34,266 nucleotides of DNA, taken from contig NZ_AUIG01000033.1 in the NCBI RefSeq assembly GCF_000423585.1, positions 1 to 34,266 on the forward strand. The letters run 5' to 3'. The notes under the pieces are model-generated. The model searched no databases and was not told where the DNA came from. It saw only the letters and a program-made list of their open reading frames with translations. Each line of letters starts with the position of its first letter. The first letter of the stretch is position 1. The DNA comes from Salinimicrobium xinjiangense DSM 19287 (GTDB taxonomy: Bacteria > Bacteroidota > Bacteroidia > Flavobacteriales > Flavobacteriaceae). The position numbers and the translations under genes are program-made. This document shows, in pieces, positions 1 to 34,266 of this stretch.

Positions 1-250
1 AATCACTCCAGCCAAAACCTTCCTTTAAAGACATCATCCCCACCAAAGTCTTCACTGAGGCATTGGGACGACCGGTAGAGGAAAAAAGAACAGCAAATTT
101 TTCTTCATCAATCCTGGAAACAAAGTATTTATAAAAAATATTGTACCAGGCCTTTGGATCGTTTAGCTTCTTATCTTTCTTGTCATCAAGCAATTGGCCA
201 AAACCAGAGAAGAGATCTGATTGAGAAGAATCCTGAGTTTTTCTAAACAT
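1..250 (-). CDS. IS1182-type transposase, 5' part, cut by window edge
   Basis: The first 83 codons of a minus-strand gene are visible, starting at the ATG complementary to 248-250 and running off the left edge without a stop. The product begins MFRKTQDSSQSDLF, followed by LNDPKAW, SRIDEEKFAVLF, GRPNASVKTLVGMM and LKEGFGWSD. This series is characteristic of the N-terminal (DUF772-type) region of IS1182/IS5-like DDE transposases in Bacteroidota. The catalytic DDE residues would lie outside the window. No terminal inverted repeat was identified between 251 and 337, so the exact element end is unknown. The rpsP-rimM operon ends 88 bases away, so the element apparently lies just downstream of rimM. 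The family call is from recognition of motifs, not a search. Confidence 0.8.
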   Translation of the reverse strand, partial: MFRKTQDSSQSDLFSGFGQLLDDKKDKKLNDPKAWYNIFYKYFVSRIDEEKFAVLFSSTGRPNASVKTLVGMMSLKEGFGWSD

Positions 251-337
251 GATAGTACATTGGAAAGTGGTTTAAAGATAATCCATTCTTAGAATTAATT
301 GAAGTAAATTTGTTTTTAGAGTGGACTCAACCTTGAA

Positions 338-862
338 CTATAAATATAGATCGATAAGTCCCTCCGGTGTTTTCACGAAGATCGTCTTGTTCTTCTTATC
401 CACTTTGATCAGAAAATGATCGTTCATGGGAATGAGGACCTGTTTACCGTCTTTTTCAATTTCGAACAGGGCCTGGGTGGTGGTGTCGTTGATTCCGGTG
501 AGGGTGCCTACGGTTCCGTAAAGTTCATCCTCCACCCTGAAGCCTATTATTTCATGGAAATAGAACTGATCTTCACTAAGCTCGGGCAGGAGGTTTAGTG
601 GGAGGTATATGTCGCATTTCATGAGATCTTCTGCGTCCTCTTCTGTGTCCACTTCTTCAAACTTTACCCTTAGGAGGTTGCTTTTTTGGAGAGAACTTCT
701 TTCAATAAAAAATGGAACCAGATTATTGTCGTATTCGACAAAAACTGATTCCATTTCTAAATAACTTTCGGGTTCATCGGTATCGAGTTTGATCAATACC
801 TCTCCCTTAAAACTGAATTTACTAACGATCCTGCCAAGATAGAAACACTCTTCCTTTGTCAT
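338..862 (-). CDS. rimM: Ribosome maturation factor RimM
   Basis: This 174-residue protein has the usual length of RimM, which binds ribosomal protein S19 and helps mature the 3' domain of 16S rRNA in the 30S subunit. The N-terminal barrel opens with CFYLGRIVSKFSFKGEVLIKL, matching the family's 'G+I....G..GE' pattern near residue 10. The second half shows the PRC-barrel-like segment, with FYFHEIIGFRVED and YGTVGTL around residues 100-118 and QVLIPMNDHFL near 140. It lies 19 bases after rpsP on the same strand, the conserved rpsP-rimM pairing, so the two are probably co-transcribed from the promoter before rpsP. No convincing terminator was seen between its stop and the IS1182 gene. Confidence 0.95.
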   Translation of the reverse strand: MTKEECFYLGRIVSKFSFKGEVLIKLDTDEPESYLEMESVFVEYDNNLVPFFIERSSLQKSNLLRVKFEEVDTEEDAEDLMKCDIYLPLNLLPELSEDQFYFHEIIGFRVEDELYGTVGTLTGINDTTTQALFEIEKDGKQVLIPMNDHFLIKVDKKNKTIFVKTPEGLIDLYL

Positions 863-881
863 TGCTCGTTAGAATGAAAAT

Positions 882-1496
882 TTAAGATCCGGTTTGGTCT
901 TTTTTTTCTTCAGCCTTCGCTTCTTCAGCAGTAGCCTCATCCACTCCTTTCGCAGCAGCAGCTTCCTGGTCTATTGTTGTTTTCTCAACTTCAGGTTGTG
1001 CAGCAGTTTCAGTTTCTTCAGTTGTTTCCTCAACTTCAGGTTGTGCAGCGGCAGCGGCTTCAGCTTCGCGTTTAGCGTTAACTTCTTTTTCAGCCTCAAG
1101 AGCTTTAGCTTTAGCAGCTTCCTGCTCTTTAGTTAAATTCTCTTTCTTAGCGTCAACTTTTCCTTCTTTTTCCTCTACCCAGGCATTGAATTTCTCATCT
1201 GCTTGTTCTTGAGTCAAAGCGCCTTTTCTAACACCACCAGCAAGGTGATTTTTAAGAAGTACTCCTTTGTAAGACAGGATAGCCTTTGCAGTTTCTGTAG
1301 GCTGTGCACCATTCTGTAACCATTGTACAGATTTGTCAACATTGATTTCAATTGTTGCAGGATTGGTGGTTGGATTATAGATTCCTAATTTTTCAAGAAA
1401 TCTACCATCTCTTCTAGCGCGGGCATCCGCAGCTACGATCCAGAAAAAAGGCTTCCCTTTTTTACCGTGTCTTTGTAATCTGATCTTTACAGGCAT
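882..1496 (-). CDS. rpsP: 30S ribosomal protein S16 with long acidic/Ala tail
   Basis: The first 80 or so residues are S16, a primary 16S rRNA-binding protein: MPVKIRLQRHGKKGKPFFWIV, then DARARRDGRFLEKLGIYNP and QWLQNGAQPTETAKAIL. The usual bacterial S16 is about 80-90 residues; this one is 204. The extra C-terminal 100 residues are Glu-, Ala- and Lys-rich and repetitive, including two related AAQPEVEETT/AAQPEVEKTT segments. Tails of this sort are known in Bacteroidota S16, so the length is a lineage trait and not a fusion artefact. The start is the only good ATG and begins with the canonical MPVKIRL. rimM follows after 19 bases. Confidence 0.96.
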   Translation of the reverse strand: MPVKIRLQRHGKKGKPFFWIVAADARARRDGRFLEKLGIYNPTTNPATIEINVDKSVQWLQNGAQPTETAKAILSYKGVLLKNHLAGGVRKGALTQEQADEKFNAWVEEKEGKVDAKKENLTKEQEAAKAKALEAEKEVNAKREAEAAAAAQPEVEETTEETETAAQPEVEKTTIDQEAAAAKGVDEATAEEAKAEEKKDQTGS

Positions 1497-1510
1497 AAAA
1501 ATTAATTTGT

Positions 1511-1525
1511 GGGGTTCCCGACCCC
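1511..1525 (-). promoter_or_regulatory. Small GC hairpin in rpsP leader
   Basis: A perfect 5-bp GC stem, GGGGT and ACCCC around a 5-base loop, sits about 14 bases before the rpsP start codon, inside the predicted leader. It may affect translation or mRNA stability of rpsP-rimM. No function is shown. Confidence 0.4.
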
Positions 1526-1542
1526 GGTTATTAATGAGGGGG

Positions 1543-1574
1543 CAAAGATACTATTATTTTTTATTGTAAATTAA
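1543..1574 (-). promoter_or_regulatory. Promoter for rpsP-rimM
   Basis: On the minus strand TATCTTTG (complement of 1543-1550) is a full match to the Bacteroidota -7 box TAnnTTTG. About 20 bases upstream is TTAA, a weak match to the -33 box TTTG, in an AT-rich tract. This would start transcription near 1537, giving a leader of roughly 40 bases. Confidence 0.6.
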
Positions 1575-1747
1575 GTAGTTATAAGAATTTCTTCTACTCG
1601 TTTTTTTAGTGTCTGTTTTTGTTTTTAATTTTTTCAACTTAATCCGTTAATATGAGCTTAAAGGCTGTTAAACATGAGGTTTGCTTCGTGTAAGTGCCTT
1701 ATATTTAAAGAGAAAGAGAAAAAAATTGCTAACAAAAAATATGAGCT

Positions 1748-2197
1748 ATGAGTAAGACAAAAGAAATGGCAGGCAAATTAAATGAGCTGCTGGAAAAGAC
1801 CTATGATTCCGAAAAAGGTTTCAAAAATGCAGCAGAAGATGTCAGGAATCCGCGTTTAAAAAGCTTTTTTAAAGATAAAGCGATGCAGCGATACGATTTT
1901 GGTCATGAATTAAAAACCGAAATAAAGAATCTGGGAGAATCTCCCGATAAAGGCAGCAGTCTAACCGGTGATGCCCACAGAGCCTGGATGGATCTTAAGG
2001 CGGCATTTTCTTCAGATAATGAAGAAGCAATACTGGAGGAGGCTATAAGAGGTGAGAAGGCAGCTGTTGCCGATTATAATGAGGTGATCAACAGATCGGA
2101 ATTACCACCTTCGACGATCAACTTACTTATCAAACAACGTAATGCTATTGAGCGCACCTTGAATGAAGTCAAAGGCCTCGAAGAAGCTTTTGATTAA
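1748..2197 (+). CDS. PA2169-family four-helix-bundle protein (DUF2383)
   Basis: This 149-residue, fully helical protein lacks a signal peptide. It matches the PA2169/DUF2383 ferritin-like family, with SEKGFKNAAEDV near residues 21-33, FFKDKAMQRYDFGHELKTEI around 40-60, and the closing KGLEEAFD. The family is widespread in Bacteroidota and often stress- or stationary-phase-linked; its biochemical role is not established. An ATG at 1741 reads into a stop after four codons, so the start at 1748 is chosen. The gene is monocistronic, with its own strong terminator after it. A TTTG at 1680 and TATATTTA at 1700 could be a promoter, but the 16-base spacing is short. Confidence 0.8.
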   Translation: MSKTKEMAGKLNELLEKTYDSEKGFKNAAEDVRNPRLKSFFKDKAMQRYDFGHELKTEIKNLGESPDKGSSLTGDAHRAWMDLKAAFSSDNEEAILEEAIRGEKAAVADYNEVINRSELPPSTINLLIKQRNAIERTLNEVKGLEEAFD

Positions 2198-2241
2198 AAG
2201 AATACATTAATATGCGCTCCCGGCTGAGTGCTGAGCGCTGG

Positions 2242-2283
2242 AAAAGAGGTTTCAAAAATGATATTTTTGGGACCTCTTTTTTC
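2242..2283 (+). terminator. Rho-independent terminator after PA2169-family gene
   Basis: A long AT-rich hairpin pairs AAAAGAGGT (2242-2250) with ACCTCTTTT (2272-2280), with a further inner stem CAAAAAT/ATTTTTG, followed by a T run. Confidence 0.8.
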
Positions 2284-2407
2284 GTTAATAATTCCTGAAA
2301 ACTTTCCCTGCCGATACATCTTTTTATACTTATTTTTACCTCTTTAAAATGTTCCTAAAGTAGTGGTTGGTGTTGAAAATCAGCCCGAAAGCTTCTAAAT
2401 AGATATT

Positions 2408-5400
2408 ATGTACCTTATTTTTGATACTGAAACCACCGGACTTCCCAAGCGCTGGGATGCACCATTGACTGACAGTGATAACTGGCCGAGATGTATACAG
2501 ATCGCCTGGCAATTACATGATGATATGGGGCGGGTGATCGAGCATCAGGATTACCTGGTACAGCCCGATGGTTTTAATATTCCCTATGATGCAGAAAAAG
2601 TACACGGAATTTCAACCGAACTCGCTACAGAGCAGGGGGTAAGTCTCCAGGAAGTACTGGAAAAGTTCAATATTGCCCTGTTGAAGTCGAAATTCGTGGT
2701 GGGACAGAATGTTGGATTTGATGTGAACATCATGGGAGCCGAATTTCACCGGCTTCAAATGGAAAATAAATTACCTGAGCTTCCCGTGCTGGATACCTGT
2801 ACAGAGGTAACGGCACAACTTTGCTGCATTCCCGGGGGAAGGGGAGGAAAATTTAAACTTCCCACACTAACCGAACTGCATGAATTTTTATTCCACGAGC
2901 CTTTTGCTGAAGCGCATAATGCAACAGCCGATGTTGAGGCGACCACCCGCTGTTTCCTGGAATTAATCAGGAAACGCGTCTTCACTTCCGAGGAACTGGA
3001 TGCCAGACCCGGTTATTTTGAGAATTTTTCAGAAGTAAATCCGCAGCCCATAAAGCTCATTGGTCTCAAGCACATCAACCTTAAGGAAGCTTCGGCAGAG
3101 ATAAGGAAGAGACTTCAGAAGAAAGAGGATAAGGGAATATCTTCCGCAGAGATTAAAGAAAATCTGGAGAAACTTGATGAGGTTGCTTTTTCACACCTGC
3201 ACAACCACAGTCAGTTTTCTATTCTGCAATCTACAATCAGTATCAAAGATCTTGTAGATGCTGCAGGAAAACAGAATATGCCGGCAGTTGCACTTACAGA
3301 TCATGCCAACATGATGGGAGCTTTCCACTTCGTAAAGGAAGTGGGAGCATATAATAAAGGTGTCAAGGCAAAAAATGCGGCAGCGACAGAAAATGGAGAG
3401 GCCGCCGGTGCCCGGGAATTAAAAGCTATAATTGGCTGTGAATTCTTTGTGTGCGAAAATCATAAGGATAAATCCCGCAAAGACAACGGCTATCAAATCG
3501 TTTTACTTGCGAAGAATAAAAAAGGTTATCACAACCTCGCCAAGATGTCTTCCATCGCCTATACAGAAGGATTTTATTACGTGCCTCGAATTGACAGGGA
3601 AGTCATCAGGAAATACAAGGAAGATATAATTGTATTAACCGGAAATCTTTACGGGGAAGTACCCGGTAAGATCCTCAACGTCGGGGAGAATCAGGCTGAG
3701 GAAGCCCTCCTGTGGTGGAAGCAGGAATTCGGGGAGGACCTTTACGTGGAATTAATGCGCCACAATCAGGAAGATGAGAACAGGGTGAATCCTGTTTTGG
3801 TGGAGCTGGCAAAAAAACATGAAGTCAAACTGGTTGCTTCCAATAATACTTATTACTGTGAGCAGGAAGATGCCAATGCGCACGATATTTTACTTTGTGT
3901 GAAGGATGGTGAGAAGCAGGCAACGCCTATTGGCCGTGGCCGAGGTTACAGGTATGGGCTTCCAAATAGTGAATATTATTTTAAGAGCGGCGAGGAGATG
4001 AAGGCGCTTTTCAAGGACCTGCCGGAAGCTATTTCGAATGTTCAGGAGGTTGTGGATAAGATTGAGCCTTACGAATTGGCTAGAGATGTACTGCTGCCTG
4101 CCTTTACCATTCCAGAGAAATTTATTGTAGCTGAGGATGCTGTTGACGGTGGAAAAAGAGGAGAGAACGCTTACCTTAAACATATTACCTATGTGGGTGC
4201 CGAAAAACGATATGGAGAAATTACTCCAGCAATTAAGGAGCGGCTTGATTTTGAGCTTTCTGTAATTGAAAACACAGGTTATCCCGGTTACTTCCTTATT
4301 GTGGAGGATTTTATAAGGGAAGCCCGGAACATGGATGTGTCTGTAGGGCCCGGCCGTGGATCTGCAGCGGGAAGTGCTGTGGCTTATTGCCTGGGGATCA
4401 CAAATATCGACCCCATTAAATATGACCTGCTTTTTGAGAGATTCCTGAATCCCGATCGTGTAAGTATGCCCGATATTGATATCGACTTCGATGATGAAGG
4501 CCGAAGCAGGGTAATGGATTATGTAATTCAGAAATATGGGGCAAACCAGGTGGCACAAATTATCACCTATGGTACCATGGCTGCCAAATCTTCTATCAGA
4601 GACACGGCAAGAGTACTGGATCTTCCGCTAAATGAAGCCGACAGAATTGCCAAGCTCATACCAAATACCAAGCTTTCGAAGATCTTTGGTATGGATGAAA
4701 AAGAATTGCGAAGCAGCTTTAGAAGTGAGGAGCTTGATAAGGTTAATGAACTGCTCAACATAGCCGAGGGAGATGACCTGGAGGCGCAAACCATCAACCA
4801 GGCAAGGATCCTCGAAGGATCTGTTAGGAATACGGGAATTCACGCCTGTGGGGTGATCATTACACCGAGTGACATCACCAATTTCGTCCCTGTGGCCGTC
4901 GCAAAGGATTCCGATCTTTATGTGACCCAGTTTGACAACTCGGTTGTAGAAAGTGCCGGGCTGCTTAAAATGGACTTTTTGGGACTCAAGACCCTTACGC
5001 TGATAAAGGACACTGTGAAGATCGTAAAGGGACGTCATAATATAGATCTCGATCCCGACAGTTTTCCGCTGGATGATGAGAAGACCTATGAGTTGTTCCA
5101 GCGGGGAGAAACAGTAGGGATCTTCCAGTACGAATCCCCGGGAATGCAGAAGCACATGAAGGACCTGAAGCCTACGGTCTTTGATGATCTTATTGCGATG
5201 AACGCGCTTTACAGGCCGGGACCTATGGAATATATTCCGAGTTTTATTGCACGTAAACACGGAGATGAGGAAATCGCTTATGACCTTCCCGATATGGAGG
5301 AATACCTGAAGGAGACCTACGGGATTACCGTCTACCAGGAGCAGGTGATGTTGCTTTCCCAGAAGCTGGCCGGTTTTACGAAAGGTGAAGCAGATGTACT

Positions 5401-6790
5401 GCGGAAGGCAATGGGGAAAAAGATCTTTGCCCTGCTGGAAGAGCTTAAGCCAAAGTTTCTAAATGGGGGAGAAGCCAAAGGTCATCCGCGGGAAGTACTT
5501 GAAAAGATCTGGAAAGACTGGGAAGCTTTTGCTGCTTATGCTTTTAACAAATCCCACTCAACCTGTTATGCCTGGATAGCCTATCAGACAGCTTATTTAA
5601 AAGCCCATTATCCTGCCGAATATATGGCTGCGGTTCTTTCCAATAACATGAATGATATTAAGCAGGTGACCTTCTTCATGGAGGAGTGCAAGCGTATGAA
5701 GCTAAATGTTCTTGGGCCAGACGTTAATGAATCCTACTACAAGTTCTCTGTAAACAAGGAAAATGCTGTAAGGTTTGGAATGGGAGCCATTAAAGGAGTG
5801 GGGGCGGGAGCCGTTGCGACCATTGTGGAGAACAGGAAAGAAAAAGGCCCTTACAGATCCATTTTTGACATGGCAAAAAGGATAGATTTGAGGGCAGCCA
5901 ACAAGAAGGCTTTTGAAAACCTTGCTCTTGCGGGAGGATTTGACAGCTTTGGAGACACGCACCGTGCGCAGTATTTCCATGATGAGGGCGATGGAATCAC
6001 CTTTTTGGAAAAGGCGGTAAAATATGCTGCTAAATATCAGGAAAATGAGAATTCGGCTCAGGTGAGTCTTTTTGGGGATACCAGTGAAGTGCAGATCCCC
6101 GAACCTGTGGTGCCACCCTGCGAAGAGTGGGGAACCATGGAGAAGCTTAAGCGTGAAAGGGAAGTTGTAGGGATCTATATCTCGGGTCATCCCCTGGATG
6201 ATTTCAAAACTGAACTTAAATATTTCTGCAATGCGGTTCTTACCGACTTTTCTGATCTACATGAGGTGGTGAACAAGGAATTGACCTTTGGGGGAGTAAT
6301 AAGTGATGTGCAACATCGTACGAATAAACAGGGACAGGGCTGGGCGAGTTTCATCGTGGAAGATTATTCAGATAGCTATGAGTTCAGGATGTTCAAAGAG
6401 GAATATTTAAAATACAGGCATTTCCTGGTCCCCAATTCTTTTATTCATGCCAAGGTGTTCATACGTGAAGGTTATCCAAACCGCGAAACCGGCAAAAAAG
6501 GAGATCCGCGTATGCAGTTCAATAATATTCAGCTGCTACATGACGTAATGGAGACCTATGCAAAGAAACTCACCATACAGTTAAATATTGATGAGCTTAA
6601 GGAAGAGCAGATATTGTTTCTGGAAGATATTTTCAAAAACCACAGCGGGGAAAACCGGCTCAATTTTGTGGTTTACGAAATGAAAGAGAGGATTAAATTA
6701 CATATGCCCAGCCGTAAGCAAAAGGTGAGGATCTCACAGGAGCTTCTTAGTGCCCTTGAAGAGCAGCAGGTGCTTTATAAACTCAATTAA
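2408..6790 (+). CDS. dnaE: DNA polymerase III alpha subunit with fused N-terminal exonuclease
   Basis: The main replicative polymerase, 1460 residues. Residues 1-190 are a DnaQ-like 3'-5' exonuclease (proofreader): DTETTG at 6-11 gives the first two acidic ligands, and HNATADVEATTRC near 170-182 gives the third motif. A PHP domain begins near 260 with HLHNHSQFS and TDHANMMGAFHF, both keeping the metal-binding histidines. The polymerase core shows GPGRGSAAGSAVAYC near 647, PDIDIDFDDEGR near 688-699 (two catalytic aspartates) and LKMDFLGLKTL near 855 (the third). The KGVGAGA helix-hairpin-helix region (about 1130) and an OB-fold near 1290-1340 follow. The fused exonuclease is a known Bacteroidota arrangement, replacing the separate epsilon subunit. 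The gene appears complete and monocistronic, with a terminator after it. Confidence 0.96.
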   Translation: MYLIFDTETTGLPKRWDAPLTDSDNWPRCIQIAWQLHDDMGRVIEHQDYLVQPDGFNIPYDAEKVHGISTELATEQGVSLQEVLEKFNIALLKSKFVVGQNVGFDVNIMGAEFHRLQMENKLPELPVLDTCTEVTAQLCCIPGGRGGKFKLPTLTELHEFLFHEPFAEAHNATADVEATTRCFLELIRKRVFTSEELDARPGYFENFSEVNPQPIKLIGLKHINLKEASAEIRKRLQKKEDKGISSAEIKENLEKLDEVAFSHLHNHSQFSILQSTISIKDLVDAAGKQNMPAVALTDHANMMGAFHFVKEVGAYNKGVKAKNAAATENGEAAGARELKAIIGCEFFVCENHKDKSRKDNGYQIVLLAKNKKGYHNLAKMSSIAYTEGFYYVPRIDREVIRKYKEDIIVLTGNLYGEVPGKILNVGENQAEEALLWWKQEFGEDLYVELMRHNQEDENRVNPVLVELAKKHEVKLVASNNTYYCEQEDANAHDILLCVKDGEKQATPIGRGRGYRYGLPNSEYYFKSGEEMKALFKDLPEAISNVQEVVDKIEPYELARDVLLPAFTIPEKFIVAEDAVDGGKRGENAYLKHITYVGAEKRYGEITPAIKERLDFELSVIENTGYPGYFLIVEDFIREARNMDVSVGPGRGSAAGSAVAYCLGITNIDPIKYDLLFERFLNPDRVSMPDIDIDFDDEGRSRVMDYVIQKYGANQVAQIITYGTMAAKSSIRDTARVLDLPLNEADRIAKLIPNTKLSKIFGMDEKELRSSFRSEELDKVNELLNIAEGDDLEAQTINQARILEGSVRNTGIHACGVIITPSDITNFVPVAVAKDSDLYVTQFDNSVVESAGLLKMDFLGLKTLTLIKDTVKIVKGRHNIDLDPDSFPLDDEKTYELFQRGETVGIFQYESPGMQKHMKDLKPTVFDDLIAMNALYRPGPMEYIPSFIARKHGDEEIAYDLPDMEEYLKETYGITVYQEQVMLLSQKLAGFTKGEADVLRKAMGKKIFALLEELKPKFLNGGEAKGHPREVLEKIWKDWEAFAAYAFNKSHSTCYAWIAYQTAYLKAHYPAEYMAAVLSNNMNDIKQVTFFMEECKRMKLNVLGPDVNESYYKFSVNKENAVRFGMGAIKGVGAGAVATIVENRKEKGPYRSIFDMAKRIDLRAANKKAFENLALAGGFDSFGDTHRAQYFHDEGDGITFLEKAVKYAAKYQENENSAQVSLFGDTSEVQIPEPVVPPCEEWGTMEKLKREREVVGIYISGHPLDDFKTELKYFCNAVLTDFSDLHEVVNKELTFGGVISDVQHRTNKQGQGWASFIVEDYSDSYEFRMFKEEYLKYRHFLVPNSFIHAKVFIREGYPNRETGKKGDPRMQFNNIQLLHDVMETYAKKLTIQLNIDELKEEQILFLEDIFKNHSGENRLNFVVYEMKERIKLHMPSRKQKVRISQELLSALEEQQVLYKLN

Positions 6791-6817
6791 AAATTCACGT
6801 TAGTACAGGTATAAAAA

Positions 6818-6849
6818 AATTCCGGCAGCTATGGCCGGAATTTTTTTTC
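6818..6849 (+). terminator. Terminator after dnaE
   Basis: A perfect 9-bp stem, AATTCCGGC (6818-6826) and GCCGGAATT (6834-6842), is followed by a run of T. An A run on the left side lets it also end transcripts from the minus strand gene at 6866-7009. Confidence 0.9.
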
Positions 6850-6865
6850 TGTTAGCTCTTCCCGC

Positions 6866-7009
6866 TTATTTGGTAAGTTCAAAATATACCAGTACCAGTG
6901 CAGAAATAGCCGTAATAATAATAAAGGAAAGGATAAGACCTAAAATGGCTTTTTGAATCATTGAAAAATCTGATGTTTGATCTTTCCAGAGCTGAGTTAA
7001 GGCTGTCAT
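6866..7009 (-). CDS. Small single-pass membrane protein, 47 residues
   Basis: A 47-codon reading frame starts at the ATG complementary to 7007-7009 (MTALTQLWKDQTSDFSMIQK) and ends in TAA just before the bidirectional terminator. Residues 21-43 form one strongly hydrophobic segment (AILGLILSFIIITAI and following), ending in YFELTK, so it is likely a one-pass inner-membrane protein. No family is recognised. Real coding is supported by a clean start and stop, an amphipathic head plus membrane helix, and placement against a terminator. It faces dnaE tail to tail. Function is unknown. Confidence 0.55.
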   Translation of the reverse strand: MTALTQLWKDQTSDFSMIQKAILGLILSFIIITAISALVLVYFELTK

Positions 7010-7442
7010 TGTAATAATTTTTTAAGGGGTAAAAATGTTTGAATTTCTAGTGATTTTGAATTACTTACAGCTTAAATTTACAAAAGGAACAGGAGATATT
7101 TTAGTCTTTTATTAACAAAACGATAAAGAGTGACTAATTTCGGTTTAGGGAATAAAAGGCTTTTTTAAAGTAGGTAAATTCTTACAATTTCTATATTATG
7201 GCTTTGAAGTTGAAGTGAATTTTTAGAAACAAAATTTCCCTCATTTTTGTTTAAGGATGAATAGGAATTGAATGTATTTCAACTCAAAATGTTCTCACTA
7301 AAAGGGGTGAAGAAAAGACTAAATCTTCATTGGTATAGGAGCTTGTAATAAGTAAATAGCTAAATCTGATATCTGCCAACAGTCATTTGGAGAGATTTTT
7401 GCCTATTTTTACATAAACGAAATAAACTAAAAATAAAATATT
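7010..7442. other. AT-rich intergenic region before trxA
   Basis: These 433 bases are AT-rich with stops in all frames. They should hold the promoters of the small membrane protein gene (leftward) and of trxA (rightward). A TTTG at 7386 and TATTTTTAC at 7404 are only loosely like a promoter because the spacing is too short. No RNA gene or repeat was recognised. Confidence 0.4.
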
Positions 7443-7760
7443 ATGGCTTTAGAGATAACTGATGCAACTTTCGAAGAAAAAGTGCTTAAAAGTGATAAAC
7501 CTGTTATGGTAGATTTTTGGGCAGCCTGGTGCGGACCCTGTAGAATGGTAGGTCCTATCATTGATGATATCAGCAAGGAATATGAAGGGAAAGCAGTAGT
7601 AGGTAAGCTTGATGTAGATGCTAACCAGGAATTTGCTGCCAAATATGGAGTTAGAAACATTCCTACTGTTTTGATCTTTAAAAATGGAGAAGTAGTTGGA
7701 AGACAGGTTGGAGTTGCTCCCAAGAATACATATGCAGAAGCACTTGATCAAGTGTTGTAA
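7443..7760 (+). CDS. trxA: Thioredoxin
   Basis: A 105-residue cytoplasmic thioredoxin. It has the redox motif WCGPC (Cys30 and Cys33), preceded by VMVDFWAAW. The buried acid lies in the VDFW segment. The cis-proline loop RNIPT is near residues 72-76, and GRQVG follows near 87. Length and layout match TrxA, the general disulfide reductant recycled by thioredoxin reductase and used by ribonucleotide reductase and peroxidases. No signal peptide is present, which separates it from the secreted thioredoxin-like proteins common in Bacteroidota. The gene is flanked by intergenic DNA and closed by its own terminator, so it is likely transcribed alone. The trxA symbol rests on family identity; paralogues may exist elsewhere. 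Confidence 0.95.
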   Translation: MALEITDATFEEKVLKSDKPVMVDFWAAWCGPCRMVGPIIDDISKEYEGKAVVGKLDVDANQEFAAKYGVRNIPTVLIFKNGEVVGRQVGVAPKNTYAEALDQVL

Positions 7761-7778
7761 AAATAAAATTTGAGTGTA

Positions 7779-7817
7779 AAAAAGGTCTGTGGAGCAATTC
7801 ACAGACCTTTTTTTGTT
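7779..7817 (+). terminator. Terminator after trxA
   Basis: An 11-bp stem pairs AAAGGTCTGTG (7781-7791) with CACAGACCTTT (7800-7810). It is followed by a T run. Confidence 0.9.
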
Positions 7818-7975
7818 TAAGTATTGTGTCAGGGAAGAGATGCCGGACCGCTCCGCTTCCGTAATCCGGATCAAAATTCTTTCTGAAACTCCTGCAATGC
7901 TTCTTAAAAAGTTAAGTTCAGGGTAAACTGTCAGAAATTCATTAATTTCTTTTTTCAAGCGGTCGGCAATAATTA

Positions 7976-8006
7976 AAAAGCTTCCGCTATTTGGCGAAAG
8001 CTTTTT
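7976..8006. terminator. Bidirectional hairpin before DUF58 gene
   Basis: AAAAAGCTT and AAGCTTTTT form the base of a stem with further pairing inside (CCGC/GCG). A and T runs on the two sides suit termination on either strand. The gene it serves is unclear, since the preceding 150 bases hold no supported gene. Confidence 0.55.
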
Positions 8007-8057
8007 CCTCTTTGTGCAGGCATTTAATTACATTAGTAATCTTCAGAAGAGAATAAC

Positions 8058-8987
8058 ATGGATCTAGAGTACGAATTACATAAAGCCGGTGGTTTTCAAA
8101 ATCTCGAACTTTTGGCCAAACAGGTGGTGGAAGGCTTCATATCGGGTTTGCATAAGAGTCCTTTCCATGGCTTTTCGGCTGAATTTGCCGAGCATAAGGT
8201 TTACAATGCCGGAGAGAGTACACGACATATTGACTGGAAGCTTTTTGCCAAGACAGACAAACTCTTTACAAAGCGTTATGAGGAGGAGACAAATTTGAGA
8301 TGCCATTTGATCCTGGACAATTCTGCTTCCATGCATTATCCCGGGAAGAAGAAACAGAGATTGAATGACCTCAATAAAATAGGTTTCTCTGTTCTGGCTT
8401 CAGCCTGTCTCATGCAGATCCTTAAGAAACAGCGGGATGCTGTGGGATTAAGTATATACAGTGACAGGTATGAATACTATGCACCCGAAAAGGGCAGTGA
8501 ACGCCACCGCCGCATGTTGTTGAACATCCTTGAGCAGACTCTGGAGCAACCGGTCTCCGGACAACCAACTAAAACTTATACCTATCTTCACCAGATAGCT
8601 GAGAAGATGAAACGGAGATCCCTGATCTTCTTTTTTTCGGATATGTTCCAGGATGAAGTAGAAGAGGAAAAGCTTTTTGATGCCTTGCGACATCTAAAAT
8701 ATAATAAACATGAACTGGTGCTATTCCATGTTTTTGATCTGAAAAAGGAACTGAGTTTTGAATTTGGAGAAGGGCCACAGCGATTTACAGATGTGGAGAC
8801 CGGAGAAAAGATGGATCTGTATGCAGACAATGTCAAAGAAAGTTACCGGGAAGTGGTAGAAAACTATTTCGCCAAACTTAAACTGAAGTGCGCCCAATAC
8901 GGGATCAAATATGTACAGGCAGACATAAATGAAAATTTTGACAGGGTGTTGTCCACCTATTTAGTTGAACGGCAGAAGTTTGTTTAA
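8058..8987 (+). CDS. DUF58 domain protein (von Willebrand A-like)
   Basis: A 309-residue cytoplasmic protein of the DUF58 family. The diagnostic N-terminal box is clear: YNAGESTRHIDWKLFAKTD around residues 49-67, then LFTKRYEEETN. A vWA-like fold follows with a MIDAS-type DNSASM near residue 88, and SLIFFFSDMF near 190. DUF58 proteins usually work with a MoxR-type AAA ATPase and Bat-type membrane proteins in cell-envelope or stress functions. Here none of those partners is adjacent, which is somewhat unusual, although copies may exist elsewhere. There is no signal peptide or membrane segment. The start at 8058 fits the conserved MDLEYEL opening. Exact function is unknown. Confidence 0.88.
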   Translation: MDLEYELHKAGGFQNLELLAKQVVEGFISGLHKSPFHGFSAEFAEHKVYNAGESTRHIDWKLFAKTDKLFTKRYEEETNLRCHLILDNSASMHYPGKKKQRLNDLNKIGFSVLASACLMQILKKQRDAVGLSIYSDRYEYYAPEKGSERHRRMLLNILEQTLEQPVSGQPTKTYTYLHQIAEKMKRRSLIFFFSDMFQDEVEEEKLFDALRHLKYNKHELVLFHVFDLKKELSFEFGEGPQRFTDVETGEKMDLYADNVKESYREVVENYFAKLKLKCAQYGIKYVQADINENFDRVLSTYLVERQKFV

Positions 8988-9024
8988 AGACACAAAAAAA
9001 TGTTTCAAATATTTTCAAAAAAGG

Positions 9025-9055
9025 TTTGCGGAATTTAAAATGTGCTGTATATTTG
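9025..9055 (+). promoter_or_regulatory. Consensus Bacteroidota promoter for tRNA-Asp
   Basis: TTTG at 9025-9028, a 19-base spacer, and TATATTTG at 9048-9055 give a full match to the -33 and -7 boxes of the Bacteroidota housekeeping sigma factor. Transcription would begin near 9060 and read through the broken tRNA copy into the intact tRNA-Asp. Confidence 0.8.
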
Positions 9056-9115
9056 CCCTCGCAATAAAGCAGTGGTCCGGAGGTTTAAATGGATTGCTGA
9101 AGTTCTTAAAAAATT

Positions 9116-9172
9116 AGTCCGGTAGTTCAGTTGGTTATCCCGAGTACTCGGGACTGCCTGTCACGAACCGGA
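9116..9172 (+). pseudogene. Broken tRNA-Asp copy carrying a 16-bp palindrome
   Basis: From 9116 the sequence repeats the 5' half of the tRNA-Asp that starts at 9190: acceptor strand, GGTAGTTCAGTTGGTTA D-arm, then CTGCCTGTCACG containing the GTC anticodon. Between D-arm and anticodon stem, GAATAC of the real gene is replaced by the perfect palindrome TCCCGAGTACTCGGGA (9138-9153). The copy then diverges, losing the T-arm. TCCGGT (9118-9123) and ACCGGA (9167-9172) can still pair, closing a 55-base stem-loop. The preceding GTTCTTAAAA is also shared with the intact copy, so this is a tandem duplicate that decayed. It cannot form a normal cloverleaf. Confidence 0.8.
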
Positions 9173-9189
9173 GATGTTCTTAAAATATT

Positions 9190-9263
9190 GGTCTGGTAGT
9201 TCAGTTGGTTAGAATACCTGCCTGTCACGCAGGGGGTCGCGAGTTCGAGTCTCGTCCAGACCG
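9190..9263 (+). tRNA. tRNA-Asp (GTC)
   Basis: A 74-base cloverleaf can be drawn by hand. Its parts are acceptor GGTCTGG/CCAGACC, D-arm GTTC..GAAT, anticodon stem CCTGC/GCAGG with loop CTGTCAC (anticodon GTC), T-arm GCGAG-TTCGAGT-CTCGT, and discriminator G. CCA is not encoded. A consensus promoter lies about 130 bases upstream and a terminator hairpin follows. Confidence 0.97.
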
Positions 9264-9286
9264 CATCCGAAGTTTCGGAAGCAAAG

Positions 9287-9314
9287 AAGCTCCTCAAATT
9301 GGGGAGCTTTTTTT
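9287..9314 (+). terminator. Terminator after tRNA-Asp
   Basis: AAGCTCCTC and GGGGAGCTT form a stem (with one wobble pair) around a 5-base loop, followed by a run of T. Confidence 0.85.
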
Positions 9315-9384
9315 CGCTTTATAGTAAGTTGTGTTGTTTGTGGTAAGTCCTTGACTTACCTGGGTTTAGAAGTAAACCAATGAG

Positions 9385-9416
9385 AAGCTTTTCCTGTTTC
9401 AGGAAGGGCTTTTTTG
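9385..9416 (+). terminator. Second hairpin with T run
   Basis: AAGC..TTCCTG and CAGGAA..GCTT pair around a TTT loop, followed by T5. It may back up the tRNA terminator. Two smaller hairpins (9342-9358 and 9361-9377) lie between them. Confidence 0.5.
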
Positions 9417-9453
9417 TTTTGTAGAAGTTTTAACTTATTTGTGTAGATCTTAT

Positions 9454-11022
9454 TTATTTCGATATCCTATTGGCACTCATGACAGGTTCACCTTCATAAA
9501 TTATTTCAAAACCAGTTGTTCCGTCAATTTCCTTTAAAAATAAAAATGAATCTGTTCCTATACTTTCAACCTGGCCATCTCTCAATTTTCCCATAATAAA
9601 TTCATCATCGTCCGTGGGTATTAAGTTCATGGTCATGAAAGTATTCTCATCAACAGGGGCCATTTTTAATAATAAGGTATTGTCGGATACTGAAATTTTA
9701 AATATTATCTCTGACTGATCCCATGGTTGGATTCCTTGATAAACACCTTCATATTCCCGAAGCTTGTTAGTATCTACTTTTACAGAAGAAAAGTCAGGTG
9801 GCGGCCAGGAGAGAATAGGAGTGTAGGGCCCTTTTTCCTTAAAAATGTTCAGCATATCCAGTTTATTCCAGATTAAGCTTCTGTGATTTCTTCCTCTTGA
9901 GTGGCTTTGGTAAACCACCATGGCATTTGAATGCGGAAAACTTATTCCTATGGTTCCATCATAACCGGTATGTGAGAACGAAAATGGCATTTTATCCTTG
10001 TCTTTATATTCATTAATGACCCAACCATACCCATATCCATGACTAAACGGCCCAAATCTCACCTGAGGTTTTAGAGCTGAAAGAATAGTTTCTCTTTCCA
10101 GAATCTGTTTTCCATTAATTTTTCCCTTTTCGAGCCAAAGCTCCATAAATTTAGCATAATCAAGTGCAGTCGAAAAGATGCCCCAGGCAGCCGGAAAAAA
10201 AACATATTCCTGGTTATCATTATTTTTCCAATATTTTACGTAGGTTTTACTGGAATCACTGTACTCATACCTGCTGTTTACTCTCCCGGCCCACTCGAAG
10301 TCAGGCGAAAAAGAGGTGTAGGTATTTTTCAGATTTAACGGCTCAATTATCTCGTCTTGAATAAAATTTTCCGCCTTTTTACCTGAAATTACCCCAATTA
10401 TGTATCCCAATGCCGCATAATTAAAATCGGAATAGCTGTATTGTCCTAAAGGTCGGGCTGGCTTTTCCTTTGCCCAGTCTTTAACCCAAGCCCCAATATC
10501 TTTAAAGTTCTTAGTGTACCCCAGACCACTATACCCGCTGGAATGTGTAAGAAGATTAAAGATGGTTGTGCTGTCATTGGAATAGCCTGGTATATACTTT
10601 TTGACAGGATCCTGTAAATTCAACTTCTCATCCTCTATCAACATAAGAATAGCCGCTGAAACAAAAGGTTTGGTCATGGATTTGATGTTCCAGATCGAGT
10701 TGCGTTTTAGAGCCCTTTCCTCTTCTTTATCGGCCCAGCCAAAAGCTTCATGAAACACTACTTTATCATCTTTTATAATGAGTAGTTCGGCACCTACCAG
10801 CTCCCCGTCATCAACCCATTGTAGAATATCAGTACTAAGCTGTTGTAGACTTTGATCAGACAAACCTGCTTCTTCTGGATTTACATATTCGAAGTATGAA
10901 TTTTCAACTCCGGGAAAGGTAGATGTATGAGGGACATTATTTTGAGCTAAAATTGCAGAATAAAAAAGGATGATCAACAGGTTAATAATAGCCTTTGCTG
11001 AAGTGTTCGTTAATTTGACCAT
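9454..11022 (-). CDS. Secreted serine hydrolase, class C beta-lactamase fold
   Basis: A 522-residue protein from the chosen ATG at 11022. The frame stays open to an ATG at 11109, but only the inner start places a signal peptide at the N-terminus (hydrophobic AIINLLIILFYSAILA, then Q). The catalytic SxxK is S115-MT-K118 in NIKSMTKPF. The second motif aligns as YSD in YSYSDFNYAALGYIIG, where most relatives have YxN, so the Asn is replaced by Asp. The third is HTG in SFSHTGYDGTIG. An extra C-terminal domain of about 120 residues follows the hydrolase core. The family includes esterases, D-Ala-D-Ala-type peptidases and beta-lactamases; substrate cannot be read from the sequence. It is probably periplasmic and has no operon partner. 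Confidence 0.85.
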   Translation of the reverse strand: MVKLTNTSAKAIINLLIILFYSAILAQNNVPHTSTFPGVENSYFEYVNPEEAGLSDQSLQQLSTDILQWVDDGELVGAELLIIKDDKVVFHEAFGWADKEEERALKRNSIWNIKSMTKPFVSAAILMLIEDEKLNLQDPVKKYIPGYSNDSTTIFNLLTHSSGYSGLGYTKNFKDIGAWVKDWAKEKPARPLGQYSYSDFNYAALGYIIGVISGKKAENFIQDEIIEPLNLKNTYTSFSPDFEWAGRVNSRYEYSDSSKTYVKYWKNNDNQEYVFFPAAWGIFSTALDYAKFMELWLEKGKINGKQILERETILSALKPQVRFGPFSHGYGYGWVINEYKDKDKMPFSFSHTGYDGTIGISFPHSNAMVVYQSHSRGRNHRSLIWNKLDMLNIFKEKGPYTPILSWPPPDFSSVKVDTNKLREYEGVYQGIQPWDQSEIIFKISVSDNTLLLKMAPVDENTFMTMNLIPTDDDEFIMGKLRDGQVESIGTDSFLFLKEIDGTTGFEIIYEGEPVMSANRISK

Positions 11023-11547
11023 AGGGAAACGTGTTAAGTCTATATGTAGCAGAAAAATATTGCGTGCATTTTGAATAACTGAATTTTCATCTTTTCGGGA
11101 TTGATTCACAAATATGTAATCCTCAGTCGATTACCGCATTTAAATTACAAAAAATGCCATTTGAAAATTGTCAGAAATTAAATTTTTAGACCAGTAACCC
11201 ACTTATGCAGTTGTAATGCACAATCCTCCTTAATCTTATTATAAACCATTAAAAACCTGATTGTGAAATTCTTATTTGTACTTCGAATAGCCTGAACGGT
11301 TTCATAATTTAAAATTTGGAGCTGAGGTGCAAATGGAGCTCAACCTCTAAAACGTTAAAAGACATACCTGCAGGTCTTCAGTGTACTGCAGTTCTAAACC
11401 AGAAGGGTTTTTCTGTTGCGGTTAGGAAATCTTCCCCTGTAGTGTTAGGTGTTGCTTTAAATTTAAAATTACTTGGAGAAATTTAAATTAGATATTCAAT
11501 CGGCAGGCTTCACACTTAAATTACCGTAATACCATGATCAACAAATT
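11023..11547. other. Non-coding AT-rich stretch
   Basis: No supported gene lies here. It contains short inverted sequences, for example CTGCAG occurring at both ends of 11370-11394, and presumably the leftward promoter of the 9454-11022 hydrolase. No known repeat family of this window occurs in it. Confidence 0.35.
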
Positions 11548-11913
11548 TCAAAGTCCTAATTTCTTCATCACTTCCTCTTTATTAAATCTGTCATCAGACC
11601 GGATAATCTTCTTCTTTGGTTCATCTCTTTTTGTGGGGAAGCCTTGAGGGAAATCAATTTTTGCGAATTCAGAGCCATCTTCAAGATAGAGTGTTCCACT
11701 AACGTCTTCCTCACTTTCTGCACCTGCGAAATAGTAGCTTCCGGTTGCTTTGGAACTGAATTTATCAGAATCTGATTCTGTGGGCGCAATAAACTCTCCG
11801 CCATTTTCTTTAGTGAAGGAGTAATAAGATTCATTATCGAAATTTATTACCTCCTTCCCGTCCGGTGTTGTAAATAGCTCATACTTTCCTTTTGATTTCA
11901 ATTCTTTATTCAT
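11548..11913 (-). CDS. Hypothetical protein, 121 residues
   Basis: I do not recognise a family. The protein is hydrophilic, with no signal peptide or membrane segment. It reads as short beta-type repeats around KYELFTTPDGKEVINF, SYYSFTKENGGEFI and SGTLYLEDGSEFAKIDF. A basic KRDEPKKKIIRSDD stretch follows, with NKEEVMKKLGL at the end. Two frames overlap here on the minus strand; this one is preferred because it covers the whole region, starts with a clean ATG, and has a plausible globular composition. It stands alone between divergent neighbours. Function is unknown. Confidence 0.5.
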   Translation of the reverse strand: MNKELKSKGKYELFTTPDGKEVINFDNESYYSFTKENGGEFIAPTESDSDKFSSKATGSYYFAGAESEEDVSGTLYLEDGSEFAKIDFPQGFPTKRDEPKKKIIRSDDRFNKEEVMKKLGL

Positions 11914-12147
11914 AACATTTCTTATTTGATTCCCGGGTTTGTTTGACTACAATAATATACGCGGAATTTACTGATTAGTCAAGGGAAGGGTGTTGGATAT
12001 TAGGGAATTAAGATAAGTTTAGTGCTGTAAGGAACTACAGCAACTAATAAGGAGGTGAACAGGATTTCTATAAGACAAGCTCAAAGGAACTTAACCTACC
12101 CGGAAAAGAGGAATATTTTATATATTCGGAAAAACGATCTTCTTCCT

Positions 12148-13464
12148 ATGTTCAAACATTTACTGGTTTTTTTATTGTTCATACCCCAGGCGGGTGCCCA
12201 GATTCTTTCTGAAAGGGAACAGGCTGTCCTGGTAGATGAGATCCTGGAAGAAAGATATACGCAACTGCTTCCTGAATTAATGGACAGGGCTTCAATTGAT
12301 ATGTGGGTGCTTATCTCCCGGGAATACAACGAAGATCCCGTTTTGCGTACAATGCTTCCGGCTACCTGGCTCAATGCCCGCCGGCGAACCATTCTTGTCT
12401 TTCATCAGGACAGGGAGAAGGATACTCTCGAGCGTCTCGCGATAGCCAGATATGATATTGGAGATCACATTTCTTCGGCCTGGGATCCCGAAGCAGAGCC
12501 AGACCAGATGAAGGCGCTGCTGGATGTCATAACTGAAAGAGATCCGCAAAGGATTGGTTTGAATTATTCAGCAGATTTTAACATCGCTGACGGAATTGTA
12601 AAAACAGATTATGACTTATTCATGGAAATACTGCCGCCTCATTTCCGGGAGCGGGTAGTTTCAGCCGAAGAGCTTGCTGTGGGATGGATAGAAACCCGTT
12701 CTAAAAAGGAAATGGAACTCTATAAGGAACTGGTGAGCATTACTAAAGATATAATTGAAGAAGCCTTTAGCTCAAAAGTTATCAATCCGGGTGTAACGAC
12801 CACAGATGATGTGGTGTGGTGGATGAGACAAAAAGTTACTGAGCTGGGGCTCGAGACCTGGTTTCATCCTACGGTAGATATACAAAGGAAGGAGGAAGAG
12901 CTTAAAGACCATATTGAGGCTTTTTCTGCAGGTTATGGAGATAAGGTCATTCTGCCGGGCGACCTGCTTCACTGCGACTTCGGAATTTTTTATTTAAGAC
13001 TTAATACCGATTGTCAGCAACACGCATATGTATTAAAAGAAGGTGAAACTGCTGCGCCTGATTTCCTGCAAGAGGCACTCAAAAAGGGAAACCGGCTGCA
13101 GGATATTCTTACCTCAAATTTTAAAACCGGAAGAACAGGGAATGAAATTTTATTAAAGTCTCTTAAAGAGGCGAAGGCAGAGGAACTTCAACCTTCCATT
13201 TACACCCATCCACTTGGTCTTTATGGACATTCGGCAGGACCTACTATAGGGATGTGGGATGCTCAGGAGGGGGTTCCGGGCGCCGGGGATTATCCTATAT
13301 ATCCAAATACCGTGTACGCCATTGAACTTAATACCACGGTTAACGTTCCGGAATGGAATAAAGATATTCGAATTATGCTGGAGGAAGCCGGCTTCTGGGG
13401 AGAAGATGGCTTTGAGTATGTCAATGGAAGACAAACCGACTTTTTGCTTGTGAATCTGGAATAG
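12148..13464 (+). CDS. Secreted M24-family (creatinase/aminopeptidase P-like) peptidase
   Basis: The frame is open from an ATG at 12055, but the ATG at 12148 starts an ideal signal peptide (MFKHLLVFLLFIPQAGAQ), so it is chosen, giving 438 residues. An N-terminal creatinase-like domain (MWVLISREYNED, RRRTILVFH, RIGLNYS) is followed by the pita-bread M24 fold. That fold has HCDFGIFY near residue 276 and LNTDCQQHAYVL (two metal aspartates), HPLGLYGHSAGP (metal histidine), YAIELNT and IMLEEAGFW (metal glutamates). M24 enzymes such as aminopeptidase P remove N-terminal residues before proline using two divalent ions. Periplasmic location is inferred. Some motif spacing is unusual, so specificity is uncertain. 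Confidence 0.85.
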   Translation: MFKHLLVFLLFIPQAGAQILSEREQAVLVDEILEERYTQLLPELMDRASIDMWVLISREYNEDPVLRTMLPATWLNARRRTILVFHQDREKDTLERLAIARYDIGDHISSAWDPEAEPDQMKALLDVITERDPQRIGLNYSADFNIADGIVKTDYDLFMEILPPHFRERVVSAEELAVGWIETRSKKEMELYKELVSITKDIIEEAFSSKVINPGVTTTDDVVWWMRQKVTELGLETWFHPTVDIQRKEEELKDHIEAFSAGYGDKVILPGDLLHCDFGIFYLRLNTDCQQHAYVLKEGETAAPDFLQEALKKGNRLQDILTSNFKTGRTGNEILLKSLKEAKAEELQPSIYTHPLGLYGHSAGPTIGMWDAQEGVPGAGDYPIYPNTVYAIELNTTVNVPEWNKDIRIMLEEAGFWGEDGFEYVNGRQTDFLLVNLE

Positions 13465-13508
13465 GAAATCACTACGTCTTCAGAATCTACCAAAAATGAT
13501 AATATTAA

Positions 13509-13545
13509 AAAGCTCCTGCACAGGGAGTTGCCTTCTTCTTTTATT
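13509..13545 (+). terminator. Weak hairpin after M24 gene
   Basis: CTCC and GGAG arms with an inner CTG/CAG form a short hairpin at 13512-13526, followed by a T/C-rich tract. It is plausible but weak. Confidence 0.35.
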
Positions 13546-13621
13546 TAAACCTGAAGTTTAAATAACCTGCTAATTTGCTGGTGCTGTTAAAGGAATTATA
13601 AGATTTTCTTAAGTCCAATTA

Positions 13622-13653
13622 TTTGTGCTTGTAAAACTTATCTTTACTTTTTG
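13622..13653 (+). promoter_or_regulatory. Promoter for histidine kinase gene
   Basis: TTTG at 13622-13625, a 19-base spacer, and TACTTTTTG at 13645-13653 match the Bacteroidota promoter pattern, about 60 bases before the kinase start. Confidence 0.6.
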
Positions 13654-13715
13654 GAAACTGGCTACAGCCATATCAGGTATCCAAACCGTCTTACAAGGCG
13701 GTATAAACGAGCAAC

Positions 13716-16109
13716 ATGACTAAAAATTCTAATCGAGGAAATACACCTTCGGGTGCGCCTGCCCTGGATTTTCAGCAAATGTTTGATGAATCTCCCATTG
13801 CCTTCTATAGCTGTGATACCCATGGGTTTCTTACCTATTTTAATAATGCTGCCGAAATCTTGTGGGGGCGATCTCCTGTTATTGGAGAAGACCGCTGGTG
13901 TGGGTCTTTTAAGCTAGTTCATCGGGATGGAACCTCTGTTCCTTCGGAAGAAACACCAATTGCATCACTCCTTCTGAAAGGAGAGCAGCCTGTGAAGCGG
14001 GAAATTAACATGCTGAGACCCGATGGTACTTTCAGGACTTTGGTTTCATACCCCCGGCAATTATTAGACAGGGAGGGCAAACTGCGGGGAGCTACCAATA
14101 CGCTTATTGATATTTCTGAACAGGAAAAAGATCACCTGAAGCAGGCAACACTTTCAGCAATTATCAAGTCCTCAGATGACGCTATCATCAGCAAGAATCT
14201 CAACGGGGAAATTACCAGCTGGAATCCCGGTGCCCAACAAATTTTTGGTTATACTGAAGCTGAAGCTTTAGGCAAGTCCATAACAATGCTCATTCCCAAA
14301 GACCGGCTTAATGAAGAGGAAGAGATCATCAGCAATATTAAGAAAGGAAAAAAGGTAGATCATATTGAGACCATACGAATTGATAAATGGGGACGGGAGA
14401 TTCCAATTTCCCTTACCGTTTCTCCTTTGAAGGATGCTTCGGGAAATATTATTGGTGCGTCTAAGGTTGCCAGGGATATATCAGATCGTACAAGGGCAGA
14501 TGAAAAACAGGCGAGATTATCGGCTATTGTGGAATCCTCAAACGATGCGATCATCAGCAAGGATCTCGACGGCACCATTTTAAGCTGGAATAAAGGGGCG
14601 GAAAGGATCTTTGGTTATAAAGAAAATGAGGTGGTGGGGAAATCCATTACCATCCTTATTCCGCAGGAGAGATTAAGAGAAGAGTTTCACATCCTGGAAA
14701 AGGTCCGCAATGGAATTAGCCTCGACCATTTTGAAACTATTAGACAGCATAAGTCGGGTAGGGAGATCCCAATATCCATAACGGTTTCCCCTATCAAAGA
14801 CAGTAAAGGGGTAATTATCGGGGCTTCAAAAGTTGCCCGGGATATTTCTTACCAGGTACAGGCACAGACCGCGAGAGAAAAATATACCCGAAATCTTGAG
14901 GTTTTAAATACTGTTGGAAAAAGTATTTCAGAAAATCTGGATGTGCAGGGAATTCTTCAGCGGGTTACAGATGCCACTACGAAACTAACAGGGGCAGCCT
15001 TCGGTGCATTTTTTTATAATAATGTGGACCGCGAAGGAAATACCTTCCGTCTTTTTACACTTTCGGGAGCCCCCCGGGAGGCGTTTGAGCATATGGCCAT
15101 GCCGCGACATACAGAAATGTTCCTGCCTACTTTCGTAGAGAAGAAGGTGGTTCGAATTGCCGATGTACGAAATCATAGCAGCCATGGTAAGAATGCGCCT
15201 CATTTTGGAATGCCCAATGGACATTTTACTGTGGTAAGTTACCTCGCCGTTCCGGTGATCTCTAAATCGGGCGAAGTAATAGGTGGTTTGTTATACGGGC
15301 ATCCTGAACCGGGAATTTTTACGGCAGAGCACGAATTACTCGTTATCAATATTGCTTCCCAGGCTGCAGTATCTCTGGATAATTCCAGACTTTTTGAACA
15401 GGTGAAATCCCTGAGTGATAAAAAAGACGAATTCATTGCCCTCGCAAGTCATGAATTGAAAACGCCGCTAACCACAATCAAAGGCTACCTGCAGGTGCTG
15501 GCGAAAAAGGAGCAGGATGAGCTTTCAGAATTGTTTCTAAGCAAATCCCTTAACCAGGTGGATAAACTGAATACTCTGGTGGAGGACCTTCTGAATATGT
15601 CAAGGATCGAGTCGGGCCGACTCGACTTTAATATTGAGGTCTTTGATCTTAAGCTTATGCTGGGAGAGATCATTGAAACTTTCAGCTGGTCTTCCCCGTC
15701 TCACGAAATAGTGGCCAATTTGGGGCAAACCCCGGCCTTAATAGAAGGAGACCGGCAGCGTATTGAGCAGGCAGTGCTTAATCTCATGACCAATGCGATC
15801 AAGTATTCTCCCCGGGCCGATAAAATATTTGTAAGCCTGGAAGTGGTGGGGGCAGTCGTGAGCGTCCGGGTGAGGGATGAAGGTATAGGCCTGACCCAAT
15901 CTCAAAAAGAGCAGCTGTTCACCAGGTTCTACAGAGCCGAAGATACCAAAGGCATCAGCGGACTGGGATTAGGTTTGTACCTAACCAAGCAGATCATTGA
16001 CAGGCACAATGGAAAGATTGAGGTGTCAAGTGAATATGGAAAGGGATCGGAGTTTTGCTTCAGCCTTCCGCTTAAAATAGAAAAGATTAAAAAACGAAAG
16101 GCAGTTTAA
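13716..16109 (+). CDS. PAS-PAS-PAS-GAF sensor histidine kinase
   Basis: A 797-residue soluble kinase without membrane segments. Three PAS domains occupy about 17-135, 145-265 and 268-388. The second and third are close duplicates (DDAIISK and NDAIISK; WN.GA; FGY; GKSIT.LIP; GREIPIS.TVSP). A GAF domain follows at about 410-560. The HisKA helix has the phospho-accepting His579 in ASHELKTPLTT. The ATPase domain shows LMTNAIKYSP (N box), RDEGIGL (G1), FTRFYRAED (F box) and GLGLGLYLTK (G2). Such proteins sense cytoplasmic cues, often redox, light or small ligands, and pass phosphate to a receiver. The partner is probably the receiver protein encoded 31 bases downstream. The signal sensed is unknown. 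Confidence 0.93.
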   Translation: MTKNSNRGNTPSGAPALDFQQMFDESPIAFYSCDTHGFLTYFNNAAEILWGRSPVIGEDRWCGSFKLVHRDGTSVPSEETPIASLLLKGEQPVKREINMLRPDGTFRTLVSYPRQLLDREGKLRGATNTLIDISEQEKDHLKQATLSAIIKSSDDAIISKNLNGEITSWNPGAQQIFGYTEAEALGKSITMLIPKDRLNEEEEIISNIKKGKKVDHIETIRIDKWGREIPISLTVSPLKDASGNIIGASKVARDISDRTRADEKQARLSAIVESSNDAIISKDLDGTILSWNKGAERIFGYKENEVVGKSITILIPQERLREEFHILEKVRNGISLDHFETIRQHKSGREIPISITVSPIKDSKGVIIGASKVARDISYQVQAQTAREKYTRNLEVLNTVGKSISENLDVQGILQRVTDATTKLTGAAFGAFFYNNVDREGNTFRLFTLSGAPREAFEHMAMPRHTEMFLPTFVEKKVVRIADVRNHSSHGKNAPHFGMPNGHFTVVSYLAVPVISKSGEVIGGLLYGHPEPGIFTAEHELLVINIASQAAVSLDNSRLFEQVKSLSDKKDEFIALASHELKTPLTTIKGYLQVLAKKEQDELSELFLSKSLNQVDKLNTLVEDLLNMSRIESGRLDFNIEVFDLKLMLGEIIETFSWSSPSHEIVANLGQTPALIEGDRQRIEQAVLNLMTNAIKYSPRADKIFVSLEVVGAVVSVRVRDEGIGLTQSQKEQLFTRFYRAEDTKGISGLGLGLYLTKQIIDRHNGKIEVSSEYGKGSEFCFSLPLKIEKIKKRKAV

Positions 16110-16140
16110 CGGTAAGAGACCTGAACAATTTGCTGTTAAA

Positions 16141-16518
16141 ATGTCATTTTTGAAACCTATAGCTATGAAAGAGATTTTTATTGTTGAAGATGATGACGGG
16201 ATTCGTGAGTTGATAGAATTCCTGCTGGTGAGTCAGCAGTACTCGGTAAAGACTTTCCCTACCGCCCGGGCTTTTAATAAAACCGTACCCGGGGAAATTC
16301 CCGACCTTTTTCTGTTGGACATCATGTTACCCGATGGCAACGGACTGGATATTTGTAAGGATCTAAAAAAAGACACCGCAACCCGCAGCGTCCCTGTAGT
16401 ACTAATGTCCGCTCACGCAGATATCAGCAGGATGGAAGGTGCAGATGACTTTATCGCCAAGCCTTTTGACGTTGATGAATTACTGCAGAGAATCGAGAAG
16501 CAGTTAGCGGGAAGTTAG
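16141..16518 (+). CDS. Single-domain response regulator (receiver only)
   Basis: A 125-residue receiver with no output domain. Counting from the second ATG (16165), which gives the canonical MKEIFIVEDDDG opening, the acidic pocket is at residues 8-10, the phospho-acceptor is Asp52 (LFLLDIMLPDGNG), and the conserved lysine is Lys99 (FIAKPF). The ATG at 16141 adds eight residues and either start is possible. It follows the kinase gene by 31 bases on the same strand, so the two form an operon and likely a cognate pair. Without an output domain it probably acts by protein contact or as a phosphorelay step. Its stop codon is the first part of a GTGATCAG-type repeat. Confidence 0.9.
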   Translation: MSFLKPIAMKEIFIVEDDDGIRELIEFLLVSQQYSVKTFPTARAFNKTVPGEIPDLFLLDIMLPDGNGLDICKDLKKDTATRSVPVVLMSAHADISRMEGADDFIAKPFDVDELLQRIEKQLAGS

Positions 16519-16602
16519 TGATCAGTGATCGGTGATTAGTGATCAGTGATTAGTGATCAGGAAATTTGAGGATGTGGTGATTTGAGAATTTGATGATGAA
16601 GG
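16517..16602. repeat. GTGATCAG and ATTTGAGGATGTGGTGA repeats
   Basis: Tandem near-copies of AGTGATCAGTGATCGGTGA run from the receiver stop codon to about 16560. They are followed by a copy of the 'GAGGATGTGGTGATTTGA' element. Both families recur at 28060-28600, 30170-30510 and 33830-33870. Confidence 0.8.
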
Positions 16603-16623
16603 TATGGTTATGTTTCAATTAAC

Positions 16624-16830
16624 AAATTCGTCGCACTCCCTGCGGCGCTTGCAAAGACGTTGCAAATTTTTTACGTCTTTGCGAACCTGCCTGCCGGCAG
16701 GCAGGGGAGCTTTTTTAGCGACTGAAGCAATCTGCTTCCTGAGATGTAGTGAAAAAACTTTGTAGTTGAAAGTGTAAAATTACATGCCATCACGAGATTG
16801 CCGCGCTCCCTGCAGTCGCTCTCAAAGACG
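16624..16830. repeat. Repeat unit 1 of the GIY-YIG array
   Basis: This unit carries CACTCCCTGCGG..CGCTTGCAAAGACG, then a perfect 20-bp palindrome (16686-16705; CCTGCCTGCC and its complement). Next come TTTTTTAGCGACTGAAGCAA and a terminal GAGATTGCCGCGCTCCCTGC..AAAGACG. GCAAAGACGT (16651-16660) and ACGTCTTTGC (16673-16682) form a 10-bp stem. Confidence 0.85.
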
Positions 16831-16832
16831 AT

Positions 16833-17129
16833 TTAAATAATAAACAGCCAACCATCAGAAAGATCCTTCCATTCAGGATTTTGTTCGAAGATCATTTTTT
16901 CTTTTTTAGAACGACTTCCTGCCTTTATTTTTTTCTCCAATGCTATGGCTTCATTGATATTTGTAAATTCCTGGTAGAATACCAATTTATCACAGTTGTA
17001 CTTTGAAGTAAATCCTTTGTAAGCCTTGGTTTTGTGCTGATAAACTCTTTTGATGAGATTTGAAGTAAGGCCAGTATAAATCACCGTGTTGTGAGAATTA
17101 GTCATCATATAGGTATAGGAGAAATCCAT
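16833..17129 (-). CDS. Small GIY-YIG nuclease family protein
   Basis: A 98-residue single-domain protein of the UvrC/GIY-YIG nuclease type. The two-strand signature is Y5-T-Y7 ... VIYTGLTSNLIKRVYQHK, with Y18-x-G20 and Arg28 in the expected places. The catalytic glutamate is in AIALEKKIKA (Glu65). NPEWKDL closes the domain. It is the size of stand-alone GIY-YIG proteins that are common in Bacteroidota and usually called predicted endonucleases. The gene fits exactly between unit 1 and unit 2 of a 172-bp repeat array: its stop codon begins 3 bases after the end of unit 1. No other partner gene is present. A role in moving or maintaining the surrounding repeats is inference. Confidence 0.9.
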   Translation of the reverse strand: MDFSYTYMMTNSHNTVIYTGLTSNLIKRVYQHKTKAYKGFTSKYNCDKLVFYQEFTNINEAIALEKKIKAGSRSKKEKMIFEQNPEWKDLSDGWLFII

Positions 17130-17154
17130 CCTATCAATTTATCAAATTTTCCTT

Positions 17155-17317
17155 ACTTACGTATTTGTGAACCTGTCTGCCGGCCAGGCAGGGGAGCTAT
17201 TTTAGCGACTAGAGCAATCTGCTTCCTGAGATATAGAGAAAAAACTTTGTAGTTGAAATTATAAAAGTACATACCATCATGAGATCGCCACGCTCCCTGC
17301 GGTCGCTCGCAAAGACG
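17155..17317. repeat. Repeat unit 2
   Basis: It has the same order as unit 1: TGTGAACCTG, an imperfect palindrome CCTGTCTGCCGGCCAGGCAGG-type core at about 17172-17192, AGCGACTAGAGCAATCTGC, then GAGATCGCCACGCTCCCTGC..GCAAAGACG. Its left end is replaced by the insertion that carries the GIY-YIG gene. Confidence 0.85.
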
Positions 17318-17489
17318 TTGCAAATTTTTTATGTTTTTGTGAACCTGTCTGCCGGCCAGGCAGGGGAGCTTTTTTAGCGACTAAAGCAATCTGCTTCCTG
17401 AGATGTAGTGAAAAAACTTTTTAGTTTCAATTGTAAAATTACATACCTTCATGAGATTGCCACGCTCCCTGCAGTCGCTACCATTGACG
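17318..17489. repeat. Repeat unit 3
   Basis: A full-length tandem copy of unit 2 at a distance of 172 bases (GAACCTG at 17169 and again at 17341). Its right end reads CCATTGACG instead of GCAAAGACG. A partial copy (CATGAGATTGCCGCGCTCCC..AAAGACG) follows at 17594-17634. Confidence 0.85.
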
Positions 17490-17593
17490 TATTTTAAGGC
17501 ACAAACGTCATATTCCTTCGCTAGAAATTTTTTTTCCAGAGTCTCGCAAAGACGTTTCGAATTATTGGGTGAGAACAGCAGGCCTACACCTCA

Positions 17594-17634
17594 TCATGAG
17601 ATTGCCGCGCTCCCTGCAGTCGCTCGCAAAGACG
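17594..17634. repeat. Partial fourth repeat unit
   Basis: Only the terminal GAGATTGCCGCGCTCCCTGC..CGCTCGCAAAGACG part is present. The 100 bases before it contain a short inverted copy (AAACGTC, GCAAAGACG) and no gene. Confidence 0.75.
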
Positions 17635-17663
17635 TTACATAGAAAAGTCGGCTTGAAAATGTG

Positions 17664-18098
17664 CTAAAAAATTCTTTTTTGAGTAGTCCTTTTCACCGGA
17701 ATATCAACCATTCTATCATTATACCACACATAATAACCTTCCCTGGTGATAAGGCTATTCAGCCAGGGCACATCTTTAAGTTCGGGAATGGGTTTATTGA
17801 GCAGGGGGTTCTCTCCTCCTGAAGTTGTGAGCTGCTCGGTTACGATCACATAATCCTTCTTCTCTTCAAGTCCCAGCCGAATAGGGTGTTCATCGGCAAG
17901 GTTGAAGAGTCCGTAGGGGGGATCCATCATTTCGGCCATCAGGTGGATCTTGCCGTTCGTTACGCCATATAGATCTGCCTCCCGTACAAATTCAGAAAGT
18001 TGTCCGAAGTATTCATTGACGCTACTTACCCTGATGATAAGGGTGGAAAAACTGATCTTAAGTCTTTCCCGATCGAGATATTCAATAAGTTCACTCAT
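17664..18098 (-). CDS. Hypothetical protein, 144 residues
   Basis: I do not recognise a family. The protein starts MSELIEYLDRERLKISFSTLI and has no signal peptide or membrane segment. Recognisable stretches are DLYGVTNGKIHLMAEMMDPPYGLFN in the middle and VPWLNSLITREGYYVWYNDRMVD near the end, with a basic tail KRTTQKRIF. Composition and codon use look like normal coding DNA, and the frame fills the space between the repeat array and a spacer. It is probably cytoplasmic. No operon partner is seen. Confidence 0.6.
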   Translation of the reverse strand: MSELIEYLDRERLKISFSTLIIRVSSVNEYFGQLSEFVREADLYGVTNGKIHLMAEMMDPPYGLFNLADEHPIRLGLEEKKDYVIVTEQLTTSGGENPLLNKPIPELKDVPWLNSLITREGYYVWYNDRMVDIPVKRTTQKRIF

Positions 18099-18178
18099 GG
18101 CCGGGGGAGGTGTATGTAATTCTACTTCATATAAACGGTAAACTAAACAATTAAGTACCGGTAAATTCCGGCTGAATT

Positions 18179-18252
18179 AAAAAAGAATGGGCTGCCGAAA
18201 GAACTTTTTCCGCAGGTATGAACCTTACGTGAAAACTCCTTCCGGGCAGCCC
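18179..18252 (-). terminator. Long hairpin ending the 59-residue gene transcript
   Basis: On the minus strand GGGCTGCC (complement of 18245-18252) pairs with GGCAGCCC (complement of 18189-18196). Inner arms GGAAGGA/TTCTTTC, TTTTC/GAAAAA and AGGT/ACCT continue the stem, with one mismatch and small bulges, to a four-base loop. A T run follows. The stem spans 64 bases, long for a plain terminator. Confidence 0.65.
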
Positions 18253-18278
18253 ACCAACTATCAACAGTTGTTTATGTA

Positions 18279-18458
18279 TTAGGACAATTTAGCGCGAATT
18301 TCGTCTTTGTTGTCTCTTATGAGCGTGTAAGCAAAATAACCTGCACCGGCAATAGCACCCCATTTAAGAAGGCTTCCGGTCCACTGTATACCTTTTTTAG
18401 CAGCCCATAATTTTGCTACTTTTTCACCTGCATCTTTTGCATTTCTCTTTAAGTCCAT
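18279..18458 (-). CDS. Small protein with one hydrophobic segment, 59 residues
   Basis: A 59-codon frame starts at the ATG complementary to 18456-18458: MDLKRNAKDAGEKVAKLWAAKK, then a weakly hydrophobic segment SLLKWGAIAGAGYFAYTLI, then a charged end RDNKDEIRAKLS. The head is a basic amphipathic helix, followed by one likely membrane or membrane-surface helix. No family is recognised, but similar short YtxH-like or stress-linked proteins are common. Coding is supported by a clean start and stop, a plausible protein, and a strong hairpin directly after the stop. Function is unknown. Confidence 0.65.
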   Translation of the reverse strand: MDLKRNAKDAGEKVAKLWAAKKGIQWTGSLLKWGAIAGAGYFAYTLIRDNKDEIRAKLS

Positions 18459-18689
18459 TTTTTCGGTTTTTTAGATTCAGATACAATATCGTGAAGAATG
18501 CAGCTTCTTTCCGTTAAAGGCTTATCAAATAACAGTTTTTTAACCCTTGTTTTTTAACTGGCAGGTCAATTCCCCTAAAAGTGCAGGTTCGTCATCGTCA
18601 ATTAATTGTTGTTTATCTAAAAATGGGGCATAGCCGGTTGTACTTCACTGGTTTTTAGGTAATTTGGGGATGAACCAATACCGACTAAA

Positions 18690-19184
18690 ATGAAAATAAT
18701 TAAAACTTTAGGCTTATTTTTTACTATGCTGATGCTCCTGGCCGCCTGTGAGGAGAGACAGGAGACTACTGCCGAAGCTGAAATGGCAGGCGTCGAAACA
18801 CCAAATCCCGACGAAGCCATGGAAGGCTGGCGTGAGGCCTGGAATGCCAATGATGCGCAGCGCCTCAAGGATTATGCGGCAGATGATGCTGTACTCCTAA
18901 TGTACGGTCAAAGAATTTCGGGAGATGAATTAAATTCCTGGATGGATACTACAGCCTCCTGGATGCGGGATCTTCGCACCGAATCACTAATGAACGAAAA
19001 AGGAGATAATTTTGCCTGGGAATCGGGAACCTATAACCACGGAACCTCTGAAAATGATACGCTTCAAATGAGCGGCACCTATACACTTATCTGGCACCGC
19101 GCCGATGATCAAAATGATGGTGACTGGAAAATAAGAGTGATGGATATTTCTCCTGAACAACAACCCATGCAGCAACCGGAATAA
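18690..19184 (+). CDS. Lipoprotein with NTF2/SnoaL-like (DUF4440) domain
   Basis: A 164-residue protein with a type II signal peptide; the lipobox LAAC places the lipidated Cys at residue 20. The mature part begins with acidic EERQETTAEAE and then an NTF2-like fold. Its DUF4440-type opening is DEAMEGWREAWNANDAQRLKDYAADDAVLLMYGQRISG (about residues 41-78), and the closing strands are GTYTLIWHRADD and GDWKIRVMDIS. Family members are small ligand-binding or enzyme-like barrels of mostly unknown role. It probably sits on the inner face of the outer membrane or in the periplasm. The gene stands alone and is followed by a hairpin. Confidence 0.82.
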   Translation: MKIIKTLGLFFTMLMLLAACEERQETTAEAEMAGVETPNPDEAMEGWREAWNANDAQRLKDYAADDAVLLMYGQRISGDELNSWMDTTASWMRDLRTESLMNEKGDNFAWESGTYNHGTSENDTLQMSGTYTLIWHRADDQNDGDWKIRVMDISPEQQPMQQPE

Positions 19185-19215
19185 AAAGCTGACACAGGCT
19201 AACCAGCCAAACCGG

Positions 19216-19255
19216 AAAATCCCTTGCCGATCATTCAGTGAGGGTTTTTCTTTTT
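19216..19255 (+). terminator. Terminator after DUF4440 lipoprotein
   Basis: AAAATCCCT and AGGGTTTTT pair, with one bulge, around a 16-base loop, followed by a T run. Confidence 0.55.
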
Positions 19256-19285
19256 AGTGCGCAGTAAGCAGTGTTTAGTAGGCAG

Positions 19286-19455
19286 TAAGGAAATTAGAAT
19301 TACGATTTTAGAAGTACGAAGTTTTGATGAACAAGCACCAAATTCCAGGCACCAAATTCCAGGCACCAAATTCCAAAGTGAAGTTAGAATTACGATTTTA
19401 GAAGTACGAAGTTTTGAAGAGGACAGAGGGCAGAGGACAGGAAGTTAGAAGTATG
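19286..19455. repeat. Tandem short repeats between two lipoprotein genes
   Basis: Three head-to-tail copies of a 13-base unit (CACCAAATTCCAG) lie at about 19336-19376. Two copies of a 30-base element ('TTAGAATTACGATTTTAGAA' followed by GTACGAAG) lie on either side, at 19292 and 19385. The second element recurs at 20753 and 33868. Confidence 0.75.
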
Positions 19456-19585
19456 AATTTCGAAATCTAAAAATCTCAGGATCAATACTTTTTAAAATTC
19501 TGAATTCTATTAATTAACATCATTCTAACATCGGTTGAAGTTTTTTTTAATAATTTCAGGCATTTAGTAACCAAATATTTGCGTC

Positions 19586-20425
19586 ATGAAGAAAATAATC
19601 CTTTTAATGTCGCCCCAATCAGTTTCCTACCTACTCCCCCTACTATTTTTTGTGTTACTTACCGGCTGCGAGAAAGAAGCAGTGCCGGAGATTTTTGATT
19701 CCTCTGTGGATCTCCAAACCAGAGCCAGTAATCCGGCCGACGGCAAAATGAATACCTTTTATGGTCCGGCTGAAGCGTTCAACGGTGGAGTAGTGCGGGC
19801 TATGGTCACTATGACCCGGGACGGAGTTCCCGTGGAAATTGGGGTACGCATTTCAGAAAAGATCCTGGAAGGTCTTCCCATGGAACATCAGGTAATTACA
19901 CTTGACTTGCCAAACAAAATGGATGGCCTGGCGTTTGACCACATAGATTTGGACTGGAATCCTGGGGGGCATGAGCCTTTCTTCTATGAATTTCCTCATT
20001 TTGATGTGCATTTTTATATGATCTCTGAGGAAGAAAAAATGCAGATAACAGAATCAGACAAGGCTGCTAATTTCCCGACATCGGATTATTTACCTGAAGA
20101 TTATTTTACAGCAGATCCTGTAGAGATGGTTCCCTTTATGGGTGTGCATTGGTTAGATTATAATGCTGCTGAACTTCCATGGAACGGCGGAGAAATGTTC
20201 ACTCACACGCTTATTTATGGAACCTATGATTATGAGGTGATCTTTATAGAACCTATGATTACCTTAGATTACCTTGTAAATCATGCAGATGGTACCGAAT
20301 TTAATATTGCCCAGCCTGAAAAATTTGGAAGAAGTGGTTATTATCCAACCACCTACAAAATGTATTACGACGCTAAGCACAAAGATTACGTGATAAGCAT
20401 GGGAGATATGAAGTGGTATGATTGA
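19586..20425 (+). CDS. Lipoprotein, TTHB210-like (DUF5602-type)
   Basis: A 279-residue protein with a lipoprotein signal; LTGC places the modified Cys at residue 28. The mature protein has FYGPAEAFNGGVVRAMVTM (about 58-76), DGVPVEIGVRIS, then a His/Asp-rich centre GHEPFFYEFPHFDVHFYMIS (about 130-150) and MGVHWLD near 188. These His-rich VHW and PHFDVHFY motifs are typical of the TTHB210-like/DUF5602 proteins of Bacteroidota, whose activity is not known. Metal binding by the conserved histidines is plausible inference. The family call is from memory of motifs and is moderate. It is probably exposed at the outer membrane. Confidence 0.72.
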   Translation: MKKIILLMSPQSVSYLLPLLFFVLLTGCEKEAVPEIFDSSVDLQTRASNPADGKMNTFYGPAEAFNGGVVRAMVTMTRDGVPVEIGVRISEKILEGLPMEHQVITLDLPNKMDGLAFDHIDLDWNPGGHEPFFYEFPHFDVHFYMISEEEKMQITESDKAANFPTSDYLPEDYFTADPVEMVPFMGVHWLDYNAAELPWNGGEMFTHTLIYGTYDYEVIFIEPMITLDYLVNHADGTEFNIAQPEKFGRSGYYPTTYKMYYDAKHKDYVISMGDMKWYD

Positions 20426-20846
20426 CAATAAACAAAAATAGTGGTCAGTGGTCAGTATCTCCCCCGCTGAACAGCGGGATTACCGCGGATTATGACTGTA
20501 GAAGATTTTGTGTGGATAGGAAAAAAAGCCCCGGAAAGGCGAAATATCGGAAGCCCGGTGTTTTATCACCGGGATCAAAAAATGCCCCCTCCAAAAAGAG
20601 CCCCGGAGGGGCGACATATTTGCGATTGCATTTACATCATTATTTTTAGTCATATGATAGTGTTCAGAGATTTTAAGAAAAAAAACCTTGAACCTTGAAT
20701 TTTGAATCCCTTTTTACCCCCCCGCCCCCTTAAAGGGGGAGAAGGGAATTTGAAGTTAGAAATACGATTTTAGAAGTACCAAGTTTGACTGAGTCTCAAT
20801 ACTCAATACTCAATACTCAATACTCAATACTTTTTATAATCTTGAA
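20426..20846. repeat. Repeat-filled intergenic region
   Basis: From left to right it holds GTGGTCAGTGGTCAG copies, a GC-rich stretch with AGCCCGGTGTTTTATCACCGGG (hairpin, about 20552-20573) and GCCCCGGAGGGGC (hairpin, about 20602-20614), a C-run/G-run hairpin near 20716-20742, another GATTTTAGAAGTACCAAG element, and five copies of CTCAATA at about 20792-20830. No gene is supported here. Short frames through it are made by the repeats. Confidence 0.7.
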
Positions 20847-21467
20847 TCAATATTCCGGAATATTCTTTCCCAGTATAAAATCTCTCTGAACCACAGCCAT
20901 GTTCTCTTTCTGCTGCAGCTTTAGCACTCCTTTCCCTCCGCCGCGCCATTCTCCTTCTGCGGGAAATTTATAATTTTTCAACAGGGGATCACCCTCGAAA
21001 AAATAGGATTCGAGCCAGTAATATTTACCGTCGGGTTCCAGGATGTATGGGTGGATGTGGGCAGGTTCGGTGCGGCTGGGATATGATTTAGGGATCTGGG
21101 TATAAAAAGTGTATTTCCCATCCTTTCCGGTCTTGGTCCAGCCGCGCAGATAGCCGTGTCGCTTTTCCCAGCCCTGCTCTCCGCCGCGGGTGGGGTAGAT
21201 GCCTTCTGCATTGGTGTGGTGGATGTACAGGATCACGCCCTCTGCCGGAGTCTCCCCATCGGGTTCATAGATGGTACCGGTGAGCTTGAGCTTATCGGCG
21301 GCCGACTCAAACTCAGGAAGCGTATCCACAGCACTTAGTTCTCTGTCTCCATATTCAAACACTGCTTCACAACCCTCACAGGCTCCGCCCACCAGGCGCG
21401 TATCGGTCTGCTGCGAATTTGCGCAGGCAGTGAAACTAAGGGCCATCAATAGAAAAATAAATTTCAT
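20847..21467 (-). CDS. Intradiol ring-cleavage dioxygenase-like lipoprotein
   Basis: A 206-residue protein with a lipoprotein signal (lipobox FTAC, Cys15). The fold motifs of the intradiol dioxygenase family are present: LKLTGTIYEPDGETPAEGVI (about 60-80), YIHHTNAEGIYPTRG (Tyr91), GWTKTGKDGKYTFYTQIP, SYPSRTEPAHIHPYI (Tyr129, His137, His139). Tyr91, Tyr129 and the HxH pair match the four non-haem iron ligands of protocatechuate/catechol dioxygenases. At about 200 residues it lacks the helical linker domain of classical enzymes, like other short secreted members. Substrate is unknown; a surface or periplasmic aromatic oxidation role is inference. It stands alone, with no catabolic genes beside it. 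Confidence 0.82.
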   Translation of the reverse strand: MKFIFLLMALSFTACANSQQTDTRLVGGACEGCEAVFEYGDRELSAVDTLPEFESAADKLKLTGTIYEPDGETPAEGVILYIHHTNAEGIYPTRGGEQGWEKRHGYLRGWTKTGKDGKYTFYTQIPKSYPSRTEPAHIHPYILEPDGKYYWLESYFFEGDPLLKNYKFPAEGEWRGGGKGVLKLQQKENMAVVQRDFILGKNIPEY

Positions 21468-21509
21468 AATTCAGCTTTTTGTGAAGGTAAATTAGTGAAA
21501 ATCCACTAC

Positions 21510-21893
21510 TTATGTGTTTTGGGGATAAAGAAAAGAATTAGTAACACCTGTCAAAAATGAGGTTTTGCAGGATCTTATAATTTGGTGGTTGAACTTAGGA
21601 AGAAAAGCCATACAGAAATCGCTTAAATTTCTGTTGTCGGTAGGTTCTTCGCTTGTCTCCGGAAATTCTTGAAATTCGTACCAGTCAGGAAAATAGAGAA
21701 GACCTGTATGTTCTGGAAAGAGCGGAATGCCATTCTCTGAAGGATAGAAATATTCTGTATCTATAAGTTTTTTGCGAAGAATTTTCTCCGCTTTTTCGGG
21801 GGAGAAATTTTCAGGATTAAGAAAAACAATATTTCCAAAGATTTTGTAATTGCCCTCATCCCGATGAAGGTACTGAAATGAAATATTACTCTT
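21510..21893 (-). pseudogene. Start-less gene remnant (127 codons)
   Basis: A minus-strand frame of 127 codons reads KSNISFQYLHRDEGNYKIFG, then NIVFLNPENFSPEKAEKILRKKL, IDTEYFYPSENGIPLFPEH and FPDWYEFQEF, ending FLYPQNT. The codon use and protein look genuine, and it resembles a small flavobacterial family that usually starts M-K-I-(S/T)-F-Q-Y-L-Y-R-D. No ATG, GTG or TTG lies in frame before the conserved start; an in-frame TAA stands at 21894-21896. Either the start codon was lost, or an ATT at 21882-21884 is used. It lies 45 bases downstream of the DUF3883 gene on the same strand. Its last codons overlap a copy of the dispersed AACACCT repeat. Confidence 0.55.
21543..21566. repeat. Dispersed 25-bp repeat, copy R1
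   Basis: AACACCT..CAAAAATG followed by GGTTTT matches R2-R5 in the first 17 bases and weakly after that. It lies left of the three-gene cassette, in the same orientation as the other copies. Confidence 0.5.
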
Positions 21894-21938
21894 TTACGTT
21901 AAGAATTTCTGATTAAGATACCAGGAAAATAAGATTGT

Positions 21939-22766
21939 TCAAAAGAAGCCCTTATAAGAAATAGGAAAAGAGTTACAAATCTCTCCAAGATTTCCATTCT
22001 TGATAAATAATTGGGCTCCTTTTTCAAAGTTAAAAAGTCGGTAGAGATGATATTTATCGGATTTATATTCTGAAAACAACAACTCGTTTCGAGAGAAGAA
22101 AAAAGGAGTTTCTTTGCCGAGAGTTGTTGTTTTTACTTCCACATATTTATCTGTCCCATCCAAATTTTTTGATAGTATATCAAACCCAGCCCCATCTCCT
22201 TCTTCTTGAGAGATCCACTTTACCTCTTCAGCTAATTTTTCCTTTCCAGTTTTTATTAAGTGCCATTTCTCATATTCCAGGATAAATTTTTCACCTAAGG
22301 CACCAAGCTTCGAATTTTTCTGTTCTTTTTCCAGATAATTAATCTTAATAGGATTTCGATTATAGGCAGAAGGTGGTTCAGAGACAGCAGAAATGGCCGG
22401 GGCGTTAACAATGAGTTTGTTGAAATTATGTTGTCCCGAGATTCGAGGTACCTTGTCAACATAGAGCTTAAATTTTTTTTCAATGGAGTTGTTGAGAATT
22501 AAATAGTCGATCACTTTTTCCTCCAAAATCTTCTGGTAATTATAACGAGGCAGGTACCCTCGAATATAGAGTTGTCCCAGATTTATTAAAACTGCACTTA
22601 TATTCTGATGTTTAAATTCAATGGACCCTTCAGATCTATTGTTAAGTAAAGGCATTAAGGTTCTTCTATGTTCTGCCTTAGAATAATTTTCATCTGCCAG
22701 TTCTGCTGCCAACATAGAAAAGTAGTCAGCTACAATTAACTCAACTTCTAATTCGGACCAGCTCAT
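21939..22766 (-). CDS. DUF3883 protein with PD-(D/E)XK-like signature
   Basis: A 275-residue protein, third and last gene of the cassette. Residues 1-90 form a helical domain with the motif RRTLMPLLNNRSEGSIEFKHQNIS and GYLPRYNYQK, a module I associate with DUF3883 and HNH proteins of restriction-like loci. Residues 150-262 are DUF3883 (the NO VEIN C-terminal domain): GALGEKFILEYEK with Glu159, GAGFDILS with Asp196, YVEVKTTT with Glu210-x-Lys212, then FFFSRNEL. The D...ExK spacing is that of PD-(D/E)XK nucleases, so a DNA-cutting role is likely but unproven. It starts 16 bases after the methyltransferase-HIT gene. There is no signal peptide; it is probably cytoplasmic. Confidence 0.82.
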   Translation of the reverse strand: MSWSELEVELIVADYFSMLAAELADENYSKAEHRRTLMPLLNNRSEGSIEFKHQNISAVLINLGQLYIRGYLPRYNYQKILEEKVIDYLILNNSIEKKFKLYVDKVPRISGQHNFNKLIVNAPAISAVSEPPSAYNRNPIKINYLEKEQKNSKLGALGEKFILEYEKWHLIKTGKEKLAEEVKWISQEEGDGAGFDILSKNLDGTDKYVEVKTTTLGKETPFFFSRNELLFSEYKSDKYHLYRLFNFEKGAQLFIKNGNLGEICNSFPISYKGFF

Positions 22767-22782
22767 AAAATCTGTAGTCTTT

Positions 22783-23637
22783 TTAATAATCTTTTTTTTC
22801 AGGAATAACTCCTCTCACACCTCCTCTAGGATTTTCAACATCTTTATCGTAACGAGGAATAATATGGATATGGCAATGAGGGACCGTTTGACCTGCAGTT
22901 TCATTTATATTAATACCGATATTAAATCCTGAAGGGGAATATTCTTTTACTAAATCTGCTTGAATCTTATTTACCATAAACCAGCAGGCAGATTGTTCTT
23001 GAAAATTTAATTCAAAGTAATTAGAGACTTTCTTTTTTGGGATGATTAGGGTATGACCTTTTGATACAGGAAATTTATCTTCTATAACAAATACTGTGGC
23101 CATTTCTCCTTTTTGTTTTTTGGTCTCATCATCAGCAAAAAAAGGGGAAATCTCTTCTTTGCCTTTATTTAAATACGCGTAATGCTGATATTCATAGATC
23201 TCTACATTCTCATTTTTATACACGGATCTAAAAGGAAGAATCACATTGCATTGGTAAGTTTCTTTTTTATGAATTTTATGGAATCTAAAGCCTGGTTTTT
23301 CAATGTCCCGTCGTACTGCAAAATAAGCCTTGCCTCCATAATTCAGCAACTTTGAAATTTCATTAATTACTGTGGCTTGTTCTTGAGGTAAGAGAACGTT
23401 TAAAACGTAGAGACAAATGATAGTGTCAAATTTGCCATTAGGATAGTTACTGAAGTAGTAAGGATCATAGCCTTCGATATCAATTTTATGGTTTTTAAGT
23501 ACTTCAACATCTTTCCCTAAACCACAGCCAAAATCTAACACCTCCCCATTTAAAAGATCTCTTTCTTTAAGTATCCTTGCAGGAAAAGAAAGTTTATCCC
23601 TTTCTTTTGCAGTAAAGTGGCTATATGGATTTTTCAT
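22783..23637 (-). CDS. SAM-dependent methyltransferase fused to HIT domain
   Basis: A 284-residue two-domain protein. Residues 1-150 are a class I methyltransferase: motif I VLDFGCGLGKDV (34-44), the acidic loop IEGYDPYYF (54-62), FDTIICLYVLNVL (70-82) and GGKAYFAVRRD (101-111). Residues 165-275 are a HIT domain: GHTLIIPKKKVSNYFEL (194-210), GFNIGININETAGQTVPH (237-254) and the HxHxHxx active site HCHIHII (254-260), with His256 as the expected nucleophile. HIT proteins cleave nucleoside-phosphate linkages such as AMP-lysine, dinucleoside polyphosphates or adenylated DNA ends. The gene begins 3 bases after the HNH gene and ends 16 before the DUF3883 gene, so the three are one transcription unit. 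Substrates are unknown. Confidence 0.88.
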   Translation of the reverse strand: MKNPYSHFTAKERDKLSFPARILKERDLLNGEVLDFGCGLGKDVEVLKNHKIDIEGYDPYYFSNYPNGKFDTIICLYVLNVLLPQEQATVINEISKLLNYGGKAYFAVRRDIEKPGFRFHKIHKKETYQCNVILPFRSVYKNENVEIYEYQHYAYLNKGKEEISPFFADDETKKQKGEMATVFVIEDKFPVSKGHTLIIPKKKVSNYFELNFQEQSACWFMVNKIQADLVKEYSPSGFNIGININETAGQTVPHCHIHIIPRYDKDVENPRGGVRGVIPEKKDY

Positions 23638-23640
23638 TTT

Positions 23641-24702
23641 TTAAAGATATTCAAAGCCATTATTATGCGCTGTTGCTACTAAAGGTGATAAAACATCGTG
23701 AAACCTCTCTGGTGTAAAATCTTCCTCACCTTTTAATCTGGGAAACACAGTTCGATATTCTTCTTCGAATTTTTTGTTTGGCTTTAATTGTCTAAGAGTA
23801 AAAAAAGCATCTTTTTGAAACTGAAAGAATTTCTGAAAATAGAAATCAAGATGAGGTAACTTGCTATTTTTTGAAGAGTTAAATGTTGGATCAACAGGTA
23901 TTAAATTCCAAATTAAATCGTGAGAAACAAAGGCATATGGAATAAAATGATCAAGCGCATAATTCTCGGGATCTAATAGCTTATTAGTAAAAATACATCG
24001 CGCTCCTTGTCTATGCTTAAGATATGTAGTCCAGTAACTATTTCGCTGTTGAGTTAAAGAATTTCGTTTGGCAGGTTTTATAAGTTTATTAGGAATATCA
24101 GGGACATTGGGATTGCGGGCTTGTAAAAACAAGGATAAATTCCAATAGCAAAATTCTTTTAGGAGTTTAGCATGAGTCCTGAAATACTTGTACCATGTTT
24201 CATCAATAATTATTTTTTGATCGAAGAGTGCATACGGAGGTTTGTTCTCGAACTCCTTTGACAATGAGTAAATTTCCTGTCTTTTCTTTTTTTTGTACCA
24301 CGGACTGAGGAACCAGTGAGGGACATTTTTATCAAAATGAAGAAGTTTTTTCTGGGTCTCATAGTGAGGGGAATCCTTCAATCTTTTCTCAATTTCAGTC
24401 TTTTGCAGAGTTATTGGAAGATTCTCTAAATTTTGAACGAATTTAATACTTGACTGAATTTTGTCTTGACTACCAAATGACAATTTGAAGAAACTGACTG
24501 TGTACCAAGGATGAGAAAGCATTTTTGCAAAGAGATCTAATTTATTTATTTCTCTCTTACCGCTTTCAATGCTATCAATGATTGCTAAAAACCAAAAGAA
24601 TTTATACGTAGCAGAGGTGTTATTGAAAACCTGTGCTAACTTTTGAATCGGTAGATCTTCGTATCCAGGTAAAAAATCCGAAACTATAGTTCGTTTACTC
24701 AT
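23641..24702 (-). CDS. HNH endonuclease-like protein, first gene of cassette
   Basis: A 353-residue protein whose first 220 residues are helical and unrecognised. They open MSKRTIVSDFLPGYEDLP, with STFxxF-like TYKFFWFLAIIDSI. The C-terminal third has an HNH/His-Me finger core. CIFTNKLLDPENYALDHFIPY has Asp251-His252 as the metal/catalytic pair, and HDLIWNLIPVDPTFNSSKNSKLP has Asn266 and Asn275 with Lys278. This DHFIP..WNL.P....NSSK arrangement is typical of HNH proteins in restriction and defence loci. Only one of the usual zinc cysteines (Cys236) is seen. The gene leads the operon. It is AT-rich compared with the flanking chromosome, suggesting transfer. A dyad ATTCA/TGAAT overlaps its start codon. 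Confidence 0.85.
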   Translation of the reverse strand: MSKRTIVSDFLPGYEDLPIQKLAQVFNNTSATYKFFWFLAIIDSIESGKREINKLDLFAKMLSHPWYTVSFFKLSFGSQDKIQSSIKFVQNLENLPITLQKTEIEKRLKDSPHYETQKKLLHFDKNVPHWFLSPWYKKKKRQEIYSLSKEFENKPPYALFDQKIIIDETWYKYFRTHAKLLKEFCYWNLSLFLQARNPNVPDIPNKLIKPAKRNSLTQQRNSYWTTYLKHRQGARCIFTNKLLDPENYALDHFIPYAFVSHDLIWNLIPVDPTFNSSKNSKLPHLDFYFQKFFQFQKDAFFTLRQLKPNKKFEEEYRTVFPRLKGEEDFTPERFHDVLSPLVATAHNNGFEYL

Positions 24703-24927
24703 TCAATAATGAATTTTGAGTGTTCAGTGTAGGGAGAGAATCTTCAGCATCAGCTTCAGAAGAAATAAATGTAGGAAAATAAACTCAATTGCTGCAGTTG
24801 TTATTAAGAAACCTTCTTCACCAACACCTCCCAAAAATGCCATTTTTAACTGGTCGGTAGTCGGGACAGTAGCGGGGAGTCGGGAGATGATGATGAAATT
24901 TTTGAAGCATAACTCCTAACTCTTAAC
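24703..24927. other. Cassette upstream region with repeats and a gene scrap
   Basis: It carries the leader of the three-gene operon. It also holds repeat R2 and GTCGGTAGTCGGGACAGT/ATAACTC-type short repeats. A 38-codon minus-strand frame (MAFLGGVGEEGFLIT...) begins inside R2, probably a scrap and not a gene. Confidence 0.45.
24823..24847. repeat. Dispersed 25-bp repeat, copy R2
   Basis: AACACCTCCC then AAAAATG, CCATTTTT. It stands right of the cassette, in the same orientation as R1. Confidence 0.65.
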
Positions 24928-26343
24928 TCATAACTTTTCCGCAGCATTACTATGCCGCCACATTTTGGTGACTTTTCCGGCCTGGTTCCTCTCGAAGAGC
25001 ACCTCTTCGCCAGGTTCCTTGTCGTCGCGCATACGGCGAAAAGTATCTCCTTCTTCATGCGTAAGCAGGGTCATCTCGGCAGACGGGCTCCCGCTGGGCA
25101 TGTAGATCACCGCCAGCTGCCCAAACCACTCTGCCACATGCACTTCCGATGCCCAGGGCTGGTAGTTGTAGATCCCGGTATAAGCGCTGAGGTCGGCCGC
25201 AGTTTCTTCTTCCTTTTGAGCTTTGGCTTTCTTGAGGATATTCACGATTTCCTCCCCATACTTCCCGGGATTGTCCATCGCATTCATCATTACCACAACC
25301 GAAAGTTCCTGTGCAGGGATCAGGGAAAAGACAGTCCTGTAACCGGGGCAGCTGCCGCCGTGTCCTACTGTTTTTTCTCCGCCATTATTCTGTACCGCAA
25401 AACCAAGGCCCCAAAAGGTATTGAAATCGGGATCCACCCAATGTACCCGCTGCATTTCCTTGAGGGTGGAGGGTTTCAGGATCTCCTCCTTTCCGTTGTT
25501 GAGCAGCCTGAACTGCCAGGAAGCAAACTTCGCCAGGTCTTCTACGGTAGAGGAAAATCCGGCTGCAGCCTTGATCCCGCGCGCGTCGAAGAGCTTCACC
25601 TTTTCACGGCTGCCATCGCGCTTCACAGCCGAATAGCCCATGGCCAGTTGCTGCCCCCACTGCTCCTGTGGCAAATAAGGTTTGGTGTAGTTGAGCTGCA
25701 GCGGCTGTAAAATAAGCTCCTTAATATACTGGTCATATGGCATTCCCGAAACTTCTTCTATCACCTCTCCCAGCAGGCTCATCCCAAGATTGCTGTATTG
25801 AAAATAAGTGGAGGCGGTATACAGCGTTTCCTGCTTGCCCAGCTCCTCTTTTACCTGCTCCCTGCTCGGAAATGGAAAGTCAGGCCCCGTCCAGTAAGGA
25901 GTGTCTGACTCCCGGGGAAGTCCCGAGGAATGGGTGAGAATGGATCGTATAGTGATGGGACCGCTCTGCTCGTATTTCTGCTGAATGTTGAAGCCGGAAA
26001 GATGCTCTGAAACCGGATCGTCTAGTCGCAGTTTTCCTTCCTCATACAGGTTCATGATCGCAATAGAAGTGAAGAGTTTGGAGATGGAACAGATACTGTA
26101 AATGGTCTTTGGTGTGGCCGCCACCCGCTGCTCCACATAGGAATGCCCGTAGGCTTTGCTCCAAATGAGCTCCTGGTCTTTCACAATTGCTACGGAAAGC
26201 CCGGGAATATTATCGTATTGTACCTGCGCCTCCAGCCAGGTATCTATAAGATGGAATGCATCGGCAAGACTGTCTTTTTCTGAAGTCTGCGCATTAATGC
26301 TGAAGCTGAAAAAACATGCGAGTAGAAGTAAAGCTGTTTTCAT
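24928..26343 (-). CDS. Secreted serine hydrolase, class C beta-lactamase fold
   Basis: A 471-residue secreted protein with a clear signal peptide (TALLLLACFFSFSINA then Q). The catalytic tetrad motif is S86-IS-K89 in SICSISKLFTSIA, the second is YSN in FQYSNLGMSLLGEVIEEVSG, and the third is HGG in VGHGGSCPGYRTVF. The C-terminal 90 residues after about 375 (AYTGIYNYQPWASEVHV) form a small DUF3471-like barrel. All three motifs are intact, unlike the YSD variant of the hydrolase at 9454-11022. The fold covers esterases, amidases and peptidases; the substrate is unknown. The GC content is higher than in the neighbouring cassette, marking a return to typical chromosome. It stands alone. Confidence 0.88.
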   Translation of the reverse strand: MKTALLLLACFFSFSINAQTSEKDSLADAFHLIDTWLEAQVQYDNIPGLSVAIVKDQELIWSKAYGHSYVEQRVAATPKTIYSICSISKLFTSIAIMNLYEEGKLRLDDPVSEHLSGFNIQQKYEQSGPITIRSILTHSSGLPRESDTPYWTGPDFPFPSREQVKEELGKQETLYTASTYFQYSNLGMSLLGEVIEEVSGMPYDQYIKELILQPLQLNYTKPYLPQEQWGQQLAMGYSAVKRDGSREKVKLFDARGIKAAAGFSSTVEDLAKFASWQFRLLNNGKEEILKPSTLKEMQRVHWVDPDFNTFWGLGFAVQNNGGEKTVGHGGSCPGYRTVFSLIPAQELSVVVMMNAMDNPGKYGEEIVNILKKAKAQKEEETAADLSAYTGIYNYQPWASEVHVAEWFGQLAVIYMPSGSPSAEMTLLTHEEGDTFRRMRDDKEPGEEVLFERNQAGKVTKMWRHSNAAEKL

Positions 26344-26497
26344 AATGAAGAGATGTTGTAATGTAGGAAATTTAAGTATATTCCGGAAATATTTTTATCG
26401 GAAGCAGATTACTTCTGAAGCGCCTGTGTGGAAAGCGGCTTTAGTGGTGAAGGATAAGCTTTCCGGTTATTTCTTCAGAAGAAAAGGCTTCCGCAGT

Positions 26498-26612
26498 AAC
26501 ACCTCCCAAAAATGTCATTTTAGGAACATCTTTCCGAAGCTCCTTCCGAAGCAATACCTCTCACAAATGTCATTTTAGAACCTTTCCGAAGCTCCTTCCG
26601 AAGCAATACCTC
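26498..26612. repeat. Dispersed repeat copies R3 and R4 with a 52-55-bp tandem repeat
   Basis: R3 (26498-26523) and R4 (26553-26578) are AACACCT/AATACCT..ATGTCATTTTAG copies. The segment TTTCCGAAGCTCCTTCCGAA plus GCAATACCTCT follows R3 at 26531 and R4 at 26583. Together they form a direct tandem repeat. Confidence 0.75.
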
Positions 26613-26818
26613 TGAGGAAGACCTTCAAAAATAAGCGTAAAACAATGGTCTGTGCTCTCCATATGTTCAGGATACAGCGGAACACCAAAGGCAAAAAGAA
26701 GCTTGAGTCGTTCCCCCATGATCCTGGATATTAAAACCGTATCGGAATTTAAACAGATCTTCTGCAGGCCGGGAGCAAAACAATGAATGATCGTCTGCCG
26801 TTGCCAGGACAATTCCAA
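26570..26818 (-). pseudogene. Probable gene remnant (82 codons)
   Basis: This frame reads MELSWQRQTIIHCFAPGLQK, then VLISRIMGERLKLLFAFGVPLYPEHMES, ending in repeat-derived QRYCFGRSFGKVLK. The middle looks like true protein. VPLYPEHM resembles IPLFPEHT of the start-less remnant at 21510-21893, hinting that both derive from related genes. No full-length gene surrounds it. The C-terminus is made of the R4/tandem repeat. It may be a truncated gene with no present function. Confidence 0.35.
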
Positions 26819-26826
26819 ACTGCAGA

Positions 26827-26852
26827 CACACCTCTTAAAAATGCTATTTTAG
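26827..26852. repeat. Dispersed 25-bp repeat, copy R5
   Basis: CACACCTCTT then AAAAATG, CTATTTTAG; one or two changes from R3. It has the same orientation as all other copies. Confidence 0.6.
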
Positions 26853-26887
26853 AAAACCATTTATTGGAGACGATCAAAGGGGAGACC

Positions 26888-27226
26888 TTAATCAACAAAT
26901 TCAAATTTCAAAACCCTTCCTGTAGCCGAAACTGTAGCTTCCGGTACTTTCTGAACAAGAGAAGTCTCTTCCCCTGCTTTAAGAAAGGCCCGTTGCCTGT
27001 TTTTCATCCGGTAATCTACAGTATCGATCATGATGGCGCGGTCAAATTCAGAAAAATAGGTGAACTCTGCAGTCAGGGTGGCAACATCCTGTCCGGTTTT
27101 ATTCTTAACCTCAAAACGGGCCAGGCCTGTGTCATTGATGTCAATAAATTTCACAGGAAGGTCTTCCTTTTCGCAGGCAGTAAAACCTGTAAGGCACAAC
27201 ATTAGAATTATTACATTTTTGTACAT
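26888..27226 (-). CDS. Small lipoprotein, unknown family
   Basis: The start at 27226 is chosen because it begins a proper lipoprotein signal (MYKNVIILMLCLTGFTAC, Cys18); the frame also has an ATG at 27250. The 112-residue product continues EKEDLPVKFIDINDTGLARFEVKNKTGQDVATLTAEFTYF, then IDTVDYRMKNRQRAFLKAGEE and VSATGRVLKFEFVD. This is a small all-beta pattern of about eight strands, like Ig-type or FN3-like single domains. No family is recognised. It is likely anchored in the outer membrane or periplasm. The next gene on the same strand (27493-27945) ends at a terminator 200 bases upstream, so the two are separate units. Confidence 0.6.
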   Translation of the reverse strand: MYKNVIILMLCLTGFTACEKEDLPVKFIDINDTGLARFEVKNKTGQDVATLTAEFTYFSEFDRAIMIDTVDYRMKNRQRAFLKAGEETSLVQKVPEATVSATGRVLKFEFVD

Positions 27227-27436
27227 CTCTCTAAGTGTTTCACCTACCAATTTACGAAAATCTGCTGAAAGAGCGGCTATTAAGAAACTTCTGTAGGATT
27301 GGTCATATTTCCGGCTCTTTTATAATAGAGAGTTCAAGATTCACCAGCCTGCAGCAGCTTTTTTTTGTTGAATATAGAAAAATTTCTGAAAGCGATATCA
27401 GTAGATAACAGTTCTTTTTAATTAAGCCTCCGCAGC

Positions 27437-27472
27437 ATAAAAAAAGGGAAAGATCTTTCTGATCTCTCCCTT
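27437..27472 (-). terminator. Terminator after secreted 150-residue gene
   Basis: On the minus strand AAGGGAGAGATC and GATCTTTCCCTT pair around a short loop, followed by a run of T. It begins about 20 bases after the stop codon at 27493. Confidence 0.85.
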
Positions 27473-27492
27473 CTGTAAGCTTGATCTATTAA

Positions 27493-27945
27493 TTAGAGAT
27501 CACCTGTAGTGCGCGCCAGGTGACTTTTATAGTCTTTGATATACGACTGAAATTCTTCCTGGATCTCTTTTGCTTTGGCTTCGCTTCCCGCACGCTTGTT
27601 AAAAGCTTTCATCCACTCCACATCCCTGGGACTCATTTCCCATTCCAGTGCCTGAATTCCTTCTTCTATTTTGAAAGCCACTACATGATCCCATTCACTA
27701 AACAGTAGATCAAAAGCTATGACAGGCCCGGCATGACCTGCATCCTGATCTGTTGGTATAAAGTATTCTTTGATGATCTTTTTGGCATCTTCCATTTTAC
27801 CTTGTTCAAATTTTATAAAAGTGATGTAATACCAATTAAGATTCTCATGCTTTTTAGCGGTCATCTCCCCGGTATCCTGGGCAAAGGAGAAATTAAAGCA
27901 CAGTAATAATGCAATTACGGGTAACAGGTTTCTTAGTGTTTTCAT
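27493..27945 (-). CDS. Secreted protein of unknown function, 150 residues
   Basis: An N-terminal signal peptide (LRNLLPVIALLLCFNFSFA, then Q) is followed by a 128-residue mature domain. This domain has YYITFIKFEQGKMEDAKKIIKEYFIP, GPVIAFDLLFSEWDHVVAF and a long helical C-terminus (DVEWMKAFNKRAGSEAKAK, EIQEEFQSYIKDY). The beta-alpha-beta order with a final helix resembles dimeric alpha/beta barrel (ABM-like) proteins, but this is only a fold guess. No catalytic motif is evident. It has its own terminator and no operon partner. I cannot assign a function. Confidence 0.65.
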   Translation of the reverse strand: MKTLRNLLPVIALLLCFNFSFAQDTGEMTAKKHENLNWYYITFIKFEQGKMEDAKKIIKEYFIPTDQDAGHAGPVIAFDLLFSEWDHVVAFKIEEGIQALEWEMSPRDVEWMKAFNKRAGSEAKAKEIQEEFQSYIKDYKSHLARTTGDL

Positions 27946-27999
27946 AATTATATGGATTTAAGTTAGCGGGGGAGAGTTCAACAATTCAGCCTCAGCAAT

Positions 28000-28780
28000 G
28001 GAGACATTTTTAGGGGATAGCCACTAAAGTTATTAAAAATCAACGGATTATGCTAAAAAAAGTGTTCAGTGTTCGGTGATCAGTGATCAGAAATTTGAGG
28101 ATGTGGTGATTTGAAGATTTGAGGATGAAGTAAAGCAAACGCAAAGCACCAAATTCCAAATTCCAAATTCCAATGAGTATAGTTTGAGGATGTGGTGATT
28201 TCAAGATTTGAGAATGAAATACTGCTCATTGTTTTAGGAAGAAAAAAAACAACTCCCCGATAATGAGATTGCTTCGCTGACGCTTGCAAAGACGGTTCAA
28301 ATGTCATTTCGACAGAGCCTTTTCTTTTGGTAAAAAGAATAGGCGACGAGAAAGCGCAGCTTCGACGTAGTCAAATCTCATCATGCTGTGGACAAGAAAA
28401 ATTTGAAGAGGTGGTGATTTGAAAATTTGATGATGGGAAAGTGTTCAGTGTTCGGTGATCAGGAATATAAATTTGAGGATGTGGTGATTTGAAGATTTGA
28501 GGATGAAGTAAATTAAATTCCAAGCACCAAATTCCAAATTCCAAATTCCAATGAGTATAGTTTGAGGATGTGGTGATTTAAGAATTTGAAGATGAAATTC
28601 TGCTCATTATTTTAGGAAGGACAAAAAAACTACTCCCCGATATGAGATTGCTTCGCTTTCGCCTGGCCAGTAGGCAGGCTCGCAAAGACGCTTCGATGAA
28701 AGCTTTCCCCCATTAACTAATTCACCAATTCCTAATCCCCAATTAACCATTCACAACTAACCAATAACTCCTCGGACATA
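28000..28780. repeat. Repeat-dense region upstream of dinB
   Basis: About 780 bases hold no gene. A compound block of about 215 bp is present twice (28062-28278 and 28441-28657). Its parts in order are GTGTTCAGTGTTCGGTGATC, GAGGATGTGGTGATTTGAAG, CACCAAATTCCAAATTCCAA, a second GAGGATGTGGTGA, CTGCTCATT, and GAGATTGCTTCGCT. Between the copies lie GTCATTTCGACAGAGC and another GGTGATTTGA element. After the second copy a palindrome-bearing GCCTGGCCAGTAGGCAGGC precedes CTCGCAAAGACG. The arrangement is not CRISPR-like, since unit lengths and gaps vary. Confidence 0.8.
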
Positions 28781-28804
28781 TTCCAATTAACAGGAAATTT
28801 TCCA
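28781..28804. promoter_or_regulatory. Putative operator O1 upstream of dinB
   Basis: This 24-base site contains the dyad TTCC-N8-GGAA followed by a TCCA. A copy with 18 or so identical bases stands at 28860-28883. Such a pair suggests a dimeric repressor, for example an SOS-type regulator, but no regulator gene is in view. Confidence 0.5.
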
Positions 28805-28845
28805 TTTTTAACAGCCTGCTGTATTCATCACATCCAATTTATTTT

Positions 28846-28883
28846 TACTTTTGGAAATATTCCTATTAAACGGAAAATATCCA
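28846..28883 (+). promoter_or_regulatory. dinB -7 box and overlapping operator O2
   Basis: TACTTTTG at 28846-28853 matches the Bacteroidota -7 consensus TAnnTTTG. The predicted start of transcription, about 28858-28860, falls at the beginning of operator O2 (28860-28883, TTCC-N8-GGAA). O2 ends 4 bases before the dinB ATG. No good -33 box is seen, which fits a regulated promoter. Binding at O2 would block initiation. Confidence 0.55.
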
Positions 28884-28887
28884 AAAT

Positions 28888-30108
28888 ATGGAGAAGAATA
28901 AAGCTATTTTACACCTCGACCTGGATACATTTTTTGTGTCTGTAGAGCGTTTGCTGCATCCCGAACTGAATAACCGTCCGGTGCTGGTAGGTGGCCTGGG
29001 AGATCGCGGGGTGGTGGCGGCATGTAGTTATGAGACACGCCGGTATGGAGTGCATTCGGGCATGGCAATGAAAGTAGCCCGGCAGCTGTGTCCCGCAGCC
29101 ACTATTATCAAGGGAGAAACCACCACCTACAGTAAATATTCCAATGAAGTAACAGAGATCATACAGAGTAAAGTACCTGCTTTTGAGAAAGCGAGCATCG
29201 ACGAATTTTACGCCGACCTCACCGGAATGGATAAGTTCTTCGGTACCTACCGCTTTGCCTCCGAGCTGCGGCAGGAGATCATGCGCGAAAGTGGACTCCC
29301 CATTTCCTTCGGGCTCTCCCGCAACAAGGTAGTGTCGAAGATCGCCACGGGCGAGGCCAAACCTAACAACCAGATGCTCATAGAAAGCGGCGCCGAAAGA
29401 TCATTTTTGGCACCTCTGTCTGTCCGCAAGATTCCCATGATTGGGGCAAAGACTTTTCAGACGCTGCTGGGGCTGGGGGTAAGGGAGATAAAGACGATCC
29501 AGGAGATGCCGGTGGAGATGATGGAGAGCGTGCTGGGCAAGAACGGGCGTACCATCTGGAAACGTGCGCACGGCATCGATGAAGTACCTATCATTCCGTT
29601 TCACGAACGCAAATCCATCTCGGCCGAACGCACCTTTCACCGCGACACCATCGACATGGTACAGCTACATGCCACGCTTACCGCGATGACTGAAAGTCTG
29701 GCGTACCAGCTGCGGCGCGGGGATAAGCTTACCTCGAATATAAGTGTGAAGATTCGGTATTCAGATTTTAATACCTATACCAAACAGGCGAGCATTCCCT
29801 ACACCAGTGCCGATCATATCCTTATCCCGAAGATCGAGGAGCTTTTTAGGCAGCTGTATAACCGGCGGCTGCTCATTCGCCTGGTGGGAGTGAAGTTCGG
29901 CGGACTCGTGGGCGGACATTACCAGATCAACTTATTTGATGACAGCGAAGAGATGCTGGATCTGTATAATTCTATTGACCGCATTCGTAACCGGTTTGGG
30001 GAGAACAGTGTAATGAGAGCATCAACCATAGGCGGCACCAGCATAGGTGGAAGGCAAAACTCTTTCGACGGCGCCCCACCTATGTTGTATGCGCATAGAC
30101 AGAGCTAA
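28888..30108 (+). CDS. dinB: Y-family DNA polymerase (DinB/Pol IV-like)
   Basis: A 406-residue translesion polymerase. The palm motifs are ILHLDLDTFFVSVERLLHPEL (Asp11 and Asp13 region) and ASIDEFYADLTG (Asp105, Glu106), holding the catalytic metals. CSYETRRYGVHSGM is the fingers motif, and LPISFGLSRNKVVSKIATGEAKP precedes the helix-hairpin-helix (IPMIGAKTFQTLLGLGV). The little finger domain runs from about 235 (SAERTFHRD) to 345. The protein is of Pol IV size and lacks the long C-terminus of ImuB. No beta-clamp motif is obvious at the C-terminus. Together with the second DnaE downstream, a mutagenic repair pair is likely. The gene is preceded by paired operator-like sites. dinB is used by family; it could also be called an ImuB-like member. 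Confidence 0.88.
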   Translation: MEKNKAILHLDLDTFFVSVERLLHPELNNRPVLVGGLGDRGVVAACSYETRRYGVHSGMAMKVARQLCPAATIIKGETTTYSKYSNEVTEIIQSKVPAFEKASIDEFYADLTGMDKFFGTYRFASELRQEIMRESGLPISFGLSRNKVVSKIATGEAKPNNQMLIESGAERSFLAPLSVRKIPMIGAKTFQTLLGLGVREIKTIQEMPVEMMESVLGKNGRTIWKRAHGIDEVPIIPFHERKSISAERTFHRDTIDMVQLHATLTAMTESLAYQLRRGDKLTSNISVKIRYSDFNTYTKQASIPYTSADHILIPKIEELFRQLYNRRLLIRLVGVKFGGLVGGHYQINLFDDSEEMLDLYNSIDRIRNRFGENSVMRASTIGGTSIGGRQNSFDGAPPMLYAHRQS

Positions 30109-30213
30109 TTTTTCGCCGGGGCGAAAATTAGCTCTGCATTCAAGGTTCAAAATTCAAGGTTCAAAATAAATTTGAAGATGTGATGATTTGAGGATTTGAA
30201 AATGGCGAGACTG

Positions 30214-30253
30214 CTTTTTCAGCTCCCTGTAGGATTGGGGCAAACTGAAAAAG
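30214..30253. repeat. 40-bp inverted-repeat-bounded element, copy 1
   Basis: The ends are CTTTTTCAG and CTGAAAAAG, a perfect 9-bp stem. Inside is CTCCCTGTAGGATTGGGGCA. Copy 2 lies at 30522-30561. Confidence 0.8.
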
Positions 30254-30521
30254 AGAAAAAATTCCCCCGTCAGTTCGAGTGAATTGTAGACTGCGAAAGC
30301 AGGATGCAATTCGTATCGAGAACAAGGGACCTCTCGACTCCGCTCGAGGTGACAATGAGTAAAAATAATGTGATGATTTGAGAATTTGAAGATGAAAAAA
30401 TTTCACACAAAGCACACAAAGATTTAAAAAGAAGAGCACGAAGAGATCTGCGTAAATCTGCGGGATCTGCGGGAAAATAAGTGTTCAGTGTTCGGTGATC
30501 AGTGATCAAAAGTGGGCAGTT

Positions 30522-30561
30522 CTTTTTCAGCTCCCTTTAGGATTGGGGCAAACTGAAAAAG
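30522..30561. repeat. 40-bp inverted-repeat-bounded element, copy 2
   Basis: It has the same ends and interior as copy 1 except one base (CTCCCTTTAGG in place of CTCCCTGTAGG), in the same orientation, 308 bases away. Confidence 0.8.
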
Positions 30562-30796
30562 AACAATCCGACAACAGCCAACAGCCAACAGCTCAAAACA
30601 TAACTCATAACTCCGACCTCATAACATATAAGAGTATGAGTAAAAAAAGTTATCCGTGCATCCGTGGCTTTTTTAAGGTTAAGTAAACGGTAAACAGAAA
30701 ACAGTAAACATTTTTACAACTAATTGGAATTTGGCCCTCCTTCGCCTAAAAAAGCTACGGCGGGTAAAAATTTGACAAATTGGAATTTTAAACAGC

Positions 30797-33700
30797 ATGT
30801 TTTTAAACAACCACACATATTATTCCCTCCGCTACGGAACATTTCCGGAGAAGGAATTGTGTGACCTGGCGCGGGAGCATGGAGCTACAGCGGTGGCGGT
30901 GACCGATATCAACAACACCTCGGCCTGCCTCAGCTTTTTGAAGACGGCTCAAAAATATGATTTTAAAGCCCTCATCGGGATCGACTTCCGGAATGGCGTG
31001 CAGCAGCAATACGTGGGACTGGCGCGGAGCAATGAAGGCTTTAAAAATCTCAACGATCACCTGGCGGCGCACCTGCATGTGGAGAAGGAATTCGCTGTAG
31101 ATGCCCCGCCGCTGGAGGATTGCTGGTTTATTTATCCGCTGGAGCAGGTGATGAGGTGCCAGAAATGGGATTTTAGAGCCGATGAATTTATAGGGGTTTC
31201 GGTGGAAAGCCTGCGCAAGCTGAAATTTTCAAAATACCTTGAATTAAAAGACAAACTGGTGCTGCTGCAAACAGTCAGCTTCCGGAATAAAAAAGATTAC
31301 AACGCCCACCGCCTGCTGCGGGCGATCGACAGGAATATTTTGCTGAGTCAGCTGCCGGAATCTGAGCAAGGCTCGCCCTCTCATAAAATGCTGCCCAAAA
31401 ATGCCCTTTTTGAGACCTTTGCAGATTATCCTTTTATTCTGGAAAACACACAGCGGCTTATTGACGGCTGCGAAGTCAACTTCGGATTTGACAGCGCCCG
31501 CCAAAACCGGAATCTGCAGATCTTTAGCAGCAGCAAAGAGGAAGACGCAGAAATCCTGAAGAAACTCTGTTATGAAAATCTGCCACGCCGCTATCCCTAT
31601 GCCACGCCCGAAACCTATGCGCGGGTAGAGAAGGAGCTGCAGGCGATCGTCAAGCTGGGGTTCGTATCTTACTTTTTGATCAACCACGATATTGTGGAAT
31701 ATGCCAAGTCGAAGAACTATCCGTTCATTGGCCGGGGCAGTGGGGCAAACTCGGTCGTCGCCTATATTATTGGCATCACCAATGTAGATCCCATTGAGCT
31801 CAACCTGTATTTTGAACGCTTTATCAACGCCAGCCGACATTCGCCGCCCGATTTTGATATCGACTTCTCCTGGAAGGACCGGCAGGATGTGACCGGTTAT
31901 ATTTTCAGGAGATATAAAAACACAGCCCTGCTGGCCACCTATGTCACTTTTAAACGGCGGGCCGTGATAAGGGAGCTGGGGAAGGTGTTTGGATTGCCTA
32001 AAGTGGAGATCGATAAATTGTCTTCGGGCTTTTTTGATCCCAAAAGCCTGGATGAAATGGAGCAGCTGGTTTTTCGCTACAGCGGATTGATCGCCGGCTT
32101 CCCAAATTACCTGAGCGTACATTCCGGCGGGATCGCCATTTTGCAGGAACCGGTGCATAGTTATGCCTCCACCTTTTTGCCGCCCAAGGGCTTTGCGACC
32201 ATTCAGTTTGATATGAATATCGCCGAAGATGTGGGCATTTTCAAGTTTGACATTCTCGCCCAGCGCGGCCTCTCCAAGATCACCGATGCCATTGAGATCA
32301 TTAAGGAGAATCAGCCGGCCGCTGAAATTGAGGACATGGAGAATGTATTGGCGTTCAAGAACGACCCCAACATCAATAACCTCTTGCGCACCGGCGATTG
32401 CATGGGTGTGTTCTATGTGGAATCTCCTGCTATGCGGGGACTTTTTCAGAAACTCCAGACCGATGATTACCTGGGGCTGGTGGCAGCGAGTTCCATTATA
32501 AGACCCGGAGTTTCCAACGGCGGGATGAAGGAGGAGTACATCAAGCGCCACCGCGATCCTGAACGTCGTAAGCAGGCGCATCCCGTTTTGGCAAAGATCC
32601 TTGAGGAAACCTATGGCGTCATGGTGTACCAGGAGGATGTGCTCAAGATCGCCCACTATTTCGCCGGACTCTCCCTCGAGGAAGCCGACATTCTGCGCCG
32701 CGGCATGAGCGGAAAGAAGCGGAATGAGGTGGACTTTCGAAAGCTGGAGAATAAATTCAGAAGGAACTGCAGGGAGAAAGGCTATTCCGAAGCCCTGACC
32801 GAAGAGGTGTGGACCCAGATCCTGTCCTTTGCCGGCTATGCTTTTCCGAAGGGGCATTCGGCTTCCTATGCTGTGGAAAGTTATCAGAGTCTCTACCTGA
32901 AATACTATTTTCCGCTGGAATTCATGGTGGCCTGTCTCAACAACGGCGGCGGATTTTATGATGTTGAAACTTACATTCAGGAGATCCGCAAGTGCGGCGG
33001 AAGGGTGCATCCGCCATGCATCAACAAAAGCGACCATCATACCGTGATCTACGGAAAAGATATCTATCTGGGGCTGGGTTATATCAAGGAGCTGGAGATA
33101 AAGGTGGTGCAGCGTATTCTCGAGGATCGCAATTTCTTCGGAAGTTTTAAGTCTTTTGATGATTTTATCGATCGGGTGCCCATCTCTATCGAACAGCTGA
33201 GCATCCTGCTGAAGATCGATGCCTTCAGGTTCACCGGCGTGGACAAGCACCACCTGCTGTGGAAGGCCTACTTTAAGCTCAACCGTTCCCGCACCCGCAG
33301 CGGACAAACCCTGTTGTTTCGTCCGCCGCACCGGGATTTTGACCTTCCGGAGCTGTCGCATTCCATGCTGATCGATGCCTATGACCAGATGGAGCTGCTG
33401 GGTTTCTCCCTGCACGACCACTTCAGGCTCCTGAAACCCGAAAATTATCAAAACCTGAAGCGTCCCGGAGTGGTAATGGCAAAAGACCTGAAACAGCATT
33501 TGGGGAAAACAGTAGAGATCTACGGGCATTTGATCACAGCCAAACGCACCCCCACGGTCAACCGGGAGTACATGTGCTTCGGAACTTTTTACGACCGCGC
33601 CGGAGATATCTTCGATACCGTCCAGTTCCCCCGTGCGGCAGAAAAATTTCCGTTACACAGCAAAGGGATCTATCTATGTAAAGGGAAAGTAATGGAAGAA

Positions 33701-33829
33701 CTGGATTATATCTACATCATCCTCGACTGGCTTGAGCGGCAGGAAACAGTAGGTGATCCAAGATACGTAAGCAGTACGCGCATGAAAATTTCTTTAAAGG
33801 AGGATGGGAAGGGAATGATTTTGAAGTAG
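30797..33829 (+). CDS. dnaE2: Second DNA polymerase III alpha subunit (DnaE2-type, error-prone)
   Basis: A 1010-residue C-family polymerase, shorter than the replicative DnaE at 2408-6790 and without a fused exonuclease. The polymerase motifs are intact: GRGSGANSVVAYIIGITNVDP (about 314-334), PDFDIDFSW (351-359, two catalytic aspartates) and IFKFDILAQRGLSK near 480. FAGYAFPKGHSASYAVESYQ follows near 700. The PHP site is degraded: FLNNHTYYS replaces HLHNHS, and AVTDINN replaces TDHAN, so intrinsic exonuclease activity is unlikely. It is the partner expected of the nearby Y-family polymerase in mutagenic translesion synthesis, as known for ImuB-DnaE2. It starts MFLNNHTYYSL, consistent with family length. 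dnaE2 is used by analogy. A GTGATCAG-type repeat begins directly at the stop codon. Confidence 0.88.
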   Translation: MFLNNHTYYSLRYGTFPEKELCDLAREHGATAVAVTDINNTSACLSFLKTAQKYDFKALIGIDFRNGVQQQYVGLARSNEGFKNLNDHLAAHLHVEKEFAVDAPPLEDCWFIYPLEQVMRCQKWDFRADEFIGVSVESLRKLKFSKYLELKDKLVLLQTVSFRNKKDYNAHRLLRAIDRNILLSQLPESEQGSPSHKMLPKNALFETFADYPFILENTQRLIDGCEVNFGFDSARQNRNLQIFSSSKEEDAEILKKLCYENLPRRYPYATPETYARVEKELQAIVKLGFVSYFLINHDIVEYAKSKNYPFIGRGSGANSVVAYIIGITNVDPIELNLYFERFINASRHSPPDFDIDFSWKDRQDVTGYIFRRYKNTALLATYVTFKRRAVIRELGKVFGLPKVEIDKLSSGFFDPKSLDEMEQLVFRYSGLIAGFPNYLSVHSGGIAILQEPVHSYASTFLPPKGFATIQFDMNIAEDVGIFKFDILAQRGLSKITDAIEIIKENQPAAEIEDMENVLAFKNDPNINNLLRTGDCMGVFYVESPAMRGLFQKLQTDDYLGLVAASSIIRPGVSNGGMKEEYIKRHRDPERRKQAHPVLAKILEETYGVMVYQEDVLKIAHYFAGLSLEEADILRRGMSGKKRNEVDFRKLENKFRRNCREKGYSEALTEEVWTQILSFAGYAFPKGHSASYAVESYQSLYLKYYFPLEFMVACLNNGGGFYDVETYIQEIRKCGGRVHPPCINKSDHHTVIYGKDIYLGLGYIKELEIKVVQRILEDRNFFGSFKSFDDFIDRVPISIEQLSILLKIDAFRFTGVDKHHLLWKAYFKLNRSRTRSGQTLLFRPPHRDFDLPELSHSMLIDAYDQMELLGFSLHDHFRLLKPENYQNLKRPGVVMAKDLKQHLGKTVEIYGHLITAKRTPTVNREYMCFGTFYDRAGDIFDTVQFPRAAEKFPLHSKGIYLCKGKVMEELDYIYIILDWLERQETVGDPRYVSSTRMKISLKEDGKGMILK

Positions 33830-33900
33830 GCAGTGATCAGTGGTCGGTGATCAGTGATCAGTGATCAGGAAGTTAGATTTACGATTTTAGAAGTAGATGC
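33827..33900. repeat. GTGATCAG and GATTTTAGAAGTA repeats
   Basis: Copies of GTGATCAG and GGTCGGTGATC begin at the dnaE2 stop codon. They are followed by GAAGTTAGATTTACGATTTTAG, an element also seen at 19292, 19385 and 20753. Confidence 0.8.
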
Positions 33901-33928
33901 TTTTCCCGTTTTACCCCTCCCGATATTC

Positions 33929-34266
33929 TTATGGATAAACCAAGGTTAAATTAAGGGATTTTTCATATTGCCTGTTTTCTCTAATTAAGGCGAAGATCCT
34001 GTTAATTAATTTTGCTCTTACAGCATTAACAACAGTCATTTTGTTCTTTCCTTCTGCTATTTTTCTTTCAAAATAATCCCTGAGCTCACCCTTCATTTTT
34101 ATTGCTGACAAGGCAGCCATATGGAAAAGTGTTTTAAGCTTTTTATTTGCTCTGTGAGACACTTTATTTTTTGATCTTTGACTTGTTCCCGAATGAAAAG
34201 AAAAAGGAGCTACACCTATATGACAAGCAAATTTACGCCCGTTTTCAAATTTTGTAAAACCACCGG
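33929..34266 (-). CDS. IS110-type transposase, C-terminal part, cut by window edge
   Basis: About 112 codons are visible, running off the right edge. The frame reads GGFTKFENGRKFACHIGVAPF, HSGTSQRSKNKVSHRANKKL, LFHMAALSAIKMKGELRDYFERKIAEGK and VVNAVRAKLINRIFALIREN. This is the Transposase_20 (IS116/IS110/IS902) C-terminal region, whose family uses a DEDD nuclease N-terminus not seen here. The catalytic serine-bearing segment GVAPFSFHSG is present. The gene ends (YEKSLNLTLVYP) just after the repeat tract that follows dnaE2. Element ends cannot be set. Confidence 0.85.
   Translation of the reverse strand, partial: GGFTKFENGRKFACHIGVAPFSFHSGTSQRSKNKVSHRANKKLKTLFHMAALSAIKMKGELRDYFERKIAEGKNKMTVVNAVRAKLINRIFALIRENRQYEKSLNLTLVYP

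Follow-up and report, generated by a model that had tools for sequence, protein, structure and literature searches.

An HNH nuclease gene and a methyltransferase-HIT fusion gene, apparently an unnamed bacterial pair, with relatives in phosphorothioation loci

The window, that is, the whole 34,266-nucleotide stretch of contig NZ_AUIG01000033.1 from Salinimicrobium xinjiangense DSM 19287 that was analyzed, carries three intact minus-strand genes separated by gaps of 3 and 16 bases (Table 1), as had been described in a sequence-only reading of the same DNA. Pfam confirmed the domains named there (HNH_4; Methyltransf_23 fused to HIT, hereafter MT-HIT; and NOV_C, for DUF3883) and bore out that the three are unrelated to the genes on either side, which encode a beta-lactamase-family protein and a dioxygenase_C-like protein. 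The AT-richness reported earlier was likewise found, GC content being 0.32-0.36 at 22 to 25 kb (1-kb steps) versus 0.335-0.533 in the rest of the window. Located 3′ of the DUF3883 gene was a 127-codon open stretch (21513-21893, minus strand) with no start codon before it, no Pfam match, and no homologue among the loci compared.

Table 1. Positions of the three genes and of their domains in the window.
Feature	Position	Strand	Details
HNH nuclease gene, class HNHa	23641..24702	-	353 aa
HNH_4 domain, residues 239-284 of HNHa	23851..23988	-	Pfam PF13395, E 1.2e-8
MT-HIT gene (SAM-methyltransferase + HIT fusion)	22783..23637	-	284 aa, constant partner
Methyltransferase part of MT-HIT, residues 19-108	23314..23583	-	Pfam PF13489 (Methyltransf_23), E 5.3e-11
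HIT domain of MT-HIT, residues 179-264, HCHIHII motif	22846..23103	-	Pfam PF01230, E 6.5e-20
DUF3883/NOV_C gene, PDC-S36 homologue, neighbour	21939..22766	-	275 aa; Pfam NOV_C, E 2.5e-21

The HNHa protein consists of about 200 mostly helical N-terminal residues, followed by the Cas9-like HNH_4 domain and C-terminal helices. C236, H252, N266, N275, and K278 were invariant in an alignment of homologues (31 rows), so that H252, N266, and N275 of the previously proposed signature stood, but Asp251 fell outside both the invariant and the 90% lists. The N-terminus had no PDB match at E <= 0.001, the best being Cas9 HNH domains with E-values of 0.096 or more, and Pfam returned HNH_4 only, plus a weak, chance-level ING match, with no RuvC domain beside it. 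A Cas9- or IscB-type RNA-guided nuclease was rejected as the identity of the protein on this absence of RuvC by Pfam. In MT-HIT, the methyltransferase residues D35, G37, G39, and G41 and the HIT histidines H254, H256, and H258 were invariant over 35 rows, in agreement with the motifs first pointed out. Based on the HxHxHxx motif and a fold search that matched B. subtilis Hit (1y23), MT-HIT is a predicted HIT nucleotide hydrolase or transferase. Its Pfam matches were limited to Methyltransf_23/11/12/25 and HIT, without any DNA-methylase family.

We judged the DUF3883 gene to be a separate, already catalogued defence candidate located beside a pair formed by the other two. Of the three genes, it alone matched the PADLOC singleton candidate PDC-S36 (PDLC05008), over residues 2-273 and model positions 6-277 of 280 (E 2.7e-98); a literature search that covered no preprints and few subscription papers returned nothing under 'PDC-S36'. 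That all three genes act together as one system, as the sequence-only reading had it, is very improbable and already largely refuted. Although the shared strand and short gaps would fit such a system, as would a full-length DUF3883 homologue in G072 (L068) with a third-class-like HNH 938 bases downstream, full-length DUF3883 was present at 0/80 MT-HIT loci (the best 80 of 359 relatives), and among the 5/296 phylum genomes that had it, MT-HIT adjoined it only in the window's own. DUF3883 was found in other settings too, including 1118 plasmid records in which it covered >= 80% of the length, the one examined (L023) having neither HNH nor MT-HIT. When homologues were followed across genomes, as suggested earlier, HNH and MT-HIT stayed together, whereas DUF3883 was scattered without them.

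HNH and MT-HIT apparently constitute a widespread bacterial gene pair, unnamed, in which an exchangeable nuclease is combined with a constant partner. Among the best 80 of 359 MT-HIT relatives, a profile-detected HNH was directly upstream in 79/80 loci, usually with an overlap of 4 to 44 bases; these loci included two non-independent couples with identical or nearly identical MT-HIT (L151/L152 and L130/L131), and the HNH of L131 was split in two ORFs. At the 80th locus (L080), a 76-aa piece that clustered with the third HNH class preceded MT-HIT. An even sample of the phylum had MT-HIT in 17/306 genomes, with HNHa or HNHb upstream in 16/17 and, at the 17th (G282), a 305-aa HNH of another family situated 3 bases away. 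PADLOC 2.0.0 contained no model of its own for the HNH (best match, Cas9 HNH domains, E 3.5e-4) or for MT-HIT (best match, the HIT protein ThsC, E 7.5e-8), and the same literature search, again without preprints and with few subscription papers, yielded nothing combining HIT with HNH and methyltransferase. The former remark that the set was not recognised as a named defence system is supported for these two genes by the lack of PADLOC models, while DUF3883 has its PDC-S36 entry.

In viral contigs, query P0001 matched nothing, and 23 relatives aligned solely with the HIT part of MT-HIT (residues 162-284), with 0/23 covering the methyltransferase part; a single HNHa was seen at a contig end (L268), with MT-HIT absent from its 6.6 kb. 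The plasmid search with P0001 matched 16 records: 12 that were examined, three further ones that duplicate a single Synechocystis plasmid, and a Segatella match covering 14% of the query. A search for empty sites via the beta-lactamase neighbour (30 relatives) recovered two with a distant copy, at 54% and 46% identity.

The sequences of the pair loci show that the nuclease is swapped as a whole gene in front of a constant MT-HIT, which we present as new. On a quick tree of 89 MT-HIT, in which 36/84 inner branches were weakly supported and two labels were decided manually (L080 assigned to the third class and L143 excluded), HNH class required 22 changes, compared with 23-34 for shuffled labels, and the starred branches alone forced at least 9 changes for the largest group. 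The exchange was sharply delimited between Algoriphagus limi (L117) and A. kandeliae (L148), in which the HNHs were 26% identical, while MT-HIT was 94% and AtpG 99% identical. Here the upstream flanks were 96% identical over 6849 columns, up to points 38 and 25 bases ahead of the HNH genes, and similarity resumed 4 and 3 bases past their stop codons (90% over 8850 columns). A classical, sequence-matched restriction-modification pair is made less likely by the occurrence of unlike HNH types in front of one MT-HIT. Type II systems share with the pair a nuclease gene that adjoins a methyltransferase gene with tight overlap, but the methyltransferase of MT-HIT had no DNA-methylase family assignment in Pfam, carries a HIT fusion, and remains constant while the nuclease changes; type II restriction-modification was rejected as the identity of the pair on the first of these points.

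Both proteins have sequence relatives inside phosphorothioation (PT) loci, also presented here as new, and these relatives point to the link with DNA modification that had been suspected from the window alone. Without MT-HIT, HNHa relatives were beside sspB, sspC, and either sspA or sspD in 5/16 loci examined (L244, L194, L236, L240, and L241). Residues 7-82 of MT-HIT matched TIGR04096, the DNA-phosphorothioation-associated putative methyltransferase (E 1.6e-14), as did the methyltransferase part of 35/35 family members in a profile search; by this evidence the methyltransferase core is homologous to TIGR04096, although the match of 53.5 bits (cut-off 150) over 78/478 model positions falls short of full-length membership. 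The unusual G282 partner, for its part, matched NF045808, a phosphorothioated DNA-binding restriction endonuclease, over residues 17-281 of 284 (E 3.5e-25; 88.7 bits, below the cut-off of 180), and its N-terminus matched the solved sulfur-binding domain 8h0l (E 2.3e-7). In G282, the usual HNH before MT-HIT is replaced by one of the kind found in PT-dependent SBD-HNH restriction enzymes (ScoMcrA-type), but the window's HNH differs in having no NF045808 match at E 0.01 and no detectable sulfur-binding domain. The pair resembles Ssp (SspABCD), with its associated nucleases, and PbeABCD through the relatives of both its proteins and through its position behind broken ssp or pbe genes, described below, and differs from them in the HIT fusion and in the window's lack of PT genes: a search of the window for PT genes or remnants gave none that was convincing (best E-values 0.07-1), and the window's genome (G000) had 0 matches for SspB, SspD, and DndC (model PDLC02662), leaving it without an Ssp or Dnd assignment.

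The pair is often situated directly behind broken PT genes, the third point that we present as new. At 12/80 loci (the best 80 of 359), a fragment of sspA, sspB, sspC, or pbeA on the same strand ended 10-354 bases before the HNH start, although the SspB piece of L083 was weak (E 8e-5) and the SspC piece of L137 began at a contig end. A fragment was located further upstream at L095 and L141, no ssp or pbe fragment was upstream of 66/80 pairs, and a complete SspC was beside the pair at none of these 80 loci. Relative to the intact operon L183, L141 had SspB and PbeD that were 93% and 89% identical, respectively, an SspC truncated near residue 216, and the pair placed before PbeABCD. The combination of sspB, sspC, and sspA or sspD was beside HNH in 0/81 loci with MT-HIT versus 5/16 without (Fisher p 7e-5), a comparison confounded by kinship since the 5/16 were largely cyanobacterial plasmids and the 81 came from Bacteroidota and Ignavibacteria. 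Genome-wide, we considered 61 pair genomes, comprising 12 phylum genomes and 49 of the 80 loci (L138 not included); the 49 were chosen for long contigs and included most loci already seen with PT remnants, rather than being a random draw. With the weak SspB-like matches of G140 and G438 left out of the counts, SspB was a fragment in 8/12 SspB-bearing pair genomes versus 1/20 without the pair, the SspB figures of 8/12 and 11/12 being enriched by the way these genomes were chosen; the same contrast in the even sample was 2/3 versus 1/20 (p 0.034). SspD was found in 4/61 pair genomes versus 20/390 in the background (p 0.55), such that no association or exclusion was detectable, and it was absent in 57/61, with DndC absent in 61/61. 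Strict incompatibility of the pair and PT is contradicted by G111/G439, in which the pair (L059) coexists with an intact ssp operon (L184) in one genome.

Taken together, we consider the best explanation, with a probability of roughly 0.4, to be that HNH and MT-HIT are a two-gene module of restriction type that goes back to PT systems and whose MT-HIT rendered the PT of the host unnecessary. A function in defence is inferred, as is the part assigned to MT-HIT. Overall, the earlier interpretation is partly supported. The HNH nucleases would derive from PT-system effector nucleases and would cut invading DNA after reading a DNA mark or state through their variable N-termini, while MT-HIT would have taken over the part of the PT genes for the nuclease, either discriminating self from foreign or restraining the nuclease. 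The sspBCD modification genes, then dispensable, may have decayed in place. Because unlike nucleases occur before one MT-HIT, its target is expected to be a feature that they have in common, such as the HNH domain itself, a nucleotide signal, or DNA ends, as opposed to one recognition sequence. As first proposed, MT-HIT may control or reverse a modification that the nuclease detects. Counting against the best explanation are the lack of PT genes and remnants in the window, the majority of pairs with no ssp or pbe fragment upstream, the coexistence in G111/G439, and the similar SspD frequencies with and without the pair. HNHa itself does not always need PT or MT-HIT, since several of the 16 loci had neither nearby (e.g., L021, L057, L233, L234, and L237). 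More tentatively, one MT-HIT might license or restrain any of at least four unlike HNHs swapped singly at a fixed junction, and might repeatedly supplant PT operons, making the marking of host DNA with sulfur dispensable.

A type IV-like, PT-directed restriction, in which the exchangeable nucleases would cut phosphorothioated incoming DNA and MT-HIT would be an accessory that, for example, handles modified or adenylated DNA ends, seems to us somewhat unlikely. A pair taken up would then survive only where the recipient's own PT operon was broken, leaving ssp remnants at pair loci, and the rarity of SspD and lack of DndC in pair genomes agree with this, as does the G282 partner, with its homology to an enzyme that binds PT-DNA, in a genome that was not among the SspB and SspD search matches. 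Coexistence of PT genes with ScoMcrA, a type IV enzyme, is also reportedly not tolerated. Yet the HNHa class evidently tolerates host PT, given its relatives within intact ssp operons (L194, L236, L240, and L244), G111 carries both intact ssp and the pair, a sulfur-binding-type partner was seen in only 1/17 and in 0/80 (the best 80 of 359), and a constant need for MT-HIT does not follow from this model. The HNH could instead be a toxin-like effector of a PT-independent restriction or abortive-infection pair, with MT-HIT as its antidote or as maker or breaker of a nucleotide signal, and PT remnants merely reflecting turnover of defence islands. HIT domains act on nucleotides, the fold here matches Ap4A-type HIT proteins, and the methyltransferase is of the small-molecule type (Methyltransf_23). 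Moreover, the MT-HIT at L143 has lost most of its HNH (a 55-aa piece is left), as expected of an antidote, and most of the best 80 of 359 loci have no fragment upstream. We nevertheless find this unlikely, as both proteins have their closest contextual relatives in PT loci, ssp fragments are a specific neighbour (going by the SspB contrast, from non-random pair genomes), and the 16 HNHa loci without MT-HIT argue that HNHa is not simply a toxin needing it.

A homing-type or mobile cassette, with HNH cutting ssp and other genes, the cassette being copied in, and MT-HIT aiding its spread, is quite improbable. Insertion on the same strand, downstream of the 5′ remains of ssp genes, nuclease exchange at a fixed site, and boundaries 66-77 bases upstream of the nuclease and at the MT-HIT end (L286 versus L287-L289, otherwise unlike places) would be compatible with it, but the sites vary widely (after atpG in Algoriphagus, in the mutS neighbourhood in L074, and at ssp elsewhere), junctions within ssp differ between loci, and no viral contig was found to carry MT-HIT in full.

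If the PT-ancestry reading is correct, one regulator enzyme would work with several unrelated nucleases, providing a rare natural test of how a DNA-cutting enzyme is kept safe while it is changed, and the frequent broken PT operons in Bacteroidota genomes with the pair would be explained. It would also give a function in DNA defence to the HIT domain and a function to the long-unexplained methyltransferase family beside PT genes, and would name a system present in about 1 in 18 genomes of the phylum sample.

Replacement of one modification module by another has a counterpart in the CxC/DndDE systems, in which cytosine methylases take the place of PT according to Rakesh et al. 2024 (PMC10853773); these have other core proteins, and a term search of the main text found no HIT domain. 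ScoMcrA and PT genes are the topic of PMC3009677. Finally, two HNHs of the family had weak PADLOC matches to PDC-M01B (E 9.5e-5 and 6.7e-4).

Three minus-strand ORFs, encoding an HNH nuclease (HNH), a SAM-methyltransferase-HIT fusion (MT-HIT) and a DUF3883 protein, lie in the window, separated by 3 and 16 bases, exactly as the sequence-only reading had placed them, and its observation of three genes is confirmed. Of the NCBIfam models, TIGR04096 (DNA-phosphorothioation-associated putative methyltransferase) matched MT-HIT residues 7-82 (E 1.6e-14, under the curated cut-off), and 35/35 aligned MT-HIT members carried a match to it. The comparison with defence catalogues proposed by that reading placed only the third gene: in PADLOC, the singleton candidate PDC-S36 covered DUF3883 end to end (E 2.7e-98), while HNH matched only Cas9 HNH domains and MT-HIT only the HIT protein ThsC, both weakly. 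In the predicted structures (pLDDT 85.6 for MT-HIT, 84.2 for HNH), the HIT half resembled HIT proteins such as Bacillus subtilis 1y23 (E 3.6e-9); the modelled HNH recovered only Cas9 HNH domains, non-significantly (best E 0.096), and its N-terminal 200 residues had no fold match. The open stretch 3′ of DUF3883, which lacked a Pfam match and homologues among the loci compared, is possibly the remnant of a lost gene.

Positions of the genes and minor features in the window and in compared loci (L numbers)
Feature	Locus	Position	Strand	Remarks
HNH	window	23641-24702	minus	ORF; Pfam HNH_4
MT-HIT	window	22783-23637	minus	ORF; Pfam HIT and Methyltransf_23
DUF3883	window	21939-22766	minus	ORF; Pfam NOV_C
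Open stretch, 127 codons	window	21513-21893	minus	absent from ORF listing
PDC-S36 homologue	L023	10001-10819		Enterobacter hormaechei plasmid
McrBC-like gene	L282	2362-3807	minus	convergent with the SBD-HNH/MT-HIT pair of genome G282
Stretch before nuclease	L286	4137-4202		G282 locus
HIT-like end piece	L195	4608-4781	minus	MT-HIT residues 227-284
Two small ORFs	L141	8846-9343		
HNHa, C-terminal part	L268	3-632		viral contig end
HNH_2 gene	L134	8877-9650		directly 3′ of HNHa-MT-HIT
Methyltransf_25-HNH fusion	L051	1315-2982	minus	class b; MT-HIT follows
Methyltransf_25-HNH fusion	L041	1243-2964	minus	class b

A profile from an alignment of 15 MT-HIT proteins retrieved 359 relatives from GTDB species genomes, and the best 80 loci were fetched (at least 66 Bacteroidota, 3 Ignavibacteriota). 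By profile, an HNH gene was directly upstream of MT-HIT in 79 of these best 80, with best matches to class a in 53 (including two weak matches and one 55-aa piece) and to class b in 26, and the two genes mostly shared an overlap of 4-44 bases. Upstream of MT-HIT in the remaining locus (L080) was a 76-aa piece that clustered with a third HNH class. In an even draw, MT-HIT occurred in 17/306 phylum genomes, 16 of which had HNHa or HNHb upstream. The two classes were alignable only in the nuclease part and preceding helix (120 columns, probability 97.8). Residues C236, H252, N266, N275 and K278 of HNH were invariant across 31 rows, as were D35, G37, G39 and G41 of the methyltransferase and H254, H256 and H258 of HIT across 35 rows. 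Decayed HNH genes adjoined MT-HIT in L143 (55-aa piece), L080 and L131 (split into two ORFs).

The sequence-only reading had proposed a test of whether the three genes stay together across genomes, which HNH and MT-HIT do; full-length DUF3883 was present in 0/80 MT-HIT loci (flanks up to 8 kb), and the proposed three-gene system is not supported. DUF3883 matched in 18/296 phylum genomes, full-length in 5/296, and among the loci compared MT-HIT adjoined it in one of these five, the window's own. The plasmid search returned 1210 family records, 1118 covering at least 80% of the query, mainly from Enterobacteriaceae at ~41% identity; in the one plasmid stretch read, from Enterobacter hormaechei, the homologue was amid transposases/IS elements and resistance genes, with neither HNH nor MT-HIT. 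As a counter-example, genome G072 (L068) had a third-class-like HNH 938 bases downstream of a full-length homologue. DUF3883 is judged to be separate from the pair.

The nuclease of the pair is exchangeable. When mapped on a tree of 89 MT-HIT proteins, the adjacent HNH class required 22 changes, close to the 23-34 obtained with shuffled labels, and at least 9 changes remained for the largest group when only strongly supported branches were counted. The clearest case, an exchange in place, is that of Algoriphagus limi (L117, class b) and A. kandeliae (L148, class a). Specifically, their upstream flanks showed 96% identity across 6849 columns, ending 38 and 25 bases ahead of the HNH start codons, and identity resumed 4 and 3 bases past the HNH stop codons (90% over 8850 columns; AtpG 99%, MT-HIT 94%), whereas the nucleases reached 26% in a forced alignment. 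Additionally, Aquiflexum (L136, b) and Cognataquiflexum (L145, a) had MT-HIT and 8.9 kb downstream in common at 95%, with HNH at 24% and no common upstream flank, and two Kaistella loci (L093, a; L100, b) had MT-HIT at 86% and a partly common downstream flank. In G282 the HNH position was occupied, 3 bases from MT-HIT, by a 305-aa protein that matched NF045808 (phosphorothioated DNA-binding restriction endonuclease; E 3.5e-25, 17-281 of 284; 88.7 bits, below the cut-off of 180), HNH_2 and the solved sulfur-binding domain (SBD) SBDHga 8h0l (E 2.3e-7). Compared with three related class-b loci (L287-L289), the G282 locus could be aligned only in MT-HIT and in a stretch of 66-77 bases preceding the nuclease, not in the nuclease or outer flanks. 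This short stretch, 79-82% identical despite unlike nucleases, is perhaps the cassette's own leader.

A number of pairs lay beside broken phosphorothioation (PT) operons. In 12/80 loci a same-strand PT-gene fragment lay 10-354 bases before the HNH start: sspB (L083, L132, L133, L140, L146, L151, L153), sspA (L096, L130, L131), sspC (L137) or pbeA (L129); in L095 and L141 fragments were farther upstream. PADLOC labelled neighbours of Bacteroidota pairs SspA, SspB, SspC, SspD and PbeA. Complete SspC adjoined the pair in 0/80 loci, and in L065 (G267) SspB was complete while SspC was cut at residue ~737, 34 bases before HNH. Relative to its intact counterpart L183 (sspB-C-D-two ORFs-sspA-pbeABCD; SspB 93% identical), L141 had other genes and the pair substituted from SspC residue ~216 to before pbeA; in L153 the replaced part ran from SspB residue 59 to PbeD residue 71. 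The remnant label required 9 changes on the MT-HIT tree (shuffled, 12-16) and is therefore clustered, yet not a single event. Among 61 pair genomes (12 from the phylum and 49 of the 80 loci, picked for long contigs), SspB was fragmentary in 8 of 12 SspB-bearing genomes versus 1/20 without the pair, a figure enriched by a choice that took in most loci with remnants already seen; the even sample alone gave 2/3 versus 1/20 (p 0.034). None of 20 intact ssp loci from the phylum had MT-HIT beside it, except for the HIT-only match in L195. Two small ORFs (~80 and ~78 aa) without Pfam matches recurred between MT-HIT and pbeA or just 3′ of MT-HIT (L141, L137, L151, L122, L112, L139).

HNHa relatives without MT-HIT were located in PT loci of Hymenobacter (L244, with sspA, B, C and D), Cyanobacterium HL-69 (L236, sspB-sspC-HNHa-sspD-dndB), Leptolyngbya (L241, TIGR04096-sspB-sspC..HNHa-sspA), Geminocystis (L240) and G249 (L194). 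Partial PT sets accompanied such relatives on pSYSM of Synechocystis and in Synechococcus NIES-970 and Annamia, three of these plasmids encoded TIGR04096 proteins (L025, L239, L241), and no PT genes were seen beside the relatives in L021, L057, L233, L234, L237 and L238/L243.

The sequences establish that the two genes are paired, that the nuclease is exchanged, that the catalytic residues are invariant, that both proteins are related to those of PT loci and that PT operons are broken; they support HNH and MT-HIT as a two-gene module whose nuclease is exchangeable and whose history is linked to phosphorothioation. Other results ran counter to a PT link. The pair itself needs no PT: DndC was found in 0/61 pair genomes, and SspD in 4/61 (in three, the copy adjoining the pair) versus a background of 20/390, so that genome-wide no association between pair and SspD, and no exclusion, was evident. 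The window had no PT remnant, and genome G111/G439 combined the pair with an intact ssp operon. We propose that the pair would restrict invading DNA, the variable HNH N-termini reading a DNA state, and that MT-HIT would do for HNH what host PT or PT genes do in ssp loci; PT genes would then decay once MT-HIT is present. We give this role of MT-HIT a probability of about 0.4. A precedent for exchanging the modification part is found in DndDE systems, in which cytosine methylases are described as able to replace PT (Rakesh et al. 2024, PMC10853773); the main texts of that study and of a BREX survey (PMC12839542) contained no match to the term 'HIT domain'.

The main rival, a type IV system directed at PT and incompatible with the host's own PT, would account better than substitution by MT-HIT for the broken operons and for the SBD protein of G282. 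It fits poorly with HNHa within intact ssp operons, with the constancy of MT-HIT and with G111/G439, and we consider it rather unlikely.

Finally, viral contigs (L245-L267) encoded HIT-only relatives of the HIT half, at up to 61% identity, and another (L268) ended in part of an HNHa, with no MT-HIT in its 6.6 kb. The second HNH of L134 had a distant likeness to the SBD-HNH of G282, and in L051 and L041 an extra N-terminal methyltransferase domain was fused to the nuclease.
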